DNA from: Thermoplasmata archaeon
Lineage (GTDB): Archaea > Thermoplasmatota > Thermoplasmata > Methanomassiliicoccales > Methanomethylophilaceae
Reading direction: 5' to 3'
DNA: 64,000 nt
Assembly: GCA_015063125.1 (NCBI GenBank)
Contig: SUTB01000003.1
Coordinates: 1 to 64,000 of the forward strand
A program made the translations under genes and the position numbers. Below, one piece after another: positions 1-64,000 of the stretch (position 1 is the stretch's first letter; every line of letters starts with the position of its first letter). Under the pieces are notes generated by a model. That model did no database searches. It saw only the letters and a list, made by a program, of their open reading frames with translations, and was not told where the DNA came from.

Positions 1-2
1 TC

Positions 3-362
3 AACAGTTCCCTGGGATTGCTGAGAAACAGGATCCAAAGCAAGGCAGAATGCGCCGGCAAGAGGGTGATCGAAGTCGATCCCAGAGGGACTTCCCAGAT
101 GTGTTCCCAATGCGGAGCGGAAGTGAAGAAGAAGCTGGATGCCCGCATACATATGTGCCCCTGCTGCGGCCTCACCGTGGACAGGGATGTCAATGCGGCA
201 ATCAATATACTTCACAGGGGGTGGACCGGCCACCCCGTTCCTGCAAAGGACGAATCGCCGACCGCCGTGATAGGCGGAGAGGCACGTACAGAGACCTTCA
301 CCGATCGGTCAGCCGGATCGCTGCGATGTGTCAAAGTCAGGTTTTTAACGAACTGGTTATAA
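3..362 (+). CDS. tnpB: TnpB (IS200/IS605 family), C-terminal part only
   Basis: This is the 3' end of a TnpB gene. The reading frame is open to the left window edge, so the start lies outside. The translation has the family's end of the RuvC domain followed by a zinc ribbon with two CxxC pairs (CSQC and CPCC, about 50 nt apart) and the DRDVNAAINIL segment that carries the last acidic catalytic residue. TnpB is an RNA-guided nuclease that keeps IS200/IS605 elements in place. No TnpA is visible. The stop codon lies only 24 bases before tgtA, so the right end of the element must lie within or against the tgtA promoter. Whether the missing part is intact cannot be seen. Confidence 0.9.
   Translation, partial: NSSLGLLRNRIQSKAECAGKRVIEVDPRGTSQMCSQCGAEVKKKLDARIHMCPCCGLTVDRDVNAAINILHRGWTGHPVPAKDESPTAVIGGEARTETFTDRSAGSLRCVKVRFLTNWL
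262..277 (+). other. Small hairpin in the 3' part of tnpB
   Basis: CCGCC and GGCGG pair around the loop GTGATA. In IS200/IS605 elements the guide (omega) RNA overlaps the 3' end of tnpB and runs to the element's right end, so this stem could belong to it. Only the short stem is seen; the RNA itself is inference. Confidence 0.3.
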
Positions 363-363
363 A
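357..363 (+). promoter_or_regulatory. TATA box of tgtA
   Basis: TTATAAA is centred 27 bases before the tgtA ATG, the spacing expected for a leaderless archaeal transcript. It overlaps the stop codon of tnpB. Confidence 0.6.
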
Positions 364-386
364 CGTCGTCCATATCCTCTGAACTA

Positions 387-2318
387 ATGTTCGAGATCAT
401 CAGAAGGGACGGGCTCGCCCGTATCGGAAAATTCACCACCAATTCAGGACGCTCCATGGAGACTCCGGCGCTGTTCCCGGTAATCAATCCGAAGATCAAC
501 ACGGTGCCTGCAAGGGAACTCTACGACACCTTCGGCTTCAAGTCACTGATCACGAACTCATACATCATAAAGAACACGCCCGAACTCAAGGAGAAGGCCC
601 AGGCCGTCGGACTCCACGAGATGCTGGATTTCCCCGGGATCATCATGACCGACTCCGGAACATTCCAGAGTCACATGTACGGCGAGGTGGAGCTCACCAA
701 CGAGGAGATCGTGGAATTCCAGAAATCCATAGGCACGGACATCGGAACTGTTCTCGACATTTTCACCGAGCCGTACTGGACCAAGGAGCAGACTGCGGAA
801 TCCATCGAGGTCACGCTCGAGAGGACGCAGCAGGCCTGCGAGATGAAGGGCGAAATGATGATCAACGGAGTCGCACAGGGCTCCATCTACCCGGACCTCA
901 GGGAGGACTGCGCTAGGAGGATGGCGGAAATGGACATCGACGTCCACCCCATCGGAGGTGTTGTTCCCCTCATGGAGCAGTACAGATACGCAGAGCTCGT
1001 GGACGTCATAATATCCAGCAAGAAGGGCCTGAACCCCAACCGTCCGGTCCACCTCTTCGGTGCCGGTCACCCCATGATCCTCGCATTCGCAGCGCTGATG
1101 GGATGCGATTTCTTCGATTCCGCCTCCTATGCGAAATTCGCTCGCGACGAGAGGATGATGTTCGTCGACGGAACGTTCCGTTTAGCGGACATGGAATCCC
1201 TGGACTGCAACTGCCCCGCATGCCGCGGACACTCCCTCGAGGAGCTCAGGAAGATGGAGAAGGGCAAGAAGACCAAGCTCATCGCTGAGCACAACCTCTA
1301 CCAGATCGTCCAGGAGCTCAACCTCGTCAGGAGATACATCCGTGAGGGACGCCTCTGGGAGCTGGCGGAGATCAGATGCCGTGCGCACCCCGCCCTTCTT
1401 GAAGCACTGAGGAAGCTGAGGGACTACCAGGATGTCCTGGAGCAGTACGACCCCATCAGCCGTGACGGTGCGATATTCTACACAGGTTCAGAGACGAGGA
1501 TCCGTCCCGTATTCAAGAGATACCTCGACAGGCTCGGGACCAGGTATGTCCTGCCCACTGACAAGGTATGCCTCTTCGAGGACACACACGGTAAGCCTTA
1601 CAGCAGGCCCTATGAGCAGGAGTTCGACAAGGCCAGGAAAGCAGGTTACACGCCTATCGTCGTCTCGCCATTCGGACCGGTTCCGGCAGAATTGGATGAG
1701 CTCTATCCCCTGGCGCAGTCGCTTTTCCCCCAGATCCCTGACATGGAGACCGAAACGGAATCCGAGAGGCTCACATATCAGTTCCTAAGCATGATGGGTG
1801 TCAAGCAGGTCATCCTCCAGGATCAGATCCCTGAGGACGGAACCGAGGAGTACAACGCGGACATGCTCAGGGCGAAGGCTGTGGCCAGATATCAGTTCGG
1901 CATCGAGGCCGCAGATGCACTTTTCAGAGAGCCTGTTGAGCTCGTCACCAGCAAGAAGACCGGCAAGATCAGGAACGTCATCTCCGACGGGGAGCACGTC
2001 CTCTCGATGCGCGCAGGCGACGGACTGTACACACTCAAGCTCGAGGGAGCGAAGAGGATCGTGAAAGCCGTTCCCAAGCCCCACATGAGGGTCCAGGTGA
2101 CGGATGATGCCGTTCCCTTCGCCGCGGACGGACGCAACGTCTTCGCCCAGTTCGTAACGGAATGCGATCCGGAGATCCGCCCCATGGAGGAGGTCATCGT
2201 CACAGACAAGGACGACAATCCCGTGGCAACCGGACGTGCGTTCCTGGTGCCCTTTGAGATAAGGCAGATGAAGAAGGGGATGGCCGTGAAGGTCCGTTCC
2301 GGTTCAAGCGACGAGTGA
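387..2318 (+). CDS. tgtA: Archaeal tRNA-guanine(15) transglycosylase
   Basis: TgtA swaps guanine at position 15 of tRNA for preQ0, the first tRNA-bound step to archaeosine. The 643-residue protein has the full archaeal length. The catalytic core has DSGTFQ at residues 89-94 (Asp89 as general base/nucleophile), a second aspartate in GCDFFDSAS (about 241), and a zinc site CNCPAC at 274-279. A C-terminal PUA domain ends in a typical VKVR segment, with a C2-type linker region between. The ATG lies just at the transcription start predicted from the TATA box, so the mRNA is probably leaderless. The preQ0 genes (queD, queC, queE) and arcS are elsewhere in this window. The gene faces the FNT transporter with a two-base gap. 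Confidence 0.97.
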   Translation: MFEIIRRDGLARIGKFTTNSGRSMETPALFPVINPKINTVPARELYDTFGFKSLITNSYIIKNTPELKEKAQAVGLHEMLDFPGIIMTDSGTFQSHMYGEVELTNEEIVEFQKSIGTDIGTVLDIFTEPYWTKEQTAESIEVTLERTQQACEMKGEMMINGVAQGSIYPDLREDCARRMAEMDIDVHPIGGVVPLMEQYRYAELVDVIISSKKGLNPNRPVHLFGAGHPMILAFAALMGCDFFDSASYAKFARDERMMFVDGTFRLADMESLDCNCPACRGHSLEELRKMEKGKKTKLIAEHNLYQIVQELNLVRRYIREGRLWELAEIRCRAHPALLEALRKLRDYQDVLEQYDPISRDGAIFYTGSETRIRPVFKRYLDRLGTRYVLPTDKVCLFEDTHGKPYSRPYEQEFDKARKAGYTPIVVSPFGPVPAELDELYPLAQSLFPQIPDMETETESERLTYQFLSMMGVKQVILQDQIPEDGTEEYNADMLRAKAVARYQFGIEAADALFREPVELVTSKKTGKIRNVISDGEHVLSMRAGDGLYTLKLEGAKRIVKAVPKPHMRVQVTDDAVPFAADGRNVFAQFVTECDPEIRPMEEVIVTDKDDNPVATGRAFLVPFEIRQMKKGMAVKVRSGSSDE

Positions 2319-2320
2319 GC

Positions 2321-2950
2321 TCAGGCTTCCTCGTACATGTACTTCCTGCAAACGGGGATTATCACTCCGCCGATCGCGTTACCCAATGCGACCAGGAGGA
2401 TGAATGCGAGTGCCTCCAGGGAGTATGCTCCCGCCGCACAGAAGTAGTACATGTCCGCAATGCTGTGCTCCGATCCCGCAAGAATGAAGACGGGAACGCA
2501 GATGAACGCTCCGAGGTAACTCTTCTTCGTCTTGTAGACGTCCGCTGCGATGAACATCAGGATACCGCAGAAGATTCCCTTGAGGACCACCGTAACGGGC
2601 GAGTCCAGCATGGCCAGCCTTCCATCGATGAATCCGGGGATGAACTGGTCCGCCATAGGCATGCAGAATGCGATGAACATCGTTCCGAAGAAGTTACCGA
2701 CCAGCATGATCAGCAGATCGATGCCGTATGTCCAGGGTTTGTCGTCGAACATGTATCCGACCTTGCCGGTGTACAGATCGAGACCGAATGTGAAGACGGT
2801 GAAAAGTCCGATAGAGAACAGGATTGCCCCTACCCACTTGAGCTCAGGATTTATGCCCATTGTCCCCAGCAGCACAGCGCCGCCGAGTCCTATTGCCATA
2901 CCGGCGAGGAACGATCTCACAAAGCATTTCGGATAGTGTTGGGAATCCAT
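2321..2950 (-). CDS. Formate/nitrite transporter (FNT) family channel
   Basis: About 209 residues with six predicted membrane helices. It contains the FNT signature regions GLDLYTGK (the ELFTGN-like loop) and AGSEHSIADM, the latter with the central histidine of the pore. FNT pentamers pass small monovalent anions such as formate, nitrite or hydrosulfide, or the neutral acids. Methanomassiliicoccales are not known to grow on formate, so formate for biosynthesis or hydrosulfide is as likely; the substrate cannot be read from the sequence. I chose ATG 2950; a GTG two codons upstream (2956) is possible. It is divergent from the DUF2975 gene and shares a short promoter region with it. Confidence 0.88.
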   Translation of the reverse strand: MDSQHYPKCFVRSFLAGMAIGLGGAVLLGTMGINPELKWVGAILFSIGLFTVFTFGLDLYTGKVGYMFDDKPWTYGIDLLIMLVGNFFGTMFIAFCMPMADQFIPGFIDGRLAMLDSPVTVVLKGIFCGILMFIAADVYKTKKSYLGAFICVPVFILAGSEHSIADMYYFCAAGAYSLEALAFILLVALGNAIGGVIIPVCRKYMYEEA

Positions 2951-3031
2951 CTTCACTTCACTTCAGAGGATGTTATCTCTGGCCACCATTTAACCGTTAT
3001 CATTATTCCCCATGACTGCATCCCTGTATCC

Positions 3032-3541
3032 ATGAGAGGGGACCTCCATACCCTGAAGAAAGTGTGCAGATACGCATCTGTCGTAATGCTGATCGGCGAG
3101 ATCGCATTCCTCGCCCTCACAGTTGCCGTCATCGCATTGGGGGCATTGTCCTTCTCGTCACCGGACATCCGTTCGATGTTCTCTGATCTTATCAAATGCG
3201 GAGGATCCGACATCTCGCTGATTTCAGGTACTCTGGAGATGGCGGTGGCGTTCCTTGCCATGTTCGTCACCGTGAAGGTGATCCATGACATCATGGCCTC
3301 CATCCAGAGGGAGCACAGCCCGTTCATGGAGGACACCCCTAAGGGATTCAAGCTCGTTTCCCTGACCTTCCTTGCGTCTGCGGTTCCCCTCACGATTCTT
3401 GAATACCTATGCAGGGGCGATGAGATAATCGCGATCTGCATCCTGCTGGTATGCGCCCTTATCTCGGTCGTGATGTACTGCCTGACCATAATCTTCCGTT
3501 ACGGATTCCTGCTGCAGGACGAATCGGACCACACGTTGTGA
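3032..3541 (+). CDS. DUF2975-like four-helix membrane protein
   Basis: About 169 residues with four hydrophobic segments (near 15-40, 65-90, 110-130 and 135-160). It matches the pattern of DUF2975 proteins, which in bacteria and archaea sit directly before a YozG-type Cro/C1 repressor, as here: the next gene starts four bases after this stop. The function is unknown; the pairing suggests a membrane partner or target of the regulator. The frame is open far upstream over the opposite-strand FNT gene, but the ATG at 3032 follows a TATA-like stretch (CATTTAAC near 2990) at suitable distance, and only from there does the protein look real. Confidence 0.72.
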   Translation: MRGDLHTLKKVCRYASVVMLIGEIAFLALTVAVIALGALSFSSPDIRSMFSDLIKCGGSDISLISGTLEMAVAFLAMFVTVKVIHDIMASIQREHSPFMEDTPKGFKLVSLTFLASAVPLTILEYLCRGDEIIAICILLVCALISVVMYCLTIIFRYGFLLQDESDHTL

Positions 3542-3545
3542 TACA

Positions 3546-3773
3546 ATGGCGATAATCCTCAGATTGGACAGGGTGATGGCGGACAGGAAGATGTCCCTCA
3601 ACGAGCTCGCCGAGAAGGTGGGCATCTCCAATGTCAATCTGTCGAACATCAAGACCGGGAAGATCTGCGCTATCAGATTCTCCACCCTGAACGGGATCTG
3701 CAAGGCCCTGGACTGTCAGCCCGGGGACATCCTCGAGTACATCGAGGAAGACGATTCAGACGCTGCCCTCTGA
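3546..3773 (+). CDS. Cro/C1 (XRE) family regulator, YozG-like
   Basis: A 75-residue protein that is almost only a helix-turn-helix domain: SLNELAEKVGISNVNLSN is the recognition unit, followed by the CKALDCQPGDILEY ending typical of YozG-type regulators that accompany DUF2975 proteins. It is co-transcribed with the DUF2975 gene. The last 18 bases overlap the 3' end of the convergent BASS transporter gene. It probably represses its own two-gene operon, by analogy with the family; no operator was identified. Confidence 0.88.
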   Translation: MAIILRLDRVMADRKMSLNELAEKVGISNVNLSNIKTGKICAIRFSTLNGICKALDCQPGDILEYIEEDDSDAAL

Positions 3774-4712
3774 CGCCAGCTCCCTCTCCATCCTCTTCTT
3801 CGAGAACAGAACCGAATCCATGAATGCTACCCATGTGATCTCCACGAGGATGGACGTAGCTATAGCGACCATTCCCGGAGGATAGAGGGCTACGCACAGA
3901 GCGATCGCCACACCCTTGTTCTTGTATGAAGTCATCAGGATATCAGTGACCCTCTGGCCCCAGAGGATTCCGGCCCTCTTCTCAATGACCTCGACGGCGG
4001 TACCGAGACCGAATGACCTCAGGGCGGCGATGATCAGGAACGCCAGGAAGATCCACCAGGCATTGCCCGCAAAGTTGGTTGATCCGACGGACAGCCATAC
4101 CATGAAGAAGATACAGCAGTTGAGGAAGACAGCGAGTGTCTCCTTGCCGATGTCGAATCTCGCCAATACCCTGGACAATACCAGAGGCACGCCGATGAGC
4201 TCGATGACCGTGATGATAAGGAACTGCATGTCCACGGAATCTCCGAGGGCGAGCCAAACGATGAATGGGATCCAGATCAGCGAGAGGATGTAGATCACTA
4301 TGGTGCCTCTGGCAGCATGCTCCGCATCTCCGCGGAGGATGATGGACAGCGGCAGAACGGATCCTGCGAACGGAGTGGCTGCGATGAACACCAGACCAGC
4401 GGCCTGAGCGGCATACTCCGTATCCTTGAGAAGCAGGTATCCTGCCAAGGGGATTATGGAAGCGACGACCATCCCGAGCAGTATGGCCCTGGCCATGGAC
4501 TTCCCGTATTTCAGGGGATTCAGGTTCTGCATCGGTATCCTCGACATCGAAAGGGTCAGCATGACCACGAGGGTGAGGATTGTCAGATTTGAACGCAGTC
4601 CTGCGTCCAATACGTCTCCGGGGAACCAGCCGCAGAAGTTGGTGATAAGAGCGACAAACATGGCCGCCATCATCATGAATGCACTGCTGGTCAACAGAGT
4701 GATCGCTTTCAT
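3756..4712 (-). CDS. BASS family (bile acid:sodium symporter-like) transporter
   Basis: A 318-residue polytopic membrane protein with about nine to ten helices. The segment FIAATPFAGSVLPLSIIL with charged GDAEHA after it resembles the discontinuous-helix core of SBF/BASS transporters (PF01758). Family members move organic anions such as bile acids, pyruvate or pantoate with sodium. In a gut methanogen bile acids or a carboxylate are both conceivable, but the substrate is not readable. The ATG at 4712 lies about 26 bases from a TATA-like GATAAATA that is part of the 4735-4757 palindrome, so this gene is the better candidate for control through that site. Confidence 0.85.
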   Translation of the reverse strand: MKAITLLTSSAFMMMAAMFVALITNFCGWFPGDVLDAGLRSNLTILTLVVMLTLSMSRIPMQNLNPLKYGKSMARAILLGMVVASIIPLAGYLLLKDTEYAAQAAGLVFIAATPFAGSVLPLSIILRGDAEHAARGTIVIYILSLIWIPFIVWLALGDSVDMQFLIITVIELIGVPLVLSRVLARFDIGKETLAVFLNCCIFFMVWLSVGSTNFAGNAWWIFLAFLIIAALRSFGLGTAVEVIEKRAGILWGQRVTDILMTSYKNKGVAIALCVALYPPGMVAIATSILVEITWVAFMDSVLFSKKRMERELASEGSV

Positions 4713-4734
4713 AGATGCATCATGACCTAATCAA

Positions 4735-4757
4735 TATTTATCGATTATCGATAAATA
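4735..4757. promoter_or_regulatory. 23-bp palindrome between the BASS and UbiA promoters
   Basis: Two perfect 11-base arms, TATTTATCGAT and ATCGATAAATA, flank a single central T. The left arm contains the TATA box of the leftward BASS gene. The TATA of the rightward UbiA gene (ATAAATA at 4762-4768, centred 25 bases before ATG 4790) lies five bases beyond the right arm. A dimeric regulator bound here would block or stimulate one or both promoters. The binding protein is unknown. Confidence 0.65.
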
Positions 4758-4789
4758 ATTCATAAATAACATAATTGGGATTGTCAGAC

Positions 4790-5719
4790 ATGGCCGACGT
4801 CAGACCGGTTAAAGCCGGATGGTGGAATGTATTCAGACCCTGGACCCTTCATGGGGCCATCATACCCGTCCTTATCGGAGGAGCGGTCGCATTCCAGACG
4901 GCAGAGGTGAACGTCCTCAGTGTGACGATGTTCCTCCTGATCATCCTGGGAGGATGCCTCCTTCAATCGGCGGCCAACATCCTGAACACCTACGGGGACT
5001 TCAAGACTGGAGTGGATACCGTCGAGAACGAGACCAGGTCGCCTGAGCTCGTCACAGGCGTCCTCAGCCCCAAGAAGGTTCTCTACGCGGGACTCGCGTG
5101 CCTTGGGGTCACCGCCCTGCTCGGACTGATTTTCATCTGGTATTCCGGATGGGGGATCCTGATCTACGGGCTCCTCGGACTTCTGGGAGCCGGGACATAC
5201 ACCGTAGGACTGTCCTACAAATACCACGGCATGGGCCAGATCAGCGTCTTCGTGATGATGGGGCTCCTGATGCCCCTGGGGACCAACTGCGTACTGACCG
5301 GAGAGATATTCGCCTGGGAGCCATTGCTGCTCGGGCTTCCTAACACCTTCATGATCACCGGAGTCCTGGCAGGCAACGAGATGAGGGACTACTGGGAGGA
5401 CAAGAAGGCTGGAGCAGGTACTCTGCTGGGCCGTTTCCCCTACGAGACAGGGATGAAGATATACCTCTTCGAGAGCCTGGTATCGTTCCCTATTCTGGCC
5501 GCACTCATCCTATGCGGGGTCGCACCACTCGGATGCGCATTGGCCTTCATCACGCTGTACGACGGATACACAGTTTACAAGAACAGCAAGCAAGCGCCCA
5601 CCGATCCGCACGCCAGCTTCATGCTGGTCCCCCTGTGCTTCAAGCTGAATTGGCATTTCGGGCTGCTGCTGGTCATAGGATATGTTTTAGAGTTGAATAT
5701 CATCCCCATGGTGATCTGA
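4790..5719 (+). CDS. UbiA family prenyltransferase, MenA-like
   Basis: A 309-residue integral membrane prenyltransferase with about eight helices. Both polyprenyl-diphosphate/Mg2+ motifs are present: NTYGDFKTGVD (Asn66, Asp70, Asp76) and NEMRDYWEDKKAG (Asn196, Asp200, Asp204). The second resembles MenA, which prenylates a naphthoate, more than the geranylgeranylglyceryl-phosphate enzymes of ether lipid synthesis. The start at ATG 4790 is set by the TATA box 25 bases upstream; an in-frame TTG at 4775 is less likely. The UbiE-type methyltransferase starts at the next base after the stop, as in quinone pathways. The product might be a lipid-soluble redox carrier; that is inference. Confidence 0.88.
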   Translation: MADVRPVKAGWWNVFRPWTLHGAIIPVLIGGAVAFQTAEVNVLSVTMFLLIILGGCLLQSAANILNTYGDFKTGVDTVENETRSPELVTGVLSPKKVLYAGLACLGVTALLGLIFIWYSGWGILIYGLLGLLGAGTYTVGLSYKYHGMGQISVFVMMGLLMPLGTNCVLTGEIFAWEPLLLGLPNTFMITGVLAGNEMRDYWEDKKAGAGTLLGRFPYETGMKIYLFESLVSFPILAALILCGVAPLGCALAFITLYDGYTVYKNSKQAPTDPHASFMLVPLCFKLNWHFGLLLVIGYVLELNIIPMVI

Positions 5720-6469
5720 ATGACAGAGGAGCTCAAGACCGGCAACCAGTTCGAGGGTAAGGAGGAGTTCGTCAAGGACGCCTTCACCGAGATCGCGGAA
5801 TACTACGACGACATGAACGAGGTAATGTCCATGCACATGGTGCAGGGATGGCATAAGTTCATGATGAAGCAGGCCGGAGACATCAAGGGCAAGACCTGTC
5901 TGGACGTAGGTACCGGTACCGGCGAGATCGCATTCCATGTTGCAAGGACCGCTGGACCAGGATCCACCGTCATCGGAGTGGATATCACTCCTGCGATGCT
6001 AGAGCTCGCTAAGAAGAAGGAGGCAGAAATGGACCTACCTGTCAAGATCGATTGGCGCGAGGGGGACGCCCTTGCCTTGGACATCCCTGACAATTCCGTT
6101 AACCTCGTGACATCGGGATACATGCTCAGGAACGTCACCAATATCCTTCAGGCGGTTTCCGAGATGCACAGGGTGCTAGCTCCCGGAGGAAAGGTCGTCG
6201 TCGCAGAGCTCTCCAAACCCAAGAACAGGGTAGTGAAGATCGGTTACAACCTCTACATGAAGAGGGTCAAGGCCTACGGTCGCAAGCGCGACAGCGGCAA
6301 GAAGATCGATGGCAAGTTCTCGCCCTACGAGTGGCTGACCACATCCATCGAGGGATTCCCTTACGGAGACGACATGGTCGCCATCTTCAAGAAGGCCGGT
6401 TTCAAAGATGCCCATTTCTACGTCAAGTCGATGGGTGCCGTCAACATCTACGTCGGCACGAAGGAATGA
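5720..6469 (+). CDS. ubiE: UbiE/MenG-type C-methyltransferase
   Basis: A 249-residue class I SAM methyltransferase. The SAM-binding loop LDVGTGTGEIAF (about residues 61-72) and the acidic VIGVDIT motif are followed by the UbiE-type SGYMLRNVTN and EMHRVLAPGGKVVVAELSKP blocks. UbiE/MenG methylates the ring of a prenylated quinone precursor. It directly follows the UbiA-family gene without a gap, so the two are almost certainly one operon and act on the same prenylated substrate. No other menaquinone gene (menB, menD, mqn genes) is in the window, so the exact ring substrate is open. Confidence 0.9.
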   Translation: MTEELKTGNQFEGKEEFVKDAFTEIAEYYDDMNEVMSMHMVQGWHKFMMKQAGDIKGKTCLDVGTGTGEIAFHVARTAGPGSTVIGVDITPAMLELAKKKEAEMDLPVKIDWREGDALALDIPDNSVNLVTSGYMLRNVTNILQAVSEMHRVLAPGGKVVVAELSKPKNRVVKIGYNLYMKRVKAYGRKRDSGKKIDGKFSPYEWLTTSIEGFPYGDDMVAIFKKAGFKDAHFYVKSMGAVNIYVGTKE

Positions 6470-6538
6470 TCCTTCGATTTTTTGTTATCAAAACAGCAAA
6501 TCGCTGATTGTTTGTAGATAATACTATGAAAATTAGGT

Positions 6539-6665
6539 CCCTGGCTCCTAAGGCAAGCGGAGCCAGGGAATCGGGGCGACTTCAGGTGGAAGGACCTGTT
6601 GTCTGGAGGTTAATAACCCCGATGGTTTATGTATGGATCCTGGGGTTTCCCCCTGGACTGTTAGC
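6539..6665 (-). ncRNA. Structured non-coding element after the corrinoid gene
   Basis: This stretch has three nested or adjacent inverted repeats. CCCTGGCTCC pairs perfectly with GGAGCCAGGG (6539-6548/6559-6568, 10-base loop). ATCGGGG pairs with CCCCGAT and encloses CAGGT/ACCTG. A GGGG/CCCC hairpin closes the right side near 6645-6660. It follows the corrinoid gene on the minus strand, and past the 10-bp stem that strand reads ACCTAATTTTCATAG, which is terminator-like. It could be a structured 3' UTR, a processed small RNA or an overbuilt terminator. The strand assignment is inference, since it also follows ubiE on the plus strand. Confidence 0.4.
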
Positions 6666-6683
6666 GGCTCAGCGCTGATCGGA

Positions 6684-7328
6684 TCAGTCCGATGCGAGTG
6701 CTGATGCCTTCTTGGTTGTCTCGGATGCGGACTCTCCGTAGAGGTCAGCTCCGATCTTGTCGGCGTATCCCTGTGTGACGGGTGCGCCTCCGACCATGAC
6801 GATGACTTTGTCACGGATGCCCTCGTTGTTGAGCATGTCGATGACGGTCTTCATTCCGGTCATGGTTGTGGTCATGAGTGCAGACATTCCGCAGTAGTTG
6901 CAGCCGTTCTTGCACTCCTCAACGATGTTCTTGAGGGGAACGTCCCTTCCGAGGTCGTGGACTTCGAATCCAGCGCACTGGAGCATGGTGGAGCAGATGG
7001 ACTTTCCGATGTCGTGAACATCTCCCTCGACTGTTCCCATGACTGCGACTCCCTTTGCGGATGCACTTCCGGCTCCGGCCTTGAGCTCGTCGTCGAGAAT
7101 TGTCATAGCGTTCTTCATTCCGGCAGCTGCGCTCAGAACGTGAGGCAGGAAGAGTTTTCCCCTCTCGAAGAGAACTCCGACGTCGGACATTGCAGCTCCA
7201 AGTGTGTTGATGATCTCGTCTGCGGGCATGCCTGCAGCCTTTGCCTCCTCGACAGCCTTTCCGATGTCGGGGACCTTACAAGAGATCAGTGCGTTCTTCA
7301 GTTTCTCAGACTCTGCTTCAAATGCCAT
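6684..7328 (-). CDS. Methylamine-type corrinoid protein (MtmC/MtbC/MttC family)
   Basis: A 214-residue B12-binding methyl carrier. An N-terminal four-helix cap (about residues 1-85) is followed by the Rossmann B12 domain with GDVHDIGKS, giving the DxHxxG cobalt ligand motif at Asp103-His105-Gly108, and later GGAPV. Such proteins accept a methyl group from mono-, di- or trimethylamine via MtmB, MtbB or MttB and pass it to MtbA for methyl-CoM formation. No partner methyltransferase is in the window, so the substrate is not assigned. A strong Shine-Dalgarno AAGGAGGAA sits seven bases before the ATG, unlike the leaderless neighbours, and a long AT-rich control region lies upstream. Confidence 0.92.
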   Translation of the reverse strand: MAFEAESEKLKNALISCKVPDIGKAVEEAKAAGMPADEIINTLGAAMSDVGVLFERGKLFLPHVLSAAAGMKNAMTILDDELKAGAGSASAKGVAVMGTVEGDVHDIGKSICSTMLQCAGFEVHDLGRDVPLKNIVEECKNGCNYCGMSALMTTTMTGMKTVIDMLNNEGIRDKVIVMVGGAPVTQGYADKIGADLYGESASETTKKASALASD

Positions 7329-7696
7329 TTTGTATTCCTCCTTAGTAAGCGGTTTTTCTTAGCTAAACGAAATAATGAGGGCTCAATATAATAAGGTTGT
7401 TAATCACATTTATATATAAGTAAAATTTGTTTGAATCAGATGTTCAAATTTTTTCCTCAAAAAATTTGATAATAAAGAATTGATTAGCGATTATTTTGAA
7501 AATATTTATATATAAAAATAAGGAAAAACTATCCAAAAGGGGATGGATTATACATACATCCACCCTATATCCATAGAATTTGTTTGAATCTTAAGTTCAA
7601 ACTAGTATAGATTAAAATCTTTGACTGATAAACATATTATTAAATATAATAATAAAAAAGAAGAAGGAATAATGAAACGTCAATAAAATTAATGAT
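7329..7696 (-). promoter_or_regulatory. AT-rich control region of the corrinoid gene with duplicated TATA and dyads
   Basis: No gene fits here. The sequence ATTTATATATAA occurs twice, at 7408-7419 and 7504-7515; the nearer copy would give a leader of roughly 55-60 bases for the corrinoid mRNA. A dyad GTTTGAA-N7-TTCAAAC occurs perfectly at 7582-7602 and with one outer mismatch at 7429-7449, directly upstream of the nearer TATA. The two copies share the wider pattern TTTGTTTGAATC-N4-GTTCAAA. A further GGATG/CATCC dyad lies around 7541-7560. These look like binding sites for a dimeric regulator, possibly the neighbouring double winged-helix protein. Confidence 0.6.
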
Positions 7697-9187
7697 TCAA
7701 TTGTTCAGAACCATCAATGGATCGGACGCACCCTCGCGGATGACCTCGACCTTGACCCTGTACTTCTCTCCGAGCAAACGCTTGAGTCCCTCGTTGATGA
7801 ATCCCATTATGAAATCCCCGGGCCATGAAACCCAAAGGGTGTTCTTTGACAGAGTGACCTCGATGCGAAGCGGGAGGTACGTTCTCAGCTCTGCCCTGTC
7901 AGGGGGCGAGACCATGTTGCAGGCCAAATCGACGAACTGCTGCGGTTCGATGCCCGGGTTCTGATCGATTACAGTGTTGGCCGCATTCCTTCCTGCCCTG
8001 ATGAACATCTTATCGAAATGTATGCCCAGGCAGTCTATGACCTCCATCGCATAGGCGATGACGGATGAATAGTAATCCACCTCTCCGGATTGGAACCTCT
8101 CGGCGATCCCGTTCAAGATGTCACGGTTCTTGGTCCCCGGTTCGGTAACGTACAGGATAGGATCCGCCGTAAGCTTGTACTTCTTCGGAGAACCGGAATC
8201 CTTCTCGATCTCTACGGCGCCCATATCCTGCAGCTTTACGAGTGAAGCATAGAGCGTCGCCTTGGAGATCCCCATGATATCCTCCAGCTCATTCAGCGAA
8301 TAGTTACCGTTCGATAGATTGTCGAGGATGGACATCATAGTCGGATTGGTGAAAAGTGTAGCCTTCCCACCGATGGAGTAGATGGAGAACGGCTCTTTGA
8401 CCTTGAAAGCGTCCGAATTAGGCATAATCGGACGAGGCGCATCGAACTCCTGGCCATAGAATGCCGGAACATGGATGTCCACTCTGCGGCCGTGCTCCGA
8501 GACCTTGAGGCTCAGATCATGGGCGAGATTGAATCCCAGGAGCATGCGGGAATGCGAGATGAACGCACCGATCATCGGAACAACGATCAACGGAAGGTCC
8601 GATATGTCGTCCTTCTTGGATGTGAACACGAGCGTGAGGTCCTCCAGAGTCTCCATGTGGACGGATATACCGTACGGGGCGCACTGGCCCTGGATGTCGT
8701 CCAATATGTGGTCCCACCAGCGTCTGCCACCTTCTATGTATGTGAGGGCGGCACCTACATTGAACAATCCTTGGATAACGTTCAGACCGCTCTCCGTAAG
8801 GGATGCCGTATACAGGGACAGATCCTCCCTGCAGGTACACTGCCCATTCCTCATTATGCGTGCAATGGATGCGGACCTTGCATAGAGCTGCCATTCCACA
8901 TCCGTGTCACTGCAGAACATGAGTATCGCATCGGTCCTGTAGACCGCTATGCGGGCATCGTTCACACGTGCTTCCTGTGTCACGATACCGGTACGGAGCA
9001 GCTTGGCCATGTTTCCTTGGATAGTGGACTTGGATACGCCCAGCGTGGTGGCGATCTCCGTAGGGGAGATCTCACGGATGCGCATCTCTTTCAGAATTGC
9101 TAGACTGAGGCTGTTGGTTACAATCTGTACTCCGTTCTCTCTGGTGAGATAAACCTCGTACTCGGAACTGTAGCCGACGTCACTCAT
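7697..9187 (-). CDS. Transcriptional regulator with two winged-helix domains
   Basis: A 496-residue protein built as a duplication. The first winged helix (about 24-88, TEIATTLGVSKSTIQ) is followed by an alpha/beta region to about 260. The second winged helix (about 278-345, LNELEDIMGISKATLY) is followed by a second such region. Each HTH has the ArsR/MarR-like form TTLGVSK/DIMGISK. The first effector half has Cys117 and Cys119 in QCTCRED. I do not recognise the effector domain. The gene lies directly upstream of the corrinoid control region in the same orientation, suggesting control of methylamine genes. The ATG lies 25-28 bases from a TTTTTTAAG TATA-like box, so it is probably leaderless. 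Confidence 0.72.
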   Translation of the reverse strand: MSDVGYSSEYEVYLTRENGVQIVTNSLSLAILKEMRIREISPTEIATTLGVSKSTIQGNMAKLLRTGIVTQEARVNDARIAVYRTDAILMFCSDTDVEWQLYARSASIARIMRNGQCTCREDLSLYTASLTESGLNVIQGLFNVGAALTYIEGGRRWWDHILDDIQGQCAPYGISVHMETLEDLTLVFTSKKDDISDLPLIVVPMIGAFISHSRMLLGFNLAHDLSLKVSEHGRRVDIHVPAFYGQEFDAPRPIMPNSDAFKVKEPFSIYSIGGKATLFTNPTMMSILDNLSNGNYSLNELEDIMGISKATLYASLVKLQDMGAVEIEKDSGSPKKYKLTADPILYVTEPGTKNRDILNGIAERFQSGEVDYYSSVIAYAMEVIDCLGIHFDKMFIRAGRNAANTVIDQNPGIEPQQFVDLACNMVSPPDRAELRTYLPLRIEVTLSKNTLWVSWPGDFIMGFINEGLKRLLGEKYRVKVEVIREGASDPLMVLNN

Positions 9188-9247
9188 TCTATCGAATGTC
9201 GAATCTGAAACTAACTTAAAAAAGATTATCAGAACAGTGCGATAATA

Positions 9248-9967
9248 TCACTGGCTGTTCAGTTTCAGGAGCAATTGGAATGCAGGCTCGAATCCATTCT
9301 TGGCTGACTTCGTGACCCATTCCACCGCCTCGGCATACTCCATGGGGATCTGATTAGAGAGCCCCAGTGCACCCAGGTTGTACTGGGCTGAGGGCTCGTC
9401 CTGCTCGGCGGCATATCTGAAGTATTCCTCTGCACCCTTCAGGTCCTTCTGGTCGAGAAGGATGGATCCCATCATGGACTGGGCATAGGCGAATCCTTTG
9501 TCCGCAGCGCTCTCGAACCACTCCTTCGCCTTAGCGAGATCGGACTCTCCGAGATACTCTCCCATGTACAGCAGCCCGAGGTTGTATTCCGCCTTCACGT
9601 CCCCCTTCATCGCCGAGGTCATGAAGTATCCCTCAGCATCCTTGTAGTTGCCTTTCTCGAAAAGGATCCCTCCGTAGCAGAGGCATGCGTCTGAATCCCC
9701 CTGGTCGGCGGAGAGCTTGAAGTACTTCTCGGATTCGACGCGGTCCTGGGGGATGCCCTCGCCATTGTCGAGCATGAACGCCAGGTCGTACTGGGCGTCA
9801 GAATCTCCAGTGTCGGCCAGCTCCCTGTACAGCTGTGCTGCCTTCTCCTTGTCCATCTCGACCCCCTCGCCGTTGCGGTACTTGGTGGCCAGGATATACT
9901 TGGCATCCGGATTGCCCTGTTCGGCCATGCGGACGTAGTCTTCGAAGGAGAACTGCTGCTGTTGCAT
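9248..9967 (-). CDS. Sel1-repeat (TPR-like) protein
   Basis: A 239-residue protein made of about six Sel1-type helical repeats of 34-36 residues, recognisable by recurring patterns such as DAQYDLAFMLDNGEGI and AEYNLGLLYMGEYLG with A-x2-YF/W endings. There is no signal peptide and no enzymatic domain. Sel1 repeats mediate protein-protein contacts. It follows the M18 aminopeptidase on the same strand, but a UUCG-type hairpin lies between them, so co-transcription is uncertain. No specific function can be assigned. Confidence 0.88.
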   Translation of the reverse strand: MQQQQFSFEDYVRMAEQGNPDAKYILATKYRNGEGVEMDKEKAAQLYRELADTGDSDAQYDLAFMLDNGEGIPQDRVESEKYFKLSADQGDSDACLCYGGILFEKGNYKDAEGYFMTSAMKGDVKAEYNLGLLYMGEYLGESDLAKAKEWFESAADKGFAYAQSMMGSILLDQKDLKGAEEYFRYAAEQDEPSAQYNLGALGLSNQIPMEYAEAVEWVTKSAKNGFEPAFQLLLKLNSQ

Positions 9968-9988
9968 GGAAACACCGGGAAAAGGTAT

Positions 9989-10002
9989 GGGGCCGAAGCC
10001 CC
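9989..10002 (-). terminator. UUCG-loop hairpin after the M18 aminopeptidase
   Basis: On the minus strand GGGGC-TTCG-GCCCC forms a tetraloop hairpin just past the aminopeptidase stop. It is followed by ATACCTTTTC. It lies before the Sel1 gene and may partly terminate the transcript. Confidence 0.5.
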
Positions 10003-10012
10003 CTGAATGGTT

Positions 10013-11428
10013 TCAGATCTCCTTGGGGAGCTTGCTGTTGTAGACCGCGTAGATCGCCTTGTACAGCATGTACTCGTCAGCCTTCGCGACGACTTCGACG
10101 GGTGCGTGCATCGACAGCACGGGCACGCCGATGTCGATGGTGTCGATGTTGTTCAGCGAGATGTAGGACGCAATGGTTCCTCCGCCTCCGACGTCGATCT
10201 TTCCGAGCTCTCCCATCTGCCATGTGACTCCGGCATCCCTGAAGATCCTCTGGACATAGTTCACCATCTCCGCGGAAGCATCGTTGGTGCTGTACTTCCC
10301 TCCGGCCCCGTCGTACTTGGACAGGATGGGTCCGTAGTTCATGAATGCGCAGTTGGTCCTCTCAAAGACCTCCGGCCAGGCGGGATCGTATCCCGCTCCG
10401 ACATCCGCTGAAAGACAGATGGAGTTCCTCATGACGTGGCGTACCTCGCATCCCTCTGTCTGGGCCAGGTCCTCCATGAAGTCCCTGAAGAAGTATGATG
10501 CCATTCCGGTGACACCGTCGGATCCGGTCTCTTCCTTGTCGGCGAAGATGGTCATGGTTGTGTACTCGGGGTTCTTCGTGTCGATCTCCGCCATGAACTC
10601 TGCGTAAGCGCAGGAGCTGTCATCCTGTCCGTAGGCTGCGATCATGGACCTGTCGAATCCGAGGTCCCTGGCCTTGAATGCGGGCACGGCGCAGAGCTCT
10701 GCGGACTCCAGGTCGCACTCGGTGAATCCGTACTTGTCGTTGAGGATCTTCATGATGGCGAGCTTGCATCTCTGAGAGACCTTCTCGTCCTCGAAAGGCC
10801 AGGATCCGATGAGGAGGTTGAGCTGCTCTCCCTCCACGACCTTGGATGCGGTCTTCTGCATCTGGTCCCTCGCCAGGTGGACCAGCAGGTCCGTGATTAT
10901 GAATGCGGGCTCGGACTCGTCCTCTCCGACATTGATGGTGACCTTCTTCCCGTCCTTCAGCATCACGACTCCGCGAATGGAGAGGGGGACCGTGGTCCAT
11001 TGGTATTTCTTGATACCGCCGTAATAGTGAGTCTTGAAGTACACCATCTCGCCCTCCTCGAACAGGGGGTGAGGCTTGAAGTCCAGCCTGGGGCTGTCAA
11101 CGTGTGCGACGGAAACACGGACTCCCTCGGACACGGGTTTCTTTCCCTTGGTGCACATGATCAGGTCCTTTCCGCGGTTGACCATGTAGAACTTTTCGCC
11201 GGCCTTGTACTTCTTGCCGGGGACGTACTCCGTGTACTTGTGCTTCTTGAGGATCGGGATCGCGTATGCGACGGCTTCGCGCTCGGTCTTGTTTGCAAGG
11301 AAGGCCTTGTAGCCCTCGCAGAACTTCGATGCCTCGTCGAGATACTTGGGATTCGTCTCCCCGATGCTCTTGGGGTTCGAAAGCAACTCATCGGCCAATT
11401 TCTGGCCCTTGGTCTTTTTCTCTGCCAT
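10013..11428 (-). CDS. M18 family aminopeptidase (aminopeptidase I type)
   Basis: A 471-residue cytosolic zinc aminopeptidase. The M18 metal and catalytic blocks are visible: SVAHVDSPR (first His ligand and catalytic Asp), FADKEETGSDG (catalytic Glu and the Glu ligand), and SMHAPVEVVAKAD near the C-terminus (last His ligand). The family forms dodecamers and removes acidic or hydrophobic N-terminal residues. I chose ATG 11428 (MAEKKTKG) over a TTG five codons upstream. CCTCCTTTTTGATT precedes the start without a clear Shine-Dalgarno in the sense orientation. Role: peptide turnover, possibly amino-acid scavenging. Confidence 0.92.
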   Translation of the reverse strand: MAEKKTKGQKLADELLSNPKSIGETNPKYLDEASKFCEGYKAFLANKTEREAVAYAIPILKKHKYTEYVPGKKYKAGEKFYMVNRGKDLIMCTKGKKPVSEGVRVSVAHVDSPRLDFKPHPLFEEGEMVYFKTHYYGGIKKYQWTTVPLSIRGVVMLKDGKKVTINVGEDESEPAFIITDLLVHLARDQMQKTASKVVEGEQLNLLIGSWPFEDEKVSQRCKLAIMKILNDKYGFTECDLESAELCAVPAFKARDLGFDRSMIAAYGQDDSSCAYAEFMAEIDTKNPEYTTMTIFADKEETGSDGVTGMASYFFRDFMEDLAQTEGCEVRHVMRNSICLSADVGAGYDPAWPEVFERTNCAFMNYGPILSKYDGAGGKYSTNDASAEMVNYVQRIFRDAGVTWQMGELGKIDVGGGGTIASYISLNNIDTIDIGVPVLSMHAPVEVVAKADEYMLYKAIYAVYNSKLPKEI

Positions 11429-11509
11429 GCTTGGGCTAATCAAAAAGGAGGTAGTTAATGCATTTGATTAAGGGTGCGGAGAATCTGCGATTTTGATATT
11501 AATTGAAGA

Positions 11510-11625
11510 AGAGTGCAGCCGGGAGCTAGGCATCGCTCGCTCCCGGCTCCCTGTGATACTATGGATGATGTACTAATGCCGTTCAGCGATGTCTCGTCGG
11601 TCCGGAGTGTTACGGACTGAGTTCA
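11510..11625 (-). ncRNA. Candidate small RNA with a strong 3' hairpin
   Basis: The 318 bases between the MTA phosphorylase and the aminopeptidase hold no gene. On the minus strand a good TATA box (TTATTATATC near 11645) predicts a start near 11620. The following sequence has a GCGAAAGC tetraloop, a GTCCG/CGGAC hairpin and a perfect 10-bp stem AGCCGGGAGC/GCTCCCGGCT (11517-11526/11539-11548), then CACTCTTCTTC. This looks like a free-standing short transcript. It could instead be part of a long leader for the aminopeptidase gene. Confidence 0.38.
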
Positions 11626-11722
11626 AGACCGCTTTCGCTTTCTAGATATAATAAGACTGAGAAATGATTGTCCAGCATTGTGAATCCTGTTGTACAAACA
11701 CTGACAAAATAGTTGAGAAGAA

Positions 11723-11741
11723 ACCGGCACTGAGTGCCGGT
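11723..11741 (-). terminator. Hairpin terminator of the MTA phosphorylase gene
   Basis: ACCGGCAC and GTGCCGGT pair perfectly around a three-base loop, six bases past the stop. The minus strand then reads TTTCTTCTC. Confidence 0.7.
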
Positions 11742-11746
11742 AAGGA

Positions 11747-12529
11747 TCATTCGATTGCACCGCAGGCCTTGGCAGCTGTGATGCAGCTCTTGCAGCCCTC
11801 GGTCTTGATCTTGGGAAGCCCGGACTCGAGCAACTTGAGGACCTTGTCGAGACATGATGCCATGGTCTTCTTGACCATCTCGATGTCGACGGTCTCCTCC
11901 TTCCACGCATCGTAGTCTGTGATGGTGGCGAGGCTGCAGTAGCACATTCCGAGCTCCCTTGCGAGCTGACATTCAGGGACGACAGTCATTCCGATGATGT
12001 CTCCGAACTGCCTGAACATCCTGCTCTCTGCCCTGGTGGAGAACCTGGGGCCCTCGATGCAGACGTATGTTCCGCCGTTGTGATATTTTATGCCCAGCTT
12101 CTTGGCGGTATCCACGAAGACGGAGTTGAGATAGGGGCAGAACGGCTCGGGGATAGCGATGTGAGTGATCGAGTCGTCGAAATAGGTGTAATCGCGCTTC
12201 TTGGTGAAATCCACGAACTGGTCAACGATGACCAGGTCGCCGCTTGCGAACTTCCTCTGCAGTGATCCGACCGCACATGCGGAGATCACATATTTGCATC
12301 CGAGTTCCTTGAGAGCGTACATGTTGGCCCTGTAGGGCACGGTGGACGGCGGGTGGGGCACAGTCGTGCCGTGGCGGTGGAGGAAAGCGATCTCCACGCC
12401 AGCGATCTTCCCGATTAGGATCTCGTCAGAGGGCTTTCCGTAAGGTGTGTCTGGAAAGACCTTGTCGATGAGTTCGAAAGTATCCGGGTTATAGATTCCG
12501 GTTCCGCCGATTATCGCTATCTCAGGCAT
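11747..12529 (-). CDS. mtnP: S-methyl-5'-thioadenosine (or thioinosine) phosphorylase
   Basis: A 260-residue PNP/MTAP family enzyme that splits methylthioadenosine with phosphate for methionine salvage. Visible landmarks are GGTGIY at residues 8-13, HGTTVPHPPSTVPYRAN (phosphate and ribose contacts), MTVVPECQLARELG, and TITDYDAW (base contacts). Some methanogen homologues prefer methylthioinosine after deamination, and the sequence alone does not settle this. A CxxC pair near the end (CKSC) resembles the stabilising motif in archaeal MTAPs. The start is set by a TTAAATA box about 27 bases upstream, giving a leaderless mRNA. It stands alone with its own hairpin terminator. Confidence 0.9.
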   Translation of the reverse strand: MPEIAIIGGTGIYNPDTFELIDKVFPDTPYGKPSDEILIGKIAGVEIAFLHRHGTTVPHPPSTVPYRANMYALKELGCKYVISACAVGSLQRKFASGDLVIVDQFVDFTKKRDYTYFDDSITHIAIPEPFCPYLNSVFVDTAKKLGIKYHNGGTYVCIEGPRFSTRAESRMFRQFGDIIGMTVVPECQLARELGMCYCSLATITDYDAWKEETVDIEMVKKTMASCLDKVLKLLESGLPKIKTEGCKSCITAAKACGAIE

Positions 12530-12586
12530 AGTACGCCATCTTAACTCCCATATTTAACCGATTTGCTAATTGGACGTGCTGGCACA

Positions 12587-13234
12587 TCACAAATGCTTGG
12601 TCATCTCATAGGGCGTTACATGGAGAGCGGTCTCTGCTTCTTTGTCTGTCAGACCAGCTCCGAGAGCCACTACTAATGCCTCAGCATCGTTCATCAGATT
12701 CTCAGGCTGGTGCGTGTCGGAATCGATTACCATCTTGGCGCCGACAGCCCTGGCCATGTTCACGACGTGTCCGTTGGTGATGTTGTGACCTGCCCTTCCG
12801 GTGACCTCCAGGATGACGTCGTTGTCCTTGGCGATCTGCGCCTCCTCCAACGTGATGAATCCGGGGTGCGCCAGGATATCGATCTCGGGATTCTCGACGG
12901 ATGCACGGTTGGTCCCGGGCATCACGGGCTCGGTGACGGTCTCTCCGTGGACGACTATCCACTCCGCACCGAACTTTCTGGCCATCTTCGCGACCTTATC
13001 GATCTGCTTCGGAGGGACATGTGTGATCTCGACTCCGGGGATGACCTTTATGTAATCCTCGCAGAGGTCGACGGCCTTCACCATGTTCGTGACCACCCAT
13101 TCGACGTTGGTCATGTCTACGTGGTCGGTGATTGCGATCAGATCGTGTCCCTTGTACATGGCCCTGCGGACCAGCTCGGCAGGGATGAGCTCCCCGTCGC
13201 TGTAGACTGTGTGCGTGTGAAGGTCTGCTCTCAT
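12587..13234 (-). CDS. PHP-domain phosphoesterase, candidate histidinol-phosphatase
   Basis: A 215-residue PHP protein. The metal-binding signature is complete: HTHTVYSDG (7-15), ITDHVD, EITH, HGE, HPGF and DSDTHQ. The family includes HisK-type histidinol-phosphatases. It is the last gene of a translationally coupled his operon (its ATG overlaps the hisIE stop as ATGA), which makes histidinol-phosphate the best guess for its substrate. Other PHP enzymes hydrolyse other phosphates, so the assignment rests on family plus context. Confidence 0.85.
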
Positions 13235-13833
13235 TCTGCCCTCTCCTTCAATTTCTTGTAGACCTCGGACATCGGGAGGCCTGTCTTCTCTATGGCCACC
13301 ATTGCGTGGTAGATCAGGTCGGCCAGCTCCCAGGCCATCTCATCCGTGTCCTTGTCCTTGATCGACAGTGCGAACTCTCCGGCTTCCTCGATGACCTTCT
13401 TGCACATGCGGGTCTCGTCGTTGAACAGCTTGCACGTGTAGCTCTCATCGGAGGGATTCTGGTGCCTGTCCTCGATCACGCGCTTGAGGTCGGGGATGAT
13501 CGCCATCGTCTCGTCGGTCTCTCCGAAGATGATCTCGTCGAAGCATGACGGCTTTCCGAGATGACAGGCCACTCCGGTCTGCTCCACCCTCACCAGGAGG
13601 GTGTCCGCATCGCAATCGGTCTGGATGGACTTGATCTTCTGGACATGTCCGGACTCCTCGCCCTTCTTCCACATCTTCTGCCTGTTTCTGGACCAGAAGT
13701 GGGTGTATCCTGTGGTCTTCATGAGCTCCACAGCCTCTGCATTGGCCCAGGCGACCATGAGAACCTCGTTGGTTATCCAATCCTGGACCACAACGGGGAT
13801 CAGTCCCTTGTCATCGAATTTGAGTTCTGTCAT
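13231..13833 (-). CDS. hisI: HisIE: phosphoribosyl-AMP cyclohydrolase / -ATP pyrophosphatase
   Basis: A 200-residue bifunctional enzyme of histidine synthesis (steps 2 and 3). The N-terminal cyclohydrolase has [22 protein letters not shown] and [12 protein letters not shown], with the zinc and Mg ligands. The C-terminal pyrophosphatase (about residues 105-200) has [14 protein letters not shown] and [12 protein letters not shown]. The start ATG 13833 overlaps the hisF stop as ATGA. The open frame continues upstream inside hisF but has no family similarity there. Both domains look intact. Confidence 0.95.
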
Positions 13834-14582
13834 CTTACGCACACTCCGTTGTCCCTGAGGTACTCCTTGACCTCTCCGACGGTGTATTCCCTGTAATGGA
13901 AGATCGAGGCCGCCAGCGCAGCCGACGCATTGGTCTGCTGGAAGACCTCCAGTATATGCTCCTTCGAACCGCATCCTCCGGATGCGATCACGGGGATCCT
14001 GACCTCGTCAGAGATCAGAGCTGTGGGCTTTATGTCGTAGCCTGTCTTGACGCCGTCGGCGTCCATGGATGTGAACAGGATCTCCCCTGCCCCAAGGTCC
14101 TCGACCTCTTTCGCCCACTCGATGGCGTCGATGCCTGTAAACCTCGTTCCCCCGTGCGTTACGACCTCCCAGTGGTCGTTCTTCCACTTTCCATCGATGG
14201 CGACGACTATGCACTGGCAGCCGAATGCGTTGGAGCATTCCGTGATTATATCCGGGTTCTGAACCGCGGCGGAATTGATGGATACCTTGTCCGCTCCTGC
14301 GTTCAGGGTGTTCCTCACATCCTGCACCGATCTTATTCCTCCGCCTACGCAGAGCGGGACGTTCAGGCCCTCTGCGGTCTTGGTTACCACATCGAGCATC
14401 GTTGCCCTCTCCTCCTGCGATGCTGAGATGTCCAGGAAGGTTATCTCGTCCGCACCCTGGCCTTCATAGTCGATGGCCATGGTCGGAGGGTCCCCTACCT
14501 CTTTGATGTTCTGGAAGTTGATTCCCTTGACTACCTTCCCGCCCCTCATATCGAGGCAGGGGATGATCCTCTTGGTGAGCAT
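13830..14582 (-). CDS. hisF: Imidazole glycerol phosphate synthase cyclase subunit HisF
   Basis: A 250-residue TIM barrel, the usual family length. Catalytic aspartates are in IIPCLDM (near 11) and in [13 protein letters not shown] (near 130). Phosphate-binding loops are CVGGGIRS and ASGGCGS. HisF uses ammonia from HisH to make imidazole glycerol phosphate and AICAR; hisH is not in the window. I chose ATG 14582 because homologues begin M-L-x-KRIIPCLD. A GTG at 14591 would overlap the hisB stop as GTGA and is a real alternative. Confidence 0.95.
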
Positions 14583-14587
14583 TGGGA

Positions 14588-15136
14588 TCACTTGACTTTT
14601 ACAGTGCCCTTGTTGCTGAGGGCGGTCTTCCTGACCTTCACTGCTTCCTTGAGGGCCTTTCCCATCGATTTGAAACCAGCCTCTATGATGTGGTGCTCGT
14701 CGAAACCGCGGATGACCAGTATGTGCAAGGTGATTCCGGCGGTCATGGCGAAGCTCCTGAAGAAGTGGATGTACAGCGGATCGGGGCAGTCTGCCTCGCA
14801 GTACGGCCTGTCCACAAGGTCCAGGGATGTCATCACCATCGCGTCGTCCATGACGACGGTGGCGGTTGCCATCCTCTCTATGGGCTGCTCTCCGATTGCG
14901 TCCCTCATCGCCTTTCCCAAGGTGATGGCCACATCCTCAATGAGGTGGTGGTCGTTGTCTCCGGAGGCTTTCACCTTGATGTCGAACTCTGCGTACCTCG
15001 CGAGTGTCTCCACCATGTGCTTGAGGAACTGGAGGTCGCAATCGACATCGAATTTCCCCGTTCCGTCCAGATTCAGTTCCACTGAGACGTTGGTCTCCCT
15101 GGTCTCGCGCTTGATCTTAGCAACCCTGCTGGTCAT
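14588..15136 (-). CDS. hisB: Imidazoleglycerol-phosphate dehydratase HisB
   Basis: A 182-residue enzyme, the first gene of the his operon here. It has the two Mn-binding histidine motifs of the family, DNDHHLIED (first half) and FDEHHIIEA (second half), and the internal duplication expected for HisB. It removes water from imidazole glycerol phosphate to give imidazole acetol phosphate. The start at ATG 15136 is fixed by a TATA box, ATTTAAATA, centred about 28 bases upstream, so the operon mRNA is leaderless. The frame is open four codons further to a TTG, which lies before the predicted transcription start. Confidence 0.95.
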
Positions 15137-15180
15137 AATAAAGGACAATTGCGCACGGGTTATTTAAATAGATAAGAAAA

Positions 15181-15199
15181 GGGCGGGTTCTACCCGCCC
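15181..15199 (-). terminator. Hairpin terminator of lonB
   Basis: GGGCGGG and CCCGCCC pair around a five-base loop about 14 bases past the lonB stop. The minus strand continues TTTTCTTATC. It ends just before the TATA box of the his operon. Confidence 0.75.
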
Positions 15200-15212
15200 T
15201 ATGAATAATGTT

Positions 15213-17285
15213 TCAGTCCTCGGACTCGACTTCGACGGTCACTTCGACCTCTTCGGGCTCGGCGACGGTCTCGGCCTCCTCGGCCACAGGCTCCTTCTTG
15301 GCGACCTTGGAGCGCTTCCTGTCCTTCTTGTACTTCGGAGGGATCTTGACCTTCTCGGCGGTGGATTCTCCGGAGGGGTTCAGCGGAAGGAGTGCATCCA
15401 GGTACTTCTGCTTGGCAGGGCAGTCCACGAATGCATACTCGAACACGTCACGGAGGGTCTGCATGGTGTAGATCTCCATCATGTCGTAGTACTTCCTGTC
15501 GATCATGACGTCCTTCTCGTTCTCCTTGGGGATGAGCGCGACCTTGATTCCGGAATTGGCTGCCGCCTCGAGTTTGGCGGTTACTCCTCCGATGGGCATG
15601 ACGGTTCCCCTGACGTTCAGCGAACCTGTCATCGCCAGGTCCTGACGGATGGGGATGTTCTCCAATGCGGAGATGATTACGGTGGCCATCGTGACCGATG
15701 CGCTGTCACCGTCGACACCGTTGTAGGCTGCGACGTACTCGATGTGGATGTCCAGGGCGGACAGGTCCGTGAGCGTGTACTTCTTGATGACGGCTGAGAT
15801 GTTGTCGACTGCTTCCTGTGCAATCTTTCCGAGCTGACCGGTAGCGATGATCTTTCCGCCCTTCTTGCTCTGTGCTGGGGTGACCTCAGCGGCCAGGGGC
15901 ATGACCATTCCGGACATCTCCGACGAGTTGCCGTTGGACAGAACCGCGAGACCGTTGATGAGTCCGACCGCCTCTCCGCTGTTGTGGAAGAGCTGGTATC
16001 TCATCATTCCCTCGATCTGCTTATCGGCGATCTGCTGCTCGAGACTGCGGGCAGTCTCCCTTGCGAGCATCACATGCTCGGATGTGACGACTTTGTCGCC
16101 GTTGTTGACCGCCATATCTCCTGCGATACGGATCAGTCCTCCGAGCTCCCTCATCCTGAGCGTGATCTCTCCCTTCTTGCCCGAACGGCGCTGACCCTCC
16201 TTGAGGATCTCTCCGACGGCGTATTTGTCGAAGGCGGGGATCTTCTCGTCCTTCTTGACCTCCTGGGCGACGAACCTGACGATGTTCTGACGGTTCTCGT
16301 CAGTGTCGGGCATGTTGGTCTCCATGAAGACCTCGTATCCGTATCCCCTTATCCTTGACCTGAGTGCGGGGTGCATTCCCTGGATGGCATCCAAGTTACC
16401 TGCGCAGACGAGGATGAAGTCGCAGGGTACGGGTTCGGACTTCACCAATGCTCCGGACGACCTCTCGGACTGACCGGTGATCGACATCTTCTTCTCCTGC
16501 ATGGCGGTGAGGATGGCCTGCTGAGATTCGATCCTCAGGAGGTTGATCTCATCGATGTAGAGGACTCCCTTGTTGGCCTTGTGGATGCAGCCTGCCTCGA
16601 TCCTGTCGTGGGACGGGGTCTCCAGTCCTCCGGACTGGAAGGGATCGTGCCTGACATCTCCCAAGAGGGCACCGGCGTGGGTTCCAGTGGCATCGACGAA
16701 CGGGGGCATATCTCCCGGATCATGGCCTACTAGGACCTTGGGTACGATGGCAACCTCTGTCCTCTGTTGCATGGGGCTCCTGTAGAGCATGAGTATGAGG
16801 AACACACCCATGAACGCCAGCAGGGCGATGGTGTAACCGAAGTACATCGCACCGATCAGACCTAGGATCAGCAGTGCGATGCAGACGTAGATGTAAGCGG
16901 AGTTCTTCTGATTCTTCTGGGCCGCGGCTGCAGCTTTCTGCTCGTTGACGACGGCCTTTCCCTTTCCTGCGGGGAACACCCTGATCCTGGGCTCGTTGAA
17001 ATCCTCGGGGTTGTGATAGGCAACGATGTCCTCTAGGGCCTCCTTGGAAAGATACTCTACCATCGAATTGGCGAGCATGGACTTTCCTGTTCCGGGCTCT
17101 CCGATGAGCATGACGTGCCTCTTCTGGGAAGCGGCCTTCTTCATGATCTCGACTGCCCTGTCCTGTCCGATGACGCGGTCCGCCATCATGTTGGGGATCT
17201 CGATATCGTCAGTGGTATTGAACGTCTGGGCGTCCACCCAGGCCTCCACCGACAACTTGGATACCTTCTTCTTGTCTTCTGTCAT
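15213..17285 (-). CDS. Archaeal membrane-anchored ATP-dependent protease LonB
   Basis: A 690-residue protease of the LonB type. Walker A GEPGTGKS is at residues 62-69. Two membrane helices (about 131-148 and 151-168) are inserted between Walker A and Walker B, as in all LonB enzymes. Walker B is GVLYIDEINLL. The C-terminal protease domain has the catalytic Ser in DGDSAS and Lys in GVTAKLEAA. A charged Lys- then Glu-rich tail of about 40 residues (from KKDRKRSK onward) is an addition. LonB degrades misfolded membrane and cytosolic proteins from the membrane. The upstream transglutaminase-like gene ends 19 bases before, so they probably share a transcript. Confidence 0.95.
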   Translation of the reverse strand: MTEDKKKVSKLSVEAWVDAQTFNTTDDIEIPNMMADRVIGQDRAVEIMKKAASQKRHVMLIGEPGTGKSMLANSMVEYLSKEALEDIVAYHNPEDFNEPRIRVFPAGKGKAVVNEQKAAAAAQKNQKNSAYIYVCIALLILGLIGAMYFGYTIALLAFMGVFLILMLYRSPMQQRTEVAIVPKVLVGHDPGDMPPFVDATGTHAGALLGDVRHDPFQSGGLETPSHDRIEAGCIHKANKGVLYIDEINLLRIESQQAILTAMQEKKMSITGQSERSSGALVKSEPVPCDFILVCAGNLDAIQGMHPALRSRIRGYGYEVFMETNMPDTDENRQNIVRFVAQEVKKDEKIPAFDKYAVGEILKEGQRRSGKKGEITLRMRELGGLIRIAGDMAVNNGDKVVTSEHVMLARETARSLEQQIADKQIEGMMRYQLFHNSGEAVGLINGLAVLSNGNSSEMSGMVMPLAAEVTPAQSKKGGKIIATGQLGKIAQEAVDNISAVIKKYTLTDLSALDIHIEYVAAYNGVDGDSASVTMATVIISALENIPIRQDLAMTGSLNVRGTVMPIGGVTAKLEAAANSGIKVALIPKENEKDVMIDRKYYDMMEIYTMQTLRDVFEYAFVDCPAKQKYLDALLPLNPSGESTAEKVKIPPKYKKDRKRSKVAKKEPVAEEAETVAEPEEVEVTVEVESED

Positions 17286-17304
17286 ATTAACCCCGTTTCT
17301 CCTA

Positions 17305-18354
17305 TCAGATTACTCCAGTCCTGACGGCATAAAGCATGCCGACAATCACTAATGCCCCGATTGCTGCCATGACGAGCATCTCTCCGTACTTCTCGAAGAA
17401 CGTCGGTCCTCCTACCTGCACGTACTTGTTCTTGGCAAGCTGGGGCACGTCCAGCGTGTTATCGCTGGACAGCGTCAGATCCCTGTTGTGAGCCGACGAC
17501 ATGGAATAGGCCTTGTTGTCGAAGACCACCTCTGTGAGGTAGCCTGCTATCCCTGTCGTCGTCGCATATGTGGGATCGACGATGTACCATGAATATTTCG
17601 TCTCGCCGTCTATGTCCCCTTCCAGATACACGTAATTCCAGAAGCTCTTGGACTCATTGGTTGCGAGCACGTTGTCTCCGGCCACGGTTATGGCCGGGAT
17701 GTTGTTGAGTATGCAGAGTTGGTTGAAGGCCTGCGATACCCCTGCCGAGGTGGTCTTGAGTTCCACCACGGCGTTATAGATGTTGCTGACGGTTCCCTCT
17801 TCGTCCTTCTGGAAGTACATGCCGTTCAGATAGGCCATTATCGAGATGACCTTCTCAGCATCTGTGTTCCCTGTGACATTGACTTTGCTGAGGGCTTCGT
17901 TCAGCTTCTTCATCTTCTCTGCTGTCATTCCCTCGGGGACTGACAGCGTGAATGTTACCGATTCGACGATGTACTTCTTCTCTTTGCCCTCGTAGATCGC
18001 GATCTCGGAGCTGACTTCCACTGCCTTCACCGGATAATCCCAAAGGTAAGGGACCATCGGATTCGTCAGATATTCCGCTGCCAGTGCATCCTGGACTGTG
18101 GAGTTCGCGTATGCCTTGGCAGATGCCGTGTCGTCGAATAGCCTGTCGATATTGAACGTAACGGTGAACGTCTTGCTCTCCCCGTCTATGGTGGTAGCGT
18201 TCGCGACCTCGTTGTAGACGAGCCTTCCGTTGACGTCCAGTTGCGACTTGTATGTGAACAGCTCCGTATCATCCGCCTCGGCATCCAAGGCTGGGATGGA
18301 TATAACTGACGCTAGAACGAATAACGCCAATATAACGCCTAGACGGGGCTGCAT
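17305..18354 (-). CDS. Membrane-anchored, degenerate transglutaminase-like protein
   Basis: A 349-residue exported protein with an N-terminal signal peptide (about 6-22) and a C-terminal membrane helix (about 323-345). The middle resembles the transglutaminase/protease fold: GVSQAF (205-210), SFWNYVY (237-243) and YSWYIVDPTYA (254-264). In active members the first motif carries a Cys and the second a His; here Ser207 and Phe238 stand near those places, so the enzyme is probably inactive or acts as a binding domain. I chose ATG 18354 from the TTTTTAAAAATAA box about 26 bases upstream; ATG 18366 is the alternative. It precedes lonB closely. Confidence 0.65.
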   Translation of the reverse strand: MQPRLGVILALFVLASVISIPALDAEADDTELFTYKSQLDVNGRLVYNEVANATTIDGESKTFTVTFNIDRLFDDTASAKAYANSTVQDALAAEYLTNPMVPYLWDYPVKAVEVSSEIAIYEGKEKKYIVESVTFTLSVPEGMTAEKMKKLNEALSKVNVTGNTDAEKVISIMAYLNGMYFQKDEEGTVSNIYNAVVELKTTSAGVSQAFNQLCILNNIPAITVAGDNVLATNESKSFWNYVYLEGDIDGETKYSWYIVDPTYATTTGIAGYLTEVVFDNKAYSMSSAHNRDLTLSSDNTLDVPQLAKNKYVQVGGPTFFEKYGEMLVMAAIGALVIVGMLYAVRTGVI

Positions 18355-18412
18355 ACTCTCTCGCATAAGTCCCTTATTTTTAAAAATATGGGTGGCACGG
18401 TCGAAATAGTCG

Positions 18413-19099
18413 TCATTTTTTACGGATCGAGCGAAGGAACTGCTTGTCCTCATCGCTCACACGGTAGGATTCGCAGATCTTCTGAATGGCCTTGTTATAC
18501 GTCCATTTGTCCATGTCGCTGTTACGCATCCTGTCCAATGTGGTTTCCGGGAACTTGACATAGCAGACGGATGCGGCCCAGGCTGCGCCCATCTTGTAGT
18601 AGTAGCCGTCATGGTCGTATCTCACGATATCATCCATGATGTCACCTACATGTTCCTCGTCTATGAAGTGCGACATGCGCAAAACAAGGGATACTCTCAT
18701 CCTGAACTCCTGGCCCGAATCGATGAGGGATGAGAAGTAATCGTACACTCTGTCCGACTCGCTCTTGCGGAACTTCCAGGCCTGACAGAACGAATCGCAG
18801 GTGGCCCAATTGTCGATATAGCCCAGGAAACCTTCCGTATAGCCTATCCTGCGCTCGGCATCCATGGGTGCGGTGGCGACCACCAGCCCCTTCAGGACCT
18901 CCTCCTCGTAACAGGTCGGAGTCTCTTCGAGGAACGCTTCCCAGTCGTCCTTGGTGATCTGCTTGGCAATCTTCTTCAGCGTCGGAGCCCTCACTCCGAT
19001 TATACCTTCCTTCCCCGGGATCAGCTTGGAATTGAATCTGGCGTACTCCTCCTCGGCGGACTCCTTCAGCATTGAACGGTAATCAATCAAGGAACACAC
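18413..19099 (-). CDS. AlkD-like DNA alkylation repair protein
   Basis: About 228 residues forming an all-helical HEAT-like superhelix (PF08713), recognisable from the N-terminal KLIPGKEGIIGVRAPTLKKIAK and the central WATCDSFCQAWKF blocks. Members bind DNA with damaged bases and act as glycosylases on N3/N7-alkylpurines. The gene overlaps the 3' end of ogt by 17 bases, so both alkylation repair genes are one operon. The start is uncertain: GTG 19099, TTG 19090 (better spaced behind GGAGGGT) or ATG 19072. Confidence 0.85.
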   Translation of the reverse strand: MCSLIDYRSMLKESAEEEYARFNSKLIPGKEGIIGVRAPTLKKIAKQITKDDWEAFLEETPTCYEEEVLKGLVVATAPMDAERRIGYTEGFLGYIDNWATCDSFCQAWKFRKSESDRVYDYFSSLIDSGQEFRMRVSLVLRMSHFIDEEHVGDIMDDIVRYDHDGYYYKMGAAWAASVCYVKFPETTLDRMRNSDMDKWTYNKAIQKICESYRVSDEDKQFLRSIRKK

Positions 19100-19559
19100 C
19101 CTCCAGATTGAGGAGCTTCTTCTTCATCGACGTGCCTCCGGCATAGTTGCCGTAGCCTCCGCTGGAAGGGACCACGCGATGGCACGGCACCAGGATCGGC
19201 AACGGGTTCTCTGCGCATGCCATGCCGACTGCGCGCACTGATGTCGGGTATCCGATGGCTTCAGCGACCTGCTTGTAGGTGCGGACCTCCCCGTAGGGTA
19301 TCCTGTTGAGCTCCTCCATCACCCTGGACCTGAAATCGGAACCATCGTAACGCAAATCCAGATCGAATTCCGTCCTCTTCCCTGCGAGATACTCATTGAT
19401 CTGTTTCGCGGCCGATACCAAAGCAGGCGTTTCGGACTGATCCATCGGCGGGAGGTTATCGCACGGCAGGAAGACTCCTGTGATCATGCCTTCGCCGTCC
19501 TCAGTGATACTGATGGTCCCCAGCAGGGTGAAGAAGGATGAGATGCACGGCCCGCGCAT
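19083..19559 (-). CDS. ogt: Methylated-DNA--protein-cysteine methyltransferase
   Basis: A 158-residue suicide repair protein that takes methyl groups from O6-methylguanine. The active-site motif PILVPCHRVV holds the acceptor Cys, and the helix-turn-helix block YGEVRTYKQVAEAIGYPTSVRAVG precedes it. The N-terminal domain is short. It leads the ogt-alkD operon. The ATG at 19559 sits about 26 bases from CTTTAAAATC, so it is probably leaderless. A methylotroph that handles reactive methyl donors has an obvious use for such a pair. Confidence 0.94.
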   Translation of the reverse strand: MRGPCISSFFTLLGTISITEDGEGMITGVFLPCDNLPPMDQSETPALVSAAKQINEYLAGKRTEFDLDLRYDGSDFRSRVMEELNRIPYGEVRTYKQVAEAIGYPTSVRAVGMACAENPLPILVPCHRVVPSSGGYGNYAGGTSMKKKLLNLEGVFLD

Positions 19560-19891
19560 ACCTTCTGTATCCTTATCGTGATTTTAAAGGGTACTTAGTT
19601 AATCCGCTTAATTGACACTTATTCTTGCATCTCATTTTACTGCCGCATGGTTTTTTGTCATAGCATTCTTATCAGATTTATCATCCAATCATAGATTAAG
19701 TTTTAATACAGTATTTTTAGAATATATTGGATAAATCATCCACTATTTCAGATGTACAATGTCTATTTATCGAGAAAATTAACAGGTTTAACCGCCGAAT
19801 TTAATATTTTTCTCTCAATTTTATCGTTGTATAGTAACACGAATTTAGAATTAGTAATACTTTAATACAGCGGACATATTTTCCTACAAAC
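19560..19891 (+). promoter_or_regulatory. AT-rich promoter region of the ABC importer operon
   Basis: No gene fits in these 332 bases. TTTAATACAG occurs twice, at 19702-19711 and 19861-19870. The second copy is centred 27 bases before the ATG of the binding-protein gene and is its probable TATA box. GATTTATC-x2-CCAAT near 19674 and ATTGGATAAATC at 19726-19737 form an imperfect dyad that would suit a metal- or chelate-responsive repressor. The left end carries the leaderless promoter of ogt. Confidence 0.5.
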
Positions 19892-21010
19892 ATGAATCAA
19901 AAAGTGATTGCCATCATCGCGGTCATCATCATCGCCGTTGCGGCGGTAGGTGTCGCGGCAGTAGTTCTATCAAACGATGATGATTCAGGAGACAGGATTA
20001 TCACTGACATTCGCGGAAGGGAGGTTAGTATTCCCCAGGACGTGAAGAAAATCGTTTGCGTCAGCGCTGGAGCGCTGAGAATGGTCAGCTATTTCGATAT
20101 CGACCGCGTCGTCGGAATAGACTCCATGGACAAAGGAACTACCGGTTCCCCCGCTAACTACGATCTTGCGACATACCGCGTTGCATACGCCAATAAGATC
20201 GAAAACATGATTGACGTCGGAGGAGCTAGTAGCTTCAAGGAGATATCCGAGACTGGCGCCGATGTTATTTTCACTACCACTGAGGGAGTGGAAACCCTAA
20301 ACGACATCCAAAACAAAACAGGAATACCGGTTATCGGACTTAGGGCAGAGGTATATTTCGATCTGGACTCTATTCAGACATTCTCCAAGCAGATGAGGCT
20401 CATCGGACAGGTCCTCAAGATGAACGACAGGGCCGAGGAACTCGTAAAGGGAATCAACGACCTGTTCACCGAACTTGAGACATACAAGCTGTCCGCAACC
20501 GATGCGGATCTGAAGAAGTCATACGTCTGCGGACTGATGACCGGAATGACTGGTAACTTCTACAAGACCACTGGCCACTTCCTGCCCTTCTCTACCACTG
20601 TAGGACTAAACATCGCACCTGATATCGCCCAATCCCCCTACATCATCAACCAGAAGGACATCATTGACCAAGATCCCGCCTACATCTTCGTGGACATCTC
20701 CAACTACGCATCGTGCATGTCGACAATGAAGACCGACAAGGACACATTAGGCGATGTTTCTGCCATACAGAACGGCAACGTATACACGCTGCTTCCGTAC
20801 AAGTACTACAATACCAACTACGAAAACGAATTCATCGATTGTTTCGCTGTTGGAAAGGTACTTGCACCCAGCATCTACGACTTCGATCTGGAGAAGAAGG
20901 CCAATGAGATCTTCCAGTTGTTCTTCCCAGGCACCACGATGACGCTCAGTTCGTATGCTGCCGCCATCGGACACAGCATCGGACAGGTGGGTCCTTCGGA
21001 ATACAAGTGA
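19892..21010 (+). CDS. ABC importer substrate-binding protein (Fe-chelate/B12 type)
   Basis: A 372-residue extracytoplasmic binding protein with an N-terminal hydrophobic anchor (about 5-27) rather than a lipobox. The fold is that of FepB/BtuF class III proteins: DIRGREVSIPQDVKKIVCVS at the start of lobe one, IDRVVGID, then GADVIFTT, and VSAIQNGNVYTL in lobe two. This family binds iron siderophores, haem, or corrinoids. It is the first gene of an apparent five-gene operon. Low-complexity signs are absent. The ligand cannot be told; a corrinoid would fit a methylotrophic methanogen and an iron chelate is equally possible. Confidence 0.9.
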   Translation: MNQKVIAIIAVIIIAVAAVGVAAVVLSNDDDSGDRIITDIRGREVSIPQDVKKIVCVSAGALRMVSYFDIDRVVGIDSMDKGTTGSPANYDLATYRVAYANKIENMIDVGGASSFKEISETGADVIFTTTEGVETLNDIQNKTGIPVIGLRAEVYFDLDSIQTFSKQMRLIGQVLKMNDRAEELVKGINDLFTELETYKLSATDADLKKSYVCGLMTGMTGNFYKTTGHFLPFSTTVGLNIAPDIAQSPYIINQKDIIDQDPAYIFVDISNYASCMSTMKTDKDTLGDVSAIQNGNVYTLLPYKYYNTNYENEFIDCFAVGKVLAPSIYDFDLEKKANEIFQLFFPGTTMTLSSYAAAIGHSIGQVGPSEYK

Positions 21011-21051
21011 TTCCATAAAATAACTTGAAACCTCTTCCCAAACCCCTTCCC

Positions 21052-22122
21052 ATGACTTATCCAGTGGTGGATCAAACGAACAGCAAGGAAAAGTATCTAA
21101 AAAGATCCAAACTCAGGGGATTCTCTATCCTGGCAGTACTGCTCTTCACGGTCCTCACGGTATTCATAACGCTGATAGCCGGGAACGCCAACCAGGACCT
21201 CGTTAAGATATTGGTGTCGTTATTCACCTTCGATCAATCGACCGTCGAAGGTCGCTTCGTCTGGTTGATAGACATGCCTATGATCGTGATCGCACTGATA
21301 GTCGGTGCGGGACTGTCCCTATCGGGTACTGTGATGCAATGCATCCTGAAGAACCCCTTGGCATCGCCCTACACACTTGGATTATCGAGTGCAGCGGCGT
21401 TCGGAGCAGCTTTTGCAATCATCTTCCTCGGATCGGGAAACAGCGCAATGGGATCGATTTCGATCGATGACCCGTTCATAACCATGGCATGCGCTTTCGT
21501 ATTCTCCATGTTGGCCACAGGAGCGATACTCGTTATGACGAAGCTCACCAATATCTCTGCAGAGACCATGGTCCTATCAGGTATCGCCATAGGGGCCATC
21601 TTCTCAGCCGGGCTCTCCCTAATGCAGTACTTCGCTGACTCGGTGCAACTATCGGCCATGGTGTCCTGGAGCTTCGGCGATCTGAACCATTCGGATTGGT
21701 TTTGGGATTTCGTAATGCTCCTTATACTGCTTCCTATAGCAGCCTATTTCTTCTTGAATAGATGGGACCTCAACTCACTTGATGCCGGTGATGAGGTCGC
21801 GAAAGGATTGGGAGTCAACACTGAGCGCTTCCGCACACTATCTCTGCTCATCACAGCTTTCCTCTCGGCCATGCTCGTGTCGAGATACGGCGTGATCGCT
21901 TTTATCGGTCTCATAGGTCCGCACATCGCCAGGATGATCGTCGGTAGCGATCACCGCTACCTCATACCGATGTCAATGGCCCTAGGAGGATGCATACTCC
22001 TCGTGGCCAACTGCGTTGCGGCTAACATAGTCCGCCCGATGGTCCTTCCCGTGGGATTACTGACATCGTTGCTGGGAGGGCCCATGTTCATCTATCTACT
22101 GGCCAGGAGGTACAGGAGATGA
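21052..22122 (+). CDS. FecCD-type ABC importer permease
   Basis: A permease of about 356 residues with about ten helices, matching the BtuC/FecCD family. Landmarks are AGLSLSGTVMQCILKNPLASPYTLG near the N-terminus and FIGLIGPHIARMIVGSDHRYLIP near the C-terminus, the latter contacting the ATPase. I chose ATG 21052 (MTYPVVDQ); a TTG at 21025 is in frame. CATAAAATAA about 33 bases upstream could be a second promoter. The stop overlaps the ATPase start as ATGA. Confidence 0.93.
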   Translation: MTYPVVDQTNSKEKYLKRSKLRGFSILAVLLFTVLTVFITLIAGNANQDLVKILVSLFTFDQSTVEGRFVWLIDMPMIVIALIVGAGLSLSGTVMQCILKNPLASPYTLGLSSAAAFGAAFAIIFLGSGNSAMGSISIDDPFITMACAFVFSMLATGAILVMTKLTNISAETMVLSGIAIGAIFSAGLSLMQYFADSVQLSAMVSWSFGDLNHSDWFWDFVMLLILLPIAAYFFLNRWDLNSLDAGDEVAKGLGVNTERFRTLSLLITAFLSAMLVSRYGVIAFIGLIGPHIARMIVGSDHRYLIPMSMALGGCILLVANCVAANIVRPMVLPVGLLTSLLGGPMFIYLLARRYRR

Positions 22123-22871
22123 CCTTCAGTGCAGAGCACATCTCCCACTCATACAGAAGCCATAAGGTTCTGGAAGATGTTTCTATAAGGCTGGATAAAG
22201 GGGAACTGATGACGATTCTCGGTCCCAATGGCGTGGGGAAGACCACGCTCCTGAAAAGTCTTGTCGGGATCTACCCTGGAAGCGTTGAGATACTAACGCT
22301 TGACGGGAAAGACATCACCAACATGGGCCCCAGAGAAAGGGCCAAGGTCATCAGCTATGTGCCCCAGCGCTCCCACGTATCGGGTTCCACCGTATTCGAA
22401 TCTATTCTCCTGGGAAGAAGGCCCTACATCTCTTGGGATATCGCAGAAGCCGATCTAGACAAGGTCTCAGAAACGATATCCCTGATGGGGTTGGACGAGC
22501 TCAGCGAGAAGAAGGTCGATGCCATAAGCGGGGGAGAATACCAGCTCGTCCAGATAGCAAGGGCGTTGGTCCAGGACCCGAAGGTGATCCTATTGGACGA
22601 GCCCACGAACAACCTCGATGTCTCCAACCAGGAGAATGTCCTCAAGGTATTGAGGCAGACGGTCACGGAAAGAGGCCTCTGCGCCATCATGACCAACCAC
22701 GACATCAACCTCTCAGCAAGACATTCGGACCGCATAGTCATGCTGAAATCCGGGAGAATACAGATCTCAGGAGGGAAAGAGGTCATAACACCAGAATCCA
22801 TCAAGACAGTGTACGGGATGGATGTGGAAGTAGAGATCGTGCACGGCAACCCAATCATAATGCCGATATGA
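22119..22871 (+). CDS. ABC importer ATPase (FecE/BtuD type)
   Basis: A 250-residue nucleotide-binding subunit. Walker A is GPNGVGKTT, the signature is ISGGEYQLVQIARAL (SGGE instead of SGGQ, common in this subfamily), Walker B is VILLDEPTNNLD, and the switch histidine is in MTNHDIN. It powers uptake of the chelate delivered by the upstream binding protein. It is translationally coupled to the permease and is followed after nine bases by the first methyltransferase. Confidence 0.95.
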   Translation: MTFSAEHISHSYRSHKVLEDVSIRLDKGELMTILGPNGVGKTTLLKSLVGIYPGSVEILTLDGKDITNMGPRERAKVISYVPQRSHVSGSTVFESILLGRRPYISWDIAEADLDKVSETISLMGLDELSEKKVDAISGGEYQLVQIARALVQDPKVILLDEPTNNLDVSNQENVLKVLRQTVTERGLCAIMTNHDINLSARHSDRIVMLKSGRIQISGGKEVITPESIKTVYGMDVEVEIVHGNPIIMPI

Positions 22872-22880
22872 AGTGATAAT

Positions 22881-23525
22881 ATGGTAACACAGCAGGAACA
22901 CGAGAAAGCCCAAAAGGAGTTCTTCAACAAGATTTGTTATGAATGGGACAAAACATTCGACTCTAAGAGAAAGGAACAGAACCAATTGGTGGATGAGATA
23001 AAAATCGGAGAGCACGATAGAATCTTGGATGTGGGTACCGGGATAGGTGTGATGATACCATCTTACCTGGAGAAACTATCCGACGGAAGTGTGACGGCGA
23101 TAGACTACTCGGAGAATATGATCTCCGTCGCGAAACAGAGGTTCCCTAAGGACAAGTTCCCTAATGTCGACCTGATTGCAATGAATCTTTACGACCTCCA
23201 ATCCGAAGACGAGTATGATCTGGTCGTATGCTACTCCTGTCTACCACACTTCTTCGATCACGACAGGGCAATAGAGGTCTTGGCCAACTCCCTAAAAGAA
23301 GAAGGGAGATTGGCTGTTTGCAACCTCAAGTACCACCATATGGCCCATGAGGAGATGAATGAGGACAGAAAGAAGATGATGGATCACATGCCTGAGCACA
23401 GGTTCTTGACCATCCCCCAGCTCCTAACAATCTGTGAGAAGCACGGCCTCCAGCTATCATATGCGGTGGATGACGAAGACCATACACTGATAATCGTCAA
23501 GAAAAAACCTGCTGAGAGGGTATGA
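22881..23525 (+). CDS. Class I SAM methyltransferase, first of a tandem pair
   Basis: A 214-residue methyltransferase with the SAM loop ILDVGTGIGVMIP and the acidic AIDYSENMI. The block VCYSCLPHFFDHDRA and a histidine/glutamate-rich stretch (HHMAHEEM) are shared in outline with the next gene. The C-terminus has a His/Asp cluster. It follows the ABC importer ATPase within nine bases, preceded by AAGTGATAAT as a possible Shine-Dalgarno, so it is part of the importer operon. The substrate is unknown; the context suggests the imported chelate or a tetrapyrrole. Confidence 0.85.
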   Translation: MVTQQEHEKAQKEFFNKICYEWDKTFDSKRKEQNQLVDEIKIGEHDRILDVGTGIGVMIPSYLEKLSDGSVTAIDYSENMISVAKQRFPKDKFPNVDLIAMNLYDLQSEDEYDLVVCYSCLPHFFDHDRAIEVLANSLKEEGRLAVCNLKYHHMAHEEMNEDRKKMMDHMPEHRFLTIPQLLTICEKHGLQLSYAVDDEDHTLIIVKKKPAERV

Positions 23526-24160
23526 TGTTATCGGCCAAGACCGAAAAATTCCTTTCTGGAAGGAGACCGAACGAGAAGCAACAGGAGTTCTTCGATGCCC
23601 ATGCCGATGTTTGGGACGAGATCAATCGTAACGACCCGAAGAAACTTGATTACATCATCGGACTTCTGGAACTGAACGGTGACGAAACGATACTGGATGT
23701 CGGTACGGGCACAGGCGTCATGATCCCGTATTACCTTGAGACACTGAAAGAAGGCAGCGTCACGGCATTGGACTATTCTAAGCGGATGATCGAGAAAGCA
23801 TCTTCGAAATACCCTCCCTCCGCCAAACTCAGATATGTTGTCTCCGATGTGTACAAACTACCTTCAATGAACGGGTTTGACGTGGCCGTATGCTACTCGT
23901 GTTTCCCACATTTTCCAGATCCTTTGAGGGCCTTGGTCACCATTTCGGAGACTCTAAAGAAAGGCGGCAGACTGATGATTGCGCATTCCAGCTCCAGGGA
24001 TCACATCAACAACGTTCACAGCCACGGAGGGGAGGAGATAAGCAACGATTACCTTCCGGAGATTGGGATAATGTCCGAGCTGTTTGTGGAAAGTGGTCTT
24101 GAGACCGAATTCACGCGCGATGACGACGAGTATTACATAATCATAGGTAGTAAATCCTGA
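23522..24160 (+). CDS. Class I SAM methyltransferase, second of a tandem pair
   Basis: A 212-residue paralogue of the preceding protein: ILDVGTGTGVMIPYYLE, ALDYSKRMI and VCYSCFPHFPDPLRA match it closely, showing tandem duplication and divergence. The region after motif IV reads HSHGGEEISNDYLP, a likely metal- or substrate-binding loop. The ATG overlaps the stop of the first gene (ATGATG), so the two proteins are made together and may form a heterodimer. A GTCAC/GTGAC hairpin right after the stop may end the operon. Confidence 0.85.
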   Translation: MMLSAKTEKFLSGRRPNEKQQEFFDAHADVWDEINRNDPKKLDYIIGLLELNGDETILDVGTGTGVMIPYYLETLKEGSVTALDYSKRMIEKASSKYPPSAKLRYVVSDVYKLPSMNGFDVAVCYSCFPHFPDPLRALVTISETLKKGGRLMIAHSSSRDHINNVHSHGGEEISNDYLPEIGIMSELFVESGLETEFTRDDDEYYIIIGSKS

Positions 24161-24290
24161 GTCACACACCGTTCGTGACATGAGTGCTGTTAAAGATGGA
24201 TAAATCTGTTCACCACACAAATACGCCCCCAATAGTGGTCGAGAATAGCTTTTTCTATGGCGTCGCCGATAGTATCGCTGAGGTTACATC

Positions 24291-24830
24291 ATGGAACTAA
24301 AAGGTTCAAAGACAGAGCAGAATCTTATGGCGGCTTTCGCAGGCGAGAGCCAGGCCAGGAACAAATACACCTACTACGCCTCCCAGGCGAAGAAGGAGGG
24401 CTACGAACAGATCGCAGACATCTTCCTCGAGACCGCGGAGAACGAGAAGGAGCACGCAAAGCTCTGGTTCAAGGAACTCCACGACGGAAAGGTCCCCAAG
24501 ACAGTTGAGAACCTGAAGGACGCCGCCCAGGGAGAGAACTACGAGCACACCACGATGTACAAGGAGTTCGCCGAGACAGCGAAGGCTGAGGGATTCGACC
24601 AGATCGCCAAACTCTTCGAGATGGTCGGCGGAATCGAGAAGACGCACGAGGAGAGATACCTCGCACTCCTGAAGAACATCGAGGAGGGCGTCGTCTTCAA
24701 GAAGGACAAGGTCGTTATGTGGAAGTGCAGGAACTGCGGTTACATCCACGTCGGAGAGGAGGCCCCTGCCGTCTGTCCGGTATGTAAGCACGCCCAGTCG
24801 TTCTTTGAAGTAAGAGCTACCAACTGGTGA
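24291..24830 (+). CDS. Rubrerythrin
   Basis: A 179-residue peroxide-reducing non-haem iron protein. The N-terminal four-helix diiron domain has the paired E-x-x-H type ligands in [22 protein letters not shown], and [11 protein letters not shown]. The C-terminal rubredoxin domain has CRNCGYIH and CPVCKHAQ. It protects anaerobes by reducing hydrogen peroxide to water. GAGGT lies seven bases before the ATG. The gene has its own GC-rich terminator and looks monocistronic. Confidence 0.96.
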
Positions 24831-24838
24831 AATTCATT

Positions 24839-24858
24839 CTCCCGCCTTCTGGCGGGAG
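24839..24858 (+). terminator. Hairpin terminator of the rubrerythrin gene
   Basis: CTCCCGCC and GGCGGGAG pair around TTCT, nine bases past the stop, followed by a pyrimidine-rich stretch (ATCTTCTTTTCTT). Confidence 0.75.
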
Positions 24859-24895
24859 TCAAACATCTTCTTTTCTTAGAACTACTGAAAAAGAA

Positions 24896-24913
24896 TCCCG
24901 GGAAGTCCCGGGA
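24896..24913 (-). terminator. Inverted repeat terminator of the aCPSF1 gene
   Basis: TCCCGGGA occurs twice with a two-base spacer and folds into a stem. The minus strand then reads TTCTTTTTC. It lies 12 bases past the aCPSF1 stop, facing the rubrerythrin terminator. Confidence 0.65.
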
Positions 24914-24925
24914 AAGTAATGTTTC

Positions 24926-26830
24926 TCACCTGAGCCTGATGGTCTCGAGGTTCTGGGGAGCCTTGGTCTCGATTCCGAACTTCTTGTAGATCGATGACGC
25001 GAAGTCAGTACACTTCTTGTCCTCACCGTGACCGATGATGATCTTGTTCGGCTTGGGCTCCAGAGACGAGATGTACCTCATCAGCTGCTTCCTGTCGGAG
25101 TGTCCGGAGAATCCGTCCACGGTGACCCTCTGCATCTTGATCTGCAGATCGATGGGCTTGCCCTTCATACTGAGGGTGATCTCGCTGCGTCCCCTCTGGA
25201 TTGTCCTTCCGATGGAACCTTCGGACTGGTATCCGACGAAGAGCAGCCAGTTGTTCTCATTATCAGCCCACTCGCGGAAGTACTCCATGACGGGTCCTCC
25301 CGACATCATACCAGATGTGGCGAGCACGATGCACGGATCGGGCGAATGGCAGATCTCCTCCCTCATGTCCGCCGTCTCGACCCTCTTGAAGATGGGTGAG
25401 AGGAATGGGTTCTCGTTCTGCTGGAAGATCTGCGTCCTCAGATTGCTATTGAGGTATTCAGGGTAGGCCGTGTGGATTGCGGTTGCTTCCCAGATCATTC
25501 CGTCCAGGTACACTGGGCACTTGGGGATCTTGCCGAGGCGCATCTGCTCCTCGATGACGAGCATGACCTCCTGCGACCTTCCGACCGCGAATACGGGGAT
25601 CAGGACCTTTCCGCCCTTGGCGGTTGCCTGCTGGAGAAGGTTGCCCATCTCCTCGGACGCCTCTGTCCTGGTGGGGGTCACGTCGTTGTGCCCTCCGTAA
25701 GTCGACTCTATGACCAGGGTCTCGAGCCTGGGGAATCTGTTATTGGCAGGGTTGAACAGCCATGTCTTCTCATACTTAGTGTCTCCGGAGAACGCCACGT
25801 TGTGGAGACCGTCTCCGATGTGGAAGTGGGCGATGGCCGATCCCAGGATGTGCCCGGCGTTGTGGAAGGTGAGCCTGACATCGGGTGCAATGTCCGTGGT
25901 CTCGTTGTACTTGAGCGGGATCGTGTGCAGGATCTCCTGCCTCACGTGGGATGCGTCGTAGGGGGTCTTCTTGTCCTCTCCGAATCCCAGTTTGATGTTG
26001 TCCAGCTGCAGAAGCGCCATCAGATCCCTGGTGGGCGGTGTGCAGTAAACAGGCCCCTTGTAACCATACTTGAACAATGCTGGAAGTGTTCCGCAGTGGT
26101 CCAGGTGGGCGTGGGTGATGACGACGGCATCGATATCCGACAGAGGCTGTACCTCGGGGATCGCGAAATAGGGTGTCGCGTCCGATGAGGGGTCGAGACC
26201 GCAGTCGATGAGGATCTTGGACTCTCTGGTGGTCAGCAGCGAAGCGGACCTTCCGACCTGCCTGAATCCTCCCATGGCGGTCATCCTGACCCACTGCTCT
26301 CCCTCGAGCTTGGGCCTGGCGATCCTCCTTGCCACATACTTCAGCATGTCCTGCCTCTCGTCGTGGTTCGCACGGAGGTATCCTCTGACATCCGAGACGG
26401 TCTTGGACGGGATTGGCGGGGCCCTCATGACCTTGATGTTCCATCCCGTCTCCTTTCTGAGCTCGGTCAGACGCTGACCTTCCTTACCGACGACCTCGCT
26501 GGGGTTGATCGCTTCAACGATTGCCTCCCCTGTCTCCTCGACGAAGTTTATGTCGAAGATCTCCGCCTTCTCCGGGATCATGCTCCTGATCTTCTCCTCG
26601 ACCTTGTTGGGATCCTCGAGTGTGGAGGGGTCAGGCCTGATGTCCACCCTGCGGTGTATGCTCTGCGCGATGGTCCTTGCCAGACTGTCGTCTGCGGAGA
26701 ACTTCTCGTAATCGTTCGTGTAAACGACCACGACAGGTCCCTCGAAGTTGATCGAAGTGATCTTCATGTCCAAGGGCACAAGTCTCCTGACCTCGTCGGT
26801 AAGGGTTTCGAATAGCTTGTCTACGTTCAT
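24926..26830 (-). CDS. fttA: aCPSF1/FttA, beta-CASP ribonuclease and transcription terminator
   Basis: A 634-residue archaeal CPSF1. Two N-terminal KH-like domains (about 1-140, with GKEGQRLTELRKETGW) are followed by the metallo-beta-lactamase domain with THAHLDHCG (about 237-245) and the inserted beta-CASP domain with VFAVGRSQEVM. The C-terminal end has GFSGHSDRKQL and IIGHGED. In archaea this factor cleaves nascent RNA at U-rich sites and releases RNA polymerase (FttA). It is present in nearly all archaea. Length and all zinc motifs look complete. It has its own hairpin terminator. Confidence 0.96.
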   Translation of the reverse strand: MNVDKLFETLTDEVRRLVPLDMKITSINFEGPVVVVYTNDYEKFSADDSLARTIAQSIHRRVDIRPDPSTLEDPNKVEEKIRSMIPEKAEIFDINFVEETGEAIVEAINPSEVVGKEGQRLTELRKETGWNIKVMRAPPIPSKTVSDVRGYLRANHDERQDMLKYVARRIARPKLEGEQWVRMTAMGGFRQVGRSASLLTTRESKILIDCGLDPSSDATPYFAIPEVQPLSDIDAVVITHAHLDHCGTLPALFKYGYKGPVYCTPPTRDLMALLQLDNIKLGFGEDKKTPYDASHVRQEILHTIPLKYNETTDIAPDVRLTFHNAGHILGSAIAHFHIGDGLHNVAFSGDTKYEKTWLFNPANNRFPRLETLVIESTYGGHNDVTPTRTEASEEMGNLLQQATAKGGKVLIPVFAVGRSQEVMLVIEEQMRLGKIPKCPVYLDGMIWEATAIHTAYPEYLNSNLRTQIFQQNENPFLSPIFKRVETADMREEICHSPDPCIVLATSGMMSGGPVMEYFREWADNENNWLLFVGYQSEGSIGRTIQRGRSEITLSMKGKPIDLQIKMQRVTVDGFSGHSDRKQLMRYISSLEPKPNKIIIGHGEDKKCTDFASSIYKKFGIETKAPQNLETIRLR

Positions 26831-26889
26831 TTCAAATCCAGCTTTGAAAAGTTAGGGTTTAGAAGGGAAGGGGTTTGAGATGTCCGGAT

Positions 26890-27522
26890 TCAGTTCGGGA
26901 ACTTGAATCCGAGCTTCTCGCAACGGGAGATGATCTCCTCGCGGGAGATCTCCTCGTATCCGTCGGGACCGACGTACGACACGAGGAATCCGTCTCCGGA
27001 GTAGTTGTCCCTCCTCCTGGCGGAGTTGAGGGCTGTGATAGCACAGTTGATGCCCTCGTCCTTCGTCATGTTGGGCTTGTATGCGGACTCCAGTGCTCCG
27101 AGTGCGAACACTGAACCGGAACCCGATGATGTGTAGTTGTCCTCGAGAACTCCGCCTGCCATGTCGACGCTGAAGATGTGTCCGCCTGTGGAGTCGTATC
27201 CGCCCACGAGAGGGGCGACGTAGAATCCCTGACGGAGGATGTTGCCGATCATGGTGGCCGCTGTCTGTACGGACATGGGTGCGCCCTTCTTCATCTTGTA
27301 GATCGAGACCTCGCTCTGGAGGTAACGGACGAGCAGCTGTGCGTCGCCGACTCCGCCTGCGATGGTCATTCCGAGGTTCTCTGCAATGGGGAACACCTTC
27401 TGGCAGTGGTTGTCCGCGATCAGGTTGCCCATGGTGGCCCTCTGGTCGGTTGCCAGGATTACCCCGTCCTTCAGTTTCAGTCCGATTGTGGTTGTACCGG
27501 TCTTAAGAGTCTCCTCAGTCAT
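26890..27522 (-). CDS. psmB: Proteasome beta subunit
   Basis: A 210-residue catalytic subunit. The propeptide MTEETLKTG is followed by TTTIGLKL, so autocleavage exposes Thr10 as the nucleophile. The catalytic Lys is in ATDQRATMG plus QKVFPI, and the SGSGS stretch near 128 completes the site. The frame is open upstream, but ATG 27522 gives the expected short propeptide. GGGAG lies upstream of it and a TATATATGA box near 27592 predicts a leader of about 45 bases. The alpha subunit is not in the window. Confidence 0.95.
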   Translation of the reverse strand: MTEETLKTGTTTIGLKLKDGVILATDQRATMGNLIADNHCQKVFPIAENLGMTIAGGVGDAQLLVRYLQSEVSIYKMKKGAPMSVQTAATMIGNILRQGFYVAPLVGGYDSTGGHIFSVDMAGGVLEDNYTSSGSGSVFALGALESAYKPNMTKDEGINCAITALNSARRRDNYSGDGFLVSYVGPDGYEEISREEIISRCEKLGFKFPN

Positions 27523-27618
27523 AGTTAATCTCCCAGTTGATGAGAAAAGACACAACTCGTGCTGTGCTGAGTCTCAATAAAACGCAATCATATATAATGG
27601 GTTTGGACGAATGTTCGA

Positions 27619-28521
27619 TTATCTTTTCGACAGGTACGAATCGATCCTCTTGGAGACGTTCTCCTTGAGGTTGTGGTAGAAGAACTCGTAATCGTAGAGG
27701 TGAAATCCGCCCTTAGGCAGGAACGGGACGATCGGCTTGTACTTCTCCGCGTCCACTCCGGGGACCTTCAGTGCACCGCGCTCCGGATCGATGTAGCATC
27801 CGCAGAAGTTTGGGATCTCGGCCTTGACCTCTCCGTTGGAACGCATGATGCGTGCCCCTTTGTTCAGGGAAGCGTCTGCGGGTACGGAATCCGTCCTCCA
27901 GTTGAGTGGGTTGATGGAGTGGCTGCGCCTGCCGACGGGGTGGAAGATCGTCTCCTCGACCTCAGGGGCCTCGCAGTCGAATGTGATGATCACACCTGTG
28001 TCCGTCTCGCCCTTGGCCGGCGGGACCGGATAACGGGCACCCTCATACTCCACGTAGTACGGCCAGCCGAATACATAGGCCGCAACGAACTGACTCCGTA
28101 AGCGGTCATCCTTCAGGTACTCCTCTATGATCCTGTAGCACATGTGCGCGCCCTGCGAGAAACCGGCGAGTATGAACGGCCTGCCATCATTGTAATTGTC
28201 GAGATAGTATCTGAAAGCGGCCGAGATGTCGCTGTACGCGACAGTGATGCATCTCCTCCTGGTCTCGTTGTCAGAGGTGAAAACCTTCAGGGCCGATTGG
28301 CGGTACAGGGGCGAGAATACCCTGCAGCGATCCTCGTACAGTCCGAGCTGCATCCTGACGGCATCCTTCATGCTCTGGACGAACTTCGTGTCATCGACGG
28401 ACATGTTGTCATCCTCGCCGGTGTAGACCGTCGGTGATATGAGGAACACGTCCACATCCTTGTCCTTCCCTTCGGACAGGTAAATCCAATTCGCTGGATC
28501 GGAATAATCTGTTTCGGGCAT
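27619..28521 (-). CDS. DUF3089 family alpha/beta-hydrolase-like protein
   Basis: A 300-residue protein of the DUF3089 family. DPANWIYL at the N-terminus, DVFLISPTVY, and the nucleophile elbow LAGFSQGAHM (serine in GFSQG) are typical; the pattern VFGWPYYV and FHLYDYEFFYHNL follow. No signal peptide is seen, so it appears cytosolic. Members are predicted esterases or lipases without a known substrate. It starts one base after arcS ends on the same strand, so it is probably co-transcribed with that gene, although no functional link is evident. It ends in TAA, one of only four here. Confidence 0.82.
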   Translation of the reverse strand: MPETDYSDPANWIYLSEGKDKDVDVFLISPTVYTGEDDNMSVDDTKFVQSMKDAVRMQLGLYEDRCRVFSPLYRQSALKVFTSDNETRRRCITVAYSDISAAFRYYLDNYNDGRPFILAGFSQGAHMCYRIIEEYLKDDRLRSQFVAAYVFGWPYYVEYEGARYPVPPAKGETDTGVIITFDCEAPEVEETIFHPVGRRSHSINPLNWRTDSVPADASLNKGARIMRSNGEVKAEIPNFCGCYIDPERGALKVPGVDAEKYKPIVPFLPKGGFHLYDYEFFYHNLKENVSKRIDSYLSKR

Positions 28522-28522
28522 G

Positions 28523-30208
28523 TCACTTGACCTTGTGCCTGACCTTGACGGCTATGCCTCTCTTGAGGTCGGTCATCTCGCGTCCGCACATCGCGGCGAC
28601 GCCTATCGCACGGACCTTTCCGTCACATACGGCTATCGCCTCGTCTCCCACATGGATCCTCGGATCCGCCTCGATGACCCCTACAGCGAACAGGTTGCCC
28701 TTCATCTCGAAGTCCATGATCTTGATGACGGGATATCCGGCGTCCGCCAGAAGCTGGGCGCCCTCGATCGTCAGGGATATGCCGCCCCTCTCGGGAGTGA
28801 ACATTCCGAGTTGCGTCTTCTTATGCTCTGCATCCTCGCGGAACAGCTTGAAGTACGGGAACTTGCCGAGGGCATGGGTGTTGCCGTCCATGAGGACCTT
28901 GGCCGCCTCGTCGCCGAACTGGAATCTCAGCATGTTCATCATCTGTGCGTCCCTGTCGATCGTGTTGTCGACCGGCTCCATGCCCTTTGTAGCATCCCTA
29001 AGCGCCTTATCCAGGTTCTGGAGGGATGCTGGGGATGTGCTGTCTCCGACGACCGTGCATGTCATCTCGGCCAATCCCTCGACCAGCTCGTAATCCTCGC
29101 CAAGATGGCAGATGATGCTGTCCCATCCCTGGTCGATGATGTCGCCGACCATCTTGCGGATCATCGCCTTCTCCTCGGGCTTCCATTCCCCGGTGACGGG
29201 TATGTCATAGGAGTTGGCAGGATAGTATGCATCCAGTTCCCTGGGGACTACACCGAGCGGAGAGGTGACGATTACCTCCTGCACCAGGGTGTCGTGGAAT
29301 CCTGTGTGGATAGCGGATGAGAACGCCTTGTGCGTCTTTGAGATGTGATATGGTTTCTTCGCGGAGCATGGGAGCAGCAGGAGGACTTTCTTGTGCTCGG
29401 GCTTCCTGTAGCTCTCCATACGATGCTTGTAGCTCTTGATGTCGGGCCTCCTGAGGGCCTGAGTTGTGTTGCAGCTGAACCTGCATCCGACGAGGGAGCA
29501 TGTCTCCTCGGCATACTCATAACCGACATCGTCGTACAGCCTGAGCATGGCGACGGACGTCGGTGTGGAAGGGGCCCTCTGATCCGCCAGCTCTCTGAGG
29601 CGGTCGGTAGCGATGAAGATCCTGATCTTCTCCAGCTCCTCCTCCATCGCCCTGATGTTGCTTTCGGATTCGTCCTGTCCCGTGGCGATCTCCGCCTCGG
29701 GTATGAGTCTGATGCCGCTGATACCGGCGGCCCTGGGCAGGGCTTCGTCGAAGAGGTCGACCCCCATGTAGGTCAACAGTGCGACCGTTGAGGGCTCTCC
29801 CAATCCCGAGAGATAGAGCAGACGGTTGAAACCGGCGGCCCTTCTGAGCCTGATGATGTTGTCGACGATCCTTCTCGGGTCCTTCCTAAGCTCATATGCA
29901 TTAGGGACTACCACGATCTCGACGGAATCGTCGAAGGACAGATCCTCCTGGACCGGCAGCCTGACGACGGCGATGCCTTCGGTAACCTGTACCTCGGAAT
30001 CCCTTCCGGAATTGGAGGTGGTCCTCAGTCCGCTCTCCATCACGACATCGGTGCCCATGACATGGAGCACCCTATCGTTGCACTTCGCCTCTATCCAGAC
30101 CGGTGACTCTGGATCCGATCCGATCATCGACGGCGTGGAGAGCTTGAGCTCGTTCCTCGTGTATTCGCAGACCCTTGCGCGCTGGGATCTCGAAAGGACG
30201 TCCAACAT
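28523..30208 (-). CDS. arcS: Archaeosine synthase subunit ArcS
   Basis: A 561-residue TgtA paralogue specialised for a later archaeosine step. It has the ArcS signature LLLLPCSAKKPYHISKTH in the middle, a CSLVGCRFSC cysteine cluster before it, and a C-terminal PUA domain (ending KRGIAVKVRHKVK). ArcS transfers lysine to preQ0 at tRNA position 15, and the radical SAM protein RaSEA then finishes archaeosine in the systems studied; RaSEA is not in this window. The start at ATG 30208 lies about 26 bases from TTTTTATAC. The DUF3089 gene follows. Confidence 0.93.
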   Translation of the reverse strand: MLDVLSRSQRARVCEYTRNELKLSTPSMIGSDPESPVWIEAKCNDRVLHVMGTDVVMESGLRTTSNSGRDSEVQVTEGIAVVRLPVQEDLSFDDSVEIVVVPNAYELRKDPRRIVDNIIRLRRAAGFNRLLYLSGLGEPSTVALLTYMGVDLFDEALPRAAGISGIRLIPEAEIATGQDESESNIRAMEEELEKIRIFIATDRLRELADQRAPSTPTSVAMLRLYDDVGYEYAEETCSLVGCRFSCNTTQALRRPDIKSYKHRMESYRKPEHKKVLLLLPCSAKKPYHISKTHKAFSSAIHTGFHDTLVQEVIVTSPLGVVPRELDAYYPANSYDIPVTGEWKPEEKAMIRKMVGDIIDQGWDSIICHLGEDYELVEGLAEMTCTVVGDSTSPASLQNLDKALRDATKGMEPVDNTIDRDAQMMNMLRFQFGDEAAKVLMDGNTHALGKFPYFKLFREDAEHKKTQLGMFTPERGGISLTIEGAQLLADAGYPVIKIMDFEMKGNLFAVGVIEADPRIHVGDEAIAVCDGKVRAIGVAAMCGREMTDLKRGIAVKVRHKVK

Positions 30209-30285
30209 ACTGCGTGCCTATCCCTTCAACGTATAAAAACGGAGCATCAACACCATTATCTACGCGTACACGATAGAGAATAAAC

Positions 30286-31215
30286 ATGGACCTATACCAC
30301 AAGGATGTCGTCTCAATCATGGACTTTTCTAAGGACGACATCGAAGGCATTCTCGACATGGCCGAGGAGATGGTCCCGTACGCCAAGGGTGAGAAGATAA
30401 AGCGCACCCTGGACGGGAAGATCCTCGGGAACCTGTTCTTCGAACCGTCCACACGCACGAAGCTCTCCTTCGAGAGCGCCGCCCACAGATTGGGCTGCAA
30501 CGTGATCGATGTGTCGGAGATGTCGATGACATCGATGGCCAAGGGAGAGACCCTGGCGGACACCATCAAGATCGTGGATGCCTACTGCGACGTCACGGTC
30601 CTCAGGCATCCCTTCGAAGGAGCAGCCAAGCTAGCGGCCAAGTTCTCCGATCATCCCGTCATCAACGCCGGGGACGGAGCCGGGTCGCACCCCACTCAGA
30701 CCCTTCTGGACCTCTTCACCATGAGGCAGTCCAAGGGCTCCCTTGACAATCTCAATATCACACTGGTAGGGGACCTGAAGTACGGTAGGACGGTCCATTC
30801 CCTCGCACAGGCTCTGACCAAGTTCGGAATAAACATCACCCTGGTAGCGCCTGAGTCGCTGCAGATGCCCAAAGACATAACCGACCATCTGGAAGAGAAC
30901 GGTTGCCATCCCACCACAAAGGTGTTCCTGGAGGACGCTATCGCGGATGCTGACGTGCTCTACGTCACGAGGATACAGAAGGAGAGGTTCCCGGATCCCA
31001 CCGAATATCAGAAGGTCGCAGGCACATACAGGATCGACAACGCACTTCTCGAGAACGCGAAGGACGACCTCATCGTCATGCATCCTCTGCCGAGGGTGAA
31101 CGAGATCGCGCCGGAAGTGGATGAGACCAAGCACGCCAAGTATTTCGAGCAGGCCGCCAACGGGGTTCCCGTAAGGATGGCCCTCCTCAACGCACTTCTG
31201 GGAGGCGAGCTCTGA
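30286..31215 (+). CDS. pyrB: Aspartate carbamoyltransferase catalytic subunit
   Basis: A 309-residue enzyme making N-carbamoyl-aspartate, the committed step of pyrimidine synthesis. The carbamoyl-phosphate site FFEPSTRTKLSFE (about 47-59) and the downstream RHPFEGAAK and MHPLPRVNEI blocks are intact. It overlaps the regulatory subunit gene by one base (TGATG), so both are made in step, as required for the PyrB-PyrI complex. The upstream region is shared with the divergent arcS gene. Confidence 0.97.
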   Translation: MDLYHKDVVSIMDFSKDDIEGILDMAEEMVPYAKGEKIKRTLDGKILGNLFFEPSTRTKLSFESAAHRLGCNVIDVSEMSMTSMAKGETLADTIKIVDAYCDVTVLRHPFEGAAKLAAKFSDHPVINAGDGAGSHPTQTLLDLFTMRQSKGSLDNLNITLVGDLKYGRTVHSLAQALTKFGINITLVAPESLQMPKDITDHLEENGCHPTTKVFLEDAIADADVLYVTRIQKERFPDPTEYQKVAGTYRIDNALLENAKDDLIVMHPLPRVNEIAPEVDETKHAKYFEQAANGVPVRMALLNALLGGEL

Positions 31216-31694
31216 TGTCTGAGGAGAATCAGATCAAGGAGGTCAGGCTGACCCCCATCAGGAACGGAACCGTCATCGATCACGTCGCGTGCGGACAGGC
31301 CCTGAATGTCATCAAGATCCTCGGCATCAACGAGAGCAACATCTACTCGTCCATCAGCGTTGGTATCCATGTCAGCTCCACTACACTCGGAGGATGGAAG
31401 GACATCATCAAGATCGAGGACATCGAGATCGACGATAAGACCGCCGAGAAGATCGCCCTGGTAGCGCCAGATGCGACCATATCCATCGTCAGGGACTACA
31501 GCGTCGCCAAGAAATACAAGGTCAATCTGGGCGACCACGTCATAGGCCTTGCCAGGTGCAGCAACCTGAACTGCATCACCAACAAAGGCGAGCCGATCAA
31601 AGCTGAATTCCAGGTCCTGTCCAAGTATCCTATGCAGCTTAGGTGCTGCTACTGCGACAAGATCCTGATGAACATCACCGACCACCTGCTGTGA
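31215..31694 (+). CDS. pyrI: Aspartate carbamoyltransferase regulatory subunit
   Basis: A 159-residue subunit. An N-terminal allosteric nucleotide-binding domain (ending near 100) is followed by the zinc domain with four cysteines, CSNLNC and CCYC, that hold the contact to PyrB. It makes the enzyme sensitive to CTP and ATP. It is coupled to pyrB. The P-loop kinase gene starts six bases after the stop. Confidence 0.97.
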   Translation: MSEENQIKEVRLTPIRNGTVIDHVACGQALNVIKILGINESNIYSSISVGIHVSSTTLGGWKDIIKIEDIEIDDKTAEKIALVAPDATISIVRDYSVAKKYKVNLGDHVIGLARCSNLNCITNKGEPIKAEFQVLSKYPMQLRCCYCDKILMNITDHLL

Positions 31695-31699
31695 TAGAA

Positions 31700-32230
31700 A
31701 TGAAGATCCTACTCGTCACTGGAATGCCCGGAGCCGGAAAGGAGGAGCTCCTTACCGTTGCCCGCTCTATGGACATCCCGTTCCTGAGGATGGGGGACAT
31801 CGTCAGGGAATTCTACGAGACCTCCGGTGCGGCACAGAAAGGGCTCAGCGTCGGCCAGGTGGCCAATGGCGAGAGGGAGCTCCACGGCAAGGATATCTGG
31901 GCAAAGAGAGCCCTGGAGAGGATGTCCGGCGACCTGTTCCTTGTGGACGGATGCAGGAGCATGGACGAGGTCGACTCATACAGGGGATTGAGCAGCGAGG
32001 TGTACATCATAGGCGTGCACGCCCCAAGCAAGACCCGTTACGACAGGCTCGTCAAAAGAGGACGCGAGGACGCCCCGCACAACATCGAGGAGTTCAACGA
32101 GCGCGACAACAGGGAGCTCGGATGGGGGCTCGGGAACGTCATCGCCATGTCCGACATAATGATCGTAAACGATTCCGACCTCGATTCCTTCAAAGCCGAG
32201 GTCAAGAAAGAGCTGGAGGCCCTGAGATGA
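31700..32230 (+). CDS. UPF0200-like P-loop nucleotide kinase
   Basis: A 176-residue P-loop protein beginning MKILLVTGMPGAGKEEL. The lid and helper segments (MGDIVREF, DGCRSMDEV, VHAPSKTRYDRLVKRGRED) follow the dephospho-CoA-kinase-like UPF0200 family of archaea. The Walker A lysine is followed by Glu instead of the usual Ser or Thr. I chose ATG 31700; the open frame extends into pyrI but without family similarity. It lies in the pyrBI operon and is coupled to the next gene by ATGA. The substrate is not known. Confidence 0.8.
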   Translation: MKILLVTGMPGAGKEELLTVARSMDIPFLRMGDIVREFYETSGAAQKGLSVGQVANGERELHGKDIWAKRALERMSGDLFLVDGCRSMDEVDSYRGLSSEVYIIGVHAPSKTRYDRLVKRGREDAPHNIEEFNERDNRELGWGLGNVIAMSDIMIVNDSDLDSFKAEVKKELEALR

Positions 32231-32493
32231 AGTTCTCCGTGGCCCGCCTCTGCGGCGGTCAGGCGCTCATGGCAGTATCCGCGGACATCATGGACATAGA
32301 CATGGCCGAGGCTGCTAAGGGGATCGAAGCTAAAGGGCTCCCCATTTCTACCAAGGACGACCAGATGATCGTCTACCAGTGGAACGGGATGGAGACCACC
32401 CTGTACAGACCCGGCAAGGTCATGTTCTTCCCGCTCTCGGACAAGACCCTCTGCATCAAGTACGCTACCGAGATCCTTGAGCAATACCTTTAA
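32227..32493 (+). CDS. Small conserved-looking protein resembling half a TBP fold
   Basis: An 88-residue protein that I do not recognise as a named family. Its layout (VSADIMDIDMAEAAKGIEA, then ETTLYRPGKVMFFPLSDK, then a final helix) resembles one repeat of TATA-binding protein: a strand, a helix, then a sheet with an LYRxGKV-type turn and a long C-terminal helix. Many archaeal small proteins share such a half fold. It overlaps the kinase stop as ATGA, so it is in the operon. The opposite reading, that similarity is chance, remains open. Confidence 0.6.
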   Translation: MKFSVARLCGGQALMAVSADIMDIDMAEAAKGIEAKGLPISTKDDQMIVYQWNGMETTLYRPGKVMFFPLSDKTLCIKYATEILEQYL

Positions 32494-32571
32494 GTGCCAC
32501 ATAGTAAAATTTGACCGCTTTCCGTTCAAACGTACTGACCCTTTATCTATAAGTTAGGTTATGGGCGAGCC

Positions 32572-33300
32572 ATGGACCCTTTCCTGTTGATGGCCATCGA
32601 GGTCGTCATTACAGCAGTGCTCTCGGTGGAGGTGTACAAGCTCCACTGCCTATCCAAGGGCGGAGCTCTAGCCTCCTTGGTTGTAGGGGTTCTGCTGGCC
32701 TATTACGGGTCTGTCAGCGCTTTCTTCATCATGTCTTTCTTCGTCATCATGAGCTTCTTCGCAACGATGAGGGACATCGACAAGAAGATAGCAATGGGGC
32801 TGCAGGAAGGGCAGTTCGGTGAACGCGGATGGAAGAACGTCGTCGCCGTCGGATTCCCTCCGGTCCTCTTCACTATAATACACTATTACTTCCCGATGGA
32901 TGAGACGATGTACGTCATCGCATTCCTTACGTCAGTGGTCGTAGCCGGCGCGGACACCGTGGCCAGTGAGATCGGTGTGAAGGATCCCAAGGCATACATG
33001 ATCACTACTCTTAAGCCGATCGCGCCCGGTACCAACGGAGGTGTCTCCAGGCTAGGTATGATCTCATCTACAGTGATGGCGATCGCGACAGCGTTCCTAG
33101 GATGGGTGGTGATGACCGCGTCTCTCAGTTGGCTGCTGCTCATCCCCTTCATCTTCGGTGTCTTCGGAAACATATTGGACAGTCTGTTCGGAGCATGGTT
33201 CGAAAACAGAAAACTGATCTCCAAGTTCACCGTCAACTGGTCCACAGAGCTCATATCAGCCCTATTGGCAGCTGCCCTATGGTTCTTTGTCATCGCATAA
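32572..33300 (+). CDS. DUF92/VTE6-type integral membrane protein
   Basis: A 242-residue protein with six or more helices and the family blocks LSKGGALASLVVGVLL, ADTVASEIG (acidic, likely catalytic) and LKPIAPGTNGGVSRLG. The plant relative VTE6 phosphorylates phytyl phosphate to phytyl diphosphate, so an isoprenoid-phosphate kinase role in archaeal lipid recycling is plausible. The ATG is placed by a TTTATCTATAA box 25-30 bases upstream, giving a leaderless mRNA. It ends just before the 5S rRNA promoter. Confidence 0.87.
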   Translation: MDPFLLMAIEVVITAVLSVEVYKLHCLSKGGALASLVVGVLLAYYGSVSAFFIMSFFVIMSFFATMRDIDKKIAMGLQEGQFGERGWKNVVAVGFPPVLFTIIHYYFPMDETMYVIAFLTSVVVAGADTVASEIGVKDPKAYMITTLKPIAPGTNGGVSRLGMISSTVMAIATAFLGWVVMTASLSWLLLIPFIFGVFGNILDSLFGAWFENRKLISKFTVNWSTELISALLAAALWFFVIA

Positions 33301-33310
33301 GATTATATAC
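33301..33310 (+). promoter_or_regulatory. TATA box of the 5S rRNA gene
   Basis: GATTATATAC is centred about 25 bases before the 5S 5' end. It overlaps the stop region of the DUF92 gene. Confidence 0.65.
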
Positions 33311-33330
33311 TTCTCACCTATCCCCTGTAT

Positions 33331-33456
33331 TGGTATGACGGCCATAGCGGAGGAGTCACACCCGGTCCCATTCCGAACCCGGCAGTAAAGCCCTCCCGCG
33401 TACCTGTCTGTACTGTATTGCGCAAGCGTACGGGAACTCAGGCACGCTGTCAACCA
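33331..33456 (+). rRNA. rrf: 5S ribosomal RNA
   Basis: About 126 bases with the archaeal 5S core: GCGGCCATAGCGG-like start (GGCCATAGCGGAGG), CCCGGTCCCATTCCGAACCC, then GCGTACCTGT and GGGAACTCAGGCACGCTGTC. The ends pair as TGGT-A-TGAC with GTCA-ACCA, which sets both boundaries within a base or two. A T-rich stretch (CTTTTCCTTTCTATTTATTT) follows as terminator. It is not next to 16S or 23S genes, as in other Thermoplasmata with scattered rRNA genes. Confidence 0.95.
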
Positions 33457-33501
33457 CTTTTCCTTTCTATTTATTTACACAACTTATCGTGCGTGAACCG
33501 T

Positions 33502-33681
33502 TCAGGGTTTTGATAGATCGTCTGACCCGTTATAGGCGAAATAGATCGTTCCGATCAGCGTGAATAAAAGTATGAAGACGTAGCTGAATCTGAATCCGTA
33601 ATCCATGAACTCCTTGATGGTCAATATCAGAAGGAACGCATCGACGACCAGCAGGAACAGCAACGAATTATTCAGCGTCAT
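33502..33681 (-). CDS. Small two-helix membrane protein
   Basis: A 59-residue protein with two hydrophobic helices (about 5-24 and 33-52) joined by a short charged loop KEFMDYGFR. No family is recognised. Support for a real gene comes from an ATG placed 26 bases from a CTTATTTATC TATA-like box and from the absence of any other gene in the interval. That box follows immediately behind the hairpin terminator of the por operon. It may be missed by gene callers because of its size. Confidence 0.55.
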   Translation of the reverse strand: MTLNNSLLFLLVVDAFLLILTIKEFMDYGFRFSYVFILLFTLIGTIYFAYNGSDDLSKP

Positions 33682-33713
33682 CACTGTTTCTACGGAATTA
33701 TCAGATAAATAAG

Positions 33714-33737
33714 GGCACCGCCCCGAAGGACGGTGCC
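33714..33737 (-). terminator. UUCG-loop terminator of the por operon
   Basis: On the minus strand GGCACCGTCC-TTCG-GGGCGGTGCC forms a ten-pair stem (one G-U) with a stable tetraloop, about a dozen bases past the porB stop. CTTATTTATC follows, which also seems to serve as the TATA box of the small gene beyond. Confidence 0.8.
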
Positions 33738-33748
33738 GTTGAAGGGTT

Positions 33749-34702
33749 TCACTCGTCGAGCTCGGACAGCTTGATGAGTCTCTTCCATCTCCTGTCGACT
33801 TCGGCCTGCATCTGCTCGATGACGGGCTCCCATCTGTCCTGGAGAAGGTGCTTGTACCTGCCCTGGGCGTTGATCCAGTCCAGGACGGGCTTCTTCTCGG
33901 CCTTTCCGTCGGCGATCCTTGCGCTCTCTCCGGTAAGCTCGTACTTACCGTTGACGACCTCGAAGAGCGGCCATACGCAGGTCTCGACTCCCAGCTTCGC
34001 CATGGCGATGGTCTGGTCCGATGCGAACCTCCATCCTCTGGGACAGGGGGACAGCGCGTTGATGAATGCGGGTCCGCCGCAGTTGAACGCCTTCTGTGCC
34101 TTCTGGACCGTGTCCCTCCAGTTGTGCGGGGAGACCTGTGCGACGTAGGGGATGTTGTGTGCGACCATGATCTGAGTGAGGTCCTTGGAGAACTCCTTCT
34201 TACCGGACGAAACGGAACCGGGCCACGAGGTTGTGGTCTGTGCTCCGATGGTGGTGGCGGAGGATCTCTGGATTCCGGTGTTCATGTATGCCTCGTTGTT
34301 CAAGCAGACATAGACCATCCTGTGTCCCCTCTCCATGGCTCCGGACAGTGCCTGGAGACCGATGTCGTAGGTTGCTCCGTCTCCTGCGAAGTTGACGAAG
34401 TTGACGTTCTGCTCGACCTTTCCCTTCTTGTGGAGTGCGTTGTACGCAGTCTCCACTCCTGCGCATGTGGCCGCTCCGTTTCCGAAAGCGGTGTGCACGT
34501 AGGGCACGTTCCATGAGGTATAGGGGAACACGGTGGTCGAGACCTCGAAGCATCCGGTGGACAGGGAGACGACGATGTCATCCTCCGATCCCATCAGGAT
34601 CTGCTTCGCGATGATGGACTCGGCGCATCCTGCGCAGAGCCTGTGTCCGCTGGTGAGCCTCACGGGCAGTTTCTGTAAGTCCTTGATTGCAAGAGAGGTC
34701 AT
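33749..34702 (-). CDS. porB: Pyruvate:ferredoxin oxidoreductase beta subunit
   Basis: A 317-residue subunit holding thiamine diphosphate and the proximal cluster. The N-terminal SGHRLCAGCAES has the first cysteine pair, FAGDGATYDIG is the ThDP motif, and LNNEAYMNTGIQRS follows. It is the last of four por genes; the ATG overlaps the porA stop as ATGA. The complex interconverts acetyl-CoA plus CO2 and pyruvate with ferredoxin; in a methanogen it mainly runs toward pyruvate. A UUCG hairpin ends the operon. Confidence 0.95.
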   Translation of the reverse strand: MTSLAIKDLQKLPVRLTSGHRLCAGCAESIIAKQILMGSEDDIVVSLSTGCFEVSTTVFPYTSWNVPYVHTAFGNGAATCAGVETAYNALHKKGKVEQNVNFVNFAGDGATYDIGLQALSGAMERGHRMVYVCLNNEAYMNTGIQRSSATTIGAQTTTSWPGSVSSGKKEFSKDLTQIMVAHNIPYVAQVSPHNWRDTVQKAQKAFNCGGPAFINALSPCPRGWRFASDQTIAMAKLGVETCVWPLFEVVNGKYELTGESARIADGKAEKKPVLDWINAQGRYKHLLQDRWEPVIEQMQAEVDRRWKRLIKLSELDE

Positions 34703-35862
34703 AGCCTCACCCCCAGATAGTGGACCTTCTCAGCGGTGCCTTCGACGACCGCGGTGAAGGATTTCTCGAATCCGGAAACGGTGGCGTCTGCGCCTCCGAG
34801 ACCGTATATCACATTGTACATCTTGGGCAGCTTCTCGAGATCGGAAGCTGCTGCGACTACCTCAGGGAACATGGGTCCGTAGGATCCGATGCTGAGGTGC
34901 TTGTCGTAGACGACGACGCCCTTCTTGCCTGCCATGACCTTGGCGAGGTCCTCGATGGGCCAGGGCCTGTAGACACGGGGCATGGCGCATCCGACCTTCA
35001 GTCCCTTCTCGCGGAGGATGTCGACGGTCGCCTTCATGGTTCCGAACGAGGAACCGAGGATGACTGCGACGTACTCTGCGTCATCGCATCTGTACTCCTC
35101 TACGAGGTGGTACTCCCTTCCGGAGACTCCCTTGAACTCCTCGAAGACATCTTTGCAGACCTCCAGGGCCTTCTGCATCGCCAGCACCGACTGGTATTTG
35201 TGCGGGTAGTAGAAGTCGGGTCCGTCCATGTTTCCGTGGGAAACGGGGTGCTTGGTGTCAAGCAGGGGGTAGAGGGGCTTGTGCTCTCCGACGAAGGATT
35301 TGACGGCCTGTGTGTCGACCATGGTCATCCTCTCGATGGCATGGGTCAGGACGAATCCGTCGAGGTTGACCATACAAGGCAGCTGGACCTCGGGGTGCTC
35401 GGCGATCCTGGGTGCGACAATGGACATGTCGTATGCCTCCTGGACGTTCTCCGAGAACAGCATAAGCCATCCGCAGTCGCGGGCCGCCATTGCGTCTCCG
35501 TGGTCGTTGTTGATGTTGATGGGTCCGCTCACGGCCCTGTTGGCTACGGCCATGATAAGAGGGACCCTCATCGCTGCTGTGATGGGGAGCATCTCCCACA
35601 TGTACGCCAGACCCTGGGATGCAGTGGCCGTGAAGGTCCTTGCTCCGGCGGATGCCGATGACGTACAGAGGGTGAGTGCGGAGTGCTCGGACTCCACGCA
35701 TACGAACTCGGTCGAGACCTCTGCGTTCGCTACGTACTCTGCGAACTTCTCGACGATAATTGTCTGAGGTGTGATGGGGTATGCCGCACACACGTCGGGG
35801 TCGATCTGCTTCCATGCAAGTGCGACCGCGTTGTCTCCGTTGATTGCAATATCCTGCGTCAT
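34699..35862 (-). CDS. porA: Pyruvate:ferredoxin oxidoreductase alpha subunit
   Basis: A 387-residue subunit. Its N-terminus MTQDIAINGDNAVALAWKQ with AYPITPQT and ESEHSAL is the pyrimidine-binding half of the ThDP enzyme; SGPININNDHGDAMA gives the POR-type substrate loop. The frame is open about 65 codons upstream over porD in another register, but only ATG 35862 gives a family-like N-terminus. It starts two bases after porD ends. Por rather than Vor or Kor is the better fit. Confidence 0.95.
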   Translation of the reverse strand: MTQDIAINGDNAVALAWKQIDPDVCAAYPITPQTIIVEKFAEYVANAEVSTEFVCVESEHSALTLCTSSASAGARTFTATASQGLAYMWEMLPITAAMRVPLIMAVANRAVSGPININNDHGDAMAARDCGWLMLFSENVQEAYDMSIVAPRIAEHPEVQLPCMVNLDGFVLTHAIERMTMVDTQAVKSFVGEHKPLYPLLDTKHPVSHGNMDGPDFYYPHKYQSVLAMQKALEVCKDVFEEFKGVSGREYHLVEEYRCDDAEYVAVILGSSFGTMKATVDILREKGLKVGCAMPRVYRPWPIEDLAKVMAGKKGVVVYDKHLSIGSYGPMFPEVVAAASDLEKLPKMYNVIYGLGGADATVSGFEKSFTAVVEGTAEKVHYLGVRL

Positions 35863-35864
35863 CC

Positions 35865-36140
35865 TCACTCCTCCTTCATCGTGATGGCGCCCTTGGGGCA
35901 GACCTTGGAGCAGATTCCGCATCCCTTGCAGTGAGTGAGCTTGAATCCGCTCATGTGGCCCTCTCTGAACACGACGCTGTTGTCGGGACAGAAGATCCAA
36001 CACTGACCGCAATCGATGCACTCGTCCTGGTTGATGACAGGGACGTATGTTCTCCAATCACCGGTGTTGAACTGCTCGGAGTTTCCGGGCTTGACTATGC
36101 GTCCTCCTACCACGAGGTCGCTGATGCTTGCCATTACCAT
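35865..36140 (-). CDS. porD: Pyruvate:ferredoxin oxidoreductase delta (ferredoxin) subunit
   Basis: A 91-residue ferredoxin-like subunit with two 4Fe-4S sites: DECIDCGQCWIFCPD and HCKGCGICSKVCPKG. It passes electrons from PorB to external ferredoxin. I chose ATG 36140 because GGAGGTG lies about seven bases upstream inside the porG end; ATG 36134 is spaced worse. Confidence 0.96.
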   Translation of the reverse strand: MVMASISDLVVGGRIVKPGNSEQFNTGDWRTYVPVINQDECIDCGQCWIFCPDNSVVFREGHMSGFKLTHCKGCGICSKVCPKGAITMKEE

Positions 36141-36141
36141 T

Positions 36142-36699
36142 TCACTGCACCTCCTGGTATCCTCTCTTCAGTGCGGAGAGGTTCTTGAGAATGACCTTGT
36201 CAGGCAGCTTGCCTGTGAACTTGGTTGTGATCTGGTCCTCCAGATGGTCGTATCCGACGAGGGGCGAGCACTTGACGAGCGCTCCCAGCATGACCGTGTT
36301 GACCATGGGCTTGCCGATCTCCTCGATGGCGATCTTCTGGGCGTCCAGAGTGTGGCATTCGATATCCGTCATGAGTGCATCCTGGAGCTCCTTGGGAGAG
36401 CCTGCGTAATTGGCGACGACGATTGTGTCCTTCTTTGCTCCTTTCGTCACGTCCACCTTTCCGACCAGTGTTCCGTCCATGATGACGACGATGTCGGGCT
36501 CGTAGACTTGACTGTGCACTCTGATGGGATTCTCTGAGATCCTCGTGAATGCCCTGATGGGGGCACCCATCCTCTCGGGACCGAACTCGGGGAAGGCCTT
36601 GACGTACTTCCCTGCGAGGATCGCGGTCTCCGCGAGGATCTCGTTAGCAGTGACGACTCCCTGACCGCCTCTGCCATGCCAACATATTTCGATATCCAT
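36142..36699 (-). CDS. porG: Pyruvate:ferredoxin oxidoreductase gamma subunit
   Basis: A 185-residue subunit, the first gene of the operon. It begins MDIEICWHGRGGQGVVTANE, the typical gamma start, and contains FPEFGPERMGAPIRAF. The order gamma-delta-alpha-beta is the usual archaeal one. ATG 36699 is preferred over ATG 36708 (three codons upstream, MVSMDIE) because GTGGT lies a few bases before it and the family starts there. The promoter probably uses GCTTTTAAT near 36735. Confidence 0.95.
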   Translation of the reverse strand: MDIEICWHGRGGQGVVTANEILAETAILAGKYVKAFPEFGPERMGAPIRAFTRISENPIRVHSQVYEPDIVVIMDGTLVGKVDVTKGAKKDTIVVANYAGSPKELQDALMTDIECHTLDAQKIAIEEIGKPMVNTVMLGALVKCSPLVGYDHLEDQITTKFTGKLPDKVILKNLSALKRGYQEVQ

Positions 36700-37041
36700 T
36701 GATACCACTGACGCTCCCCATGAAGTGCTAGGGATTAAAAGCTTTCCAAATATAATATAACGAATAACATAGCATGATTATGCTATATCCTTCGAATCGA
36801 TTGTAAATTTCTTCGAATATAGAATATATTATTACGAATTATAGCAAGATATCTATCAGAATTCGAAATACATACTATTGTTTTCTTAACAGGCTTAAAA
36901 ATAGTAAGTAAATTTTTCAAAATGTCCTTCTGGATTCATCCAACACCAAATCCTATTATTAAGGGGAACGATATAATCAATCAGAAGGCGGACAGCCCGC
37001 CAAAAACTTCCAAAACTGCGTTAAAACAGCGGGGATTCCCA
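36700..37041. promoter_or_regulatory. Control region between porG and ppsA
   Basis: This divergent, AT-rich stretch has no clear gene. ATAGCAT and ATGCTAT form a perfect seven-base dyad with a four-base spacer (36769-36786). TTCGAA occurs three times, at 36791, 36812 and 36862. GCTTAAAAATAG (36893) and GTTAAAAC (37019) are TATA-like for ppsA. A frame upstream of ppsA stays open to 36922 but reads as untypical protein. The layout fits joint control of pyruvate and PEP synthesis. Confidence 0.5.
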
Positions 37042-39369
37042 ATGGATAAGAAAATTGTCGATGTTAACGAACTGCATGTCGAAGATGTGCCCTTCGTAGG
37101 TGGAAAAGGAGCCAACCTCGGAGAGCTTACAAACGCCGGATTCCCTGTGCCCGAGGCATTCGTGCTTACCACAGTGGCCTACGACTACTTCCTCTCCAAG
37201 AGCAAGATCTTTGACAAGATCACCAAGGAGCTCGAGGGGATTGACAGGAACTCGGATGACTCTCTCGTCGCCGCCTCCGACAAGATCAGGGCAATGTTCG
37301 ACGAGTGCGAGATTCCTGCTGACCTGAAGAAGGAGATCGTCTCCAAATACAAGATGCTCTTCCCCAAGGGAAAGATCGGCTTCGTCGCAGTCAGGTCTAG
37401 CGCTACCGCAGAGGACCTTCCCGATGCGAGTTTCGCCGGACAGCAGGAGACCTACCTCAATGTCAAGGACGAGGAGGACCTGTTCGACAAGATCAGGAAA
37501 TGCTGGTCATCTCTCTTCACCGCGAGGGCCATCGCATACCGTGAGAAGCAGGGATACGCCCACGAGGACGTCAAGCTGGCCGTTGTGGTCCAGAGGATGG
37601 TCAATTCGGAATTCTCCGGAATCATGTTCACAGTGGACCCCAACAGCGGGGCCAAGCAGATCGTCATCGAGGGAGGCTACGGTCTCGGAGAGGCGATCGT
37701 CGGAGGAGAGGTCACACCCGATACATACATCGTCGACAAGCAGAAGATGGACATCCTCAAGAAGAGGATCTCCACGCAGACATGGAAGTACGTACGCGGA
37801 AAGAACGGCGGTGTCGAGAAGAAGGACATGCCACAGGAGATGGTCAAGGCTCAGAAGATCGCCGACGACCGTGTCCTGGAAATCGCCGAGATCGGACGCC
37901 AGATCGAGATCCACTACAACAAGCCCATGGACATGGAATGGTGCATCGAGGACAACAAGGCATACATCGTCCAGGCTAGGCCCATCACCGCCACCGGTAA
38001 CTCTGTCACCAACGAGACGGTGGGAGATGCAGTGTCCAGCGATGCGATCGTCGCCACCGGACTGGGAGCAAGTCCCGGACTCGCCACTGGAAAGGTCATC
38101 ATCTACGATACATCCATGAGTCTCGACGTCATCAAGGAAGGAGATGTCCTAGTCACGAAGATGACCATGCCCGACATGGTCCCCGCCATGAGCAGGGCAG
38201 CAGGAATCATCACCGACGAGGGAGGAATGACATGTCACGCCGCGATCATCTCCAGGGAGCTCGGAACACCCTGTGTCGTCGGAACAGGAAACGCGACGGA
38301 ATGCCTCTCCAACGGAATGGATGTCACCGTCGACGGAACCACAGGTAACGTTTACAAAGGAATCATCGCCAAGAAGAAAGACACCTCCTCGGCATCCGCT
38401 GAGACCGCAGGACCCGTCGGATATGCGGAGGCAGTCCCCATCACCGGAACAAAGGTCATGGTCAACATGTCCATGCCTGCCAAAGCGGACGAGATCTCGC
38501 AGCTTCCCTGCGACGGTGTCGGACTGATGAGGATCGAGTTCCTCTTCACCAACTATGTCGGAGAGCACCCCTGCGCATTCCTCGCTGAGGGAAGGGAGCA
38601 GGAGCTCATCGATAAGCTCGCTGACGGAATCTCCAAGGTCACAAGGGCATTCTACCCCAGGCCCATCGTCCTCAGGACATCGGACTTCAAGACCAACGAG
38701 TACCACGACATGAAGGGCGGTGCGGATTACGAGCCCAACGAGGACAACCCCATGATCGGATGGAGGGGATGCTCCAGGTACGTCTCGGACAGCTACCGCG
38801 ACGCATTCATGTGCGAGCTCAAGGCCATCAAAAAGGTCAGGGACGAGATGGGATTCAAGAACCTCAACATGATGCTCCCGTTCGTCAGGACCATCGACGA
38901 GGTCAAGGAGATCACCGCCATGATGGAGTCCATCGGACTCAGGAGGAGCAAGGACTTCAAGCTCTACTTCATGGCAGAGGTCCCGGTCATCATCTTCATG
39001 GCGGACGAGTTCTGCAAGTACTGCGATGCGTTCTCCATCGGATCCAACGATCTGACGCAGCTCACGATGGGGTGCGACAGGGATTCCGATATCCTCGGCC
39101 ACATGGGATACTTCGATGAGAGGAACGAGGGAGTCAAGAGGGCCATTTCCCACTTGATCAAGGTCGCCCACGAGCACGGAAAATACGTGAGCATCTGCGG
39201 ACAGGGACCTTCGGTCTACCCCGAGTTCACCGAGTTCCTGGTCGAGGAGGGAATCGACGGAATCTCACTGAACCCCGACACCTTCTACAAGACCAAGAGG
39301 ATCATCGCATCCGCTGAGCAGAGGATCATGCTCAGGGATCTCAGGAACCTTAGGAACCAACAGTTCTGA
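37042..39369 (+). CDS. ppsA: Phosphoenolpyruvate synthase (pyruvate, water dikinase)
   Basis: A 775-residue enzyme making PEP from pyruvate and ATP. The N-terminal ATP-grasp domain begins FVGGKGANLGELTNAGFPVPEAF, with RSSATAEDLPDASFAGQQET. The swivel histidine is in GGMTCHAAIISRELG. The C-terminal TIM barrel has the ends SIGSNDLTQL and CGQGPS. ATG 37042 gives the family-typical N-terminus; the 40 codons before it look non-native. It diverges from the por operon and takes up its product for gluconeogenesis. A GC hairpin ends the gene. Confidence 0.95.
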   Translation: MDKKIVDVNELHVEDVPFVGGKGANLGELTNAGFPVPEAFVLTTVAYDYFLSKSKIFDKITKELEGIDRNSDDSLVAASDKIRAMFDECEIPADLKKEIVSKYKMLFPKGKIGFVAVRSSATAEDLPDASFAGQQETYLNVKDEEDLFDKIRKCWSSLFTARAIAYREKQGYAHEDVKLAVVVQRMVNSEFSGIMFTVDPNSGAKQIVIEGGYGLGEAIVGGEVTPDTYIVDKQKMDILKKRISTQTWKYVRGKNGGVEKKDMPQEMVKAQKIADDRVLEIAEIGRQIEIHYNKPMDMEWCIEDNKAYIVQARPITATGNSVTNETVGDAVSSDAIVATGLGASPGLATGKVIIYDTSMSLDVIKEGDVLVTKMTMPDMVPAMSRAAGIITDEGGMTCHAAIISRELGTPCVVGTGNATECLSNGMDVTVDGTTGNVYKGIIAKKKDTSSASAETAGPVGYAEAVPITGTKVMVNMSMPAKADEISQLPCDGVGLMRIEFLFTNYVGEHPCAFLAEGREQELIDKLADGISKVTRAFYPRPIVLRTSDFKTNEYHDMKGGADYEPNEDNPMIGWRGCSRYVSDSYRDAFMCELKAIKKVRDEMGFKNLNMMLPFVRTIDEVKEITAMMESIGLRRSKDFKLYFMAEVPVIIFMADEFCKYCDAFSIGSNDLTQLTMGCDRDSDILGHMGYFDERNEGVKRAISHLIKVAHEHGKYVSICGQGPSVYPEFTEFLVEEGIDGISLNPDTFYKTKRIIASAEQRIMLRDLRNLRNQQF

Positions 39370-39373
39370 AAAC

Positions 39374-39391
39374 GACGGGGCCACCCCCGTC
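39374..39391 (+). terminator. Hairpin terminator of ppsA
   Basis: GACGGGG and CCCCGTC pair around a four-base loop, four bases past the stop, followed by TTCCTATTCTTTTT. Confidence 0.8.
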
Positions 39392-39411
39392 TTCCTATTC
39401 TTTTTGATATC

Positions 39412-39717
39412 ATGTATGATGTGAAGATCACGGCCGTACGCAAGACCTGCTACGAGGATCTCATGGAACAATACGAGAACCCGATAGATCACGCCTGCGA
39501 CATCCAGATCGGCCAGATTTTCATATCCAAGAACGGCAAGAGGCCGGAGGGCATGTGCGAGAGCGCATGGGAATCCATGGAGAAGTTCGTAAAGGAACTG
39601 GCCAACGGCGGCGGAAACTTCTACGATGGGTGGATGAAGAACCCCAGGTCCGCTATGATATCATGCAACGACGGATTCAGACCCGTCAGTTTCTACATCG
39701 AGGCTATAGATCACTGA
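39412..39717 (+). CDS. TIGR04076 family small protein
   Basis: A 101-residue protein of the TIGR04076 family, recognised by the start MYDVKITAVRKTCYEDL, the GQIFISKNGKRPEGMCESAW block and the end ISCNDGFRPVSFYIE. Conserved cysteines (near 29, 48 and 83) suggest metal or redox binding. Homologues are common in anaerobes; the function is unknown. Its 3' end overlaps the convergent CBS-ParB gene by seven bases. Confidence 0.8.
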   Translation: MYDVKITAVRKTCYEDLMEQYENPIDHACDIQIGQIFISKNGKRPEGMCESAWESMEKFVKELANGGGNFYDGWMKNPRSAMISCNDGFRPVSFYIEAIDH

Positions 39718-40556
39718 GAATCGCGGTCGATGAGCTTCTTGGTCAGCGCCTCGGTCTCCTCTCCGGGCATAAGCATGGTAGTGACCTCCATGAACGGATG
39801 CTTGGTGCCTTCGATGATGTTGACATCGTCCAAAGACCTCAATCCCCACTTCTCGGCGGTCTTCTCGAGACCGAGCTTGACATCGTACACGTTAGGGATC
39901 AGAACGATGCACTTGTAGGTCTTCATGCCCATCTTCTTGGCGGCCATGATCCTGTGGTGACCGTCGACGACGAGATAACCGTTGCGCCTCTCCACTACGA
40001 TCAAAGGCTCGATCATTCCCCTCTTCAGCTCGTACTGGCGGCCGACCAGCTCATCCATGTAGATCTCCTTCTGGGTGGGGACGATCATATTTACGGGCAC
40101 ATCCTTGTTCTCGACCTTCATCTTGATACCGTTGGTCTCCTCGAGGAAGCGCTTGACCGTCATGACCTTGTTGGGACGGGACTTCTCGATCTGGGATCTG
40201 ACGATGTCCAGATTGGAAATGATGCCGATGAGCTTCTTGTCTTCATCGACGACGGGAAGATTCCTCAGACCGTACCTGAACAGGATACGGGTGGCGTCCG
40301 CAACGGTCATGGAAGGGATCGCACAGAAAGTCCCCTTCTTCATAACGTTGCGGATCTTGGCATTGGGCTGGTCCACGTAGCGGAGGAGCTCCTTTGCCGT
40401 TATGAAACCCAGGAGATATCCGTTCTCGGCCACCGGGAATCCGTGGAACTCCGATTTGATCATCTGATCCATGGCTTCTCTGACCGACATGTTCGGATCG
40501 ACGGTCTGAACATTGCGGACCATGTACTCTCCGACTAAGGGCTTATCCTCTGGCAT
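39711..40556 (-). CDS. CBS-domain protein fused to a ParB/SerK-like domain
   Basis: A 281-residue fusion. A pair of CBS domains (about 8-125, with SVREAMDQMIKSEFHGFPVAE and GLRNLPVVDEDKK) forms an adenosyl-ligand sensor. The C-terminal domain (about 150-270) is ParB/Srx-like with VDGHHRIMAAKKMG. In Thermococcus a protein with this second domain, SerK, is an ADP-dependent free serine kinase, so this may be a serine kinase controlled by nucleotide or SAM rather than a DNA partition protein. The kinase idea is inference from the family. Confidence 0.82.
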   Translation of the reverse strand: MPEDKPLVGEYMVRNVQTVDPNMSVREAMDQMIKSEFHGFPVAENGYLLGFITAKELLRYVDQPNAKIRNVMKKGTFCAIPSMTVADATRILFRYGLRNLPVVDEDKKLIGIISNLDIVRSQIEKSRPNKVMTVKRFLEETNGIKMKVENKDVPVNMIVPTQKEIYMDELVGRQYELKRGMIEPLIVVERRNGYLVVDGHHRIMAAKKMGMKTYKCIVLIPNVYDVKLGLEKTAEKWGLRSLDDVNIIEGTKHPFMEVTTMLMPGEETEALTKKLIDRDSQ

Positions 40557-40599
40557 GGGACTCCGTATCGGATAGGAAGATAATAACGATGCTGGCCCA

Positions 40600-41226
40600 T
40601 CAGGACTTCGCTTCTTCTTCGTTGGCCCTCAAGTGCTTCGCGTTAGCGGACATTCCTTCGATGATTCCTTCGTCGTAGAGCGAGATGAAGATGTAGAAGA
40701 ACAGAATCATGGATGTCATGGTGTCGATGTAATCGGCTATACTGAATTCCATCAGAGGAATCTGTACCAGCCTTGTTATGGCGATCATTGCTATCACCGC
40801 TATCAGGATCTTCCTCTGATGCTCGATCCTTTTCACGCTCTTTCTCCTGATCGAACCTGATACGCGCAGCATGTAAAGGCAGAAGACAAGACCTACTGCA
40901 AAAGCCGCGTATTCCGGCCAAGTGACTTCCACAGCGTGATAGTCGCCGACCGTACATATGCATCTGTCGACTATAGTAAGCAACGCAGTGACGCCAAGGA
41001 ACGACCCGAATACGAAGATCTTATCGCGCCTGTTCCTCCAGAATTGCTTCGATGCAAGGATCCACAGAGCTGCGTTGATGAATGCTTCCACGCAATAAAC
41101 GGTGAATGCCAATCCGCCCCTTCCTTCCATTACATAGTCCACCAAGAGGAAACAGCCACTGATGAACTGTGCTATCCCGACATAGAGGCAAACGGCGACT
41201 GAGTTGCTGGCGTCGAAGAAATACAT
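40600..41226 (-). CDS. Six- to seven-helix membrane protein of unknown family
   Basis: A 208-residue membrane protein with about six helices and a basic loop IRRKSVKRIEHQRK before the last pair; the C-terminus is charged. I do not recognise a family. The ATG at 41226 is supported by a TTTATACAG box about 26 bases upstream; a TTG five codons before it is unlikely. It diverges from the ABC exporter genes, whose promoter shares the same interval. Confidence 0.6.
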   Translation of the reverse strand: MYFFDASNSVAVCLYVGIAQFISGCFLLVDYVMEGRGGLAFTVYCVEAFINAALWILASKQFWRNRRDKIFVFGSFLGVTALLTIVDRCICTVGDYHAVEVTWPEYAAFAVGLVFCLYMLRVSGSIRRKSVKRIEHQRKILIAVIAMIAITRLVQIPLMEFSIADYIDTMTSMILFFYIFISLYDEGIIEGMSANAKHLRANEEEAKS

Positions 41227-41344
41227 CGGGATGACGAACAACTCACTGTATAAACTAATTTCGCGACTATTGCTGAATCCGTCCGCCTACGATATAAAAT
41301 AAATGAGGGCAACCTTTTTAACACGTTTTGATTACACCCGTGGT

Positions 41345-43084
41345 ATGTTATTCAGGTATTATAACCGCAACGCGGCGATTCTGTCGGCGATATGTCTATT
41401 CGTATCGGCCCTCAGTATCTACTTAACTGCGCAGATACCTGATTGTTTGGACAAGCTCACGGACGCTTTCCTCCATGAGGACACTGAGGGTGCCCTCGAT
41501 AACGCAGAGATGATGTCTGTCTTCGCGATCGGTTCATTGGCGGCCGCTCTAGTGGCCGGAGTCATGTCCTCAAAAATTGTGTCGCTGGTAACAGTACGTC
41601 TAAGACGCAAAGTGTTCCAAGCCGCTCAGAACATGGTGCCCCAGGATGTGGACCATTTCTCAGTCCCGGCACTTACGAATACCGTCACTAATGATGTGGA
41701 GACGGTCGCTAACTTCATCTCGGCCATGTCGACGACCGGTCTGGTCCTGCCCATGACCTTGCTGATCGTAGCGCCGGCAATGGCTTCCAAATCCCTGTTC
41801 CTCAACGGGGTTGTGGCAGCCTTAATGATCGCCGGTGCGATTGCGATCATGATCACCCTGCGCCGTATCGCACCCAAGATCGATTACTCGAGTAACCTAG
41901 GAACCGATATGAACAGGAGCGTCATGGAGTACATGGAGGGCCTGGGGACCATCCGTACGTACGGAGGAGAACAGAGGCATGCAGAAGATTTCACCCATAT
42001 CAGCGAAGAGATGTACGGAACGACTACCTACATCGGGAAGAAGAAAGCATACATCTATCCGTTGATGGACATGATGGTCATCGTCATCCCGCTGGCCATA
42101 TACGTAGTAGCATTTTTCGCACTTCCGACCCTGGGATATGAGGACCAAATTTCAATGCTGGCAAGCATCATATCGTTCACCATGTATGTCCTCATGCTCT
42201 TCGCTGCGGTCACCCAGACCATCTCGCTCGTAGGGATGCTATACCCGGATTACGTTTCGTCCAGGAATTCTGTCGATGAGGTCCTTGATTACAAACCCTC
42301 ACTCACAGAAGGGGACAAGGAACCTCCGGCTGAGGGAGGCGTCATCGAATTCCGCGACGTATCATTCCAATATCCGACCCGCCACCATATGGTCTTGAAG
42401 AATGTCAGTTTCAAGATTAAATCTGGAGAGAATATCTCCATCATAGGTCCTCCGGCATCAGGAAAGACGACGATTCTCAATCTGATTCTCAGATTCTACG
42501 ACGTCACATCCGGTTCGGTCCTGGTGGACGGAATGGATGTGAAGGACTACCGCTTCGTCGACCTTCGTGAGAGGATCACATATTCTTCGCAGGACCCGAT
42601 CATCTTCAGCGAAACCCTGATGGGAAATGTCAGGTTCAGCCCCCAATCGGCAGGAATGAGCGATGAGGAGATCAGGACCGTGATGAATGAGTGCAGGATC
42701 GATGAATTCATCCACAGACTTCCCCAGGGGGAGGACACCATCCTGACGGCGAAAGGTGTCGATCTGTCCGGTGGACAGAAACAGAGAATCAACCTCGCCA
42801 GAGCATTGTGTATTCCTGGCGACATTTACCTTCTTGACGATCCGTTCTCGGCCGTCGATGTCATGATGGAATCTGAGATACGTGGCAACGTGAAGAGAAG
42901 ACTGAAAAATGCAACGACGATACTCGTCACGCAGAGGGTATCGACAGCCATGAAGGCCGACAGGATCATAGTGATGGATGCCGGCGAGATCATAGATATA
43001 GGAACCCACGAAGAGCTCATGAAGACATGCGAGTACTATGCCGAGATGGTGAGATTCCAGTCCGATTGGGAGGCGGTAAAATGA
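41345..43084 (+). CDS. ABC exporter half-transporter with degenerate ATP site
   Basis: About 579 residues: six membrane helices (to about 300) then a nucleotide-binding domain. Walker A is GPPASGKTT, the signature LSGGQKQRINLARAL is canonical, but Walker B ends LLDDPF with Asp for the catalytic Glu, and the switch His is Gln in VTQRVST. This is the pattern of the catalytically weak half of a heterodimeric exporter. The partner follows with an ATGA overlap. I chose ATG 41345 behind CCGTGGT; ATG 41303 lies too close to the TATA-like ATATAAAATAA. Confidence 0.9.
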   Translation: MLFRYYNRNAAILSAICLFVSALSIYLTAQIPDCLDKLTDAFLHEDTEGALDNAEMMSVFAIGSLAAALVAGVMSSKIVSLVTVRLRRKVFQAAQNMVPQDVDHFSVPALTNTVTNDVETVANFISAMSTTGLVLPMTLLIVAPAMASKSLFLNGVVAALMIAGAIAIMITLRRIAPKIDYSSNLGTDMNRSVMEYMEGLGTIRTYGGEQRHAEDFTHISEEMYGTTTYIGKKKAYIYPLMDMMVIVIPLAIYVVAFFALPTLGYEDQISMLASIISFTMYVLMLFAAVTQTISLVGMLYPDYVSSRNSVDEVLDYKPSLTEGDKEPPAEGGVIEFRDVSFQYPTRHHMVLKNVSFKIKSGENISIIGPPASGKTTILNLILRFYDVTSGSVLVDGMDVKDYRFVDLRERITYSSQDPIIFSETLMGNVRFSPQSAGMSDEEIRTVMNECRIDEFIHRLPQGEDTILTAKGVDLSGGQKQRINLARALCIPGDIYLLDDPFSAVDVMMESEIRGNVKRRLKNATTILVTQRVSTAMKADRIIVMDAGEIIDIGTHEELMKTCEYYAEMVRFQSDWEAVK

Positions 43085-44898
43085 GCGGGGAATCTGGTTT
43101 TGAAAAGATAGAGAAAGATCTCGAAGACACCTTCATGCGCCGTCTGTTCGAATACTCGCCGAAGGCACTACACCTGATTACAGTCGGCATACTGCTGACC
43201 CTGATTTCAACAGGCCTCAATATTATCACTCCGCTTCTACTCTCCTATATAATGGACGAATTCGCAAAGGACATAGGTCATTTCGAAGGGTCGGACACGA
43301 TATTTGCAGCGATAAACACGCTAATTGCACTATGTGTCACCTCATTCATCATTTCCACATACAAGGACCATATCATAAGCAAAGGATCCGTCGAACTGGC
43401 CGAGACCATACGTGTGGACATGTTCGACAAGATCAGAAGAATCCCCTACGGCAGACTCATCGGTGTCAGAACAGGAGATATCGCCAACCGTATCGCTAAC
43501 GACTGCAGTACCATCTCGAACCTTGCCGGATCGACGGCAGCTACGGGAGTGAGCTCGATAGCCCTGATCGTGGGATCGGGAGTCATGATGATGTACACCA
43601 ATGCAGAGCTTGCAGTGGTCTGTACGCTGCCTATCGTCTCAGCGGTTTTGATCACTATCTTCTTCTCCAAGAGTCTGGACAGATATTACAAGAAACAGAG
43701 CAAGGACCTTGGTGAAGTGAACAACCGTATCCTAGAGAGTTTCTACGGATACCTTACCATCAGGGCGTCCAGTTCCGAGAGTAAATTCTTCAAGGAATTC
43801 CAGGAGCTCAACCAGGACATGGGCAAAAAGATGTACAAGCTCATGAACTACGCATCTCTGATCCCTTCGATGATGGGATTCATCACCAACGTAGGATACG
43901 TTACCATCTGCGGTTACGGACTCATGATGATTGCGGACGGCAGAGCGACCTTCGGTCTTATCATCGGATTCCTTGTTTACATGAGACTGTTCACCCAGCC
44001 TATAAGCGATATCTCCGCTACAGCCGTCGCGCTGAAAGAGCTCCAGAGCGCTTCCGATAGGGTCTTTGAGGTCCTTGATCAGAGGGAGATTCAGGAACAC
44101 GATATCGAATCGATCAAGGAATTCAAGGGCGGTGTGGAATTCGACCATGTCAACTTCTCCTTCGGAAAAGGAAAAGGCTATGCGATCAAGGATGTGTCCT
44201 TCAAGGTTGAACCTGGTCAGACCGTTGCCATCATCGGACCCACCGGCTCCGGTAAGACGACGCTCATGAACCTGCTGATGGGATTGTTCGAGCTCGAATC
44301 AGGAACCATCAAGATCGACGGTACTCCCATCAACGAACTCAACAACGTTCAGATGCGCAGCATGTTCTCGCTTGTTGCCCAGAACAGCTGGGTTTTCAAG
44401 GGCACCATCAGGAACAATATCGTCTACAATTCCGAGCCCAAGAGCGATGAATACCTCTGGGAGGTCATCGATTCTGTAGGTCTAAGCTATATCAGAAAGT
44501 ATTCCAAGGGTCTAGACACATACCTGGACAACCCCTCTGCGCTGTCCGTCGGACAGAAGCAGCAGTTATCCGTGGCCAGGGCGATCATCCATGACGCCCC
44601 TATACTGGTCCTTGACGAGGCTACGAGCTCAGTCGATATCAGGACCGAGAAAGCCATCGTCGAAGCGCTTGACAAGGCCGCCAAGAAGAGAACCTCCTTC
44701 GTCATCGCGCACAGGCTGTCCACCATAAAATCGGCTGATCTCATCCTTGTCGTCGAGAACGGTACGATCCACGAGAGCGGAACCATGACCGAGCTCATGA
44801 AGAAGGGCGGACTGTTCTACGACCTGGTCTCCGTGCAGAAGAATGACACGAAGACAAAGAAGGATCCTATGCCTGAGAATTTGGATGTTCAATCCTGA
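43081..44898 (+). CDS. ABC exporter half-transporter with canonical catalytic Glu
   Basis: 605 residues in the same architecture as its partner. Walker A is GPTGSGKTT, Walker B VLVLDEATSSVD-like with the catalytic Glu (ILVLDEATS), and the switch His is intact in IAHRLST. The signature, however, is LSVGQ instead of LSGGQ. Together with the upstream half this builds one full and one degenerate ATP site, as in TM287/288-type exporters. The substrate (drug, lipid or peptide) is not readable. A shared hairpin separates it from the convergent giant gene. Confidence 0.9.
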   Translation: MSGESGFEKIEKDLEDTFMRRLFEYSPKALHLITVGILLTLISTGLNIITPLLLSYIMDEFAKDIGHFEGSDTIFAAINTLIALCVTSFIISTYKDHIISKGSVELAETIRVDMFDKIRRIPYGRLIGVRTGDIANRIANDCSTISNLAGSTAATGVSSIALIVGSGVMMMYTNAELAVVCTLPIVSAVLITIFFSKSLDRYYKKQSKDLGEVNNRILESFYGYLTIRASSSESKFFKEFQELNQDMGKKMYKLMNYASLIPSMMGFITNVGYVTICGYGLMMIADGRATFGLIIGFLVYMRLFTQPISDISATAVALKELQSASDRVFEVLDQREIQEHDIESIKEFKGGVEFDHVNFSFGKGKGYAIKDVSFKVEPGQTVAIIGPTGSGKTTLMNLLMGLFELESGTIKIDGTPINELNNVQMRSMFSLVAQNSWVFKGTIRNNIVYNSEPKSDEYLWEVIDSVGLSYIRKYSKGLDTYLDNPSALSVGQKQQLSVARAIIHDAPILVLDEATSSVDIRTEKAIVEALDKAAKKRTSFVIAHRLSTIKSADLILVVENGTIHESGTMTELMKKGGLFYDLVSVQKNDTKTKKDPMPENLDVQS

Positions 44899-44927
44899 GT
44901 CCGCTTAAAGTCAAAAATAAAAGAAGA

Positions 44928-44946
44928 CGGAGGGGCTCTCCCTCCG
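44928..44946. terminator. Bidirectional hairpin between the exporter and the giant gene
   Basis: CGGAGGG and CCCTCCG pair around GCTCT. It is 30 bases past the exporter stop and 12 bases past the giant gene stop on the other strand. On that strand TCTTCTTTTATTTTTGAC follows, so it serves the giant gene best. Confidence 0.7.
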
Positions 44947-44958
44947 CCATTATTGTTT

Positions 44959-47900
44959 TCACCTCTTAATCCACACAGCCACTGCCGCAATTGCTACCAG
45001 TATCACTGCTGCGATTGCGATGTACATCACTGGGAACTCGCCTTCGTCAGTGGGGTCAACCGGGACTGGTTCCGGATCCTCGCTCACGATGGAGTACAGA
45101 CTCATGTGCGAAAGGTAGAACACCACGTTCTCGCCGTCATAGGTGAACTCCAGCTTCTCCAGCTCCTCTCCCAGATAAAGCACTGAGATTGAATCTACAG
45201 ACTGGCCTTCCTTGAGCTTGTACGGGATAGTGACTTTCACAGGCTCTGAGAACTGCTCGTGGTACTCCTGATGGTTGATCTCCATCCTGATGTCGTATGC
45301 AAAGGTGATTCCCGCCTCTGTCTTGTACTTCTGCGGGATATCGTCCGTGATCCTGATGGACAGACGGTCTATGCTTGTAAGGCTCATTCCTTTCAGCGTC
45401 TTCGCGGTCAGATAGAGTTCCTTTCCTCCCTCTATGAAGGTGAGGGATCCGTCACCCTGTATGATGTCCCTTATGATGGGCTCCGGAACTGAAACAGGAG
45501 TCTCCGAGATGATGACGACCTCGGGATTCTTGTCTGAAGATATGGCATCGTTGATCAGATCTTCTACCAGGTCAGCCTGCTCGTTGGACATAGAATCGCT
45601 GTATCCCAACTCGACCTTTCCGGTATGGGTCTCGCTTCTGGAATCTCCAGAGGTGTGACCGGTAACCCAGTCTCCGCTTGATAATGTGACGGTGTTCGTG
45701 GATTCGAAGCTTCCGTCAGGGGATATGTCCTTCTGCGTCCTGTGCGTCATCGAGGCTCCGTTCTTGTCTGTCTCCACATCCGTGACTACGATCTGAGTCG
45801 AATCATCCACGCGCTTGGTGGTCTCCGTGATCTTCACCCTCTTGCAACTGTCAGAATATTGGATGGTTTCGGTGATCCTCTCTGTGATGGAACCGTCCGC
45901 GTTCATGATGGTCTCTTTCGATATGGATGATTTGGGTTCTTCGGGATCCACAGGATCTACGGGTATGATGCTCCAGTGGGCCGTTAGAGTCTGGTCCTGG
46001 ACCTCGTTGAACACGGTGTTAGAGTAGATGCGGTAACCCTCCTGGTCATACCAACCGTTGAAGGTGTATCCGGGCCAAGATGCTGTCGGCAGGTCACCGT
46101 ACGTCGAATTGAACGTTACGGTCTTCGACGGGAATGATAGGGATGTTCCTCCATTCGCATTGAAGGTGATCGTGTATGACTTGTAATGCATGGAATACTG
46201 GGCCATGTAGGTGGTGCTGACGTTGACTGTTTCCTCAGACAGGGTTACGGGCATTCCTCCCTTCTCCCAGTGATCGAACTGGTAGTAGATTCCGGGATCG
46301 TCGGCCCTGGTCGGGTCCGCGTGACTGGGCACTGCTCCGGGTTCGACGACTTCCTTGTCCAGGATCTCTCCGTCGTAATCAGCCCACGTGATCCATGTGA
46401 ACTCCGCTCTGTAGAATGCGAAACCGGTGACCTCTCCAGGCTCTACAGTTGCTCCTATGGAATCAGTCCACCTGATGGGGTGGAATACATCCGAGCCCTG
46501 TGCGATAGTGACCTCTCCGAAGTCCAGAGACGTTCCATTTTCGAACTTCTTCTGGTAGTAACCGTTGTAGTCCAGGATCCAGCCTTTGTCCTTGTTGACC
46601 AACGTGGAAACGGCACCGTTGAGGTCGACTGTGATGACCGCGGTGTTGGTGTTCGAGGAGTACTTTGCCTTGTAAGTCGCATCACCGGTAACGATGGCGA
46701 CATCGGGCTGCCATCCGTCGAATGTGTATACTGCATTGTCGTCTCCTGGCCTGATCGGGTCCAGACCATACACTGGAGTGGTTCCGTTGTACAGTATGTC
46801 CTGACGTAGCTGGGAGTCGTCATAATCATTCCAAGTTATCGTTGACTTGTGGGTGGTTACCTCGACGACGACTCCTATAACGGTCATCTCATCGACCCTG
46901 TCGCCTGATCTGACTGGCTGTCCGGAGAGGATGTACTCCCATTTGACGAACTCCACAGTCCTATATCCTGTATTGTTCGGATGCATGGTAATGTTCCTGT
47001 CTCCGATTGTAAGGGATCCATTTTCGTTCACGTCGATCCTGGTTCCCAGAGGGATTCCGATAAGTGATATGACTTCAGCCTGCTGGCCTCCGTTCTCGTC
47101 GAATGTGGCCATAGTCTCCGATCCGTATGAGGTGGTCACCAGGACAGAGTAGTCAGCTGGGATCTGCGCGAACATCGCCGTGATCACAAGGTCGTTCTGA
47201 CCGTTGATCTGGTATCCGTCAGGGACCATGTCGCTTCCGATATACCAACCCACAAAGATACTGACCATGCTTGCGGAGCTGTTGTTTGCAATCGCTCCGA
47301 ACTCCTTGTCGAGTCCACTGATGGAGAGGGTTCCCGCAGGGGTATCGGTACCCATGGTCGAAGTGTCGATATCGCTGACTGTCATCGATGCGTTGCTCTT
47401 GACGGTGTAGGTTCCCGCGTTCAAGACAGAACCGAGCGTGCTGTCAGACGATACTATCGTTATCCTGACATCGAAGTAATGCGAATCGAAGGTGGCGGTG
47501 TATGTGGCGTCTCCGGTGACGGGTACGATCTCGGGGGACCACCCGTTCCATGAATGCTTCTGATCGACCGGGGTAGCCTTGATCGGGGTGATTCCCGAGT
47601 AGCTGGGGGCCGTTCCGTAAGGGATGGATTGGGTCCTGAGGATGGTTCCGTCCCAGTTCTTCCATGTCACTGTGTACTTGTTGACCTCGGTGTTGTAGAC
47701 TGCGAAATAGGTCGAATCGCCCTCCACATTGGAGATGGCGGGAGTCCACTCCCTGAAGGTATAGGTGTACTGTCCGTCCCTCTCCATGGTCGGGGTACCC
47801 GAATATGCAGGGGTTGCTCCATAGGTTAAAGTCTCCTGCTTCAGTACGGTACCGTTCTGGTTGACCCAAGTCACCTTGTACTCATTCAGCACCTCTTCGT

Positions 47901-50900
47901 ACTGTGCGGTGTAGGTGATATTACCGGTCACGGCGGTCACCTTTGGGGTCCAGCCCAGGAAATTGTAGGTGTACTGAGCAGTAGGCGTCATCGCGGGGGT
48001 TCCTCCCAGGAACTCCGGGGTCTCGCCGAGCGCGACGGATGAGTTCTGAAGGATCTCTCCGTCCGGGTTCATCCAGGTTACGTATGCAGCGACGTTCACC
48101 GTCTCGAACATAGCGGTGTAGATGACGTTGCCGGTCACGGCGGTCACCTCTGGGGTCCAGCCCAGGAAATTGTACCTGTTGAGATCGTCCTGTGCCCTGG
48201 CCGGGGTATCACTGTCGTAGTGGGGTATCGAGCCGTACTCGGCCTCGGAATCGGTCTCAAGAACGGTCTCATCCCAGTTCTTCCAGATAACAGTGTACTT
48301 GTTGACGGTCGGAGTGAGGATGGCCTTGTATGTTACGTCTGCGGTGACCACCTCGTTGGCCAGATTGACAATTTCGGTGCCACCGTTCTTGGTCCAGGCC
48401 ACAGTGTATGTGTACTGGGCATTGTTCAGGCCCGTCATGTTCGGGGCCGTCGGGACAGACCCGTGCTTCACATCTGTACTCGTCAGGATCGTGCTGCCGT
48501 TCTCGTTCAGCCATGTGACCGTGTAGCCGTTGATAGTGATGTTCTGGAATCCCAACACCTGATCCGCCGTGATGTTGCTGATGGTGAAAACATCGCCCGA
48601 TTTGGGAACTGGGGTGCCGTTCGCCAGGACCTGTATCCTGTCAGGCACCTGACTGTATGCTTGACTGTACACCTCGACGGTGAATGAGAAACTGCCGTCG
48701 TACGTAACATGATCCTTGTCCATTTCCGGCTGCGGGACCAACATGAAGATGGTGTTCTCGGAATAAATGACCTTGAATTCCTTGGTGACCTGGGTGAAGG
48801 TGGCACGGTAGATCATATCGGACTGTGCGACATCTGCACTGGGATCGGACACTGGAACCCACTCTGAACCGACATACTTGGTCCATCCGGCGAACGTATA
48901 GTTCTTCGAGACATCTGAAGAAACCGGCGCCTCGGGGGTACCGGGGACGATAATGTTAGTACCATGCGGGGCATGCGTGCTGGTGTAGAGAGTGCTTTCG
49001 TTCTCGTCCTGCCACTGGATGGTGTACACATTGATGGTCAGGTCGACCAGTATTGTCTTCGCCTCGGTGATGTTGCTGATCCAATAGTATCCGTCACCAT
49101 CCTTGGTGGAAGTGATATCCTGCTCCGTACTGCCCTTCGATATCACGGTCAGACCATTCAGCTGCGAGAACTGAGGCGCACTGGAGCTGGGCAGGATCTT
49201 GAACTTGAAGCTGCCTCCGTGCGTTACCACATTGGAAGCGCTGCCCTGCTCCACGGTGAAGATGCTCGCATCGGGGAGAGTGATGGTGTAGGTGTTCGCG
49301 ACCTCGGTGAAATCGGCGTATAACGCGGTATCCGAGTTGATTTGTACCGTACTAAGATCGACTACGGTGCTGGAACTCTCCAGCTTCCATCCGTTGAACA
49401 CGAAGTGGGTACTGTCGGTGGGATCCTTGGTGGGGACGACCGGTGGGACCGGCGTACTGCCTGAACGATATTGCTCACTCATGATGAGCGTTTCCCCATC
49501 CATCCATTCGACGGTGTAGAGACCATAGCTTAGTGTCACCCTCACGGCGACATCCTTAGTAACGCTGGAGATGATGTAGGTCGTCGTCATTCTATCGGGA
49601 TTGTCCACGTATGTCATTCCCATAGGTGCGGATGACTCATTCACTCCGTTCACGCTCAATACGTAATCCGCTCTCGTACCTTCTGGATACGACAGGGTGA
49701 ACGTCAGGGATCCTCCGTAGGGGACCTTGAAACCGGATGCACCCTGGGGGCTGGTAAGAGTACATTCCAGACCATTGTCGCAATTGAAGGTGACGGTATA
49801 TTCGCTGTATGCCCTGAAGGCGACATCGCCGGACATTGTGTATTCGTTGAGATTCACAATGCTGCCTTCTCCCCCTATCTTCCATCCCTTGAAGGAAGAC
49901 GTGGTCTGAGCGGGATAAGCCGGTGCATTCGGATGGGTGCCATGCTTCACATCGGAATCAACCGTGATCTGCGTTCCGTCCTCCCTTAGCCAATACACGT
50001 TGTATCCGTTCAGAGTAACTCCCGAAAAGACCAGCGTCTTGTTCTCTGTGATGTTGCTGATGGTAAACACGTGATCCGTGCTCTTCTGGATATCCTGTCC
50101 GTTGGCCTGAACGGTCACCCTGCTGGGAATCTGACTGTAACTGGGATCGTTCACCGTTATTGTGAACTGGAAAGTGCTTCCGTAGGGGATTGCGTTTATG
50201 TCCGCATTGTTTAGCGGAGTTAATGTGAATATATTGCTGCTTGAGTAGGATATCCTGAACATCTTCACGGTCTCGGTGAAATGGGCGTAATAAACCTTGT
50301 CCGAGGTCAACACCTGACCGTCCATGCTGGTGATGGTCTCGGTGCTGTTGTATGATCCAACGGACCAGTATTGGAACGTGTAGTTCAGGGATGCATCCTT
50401 TGTGTTTGGTCCGTTCGGCGTTCCGGGGTCCGTGATTGCGGTTCCGTGGGGAATGTGCTGCGATTCATAGATGCTTTCCCCGTTCTGGTCAAGCCAACTG
50501 ACCGTGTATTTGTTGATGGTCAGTGTGATGATGACGTCCGCCGACTTGGTGATGTTGGAAATCGTAAAGTTGCCGCTGGAATCCTTGACCAGCGTTTTCG
50601 ATGCTTCGCCCTCGAATTCGACGGTTACCGTCAGCCCATTCAGCTGGCTGAACTGGGGCTGATTCGAACTCGGATTGACCTTGAACACATACGATGTGCC
50701 GTACTCTGCCGGATTGGTTCCCGATACGGTGACAATCTCATATGCTGAATTCTCGGGGATGTTGACGTTATACGGTACTATCGTGGTCGAATAGATGGCG
50801 GTGTAGATCGTGTCTCCAGTGACCGGACCGACCTGCGGGGACCATCCGCTGAACGTGTAGATGTAATGCTCATCAGTGACCCTGGTCGGGTTGCTGCTGT

Positions 50901-53900
50901 TGAACACAGGGGTCGAGTTGAGTGCGACGTCGTTATCGGTCTCCAGAACGGTTCCGTCGTAGTTCTTCCAAAGGACGGTACACGTCTCTATCTCCCACTT
51001 GGCATACAGAGTCATGTTGCTGGCGACTGTATCGGTCTCAAAGTTCCACGGGTTGCTGTAGACTCCCTGGCTGTAGGTTCTGTACCATCCCTTGAAGATG
51101 TAATAGCTGGTCGTCGGATCCGTCGGTTTGTTCACAAGATCCCCGTACTTAACGCTCTGCTGAGGGATATGGGTACCGAACTCCGATGAAAATGATACTG
51201 TGAAAGTACTGCGTTCCTCGCTGAACAATGCGGTGAACGATTTCGATCCCAAGGACCCTGCGGGAATCTGTGTGACCAAAGTCTTGTTCTCGTCCCCAGT
51301 CTCATACCACCCGAGGAACGTCACGTCATGTCCCGTCTTGCTGTATGGGATGACCTTGTCGATTCCTGGAAGCTGGAGGCTCTGTGAGCTCTTGTACAGC
51401 AAAGGAGCGGAATATCCGTTCGCCCAATGTGCTCCTGAGAGCACGAACGTCAGCTGGTTGTCCACGTCCGTGATCCTCAGTGACTCTCCCTGTCTTTGAA
51501 TCTGGTCGGAATCGGCCCATTTTACATTCGTGGGATCGTTGATCCTCAGGGTGGCGTTGTACGATCCCACAGCCGTCCCCTTGGCCGGACTCACTACCGT
51601 GTACCATTGCGTGTCCACCAGACCTGCCGACTGCTCCTCTCCGCTATACGGGGTCTCGATGATAGTTGGCCACGAGACCTCCCTCTTGACGATCTCGAAC
51701 GTCGTGGTCACCGATTTGTTGTAGTTACCTATTCCCTTTATGGTGATCGTAGCGGTTCCCGTGGCGATGTTGTTCGAGAAAGAAAGCGTATAGTCGGTAC
51801 CAAGAACCAAAACCTTGCCCCAGGCACTGATCGTTGGCAACGGGGTGATAGCATCTCCCGTGTAGACCTGGTCCTCGATCTCCTCTATCTGGAGATCGTC
51901 ACCAAGGGAAGACAAACCTTTAGGAAGGATCGTCACCTTGCTGCCTCTGATTTCGAATTCTCTGAAATCATAGATGTAGTTGTCATAACGGAATGTGTCG
52001 CTGTCGCTCAGCGTAAGAGCGGTAACGTCAATCACCTTGTTCGATCTAGCCTCCGCGTTCGAATACTTTGCTGTGGCGCTTATGCTCGGTACCTCTCCCG
52101 ATACCAGCCCGTGGATGAATAGGTCTGTAACCTTCACCTGACCCTTGCTGTCCGTTCCGAGATTGCAGGTGGTATCATAGATCTTGCTGATCTCTGCAGA
52201 CGAAGCCCCTTCTATGACCAAAGTCTTCTTTTCGATCACCCAATAGAAGGTCTTGGCCCCGGTGGTATGATCCCACCATTGCAACCCTTGTTTCGGTGTG
52301 ACCGAGATCTCATACAGCCCCGCATCCTTCGCGCTGTTCTGACCGGTTATGGTGTAAACATCACCATCCCCCATGAGGCCGGTGTGGTATTGACCATCAT
52401 AGATGAACTTCCCCACTACGGGGTCGTTACCCGATGATCTGTACGCGTTGGGGTCCCTGAGGACATTGTCCGTCAGGATGACTAGTTTGATATCCGTAGC
52501 AGGCATGATAAAACTGGTGCCCTCGAGTGCGATCCCATTGAAGATCACCGCATAGATCGTCTTGCCCTCCGCAGGCACTACGTTGACCTCAACACCTTTG
52601 AACAGACTGTATCCGCTAGGGATGTCCCCGTATGCGGAGGTGACCGTGTATTCGCTGGACTCATCATAGGTGAGTGTTCCCCCGTACGTCACATATGCGA
52701 TACGGGTTCCAATATCGGACTTCGCATCCCCGAACCCGTTCCTGATGTTCATCCTGTTGAGACCTGCGGCGCTCTGTCCGTCGTAATGTCCTCCGACACA
52801 GAGTGTCTGGTATCCCGCCCTGTACTGGATGTTGTCTCCTATTGGAAGGTAATTCTTTTTGTTCTCGTTGACGAATGTGGGGAAATCCCAATACTCTGGA
52901 TTGCTCGAGGTCGACTGAATGGGCAACATATACTCCTTGCTTGGATTGGGGAAAATCGCATTTTCTATGAGCTCCTGATTGTCGTTTAGACCTGCGTCCG
53001 TGCCGCTGGTGGATGGATATAGGATATGGTCAATGATGTTTCCGATGCTGTTCTGACCCGCATGCAACTGCCCCTCTCCGATCCATACATCATCAAGGAG
53101 GTCATGGTACGATCCCCAGGTATTCTCCAGGAACAGCTTGACCGAGTGCTTTCCGTCGGTATATGATCCGGAGCCGTCGCCGTTCAATCCGCCCCAATAT
53201 GGTCCCTGCGTGTTTCCGAGACCGGTCGTCATGGGGCCCGAGTTCGCACCGTTGCCCAACAGGGTCGCACCCTGACCTATGGCCAGCTGAGAGTTCTTGG
53301 TTCCTATAACCGTGTAGGACATCATCTTGTAGAGAGTCCATTGGTAGTAGTTCCAAATCATGTACTCCCCGGTCTCGTTGGTCGCCTCGGTGTTCAAGTT
53401 GTTTACCATGTCACGGAACTGCGCAACCGACTTGTTGTTAAGAGGAGTCTTGCCTGACTGCGATACCAGACTGCTGCCGGATTGGGAAGCCTCGTAGACT
53501 CCCAGTCCGAGATAGGGCCTGATCTGTCCGTCTATGGTATGGGCGCGAGCTTCCATCAGCTGGGGCGAAACACCGTCGTCTGTGAAGTAGTCCTGCCTGT
53601 TGGAAAGCCAAAGATGATCATCATCCGAATACCAATAGACAGTAGGGATGAACAGCATGATGTTGTAATCCGACGGGTGGGAGTACGTGTAGTACGTGTA
53701 GTTATCTGTTCCTGAATAGGCTGACTTGGTGGTCCCGTCGGTTATTATGGCCTGTTCCAAGTTGTATGGGTTGAGGATATATGCTATCTGGCCGGATCCG
53801 TAGGATGTCTTGTACAGGTCACCGTTGTTGCGTGTATCCCCTATGTTCAAAGCAACATAGAACGAGTTGAACGGACCGAGTCCGGTCTTCTTATCGAATC

Positions 53901-54225
53901 TCAGCAAATCGTTGATATTGGGGTTCGTGGAGCTGCTGTTCACGGAATTGTTGTTGTACAGGAGGTTCCCATAAGTGGTGTCCTCATAGATCGTCACCAT
54001 GTTTTTATCGGAACCGCCGTACTCCACGCCCTTGATTCCGTTTCCAGTGTATCCTCCGCTGGTGATCTCGCCCGTGGTGATCCTGTATCCATAGGTCTTT
54101 CCTATGGGGAGGACATCAGTCATTCCTGCACCATCGTTCTCCTGTTCGATCATGGTGAATGGCATGCAAAGCATGACTGCTACCACGAACAGAGCGAACA
54201 GAGTCTTCCTCGACCTGTCTTTCAT
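44959..54225 (-). CDS. Giant repeat-rich surface protein (3088 residues)
   Basis: A huge extracytoplasmic protein. It has a signal peptide (about 7-25), a unique N-terminal region (about 60-520) rich in Trp and Tyr, MBG-like and other beta domains (to about 1000), then a long series of Listeria-Bacteroides (InlB B-type) repeats to about 2750, a Ser/Thr-rich zone, and a C-terminal membrane helix (about 3063-3085) ending in KR. No LPxTG or PGF signal is seen, so the helix is the anchor. Such adhesin-like proteins occur in gut methanogens and probably contact hosts or partner microbes. AGGGGGT precedes the ATG. The leader may carry a strong hairpin. Confidence 0.9.
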   Translation of the reverse strand: MKDRSRKTLFALFVVAVMLCMPFTMIEQENDGAGMTDVLPIGKTYGYRITTGEITSGGYTGNGIKGVEYGGSDKNMVTIYEDTTYGNLLYNNNSVNSSSTNPNINDLLRFDKKTGLGPFNSFYVALNIGDTRNNGDLYKTSYGSGQIAYILNPYNLEQAIITDGTTKSAYSGTDNYTYYTYSHPSDYNIMLFIPTVYWYSDDDHLWLSNRQDYFTDDGVSPQLMEARAHTIDGQIRPYLGLGVYEASQSGSSLVSQSGKTPLNNKSVAQFRDMVNNLNTEATNETGEYMIWNYYQWTLYKMMSYTVIGTKNSQLAIGQGATLLGNGANSGPMTTGLGNTQGPYWGGLNGDGSGSYTDGKHSVKLFLENTWGSYHDLLDDVWIGEGQLHAGQNSIGNIIDHILYPSTSGTDAGLNDNQELIENAIFPNPSKEYMLPIQSTSSNPEYWDFPTFVNENKKNYLPIGDNIQYRAGYQTLCVGGHYDGQSAAGLNRMNIRNGFGDAKSDIGTRIAYVTYGGTLTYDESSEYTVTSAYGDIPSGYSLFKGVEVNVVPAEGKTIYAVIFNGIALEGTSFIMPATDIKLVILTDNVLRDPNAYRSSGNDPVVGKFIYDGQYHTGLMGDGDVYTITGQNSAKDAGLYEISVTPKQGLQWWDHTTGAKTFYWVIEKKTLVIEGASSAEISKIYDTTCNLGTDSKGQVKVTDLFIHGLVSGEVPSISATAKYSNAEARSNKVIDVTALTLSDSDTFRYDNYIYDFREFEIRGSKVTILPKGLSSLGDDLQIEEIEDQVYTGDAITPLPTISAWGKVLVLGTDYTLSFSNNIATGTATITIKGIGNYNKSVTTTFEIVKREVSWPTIIETPYSGEEQSAGLVDTQWYTVVSPAKGTAVGSYNATLRINDPTNVKWADSDQIQRQGESLRITDVDNQLTFVLSGAHWANGYSAPLLYKSSQSLQLPGIDKVIPYSKTGHDVTFLGWYETGDENKTLVTQIPAGSLGSKSFTALFSEERSTFTVSFSSEFGTHIPQQSVKYGDLVNKPTDPTTSYYIFKGWYRTYSQGVYSNPWNFETDTVASNMTLYAKWEIETCTVLWKNYDGTVLETDNDVALNSTPVFNSSNPTRVTDEHYIYTFSGWSPQVGPVTGDTIYTAIYSTTIVPYNVNIPENSAYEIVTVSGTNPAEYGTSYVFKVNPSSNQPQFSQLNGLTVTVEFEGEASKTLVKDSSGNFTISNITKSADVIITLTINKYTVSWLDQNGESIYESQHIPHGTAITDPGTPNGPNTKDASLNYTFQYWSVGSYNSTETITSMDGQVLTSDKVYYAHFTETVKMFRISYSSSNIFTLTPLNNADINAIPYGSTFQFTITVNDPSYSQIPSRVTVQANGQDIQKSTDHVFTISNITENKTLVFSGVTLNGYNVYWLREDGTQITVDSDVKHGTHPNAPAYPAQTTSSFKGWKIGGEGSIVNLNEYTMSGDVAFRAYSEYTVTFNCDNGLECTLTSPQGASGFKVPYGGSLTFTLSYPEGTRADYVLSVNGVNESSAPMGMTYVDNPDRMTTTYIISSVTKDVAVRVTLSYGLYTVEWMDGETLIMSEQYRSGSTPVPPVVPTKDPTDSTHFVFNGWKLESSSTVVDLSTVQINSDTALYADFTEVANTYTITLPDASIFTVEQGSASNVVTHGGSFKFKILPSSSAPQFSQLNGLTVISKGSTEQDITSTKDGDGYYWISNITEAKTILVDLTINVYTIQWQDENESTLYTSTHAPHGTNIIVPGTPEAPVSSDVSKNYTFAGWTKYVGSEWVPVSDPSADVAQSDMIYRATFTQVTKEFKVIYSENTIFMLVPQPEMDKDHVTYDGSFSFTVEVYSQAYSQVPDRIQVLANGTPVPKSGDVFTISNITADQVLGFQNITINGYTVTWLNENGSTILTSTDVKHGSVPTAPNMTGLNNAQYTYTVAWTKNGGTEIVNLANEVVTADVTYKAILTPTVNKYTVIWKNWDETVLETDSEAEYGSIPHYDSDTPARAQDDLNRYNFLGWTPEVTAVTGNVIYTAMFETVNVAAYVTWMNPDGEILQNSSVALGETPEFLGGTPAMTPTAQYTYNFLGWTPKVTAVTGNITYTAQYEEVLNEYKVTWVNQNGTVLKQETLTYGATPAYSGTPTMERDGQYTYTFREWTPAISNVEGDSTYFAVYNTEVNKYTVTWKNWDGTILRTQSIPYGTAPSYSGITPIKATPVDQKHSWNGWSPEIVPVTGDATYTATFDSHYFDVRITIVSSDSTLGSVLNAGTYTVKSNASMTVSDIDTSTMGTDTPAGTLSISGLDKEFGAIANNSSASMVSIFVGWYIGSDMVPDGYQINGQNDLVITAMFAQIPADYSVLVTTSYGSETMATFDENGGQQAEVISLIGIPLGTRIDVNENGSLTIGDRNITMHPNNTGYRTVEFVKWEYILSGQPVRSGDRVDEMTVIGVVVEVTTHKSTITWNDYDDSQLRQDILYNGTTPVYGLDPIRPGDDNAVYTFDGWQPDVAIVTGDATYKAKYSSNTNTAVITVDLNGAVSTLVNKDKGWILDYNGYYQKKFENGTSLDFGEVTIAQGSDVFHPIRWTDSIGATVEPGEVTGFAFYRAEFTWITWADYDGEILDKEVVEPGAVPSHADPTRADDPGIYYQFDHWEKGGMPVTLSEETVNVSTTYMAQYSMHYKSYTITFNANGGTSLSFPSKTVTFNSTYGDLPTASWPGYTFNGWYDQEGYRIYSNTVFNEVQDQTLTAHWSIIPVDPVDPEEPKSSISKETIMNADGSITERITETIQYSDSCKRVKITETTKRVDDSTQIVVTDVETDKNGASMTHRTQKDISPDGSFESTNTVTLSSGDWVTGHTSGDSRSETHTGKVELGYSDSMSNEQADLVEDLINDAISSDKNPEVVIISETPVSVPEPIIRDIIQGDGSLTFIEGGKELYLTAKTLKGMSLTSIDRLSIRITDDIPQKYKTEAGITFAYDIRMEINHQEYHEQFSEPVKVTIPYKLKEGQSVDSISVLYLGEELEKLEFTYDGENVVFYLSHMSLYSIVSEDPEPVPVDPTDEGEFPVMYIAIAAVILVAIAAVAVWIKR
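46000..51210 (-). repeat. Region of InlB-type repeats with a longer duplicated module
   Basis: Short repeats of about 65-70 residues recur, each with a V-x-W-x-x-x-D/N-G start, a Y-G-x-x-P middle and a GW-x-P-x-V ending before TY-A-x-F/Y. On top of this a module of about 490 residues appears twice: one copy from about residue 1152 (nt 50772 downward) and one from about 1645 (nt 49292 downward). Both contain PQFSQLNGLTV, ISNIT and YSQ-x-P-x-R segments in the same order. At least six plain short repeats follow. This suggests recent unequal duplication. Confidence 0.8.
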
Positions 54226-54622
54226 GGCCTTACCCCCTCTGTTGCACCCCGTGCTTCGAGCGCCTTTTTCCGATCTAATGTGGATCCGTCTGCTAAGCAG
54301 GTTAATTGTGGGATTGTCACCTTACCACGACACTTGGCCCATACCGCCATCTTCTTCAGCCTAAGGGCGATACGGTCCCCCTTTTTTTCCTAATAAAAGA
54401 TAGTTTAGCACTAATGTGGTATAAAAGTAATAGCTTTATGTTAGTTGGATAAAATACTGTTAACTATACTTTCTTTTTCATACAACCCAGTAATATCTGT
54501 TCACATCTCGTTTCGTGATCATATTTTCCTATCTAGCCCTCTTCGATCGTCCTTCGTTTTTCTCTAACTCCAAACCTTAATCTATAAAAGTCACCCGACG
54601 TATGCTGACACAGAGGATTACT
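54226..54622 (-). promoter_or_regulatory. Long region upstream of the giant gene, with a strong stem-loop
   Basis: No gene fits. For the giant gene a CTTTTATACC box near 54425 predicts a leader of about 170 bases. Within it CCGTATCGCC and GGCGGTATGG (nt 54366-54375 and 54339-54348) make a ten-pair stem with two G-U pairs, around a 17-base loop. On the plus strand the same stem is followed by CCCCCTTTTTTT and would act as a terminator. At the right end CTATAAAA (54582-54589) is the TATA box of the Mrp gene. Confidence 0.5.
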
Positions 54623-55450
54623 ATGGCAGGTCCAGTTTTGACCGGAGAATCAATCGAGCAGGAGACGAGGCTCAATGATGCACTCGCCCAGATCAAGCAC
54701 GTTATCATCGTCATCAGCGGTAAGGGCGGAGTAGGAAAGAGCACGGTCTCATCCAACCTCGCGATGACTCTCGCTATGAAAGGTTATGAGACCGGTCTGA
54801 TGGATATCGACATCACGGGCCCCAACATCCCCAAGATGTTCGGCATCGAGGACGAACAGCTCATGGCGGACGAGGACAGGATGCTCATCCCGATCATAGT
54901 TCCCCCGTCGCTCAAAGTCATGTCCATGGCGTTTCTGCTTCCCAGCAAAGATGTCCCTGTAATGTGGCGCGGACCTGTCAAGATGTCCGCCGTCCAGCAG
55001 TTCATCGAGGACGTCAGGTGGGGCAAGCTCGACTACCTCGTTATCGACATGCCTCCGGGAACCGGAGACGAGGCTCTGTCCATAGTGCAGCTGATCCCCA
55101 AGGCAGACGGAATGGTCGTCGTCACGACACCTCAGGACGTAGCCCTTCTGGACAGCAGGAAGTCCGTTGGATTCGCCGCACAGACCAAGATCCCCATCAT
55201 CGGAATCATCGAGAACATGAGCGGATTCGTCTGCCCCCACTGCGGAGAGGTCACCGACATCTTCAAATCAGGCGGAGGAGAGGCCACGGCCAAGGAGATG
55301 AACATCCAGTTCCTTGGTAAGATCCCGATCGAGCCAGCCGTCGTACTGAGCGGGGATTCCGGTATGCCTATCGTGCTGAAGGACCCCAAGTCCGCATCCG
55401 CACAGGCCTTCGAGGGCATCATAGACAAGATCATCAAGACAGTTGAGTGA
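54623..55450 (+). CDS. Mrp/NBP35-type P-loop Fe-S carrier ATPase
   Basis: A 275-residue protein that holds and delivers Fe-S clusters. The deviant Walker A ISGKGGVGKSTVSSN is near residue 35, DIDITGPNIPKM follows, and the cluster-binding CPHC is near 215 (FVCPHCGEVTDIF). It is usually a dimer with a bridging cluster. The TATA box centred at 54585 predicts transcription from about 54610, after the ATG at 54602, so I prefer ATG 54623 (MAGPVLT) behind AGAGGATT. The NifX-like gene follows at once. Confidence 0.92.
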   Translation: MAGPVLTGESIEQETRLNDALAQIKHVIIVISGKGGVGKSTVSSNLAMTLAMKGYETGLMDIDITGPNIPKMFGIEDEQLMADEDRMLIPIIVPPSLKVMSMAFLLPSKDVPVMWRGPVKMSAVQQFIEDVRWGKLDYLVIDMPPGTGDEALSIVQLIPKADGMVVVTTPQDVALLDSRKSVGFAAQTKIPIIGIIENMSGFVCPHCGEVTDIFKSGGGEATAKEMNIQFLGKIPIEPAVVLSGDSGMPIVLKDPKSASAQAFEGIIDKIIKTVE

Positions 55451-55451
55451 G

Positions 55452-55787
55452 ATGAGGATCGTAGTAATCTCAGAGGGCGAGTCGCTTGACTCCGAAGTGG
55501 CCGAGGATTTCGGCCACGCCCCCTTCTTCCTAGTGGTGGATTCCGACAGTCTGGACTATCACGTTATCGAGAACGAGTTCGCCGATTCGCCCGAAGGTGC
55601 CGGTGTTGCGGTCGCCAAGGCGATAACCACTTTGGAACCTGATGCAGTCATAACCGGCGGCATCGGAATGCACGGACTGGACATCCTCAGAAAAGCAAAC
55701 ATCATTGTATCCTATGATGAAGAAGGTCCGGTCGAACAGTGCATCACGGACTTCGTCAGAAGGCACAACAGAAATATGGCCGCGTGA
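55452..55787 (+). CDS. NifX/NifB-C-type (dinitrogenase cofactor family) protein
   Basis: A 111-residue single domain of the NifX/NafY/NifB-C family (PF02579), with the start MRIVVISEGESLDSEVAEDFGHAPFF and the late TGGIGMHGLDILRKANI. The family binds Fe-S or Fe-Mo cluster intermediates. Many anaerobes without nitrogenase carry it next to an Mrp-type ATPase, as here (one base after the Mrp stop), so it probably helps with Fe-S cluster delivery. No nitrogenase genes are in the window. Confidence 0.88.
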   Translation: MRIVVISEGESLDSEVAEDFGHAPFFLVVDSDSLDYHVIENEFADSPEGAGVAVAKAITTLEPDAVITGGIGMHGLDILRKANIIVSYDEEGPVEQCITDFVRRHNRNMAA

Positions 55788-55791
55788 GCGG

Positions 55792-56418
55792 TCAGACCCC
55801 TTTCTTATCTCCCCAGATTATCTTGTGCAGCTGGGGCAGGACCCGAGCATCGACATCGTTCTTCAGTACCTGGTCCACCAGCCATTCCAGCCTGTCGGTT
55901 CCACCGACCGGTCCGAAGATCACATTGGTATCAACGGGGTGGTCGCTGAGATACTTCACCGCATAATCGAAATCGGTCTGATCCTTGATAATGAACTTGA
56001 GCTGATCCTTTCTGGAAAGGTACTGGAGATTGGATGTGAGCATCCTATCGCTCATGCCTGACGAAGGACATTTGATGTCCATGCTTATCATCATCAAAGG
56101 ATCGTTCGGAACATCCTTCAGGTCAACTGATCCGTTGGTCTCCAGGACCACTTTCTTACCTGCTGACAGGAGAGCGTCGAACAGCTCGCAGATGTCCTTC
56201 TGGAGCATCGGTTCCCCTCCTGTGATGCAGACTGTCCTGCAATCCCCAACCTTCTCCATTATCTCGGGAACGGTCATCTCCGTCCCGCCTTCCATGGAGT
56301 ACATGGTGTCGCACCAGGCGCACCTGAGGTTGCAGCCTACCGCCCTTACGAACACGGTGGGCACCCCCATGGTCAGGCCTTCGCCCTGGATCGACTTGAA
56401 AATCTCACAGATCCTCAT
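55792..56418 (-). CDS. queE: 7-carboxy-7-deazaguanine synthase QueE (radical SAM)
   Basis: A 208-residue radical SAM enzyme. The cluster motif CNLRCAWC (Cys29, Cys33, Cys36 with CxxxCxxC) follows SIQGEGLTMGVPTVFVR. It rearranges carboxytetrahydropterin to CDG, the second committed step to preQ0. The start overlaps the end of queC by 14 bases. ATG 56418 (MRICEIF) is preferred over ATG 56430. It is the last gene of the mtxX-queD-queC-queE set, ending convergent with the NifX-like gene. Confidence 0.95.
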   Translation of the reverse strand: MRICEIFKSIQGEGLTMGVPTVFVRAVGCNLRCAWCDTMYSMEGGTEMTVPEIMEKVGDCRTVCITGGEPMLQKDICELFDALLSAGKKVVLETNGSVDLKDVPNDPLMMISMDIKCPSSGMSDRMLTSNLQYLSRKDQLKFIIKDQTDFDYAVKYLSDHPVDTNVIFGPVGGTDRLEWLVDQVLKNDVDARVLPQLHKIIWGDKKGV

Positions 56419-57079
56419 AGGGAATCTCATCCTCGTATCCGGCCTCTTTGAAACCGGCCAATCTTAGCCTGCAGGAATCGCAATGGCCGCAGGCCTTCTC
56501 TCCGCCGTTGTAGCATGACCATGTCAAGTGCAGCGGCGCCCCGAGCCTCTTCCCCCTCCTGACGATGTCCGCCTTGGAGTCCATGCCGATGGGGGTGACG
56601 ATCTGTATCGGGTGTCCTTCCTTTCCTGCCTTCGTCCCAACCTCCAGCGTATGCTGGAAAGCCTTGATGAACTCAGGAGTGCAATCGGGGTATCCTGAAT
56701 AGTCCACTGCATTCACACCGATATAGATCCTGTCCGCATCGATGGATTCGCAAAGCCCTGCGGCAATGCTCAGGAACACTATGTTCCTCGCAGGGACGTA
56801 TGTGACCGGGATCTCCTCGTCCAGCTCTCCCTCGCGGTCCATAGGGACATCCATATCCTCCCTTGTCAGAGCAGAACGGAATGAGCTCAGATTGAGGTCT
56901 ATTATCACATGCGGGACCTTGTAGAACTTGCATACGTTTGCTGCAGAGGTCAGCTCCTTGGTGTGCCTCTGGCCGTACCTGAAGCTCAGTCCCGTGGGTT
57001 CGCAGCCGTCCGCTATGGCCTGGGCCATGCATGTGGTGGAATCCAATCCACCGGACAGAAGGACGACTGCCTTAGGCAT
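56405..57079 (-). CDS. queC: 7-cyano-7-deazaguanine (preQ0) synthase QueC
   Basis: A 224-residue ATP-dependent enzyme that converts CDG and ammonia to preQ0. The PP-loop VLLSGGLDSTTC is at residues 6-17. The C-terminal zinc site has CYNGGEKACGHCDSC. RHTKELTSAANVC and YVPARNIVFLSIAAG are also typical. It begins one base after queD ends and overlaps queE. Confidence 0.96.
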   Translation of the reverse strand: MPKAVVLLSGGLDSTTCMAQAIADGCEPTGLSFRYGQRHTKELTSAANVCKFYKVPHVIIDLNLSSFRSALTREDMDVPMDREGELDEEIPVTYVPARNIVFLSIAAGLCESIDADRIYIGVNAVDYSGYPDCTPEFIKAFQHTLEVGTKAGKEGHPIQIVTPIGMDSKADIVRRGKRLGAPLHLTWSCYNGGEKACGHCDSCRLRLAGFKEAGYEDEIPYEDL

Positions 57080-57559
57080 TCAGAGCACCTTCGTGAACCA
57101 TGCGGTCTGGCCGCGCTCCTCGTCCAGTCCGATTGATACTGACTTCACGTTGGACGGGAAGGTGAGTTCCCTGGCCATGCGCTCGGCCATCATCCTCGAC
57201 ATCTCCTCGGCCGTTGTGGTGGGGATGTCCAATAATGTGACGTCCATCCTGGGGAAAACATACCTCTTCCCGTCGCAGATGGCCTCAACGGACTCATCGG
57301 TAACAGTAAGGTGGACGTCCTCGGACTTGGTGGGAAGGAGGGTCTTGTGATCGACCTCGTCGATCATCTCCTTCAGCTTCTTCTTGAGGACAACGAAATC
57401 CATTATCATGCCCTCCTCTCCGATCTCCCCTTCGAGTCTGAGACGGACTATGTATGAATGTCCGTGCAGCCTGGAGCACTTCTCGTGCCTGGGGATGAAA
57501 TGGCATGCTGAGAACCTTATGCCCCCGTATCCTCCGTCAATCTCTAGATACATGATCAT
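57080..57559 (-). CDS. queD: 6-carboxy-tetrahydropterin synthase QueD
   Basis: A 159-residue protein of the PTPS/QueD fold. Zinc ligands are His18-like (FSACHF) and the LHGHSY pair; CSRLHGH has the QueD cysteine. A glutamate/aspartate (GMIMDF) and DHKTLL lie in the active site. It makes carboxytetrahydropterin from dihydroneopterin triphosphate. It has an extra segment of about 25 residues (near 80-105) compared with short bacterial QueD. The ATG overlaps the mtxX stop as ATGA. Confidence 0.93.
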   Translation of the reverse strand: MIMYLEIDGGYGGIRFSACHFIPRHEKCSRLHGHSYIVRLRLEGEIGEEGMIMDFVVLKKKLKEMIDEVDHKTLLPTKSEDVHLTVTDESVEAICDGKRYVFPRMDVTLLDIPTTTAEEMSRMMAERMARELTFPSNVKSVSIGLDEERGQTAWFTKVL

Positions 57560-58299
57560 TCCTCCGTCATCCTCATCGCCAATGCGAGGGAATCTGTGTA
57601 ATCCGTCTTGACCCTGGACGTGTCTATGAACACCTTGTCAATGTTGACGACAGGTGCGCCCAGCGCCTTGGCCCCTCCGATGAAATGGAGGGTCCTGAAT
57701 ATGATGTTGCCCGTTATTCCTTCGGGCGCTATGAGAATGTCCGCGTTGTTCACCGCATCCTCGATGAGGATCTGACAGTGGTATGCGTCATAGCCCTCGT
57801 CCCTGAGCTGCTTGGCGATATTCCTTGCACTCTCGATCGATCTGTCTACCGCCTTGCATCTGCCTACGTCCTCGCACCTTCCGCCGGACATGACGGCGAC
57901 CTTGGTGCCCAGACCTACCCTCTTGGCCATCTTGACGCACTGCCTTGCCAGCTCTTCCTTCTGGGGGTCTGTCCAGCCCTCGTCTATGCCGACAGGGGCC
58001 ATGAGGATCATCTTTCCGCTCAGAAGCTCCAGGAAGACTATCCTCTCCAGGGATTTGACCTCCAGCCTCTTCTTCAGGAGAGGGAGGAGAACGGACGATG
58101 ACATGTCCCCGCGGACAGCGGCATCGATCTTGCCTGTGGCGAGGTCATCGACCAGAAGGTCGGGATCGTCGTAGATCACGACGTCATGGCCCTTCATCGC
58201 GGCTACGCTCTTCTCGACGTTTCCCGCATCGGTGCCGCGTCCGATACCGACACGCACCTTCGGGAGCTCGCTCTTGAGGAGGGCCTCTGTAGTGAACAT
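57556..58299 (-). CDS. mtxX: Methanogenesis marker protein 4 (MtxX)
   Basis: A 247-residue protein of the MtxX/Mmp4 family, distantly like phosphotransacetylase. Typical blocks are VGIGRGTDAGNVEKS near the N-terminus, AAVRGDMSSS, LMAPVGIDEGWT and APEGITGNIIFRTLHF. It is found almost only in methanogens; the function is unknown. A TTATTTATTTAATA box and a strong Shine-Dalgarno GGAGGT give it its own promoter, and it leads the queDCE genes by an ATGA overlap. Its context therefore links a methanogenesis marker to preQ0 synthesis. Confidence 0.92.
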   Translation of the reverse strand: MFTTEALLKSELPKVRVGIGRGTDAGNVEKSVAAMKGHDVVIYDDPDLLVDDLATGKIDAAVRGDMSSSVLLPLLKKRLEVKSLERIVFLELLSGKMILMAPVGIDEGWTDPQKEELARQCVKMAKRVGLGTKVAVMSGGRCEDVGRCKAVDRSIESARNIAKQLRDEGYDAYHCQILIEDAVNNADILIAPEGITGNIIFRTLHFIGGAKALGAPVVNIDKVFIDTSRVKTDYTDSLALAMRMTEE

Positions 58300-58369
58300 A
58301 AGACCTCCAACAGTTTCCTATTAAATAAATAAGTACGAGAAGAGAAACGCTGAATCCGAACCTGCAGGC

Positions 58370-59353
58370 TCAAGGCCTGATCTGATCGAACTCGTAATCC
58401 GCCCATTCCCTATCGCCGAGGACGATGTCCAACTCAGGAATGGTGAGCATGGGCCTGTCGTACTTTGCGGAATCGTCCATGGCTACACGCGGGCATGCCG
58501 TGTTCACATATGCGTCGACCCTGTAAGACGTAAGGGATATGGGATTGATCTCCTCCAGGATCGCTTTGTATGCCTTGAGACCGTGCGTCCTGATCTTCTC
58601 GATGATCATATCGGCTTCTGCGGAACGGTTCTGGCCTACCTTGCTGCAGACGATGACCAAGAAGCTCTGGGCATTGGAGGCGGATTGTATCGCAGCGAAT
58701 CTCTTCCTCAGGATCCGGTCCCTGGTCTCCGCCATATTGCGGACCTCTTTTGTGACAGGGTTCAGGACGATAATGTCCTTATTCACACCGAATGCTGCTG
58801 CAAGCGGATGGAAATCGCCCTCCCCAATGAACAGGAACGCATCCACATCGTCGATGACCGCCTCGGCCGAGCTGCAGTTGCACCCCAGAACCTGACCGGG
58901 ATATGCGATCCTCCTGTCACCGACACCCACGGACACTTTCCTGCCGTTCTTCTCCAAGATTGCTTTCACCACGGGGATCAGTCCAAGGTACTGGACGGTC
59001 GCCAGAAGCCCTATCCTCTCGGGAAGATCCTTTAAGGAATCCATTACAGAATCGTCCAAAGTGACGTCTGAACGCGACTCGATGTACATTACGTTCGGGT
59101 CGTCACCCTGCGAAGGTATCGGCGAATGGCCGAAGTGCACCAAGGCATCTGTCTTGCCCTTGTAATCATACAGATCGCAGGCCCCGTAACATGGGAGGCC
59201 CACGATCAGTGTATCAACGCCCGTCTTATCGGACAGGTATTCAGAAATCTCTGTCGCCCGGATCTTCAGACCCTCGGGCAATTGGAGGGCGACGGAGGAA
59301 TATCCTCCGTCGCGAATCCAAGCAACGATGTCGTCCAATCTGAAATCGAACAT
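58370..59353 (-). CDS. dph2: Diphthamide synthase Dph2 (noncanonical radical SAM)
   Basis: A 327-residue enzyme of diphthamide synthesis on elongation factor 2. It moves the aminocarboxypropyl group of SAM to a histidine with an unusual 4Fe-4S cluster. The three cluster cysteines are in GLPCYGACD (Cys55 or Cys59), GCNCSSAEA and NTACPRVAMDD. The archaeal homodimer needs no Dph1. It follows the L10e gene by seven bases, so both are probably one transcript. Confidence 0.94.
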   Translation of the reverse strand: MFDFRLDDIVAWIRDGGYSSVALQLPEGLKIRATEISEYLSDKTGVDTLIVGLPCYGACDLYDYKGKTDALVHFGHSPIPSQGDDPNVMYIESRSDVTLDDSVMDSLKDLPERIGLLATVQYLGLIPVVKAILEKNGRKVSVGVGDRRIAYPGQVLGCNCSSAEAVIDDVDAFLFIGEGDFHPLAAAFGVNKDIIVLNPVTKEVRNMAETRDRILRKRFAAIQSASNAQSFLVIVCSKVGQNRSAEADMIIEKIRTHGLKAYKAILEEINPISLTSYRVDAYVNTACPRVAMDDSAKYDRPMLTIPELDIVLGDREWADYEFDQIRP

Positions 59354-59360
59354 CTCGGAA

Positions 59361-59879
59361 TCAGTTTACAAATTCCTTGCCCTTCTCTACGTCGACGTAG
59401 CAGGGGGAGGGGAATTTCATGGATGCTCTCCAGAGAGCGTCCTTCGCTACTGCGATCTTGTCAGGGTTGACCCTGACGGTCAGGATTGCCTGGTTGCGCT
59501 CGAGCCTTGCAGCTGTTCCGACCGCCTTTCCGAATCCCTGACGCATTCCACTCGAAACACGGTCAGCTCCTGCGCCGGTTGCGAGCTTGTTCTCCCTGAG
59601 GACGACGTGGGGGAACGCCCTTACCGTCATGTGGTAGTTGGCGACTCCTGCCTGGGAGGTGAGAACCTTGTTTGCAGCGATACGACCTGCCTCGATTGAG
59701 GTGTGCCTTACCTGGACGCGGTTCTTGACTTTCAATGTCAGTGTAACGGGGAACTCCTGCCTGGTGTTTCCCATCTCGTACTGACTTACACGGCTTGCAG
59801 GCACTCCACCCATGTATTCGCGGCGTGTGTATGCCTGTCCCTTGATCTGCCTGTACATCGATGCTGGCTTTCTTACCAT
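59361..59879 (-). CDS. rpl10e: Large-subunit ribosomal protein L10e (uL16)
   Basis: A 172-residue ribosomal protein of full length. The start MVRKPASMYRQIKGQAYTRREY, the middle RVQVRHTSIEAGRIAAN and VRAFPHVVLRENK are characteristic. It sits near the peptidyl transferase centre. GGTGGT lies before the ATG and a TATATAG box about 50 bases upstream predicts a leader of some 25 bases. Dph2 is in the same operon. Confidence 0.97.
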   Translation of the reverse strand: MVRKPASMYRQIKGQAYTRREYMGGVPASRVSQYEMGNTRQEFPVTLTLKVKNRVQVRHTSIEAGRIAANKVLTSQAGVANYHMTVRAFPHVVLRENKLATGAGADRVSSGMRQGFGKAVGTAARLERNQAILTVRVNPDKIAVAKDALWRASMKFPSPCYVDVEKGKEFVN

Positions 59880-60014
59880 TTAAACCACCAATTGTGATTG
59901 TGATAGGAACCCTCAATCCAGACGCCTATATAACGACTAGGTTGGGCTCCCATATTCTGTCTCGGACGATTGACAACACCCATATAAATGTTATGCCAAA
60001 TTTGCGCGTATATA

Positions 60015-60145
60015 GGGAAAATCAGGCATCTAGGCAGCTGACGCGCCTGATCTGTCGGTGCGGTTTCATCCTTCGACTTCCCGGCTTTGCGAGCATTGGA
60101 AAACCTAAGAGAGCCAGATTTACAATTCTCGATGATATCTGACGG
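60015..60145 (+). ncRNA. Candidate structured RNA upstream of the unknown gene
   Basis: The 308 bases between the L10e gene and the next gene have no ORF. Two TATA boxes (CATATAAATG at 59981 and CGTATATAGG at 60008) point right, yet the next gene has its own box at 60155. Between them ATCAGGC/GCCTGAT (60021-60027/60045-60051) and CAGAT/ATCTG pair, and GGGAA/TTCCC may close the first half. It may be a small RNA or a leader. No tRNA or C/D features are seen. Confidence 0.3.
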
Positions 60146-60187
60146 GGCAGGAATAGTTTATTATGCCTGTGGATGATATAGTTTTTG

Positions 60188-61186
60188 ATGCACTCGTTCG
60201 GATTCAGGGTAGTTTCGTCGGACCCCGATGACAGGTCGGGAGTCCCCATAGCCGTTGCAGGCCAGATCATGGTGGATGTCCAGACTCTCCTGACGGACAT
60301 CGGCTGTATGATGCTGAGGCTGTCCATGAGGCTCCAGAACGAGATACCTGACAAGCTTATCAGGAAATTCGACCTCACCATCGGCGGAGGATCCACCGGG
60401 GGCCTGAATTCAGGACCTACAGAAGGCAACGACGAAGCGCTGGAAGGTGCCATGACGGTCCTCTGCAACACCCTGGACTTCCTGGGGACAGGAGCCGTCG
60501 GTAACTGGATGAAGGATACATTCCAGGAGGATGAGGCTCGTGGAAAGATCGCTCAGGATCTGATCGATCTCTCAGAGCACCTCAAAGGATATATCCTGGA
60601 GTATGGCCGCGCAGACGACCAGAAGAGCTTCGAGGGTGTCGATACCTCGAAATTCGTCGAGTACACAGTCGACAAGGATTGGATCTCCGCAGCTGTCGGC
60701 AAGGTGGAAAGGGACAGCGTCAGGAGGAATCATTGGAATCTCTCCAATGACGAATACCTGATCCCGATCTCATTCGACAAGAACATAGCTCATAGCGACA
60801 TCCCGACGTTCGCAGCGGCCGGACCGGTCATACTGGTCGGAAAGGTGAGAAGGAACAAGGAAGGCCACATCATCAGCCTGGACAAGGTCCAGGGATGCTA
60901 CACCATCCCTACCCTGAAATTCCACAGGCTCATCACCAAGGACAGGGATATGAACCTGCTGAACCCGCTGATCGCCACCATCTCCTACGACTCCGATACC
61001 GGCAACTGGAGCATGAGGAATGATGATGTGGGCATATCTGTGACCAAACCGTCATGGGATGACTGTGTGGTATCCTTCCACGAGTATGGAATCTTCCTCT
61101 TCGAGAACTACGTCGAGACGGACAGGCAGTTCGATGGAGAGGAGATGGAAGTTCGCGAATTCCTGATGTCCCTGCTCCCGGCTTGA
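60188..61186 (+). CDS. Unknown protein, 332 residues
   Basis: I do not recognise this protein. It is soluble, without signal peptide or membrane helix. The first third is helical with Met/Leu-rich IGCMMLRLSMRLQNEIPDK and a glycine-rich loop TIGGGSTGGLNSG. The last half alternates strands (AAAGPVILVGKVRRNKEGH and FHRLITKDRDMN), and the end is acidic. ATG 60188 is set by AGTTTATTA about 27 bases upstream, so it is leaderless. It lies between an RNA modification cluster and the Rpp21 operon, without overlap to either. Confidence 0.75.
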   Translation: MHSFGFRVVSSDPDDRSGVPIAVAGQIMVDVQTLLTDIGCMMLRLSMRLQNEIPDKLIRKFDLTIGGGSTGGLNSGPTEGNDEALEGAMTVLCNTLDFLGTGAVGNWMKDTFQEDEARGKIAQDLIDLSEHLKGYILEYGRADDQKSFEGVDTSKFVEYTVDKDWISAAVGKVERDSVRRNHWNLSNDEYLIPISFDKNIAHSDIPTFAAAGPVILVGKVRRNKEGHIISLDKVQGCYTIPTLKFHRLITKDRDMNLLNPLIATISYDSDTGNWSMRNDDVGISVTKPSWDDCVVSFHEYGIFLFENYVETDRQFDGEEMEVREFLMSLLPA

Positions 61187-61251
61187 ATGTCCTCCTGTTT
61201 AGGTATTTTATTTATAGGTCATGTTCAGTCCGAGACCCTATAGGTGCGCAC

Positions 61252-61569
61252 ATGTCACGCCATGTACCCAACGCTACAATCCGCGAGATTGGGGCGGAGC
61301 GTATCGACAAGCTGCTTACCATGTCCGAACAGGCCGTCAGGGACGGAAGGGAGGACAGGGCCAGGAGATACATCGATATCGCCACCGGGATCAGCGGCAA
61401 GACGCGCGTCAAGATGCCCAAGGATAGGAAGTTCTGCAAGAGCTGCCACCAGCCATTGATGCCCGGTGTCAACTGCACGGTACGCCTGTCCAATCATAAG
61501 GTGTGCATCAGATGCGATGTGTGCGGAGAAGTACGGCGCATACCGTACATAAGGGAGCAGAGAAAATGA
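61252..61569 (+). CDS. rnp4: RNase P protein component 4 (Rpp21)
   Basis: A 105-residue subunit of archaeal RNase P, which trims tRNA 5' ends. Its zinc ribbon has CKSCHQPLMPG and CIRCDVCGEVRRIPY. The N-terminal helices bind Rpp29. GGTG lies seven bases before ATG 61252, and a TTTATTTATAGG box about 40 bases upstream gives a short leader. The longer frame upstream is not family-like. It overlaps the CRM protein gene as ATGA. Confidence 0.94.
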   Translation: MSRHVPNATIREIGAERIDKLLTMSEQAVRDGREDRARRYIDIATGISGKTRVKMPKDRKFCKSCHQPLMPGVNCTVRLSNHKVCIRCDVCGEVRRIPYIREQRK

Positions 61570-61859
61570 CGGAGAAAGACGCAAGGAAGGAGCTCATGAG
61601 GCGTGCCAATGAGATCAACGCCACTGTCCATGTGGGCAAGGACGGTCTCGACCAGGGACTCTTCGATGAGATCACCACACAGCTGAAGAAGAACCGTCTG
61701 ATCAAGGTTAAGGTGCTTTCGAATTCGGAGGACGGCGCCAAAGAGGCAGCGGAAGCCATCGAAGAGGCCACCGGGGCGGTCATAGTGGATGTCCGCGGCG
61801 GAGTAATCGTCGTAACGGACAAGAGGACCTGGACCTCCCTCTCCCAAAAGAAATTCTGA
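61566..61859 (+). CDS. YhbY/CRM-domain RNA-binding protein
   Basis: A 97-residue single CRM domain: NATVHVGKDGLDQGLFDEI, KKNRLIKVKVL and GAVIVDVRGGVIVV are typical. The bacterial relative YhbY binds pre-ribosomal particles. In archaea it is often next to RNase P component 4, as here, suggesting a role in RNA processing or ribosome maturation. It is translationally coupled to rnp4. Confidence 0.92.
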   Translation: MTEKDARKELMRRANEINATVHVGKDGLDQGLFDEITTQLKKNRLIKVKVLSNSEDGAKEAAEAIEEATGAVIVDVRGGVIVVTDKRTWTSLSQKKF

Positions 61860-61868
61860 GGTAATGAA

Positions 61869-63140
61869 ATGCTAGATGTCAATGTCATCAGATCGAATCC
61901 TGACATGATCAGGACTATGATCAGGAACAGAAACAGAGACGAGACCATATTGGACAGATTCCTTGAGGCGGATTCCGAATGGAGGGCCCTCACGGATGAG
62001 AACAACCGCCTCAGAAAGACGAGGAACGATGTTTCACTCGAGATCTCCAAGATGCCCAAGGGCCAGGAGAAGGATTCCAAGATCGCGGAGATGCGCGAAG
62101 TCGGAGACAAGATCAAGGCCAACGACGACAGGATGGCCGAGCTCGAGGAGATCAGGCAGGACTGCGTCCTGAACATCCCCAACATCCCCCACGAGTCCGT
62201 GCCAATCGGAAAGGACGACACAGAGAACGTCGTCGTATACGAGGCCGGAGAGAAGAGGAAGTTCGACTTCAAGCCCAAGGAGCACTGGGAGCTCGCCGAG
62301 GAACTGGACATCATCGATTTCGACAGAGGAACCAAGGTCGCAGGAAGCGGATTCTATGTGATGAAGGGAGATGGAGCAAGGCTCGAGCGCGCCCTCGTCA
62401 ACTACTTCCTGGACATGCACAAGGACCAGGGCTACACCGAGCTCGTTGTGCCCGCAGTCATCAACAAGGCGGCGGTCATCGGAACCGGTCAGTACCCCAA
62501 CTTGAAGGATGACATGTACTACCTTGCGAAGGACGACATGTACCTCAACCCCACCGCGGAGGTCCCCATAACGAACCTCCTGCAGGACGAGATCCTGGAC
62601 AGATCACAGCTTCCCATCTACTACACGGCTAACCTGACATCTTACAGGCGCGAGGTCGGAAAGCACGCGGACACCAAGGGGATCATCCGTGTCCACGAGT
62701 TCAGGAAGACAGAGATGGTCAACTTCGTCGAGCCCAGCAAGTCATACGAGAGACTCGAGGAGCTCAGGAAGAATGCAGAGGACCTCATCAACGGTCTCCA
62801 GCTGCCCTACAGGGTACTGCTCCTGTGCACTGGTGATATGAGTTTCTCATGCTCCAAGTGCTACGATCTGGAGCTGTACGCTCCCGGAAAGGATGCGTGG
62901 CTCGAGGCATCATCCTGTTCCAACTTCACTGACTTCCAGGCAAGGAGGGCAAGGATCAAGTACAGGCCCGAACCCCACCTGAAGAGCGAGTTCGTTCACA
63001 CCCTCAACGGTTCCGGTCTCGCACTCCCCAGGACTGTAGTCGCAGTCATGGAGAACTATCAGAACAAGGATGGTACCATCACCATCCCCGAAGTCCTGAG
63101 ACCCTATATGAGGGGCCAGGAAGTCATCGACAAACACTGA
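61869..63140 (+). CDS. serS: Seryl-tRNA synthetase, common (bacterial-type) form
   Basis: A 423-residue class II synthetase. The N-terminal coiled coil (about 25-100) binds the long variable arm of tRNA-Ser. Motif 2 is FRKTEMVNF-like with EFRKTE, and motif 3 is GSGLALPRTVVAVMEN. The TAEVPITNL block is the serine site. This is the widespread SerRS, not the rare form of many other methanogens. It lies nine bases after the CRM gene in the same operon, which ends in a strong hairpin. Confidence 0.97.
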   Translation: MLDVNVIRSNPDMIRTMIRNRNRDETILDRFLEADSEWRALTDENNRLRKTRNDVSLEISKMPKGQEKDSKIAEMREVGDKIKANDDRMAELEEIRQDCVLNIPNIPHESVPIGKDDTENVVVYEAGEKRKFDFKPKEHWELAEELDIIDFDRGTKVAGSGFYVMKGDGARLERALVNYFLDMHKDQGYTELVVPAVINKAAVIGTGQYPNLKDDMYYLAKDDMYLNPTAEVPITNLLQDEILDRSQLPIYYTANLTSYRREVGKHADTKGIIRVHEFRKTEMVNFVEPSKSYERLEELRKNAEDLINGLQLPYRVLLLCTGDMSFSCSKCYDLELYAPGKDAWLEASSCSNFTDFQARRARIKYRPEPHLKSEFVHTLNGSGLALPRTVVAVMENYQNKDGTITIPEVLRPYMRGQEVIDKH

Positions 63141-63152
63141 AAAACATTTAGA

Positions 63153-63170
63153 GGAGGGGTCTCCCCCTCC
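63153..63170. terminator. Bidirectional hairpin between serS and the flavin reductase gene
   Basis: GGAGGGG and CCCCTCC pair around TCTC, 12 bases past serS. It is followed on the plus strand by ATCATCATTTT and on the minus strand by TCTAAATGTTTTTC. Confidence 0.75.
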
Positions 63171-63174
63171 ATCA

Positions 63175-63732
63175 TCATTTTAGTTTCTTACCGTCGGAGA
63201 ATGCCTTCCCGACAACTTCGCCGAACGCGAGATAATCGTGGTTGATCGCATCGTAGATTATCGGGTGGTATTTGCTGAGGTCCACCTTGCCGTCCGTGAG
63301 GATCGCATCATCGATGTTCAGATTGACGATCTCACCGATGCACTCGCAGTTGCTCTTGGTGTAGCTCTTAAGTTTGCACTCCAGACAGATAGGGAGCTCC
63401 ATGATTATCGGAGCATCCACCTTCTTGCTCTTCTCGGCGTGGAATCCTGCCTTCTCGAACTTATTCGGGACATTGTTCCCAGATACGATACCGACGTAAT
63501 CGGATCCAACGACAGTCTCCTGCGTTGCGAAACCGACAGTGAACGCCTTGCGCTTCAGGATGTTCTCTACCGTCTTATGCTCCGGAGACAGACAGATGCT
63601 GATCTCCGTGTCCTCATGGATTCCTCCCCATGCCGCATTCATCGCATTGGGCGTTCCGTCACTGTTGTATGTACCGATGATCAGAACTGGCTCGGGATAG
63701 ATGCATGGTTTGGCTCCGAAATCCTTCCTCAT
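63175..63732 (-). CDS. Flavin reductase-like (flavoredoxin) domain protein
   Basis: A 185-residue FMN-binding split-barrel protein: PVLIIGTYNSDGTPNAMNAAWGG at the start and SPEHKTVENILK, FTVGFATQE and GIVSGNNVPNKFEKAGF further on. A cysteine-rich stretch CLECKLKSYTKSNCECIG lies in the second half. Family members bind FMN and move electrons between flavin or Fe-S partners; the archaeal partner is not known. It is convergent with serS. Confidence 0.9.
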   Translation of the reverse strand: MRKDFGAKPCIYPEPVLIIGTYNSDGTPNAMNAAWGGIHEDTEISICLSPEHKTVENILKRKAFTVGFATQETVVGSDYVGIVSGNNVPNKFEKAGFHAEKSKKVDAPIIMELPICLECKLKSYTKSNCECIGEIVNLNIDDAILTDGKVDLSKYHPIIYDAINHDYLAFGEVVGKAFSDGKKLK

Positions 63733-63755
63733 GAGGGCGGTATCGGTTTAGTATA

Positions 63756-64000
63756 TCAAATATTCATGGTGTCCAGGTCGGCAACGATCCTTGCGGTATC
63801 TATGCTTCCCTTCCTGTCCAGAAGCTTGGCGCGGATGTCCTTCTCACCCTGTCTTAGGGTGGTTGAGCTCACTCCGTAGCAGATGGAGATGTGCGCCTCC
63901 ATGTAAGCGGCGAGGTTGTCGCAGGTCTTGAGGTCGTAACCGTTCCTCCTCCCGAACTTAGGATTGGTAGCATCGACGAACGGGTCCATGACCATGAACA
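63756..64000 (-). CDS. C-terminal part of an unidentified protein, cut by the window end
   Basis: The open frame runs off the right edge, so the start and most of the protein may be missing; the ATG at 63995 or 63989 may be internal. The visible end of about 80 residues (DPFVDATNPKFGRRNGYD, then YMEAHISICYGVSSTTLRQG) shows no domain I can name. It ends 24 bases before the flavin reductase start region on the same strand. Confidence 0.6.
   Translation of the reverse strand, partial: FMVMDPFVDATNPKFGRRNGYDLKTCDNLAAYMEAHISICYGVSSTTLRQGEKDIRAKLLDRKGSIDTARIVADLDTMNI

Follow-up and report, generated by a model that had tools for sequence, protein, structure and literature searches.

A FecCD-type importer operon with two methyltransferase genes and a NikR-type operator points to a possible enzymatic step in nickel uptake

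Why should an ABC importer of a class known for carrying iron chelates, haem or corrinoids be encoded together with two methyltransferases, and what might it import? The question is raised by five plus-strand ORFs that form a single operon (19892–24160) in the window, by which we mean the whole 64,000-nt stretch of a Thermoplasmata archaeon contig analysed here. In order, they encode a substrate-binding protein (SBP), a FecCD permease (PERM), an ATPase (ATP) and two SAM methyltransferases (MT1 and MT2).

Operon layout and insertion

All five genes named in a preliminary description of this locus are present (Table 1), and their products match Peripla_BP_2, FecCD, ABC_tran and, for the last two proteins, Methyltransf_11/25/31. 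The importer gene set is complete (PF01497, PF01032 and PF00005 all exceed cut-off), and its content suggests a class III (FecCD/BtuCDF-type) ABC importer. The junctions had been described as overlaps and gaps of nine bases or less, which is correct for PERM/ATP and MT1/MT2, each with a 4-nt overlap (22119–22122 and 23522–23525), and for the 9-nt gap between ATP and MT1, but not for SBP and PERM, which lie 14 nt apart given the TTG start of PERM. Similarly, the methyltransferases had been called fused-on; in the window they are separate adjacent genes, while ATPase-methyltransferase fusions exist as single frames in two relatives (L053, 3680–5086, 468 aa; L056, 8178–10562).

Table 1. Coordinates of the insertion, the predicted operator and the five genes in the window
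Feature	Position	Strand	Remarks
Whole insertion	19597..24239	+	Operon and promoter; absent from conspecific G131
NikR-type operator (predicted)	19834..19860	+	GTAACAC-N13-GTAATAC; 31 bp upstream of SBP ATG
SBP	19892..21010	+	Membrane-anchored substrate-binding protein, Peripla_BP_2; ORF and Pfam; nearest fold TM0189 (2etv)
PERM	21025..22122	+	FecCD permease; TTG start, further ATG at 21052; ORF and Pfam
ATP	22119..22871	+	ABC ATPase; orthologue fused to methyltransferase in L053 and L056; ORF and Pfam
MT1	22881..23525	+	Putative derived SAM methyltransferase, His-rich acceptor loop; orthologue in G137
MT2	23522..24160	+	SAM methyltransferase, orthologous to the lone methyltransferase of related operons

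In G131, 14 bp stand in place of the cassette, whose GC content is about 49–50%, compared with 55–58% in the flanks; the cassette is apparently a recent acquisition in this gut methanogen-type archaeon. The five-gene version, including the MT1–MT2 tandem, recurs in another genus, and the gene order is conserved across the order, which argues that the arrangement is not due to chance. The recent insertion, like the ancestry of MT2 and the variety of importer classes described below, is not visible from a single sequence.

A methyltransferase family found beside unrelated importers

MT1 and MT2 align over 211 aa with 33% identity (E = 5e-38), have the VCYSC-x-PHF block in common and differ in the acceptor loop, in keeping with the earlier view that they are paralogues. 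Both have a SAM-binding motif and a Rossmann fold, fold searches matched them to many solved class I enzymes (TM 0.6–0.75), and they are, as judged from these features, paralogous class I SAM methyltransferases. Among 56 family members the SAM-motif residues D59, G63 and D84 are present in all 56, C124, H130, H155 and H166 are conserved in 49–55, and the family signature reads CYSxFPHF ... H(S/P/T)xxR/KxxxNxxH. H130 is a common position in the class I methyltransferase superfamily, and C127 is mostly limited to archaea. The Rossmann fold and SAM motif are shared with the NCBIfam class I families BioC, UbiE, CpaM, DVU_1556 and ArsM, but MT1 and MT2 have their own signature and miss every curated cut-off of these families and of UbiG (best scores 62 and 51 bits, against 185 for BioC). 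We dropped assignment to a named family, as NCBIfam and Pfam matches were sub-threshold or generic; sequence and fold searches of the PDB likewise returned generic class I methyltransferases and no clue to the substrate.

Comparison with related operons indicates that MT2 represents the ancestral enzyme, to which MT1 was added as a derived copy. Those relatives carry one methyltransferase, the MT2 orthologue, on which grounds we rejected the general notion that the pair constitutes the system. We also rejected the idea that MT1 is a decaying copy, given its intact orthologue in G137 (69% identity, dN 0.24, dS saturated).

The preliminary description had coupled the methyltransferases to the importer, and a search for homologues lying away from importers bore out the coupling: 27 of 30 archaeal and 14 of 23 bacterial family members have an importer gene no more than 500 bp away, while in the same scan only one of 51 weaker, more distant methyltransferases does (p = 2e-8 for the bacterial contrast). 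The partner importers belong to mutually unrelated classes, namely FecCD, ABC-3/ZnuA, ECF S-component and NikABC-type, with the ABC-3, NikA-type and ECF partners of bacterial members found in Clostridia, Chloroflexota and Treponema. Other neighbours include the coenzyme F430 genes cfbC-cfbA-cfbE (adjoining a member in L058 and L066), the cobalamin genes CbiT-CbiJ-CbiB (L093) and nikR, directly behind which a member lies in L082; a CooC-like ATPase and cfbA occur near family members, and CbiM genes, NikABC-type genes and larC are found next to the family or to the same operator as that described below. Some members (L076, L091, L092 and L095) are near neither importers nor nickel genes.

A NikR-type operator and the likely metal

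The NikR operator consensus of delta-proteobacteria consists of two 7-bp half-sites 13–14 bp apart (PMC545781). The predicted site upstream of SBP has the same build, with one mismatch to the published half-sites GTGTTAC/GTAACAC at a spacing of 13/14 (27–28 bp), and the genome encodes NikR (NF003381, 143 bits against a cut-off of 105). Perfect matches to the operator number three in the 1.65-Mb genome, and a reversed control gave none; two of the three are just upstream of FecCD operons that end in methyltransferases, and one is beside larC. No such operator lies close to the remaining FecCD loci that were scanned in the genome. Across orthologous promoters the published half-sites occurred at two or fewer mismatches in 10 of 21, compared with 7 of 369 (p = 3e-10), a count in which the orthologues are kin and hence partly non-independent; the promoter scan gave no clear operator for the archaeal operons L053, L064, L150 and L155. 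The known NikR regulon of delta-proteobacteria differs in its targets, which are NikMNQO-type transporters and hydrogenase (PMC545781), whereas the predicted sites here precede FecCD-methyltransferase operons.

Given the NikR-type operator, the larC, nikR, NikABC-type, CbiM and cfbCAE neighbours and the NikR gene in the genome, we consider it likely that the operon is under NikR control and that nickel is the metal. The importer class had been linked before to iron chelates, haem or corrinoids with the metal left open, and the evidence here narrows that choice in favour of nickel. Searches of the genome for other nickel transporters found one CbiM, no NiCoT and no NikA-type binding protein of the NikABCDE kind (no TIGR02294 match).

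The fold of SBP gave no ligand readout. Its nearest solved relative is TM0189, for which we found no known ligand, and Ni-bound CeuE, MolA-like and siderophore binders are all farther away (TMq about 0.5–0.7); SBP sequence profiles carry an iron/siderophore label. NiuBDE of Helicobacter pylori is a FecCD/CeuE-type importer of nickel and also cobalt that has spread by horizontal transfer (PMC5140060), and in importer class it resembles the window operon; the text describing it contains no methyltransferase. As compared through the binding protein, similarity between the two goes no further than distant matches: the structures whose fold resembles SBP include H. pylori CeuE, determined with Ni-His, at about 14–15% identity (TMq about 0.6), and for the window operon nickel transport is predicted from context.

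Proposed mechanism and alternatives

An explanation that would account for the locus as a whole, and which we hold to be evenly balanced between right and wrong, is that the operon encodes a nickel importer under NikR control and that the methyltransferases work intracellularly on a nickel-carrying ligand. At low nickel, NikR would leave the operator and the five genes would be transcribed; SBP and the permease would then take up nickel, most likely complexed with a small organic ligand. In the cytosol, beside the ATPase, the methyltransferases would methylate the nickel-binding group of the ligand in an active site with the conserved Cys/His residues, weakening its hold on the metal, which could then be handed to nickel-insertion proteins. 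MT1, with its His-rich loop, would probably share the labour with MT2 by handling another ligand or adding a further methyl group. The methylation step taken by itself is plausible, if a little short of an even chance. One objection to the mechanism is that the usual cargo of ABC-3 importers is the free metal ion, so that their partners would have no organic ligand to methylate. The iron/siderophore label of SBP, the members near neither importers nor nickel genes, the archaeal operons with no clear operator, and the limited reach of C127 and commonness of H130 also weigh against it. The preliminary description had offered methylation of the ligand, release of its metal and synthesis of a chelator; we prefer the first two in combination and keep the third as a rival.

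According to that rival, which we regard as unlikely, the methyltransferases build the nickel ligand, and a methylated or aminocarboxypropyl product is exported to capture nickel outside the cell and is then brought back by the importer. Nicotianamine-synthase-like enzymes make aminocarboxypropyl products, and synthesis would account for an enzyme that accompanies many importer classes. Opine metallophore operons of the CntL/CntM type, zincophore operons among them, join FecCD/Opp importers with SAM-dependent enzymes, in some cases including an additional class I methyltransferase (PMC7438024). On the other hand, the window operon consists of importer and two methyltransferases alone, with no opine dehydrogenase, CntL-like or CntM-like gene at the operon level, and the cassette lacks an exporter and any further biosynthetic gene. 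An enzyme that makes the ligand would also not be expected to be fused to the importer ATPase, as the methyltransferase is in two relatives. That fusion, at the ATPase C-terminus, would suit a protein that binds nickel through C124, H130, H155 and H166, with SAM binding serving as a signal, and that either takes nickel at the ATPase or closes the importer when nickel is plentiful; C-terminal domains act as regulators in some other importers, and the position beside the nickel-insertion genes, cfbA and the CooC-like ATPase, agrees with such a role. The invariant SAM motif, the normal class I fold and the prevalence of separate genes nevertheless fit a working enzyme, and we think a carrier or gate rather improbable.

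Corrinoids are cargo of FecCD importers in other organisms, and members adjoin cfbC-cfbA-cfbE (G038, G048) and the cobalamin genes of L093, which might indicate salvage of a nickel or cobalt tetrapyrrole (F430 or corrinoid precursors) that the methyltransferases then modify. We downgraded this reading to quite improbable because bacterial members have other importers, ABC-3, NikA-type and ECF, in Clostridia, Chloroflexota and Treponema that do not make F430; the NikR-type operator also speaks against it. The top-scoring profiles for the importer parts bear the names of iron/siderophore or B12 transporters, and the 17 FecCD permeases of the genome are for the most part probably for iron or corrinoid, as would befit an ordinary iron-chelate importer co-transcribed with housekeeping methyltransferases. 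Such incidental linkage is very improbable in view of the cross-phylum association, the fusions and an operator absent from the other FecCD loci scanned.

The preferred reading is nickel uptake with methylation of the ligand, and the operon, the family, its importer linkage, the operator sequence and the empty site are the parts read directly from DNA. That one enzyme family accompanies unrelated metal importers suggests that nickel uptake includes an enzymatic step not yet described; the literature searched contained no methyltransferase in this process. More broadly, and tentatively, a dedicated SAM methyltransferase family, common to unrelated nickel importer classes among archaeal and bacterial anaerobes and in some cases joined to the ATPase, may chemically unload nickel from an imported ligand, with a second methyltransferase family doing likewise in parallel operons. 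Methanogens use nickel in methyl-CoM reductase, hydrogenases and CO dehydrogenase, and how they acquire it is poorly known (PMC10617489); nickel limitation induces transporters that have been named as unassigned (PMC12350162). The locus provides a candidate importer with its operator, along with a set of ~210-aa enzymes that can be assayed, and leads to the prediction that cells take up nickel bound to a ligand, which enzymes then process. Because members also have ECF, ABC-3 and NikABC-type partners in Clostridia, Chloroflexota and Treponema, identifying one substrate would assist in annotating many operons of gut and sediment anaerobes now labelled 'iron/siderophore' or 'unknown ECF'.

The operon and its two methyltransferases

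The host genome of the window (1.65 Mb, about 99% complete; the window is on contig C2) is G000 below, and the nearest named relatives of the window genes are from Methanomassiliicoccaceae/Methanomethylophilaceae. The junctions within the operon are, in gene order, a gap of 14 nt between the binding protein gene SBP and the permease gene (whose start codon is TTG), an overlap of 4 nt, a gap of 9 nt and another overlap of 4 nt, and the flanking genes are unrelated to it (ogt type upstream on the minus strand, rubrerythrin downstream on the plus strand). The ogt-type methylguanine methyltransferase gene overlaps one for a DNA-alkylation-repair protein (PF08713), forming a DNA repair pair (minus strand, 18413-19559).

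A profile search found the family of MT1 and MT2 in 29 of the 147 genomes of the order, most of these 29 carrying the operon as SBP-PERM-ATP-MT, with a single methyltransferase; two genomes, G043 and G022, encode ATPase and methyltransferase in a single open frame. MT2 is the core member and MT1 the extra: the single methyltransferases of related operons share about 45-56% of their residues with MT2 and 31-40% with MT1 (MT1 and MT2 share 33% identity), and in the tree MT2 clusters with six single methyltransferases (98/96 support), while MT1 and its orthologue from another genus (genome G137) pair up on long branches (100/100), their deeper placement being unsure. MT1 is intact and under constraint: at the amino-acid level it is 69% identical to its G137 orthologue, with a dN of 0.24 and saturated dS. 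It has lost R159 and H166 but has its own conserved loop, YHHM...HMPEHR. All 56 members compared keep the SAM-motif residues D59, G63 and D84; of the 56, 55 have H130, 55 have H155, 53 have H166, and C124 and N163 are each found in 49. The H130 position is common in this methyltransferase superfamily, so taken alone it says little. The structure of MT2, predicted with confidence (pLDDT 94), is a plain class I fold.

An empty site in the same species

In conspecific genome G131 both flanks are kept at 97-99% identity, and 14 bp stand in place of window 19597-24239, the operon with its promoter (the cassette). In congener G007 the two flanks are about 0.9 kb apart, insufficient space for the operon, and G014 likewise lacks a family member. 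The GC content of the cassette is about 49-50% versus 55-58% in its surroundings. The simpler reading is that the cassette was gained rather than lost from G131. Since G137 has the identical gene order as far as the MT2 start, where its contig ends (73.6% DNA identity), there are at least two instances of the five-gene version. A second presence/absence difference lies less than 1 kb from the cassette: G131 carries, between rubrerythrin and the next gene, a 250-aa Cys-containing gene (L165 reverse complement 2953-3714) that is absent from the window.

NikR-type sites and nickel

Inspection of the archaeal operon promoters revealed paired 7-bp half-sites, 13 bp apart, which match the published NikR operator architecture, GTGTTAC-[N13/14]-GTAACAC or reversed (PMC545781). 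Genome-wide, a degenerate version of this operator, GTRWYAC-N13-GTRWYAC, has three matches (see table) and its reversed control none, and the other FecCD stretches scanned in G000 gave no match at up to one mismatch. Because we settled on this version only once the promoters had been inspected, we retested with the published half-sites only: with up to two mismatches they were present in 10 of 21 orthologous promoters versus 7 of 369 others (p = 3e-10), and with up to three in 16/21 versus 15/369, such p-values being optimistic since orthologous promoters are not fully independent. Several of the top-scoring other promoters belong to CbiM (L063) or are divergent promoters sharing one site, and the F430-linked methyltransferase at L058 has a one-mismatch site about 210 bp upstream. 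Perfect sites were found in 8 of 20 relatives' genomes, many preceding genes for binding proteins, a CooC-like ATPase, CbiM or further methyltransferases, and a few standing without evident nickel link (e.g. L180, L189). G000 encodes NikR and one CbiM system; searches of this genome for NiCoT and NikA found neither. The sequence itself shows the genes, their linkage, the operator sequence and the empty site; from these we infer that nickel is the metal and that the operon is under NikR control.

The same genome has 17 FecCD permeases. Several binding proteins start with a dockerin-like GNANxDxxID stretch (G000:C4:244000-258000, C4:802000-816000 and C1:13000-26000; L045, L048, L042), and L045 9238-12216 (G000:C4, about 253.2-256.2 kb) encodes a FecCD permease and a long extracellular region in one 992-aa open frame.

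Features of the operon, operator matches and neighbours of the methyltransferase family (L numbers, loci examined)
Feature	Location	Remarks
SBP, FecCD permease, ABC ATPase, MT1, MT2	19892-24160, +	ORFs and domain matches
Operator match 1	19834-19860	before SBP of window operon
Operator match 2	C3:26304	before second SBP-FecCD-ATPase-methyltransferase operon, adjoining larC
Operator match 3	about 2.5 kb from nikR	between convergent genes
FecCD	L077; L096	L096 at greater distance
ZnuA/ABC-3	L080, L081, L083, L085, L086, L097	
ECF S-component PF12822	L074, L075, L078, L079, L089, L090	overlapping/abutting methyltransferase; Pfam-confirmed in three
NikA-type	L087, L159	L159 archaeal
CbiT-CbiJ-CbiB-like	L093	recognised by eye
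nikR	L082	directly upstream of methyltransferase; NF003381 above cut-off
CbiM-like stretch and CooC-like ATPase	L094	
F430 genes cfbC-cfbA-cfbE	L058, L066	

Importer linkage and a possible role

A scan of named genomes found relatives from Clostridia, Chloroflexota, Spirochaetota, delta-proteobacterial groups, Armatimonadota and Bacteroidota, and the family accompanies metal importers of several kinds. A same-strand importer gene was no more than 500 bp away for 14 of 23 strong (close) bacterial members and 27 of 30 archaeal members, versus 1 of 51 weaker (more distant) methyltransferases from the same scan. The bacterial contrast (p = 2e-8) is the fairer test because archaeal loci are related to one another. 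The importer-recognition panel was drawn partly from the loci under study, which works in the favour of the strong members; the weaker ones were scored with the identical panel. One deltaproteobacterial operon (L077 3661-8591: FmdE, methyltransferase, SBP, FecCD, ATPase, methyltransferase) is an independent two-methyltransferase case, its two enzymes coming from different families.

A second METHYLTRANSFERASE family, with enzymes at L043, L075 (11779), L118, L142, L186, L187 (a tandem pair) and L190, is 27-54% identical internally, its members being closer to each other than to MT1/MT2. They too lie beside NikR-type sites, FecCD operons or NikABC-type genes, which means that more than one family of SAM methyltransferases is paired with nickel-type import. 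At L187 1-1649 (G027), L186, L179 and L190 (G067), and L178 and L185 (G095), the second family lies 3' of NikR-type sites and dockerin-like binding-protein genes. The C3 operon methyltransferase is its more remote relative; that NikR-box SBP-FecCD-ATPase operon (L047 5296-11722, G000:C3:22295-28721) ends in this different SAM methyltransferase and adjoins, besides larC, a probable larB.

Helicobacter NiuBDE (PMC5140060) is a known case of FecCD-type nickel import, the role predicted for the window operon, and opine zincophore operons, like the window operon, combine FecCD importers with SAM enzymes (PMC7438024). The archaeal Ni/Co transporters in a published survey are NikMNQO, NikABCDE and NiCoT (PMC2667541). 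The nickel literature examined makes no mention of such a methyltransferase, and the literature searched, which took in few subscription papers, held no description of the family. In the best-fitting reading, nickel would enter through the importer as a complex; after uptake the methyltransferase, stationed at the ATPase, would methylate the ligand and so loosen the nickel. The rival readings, namely that the enzyme makes a chelator, acts as a nickel carrier or gate, modifies a tetrapyrrole, or is linked to the importer only incidentally, fit less well than such post-uptake methylation. A nickel-type class III importer is of a known kind; what is new is its enzymatic partner.
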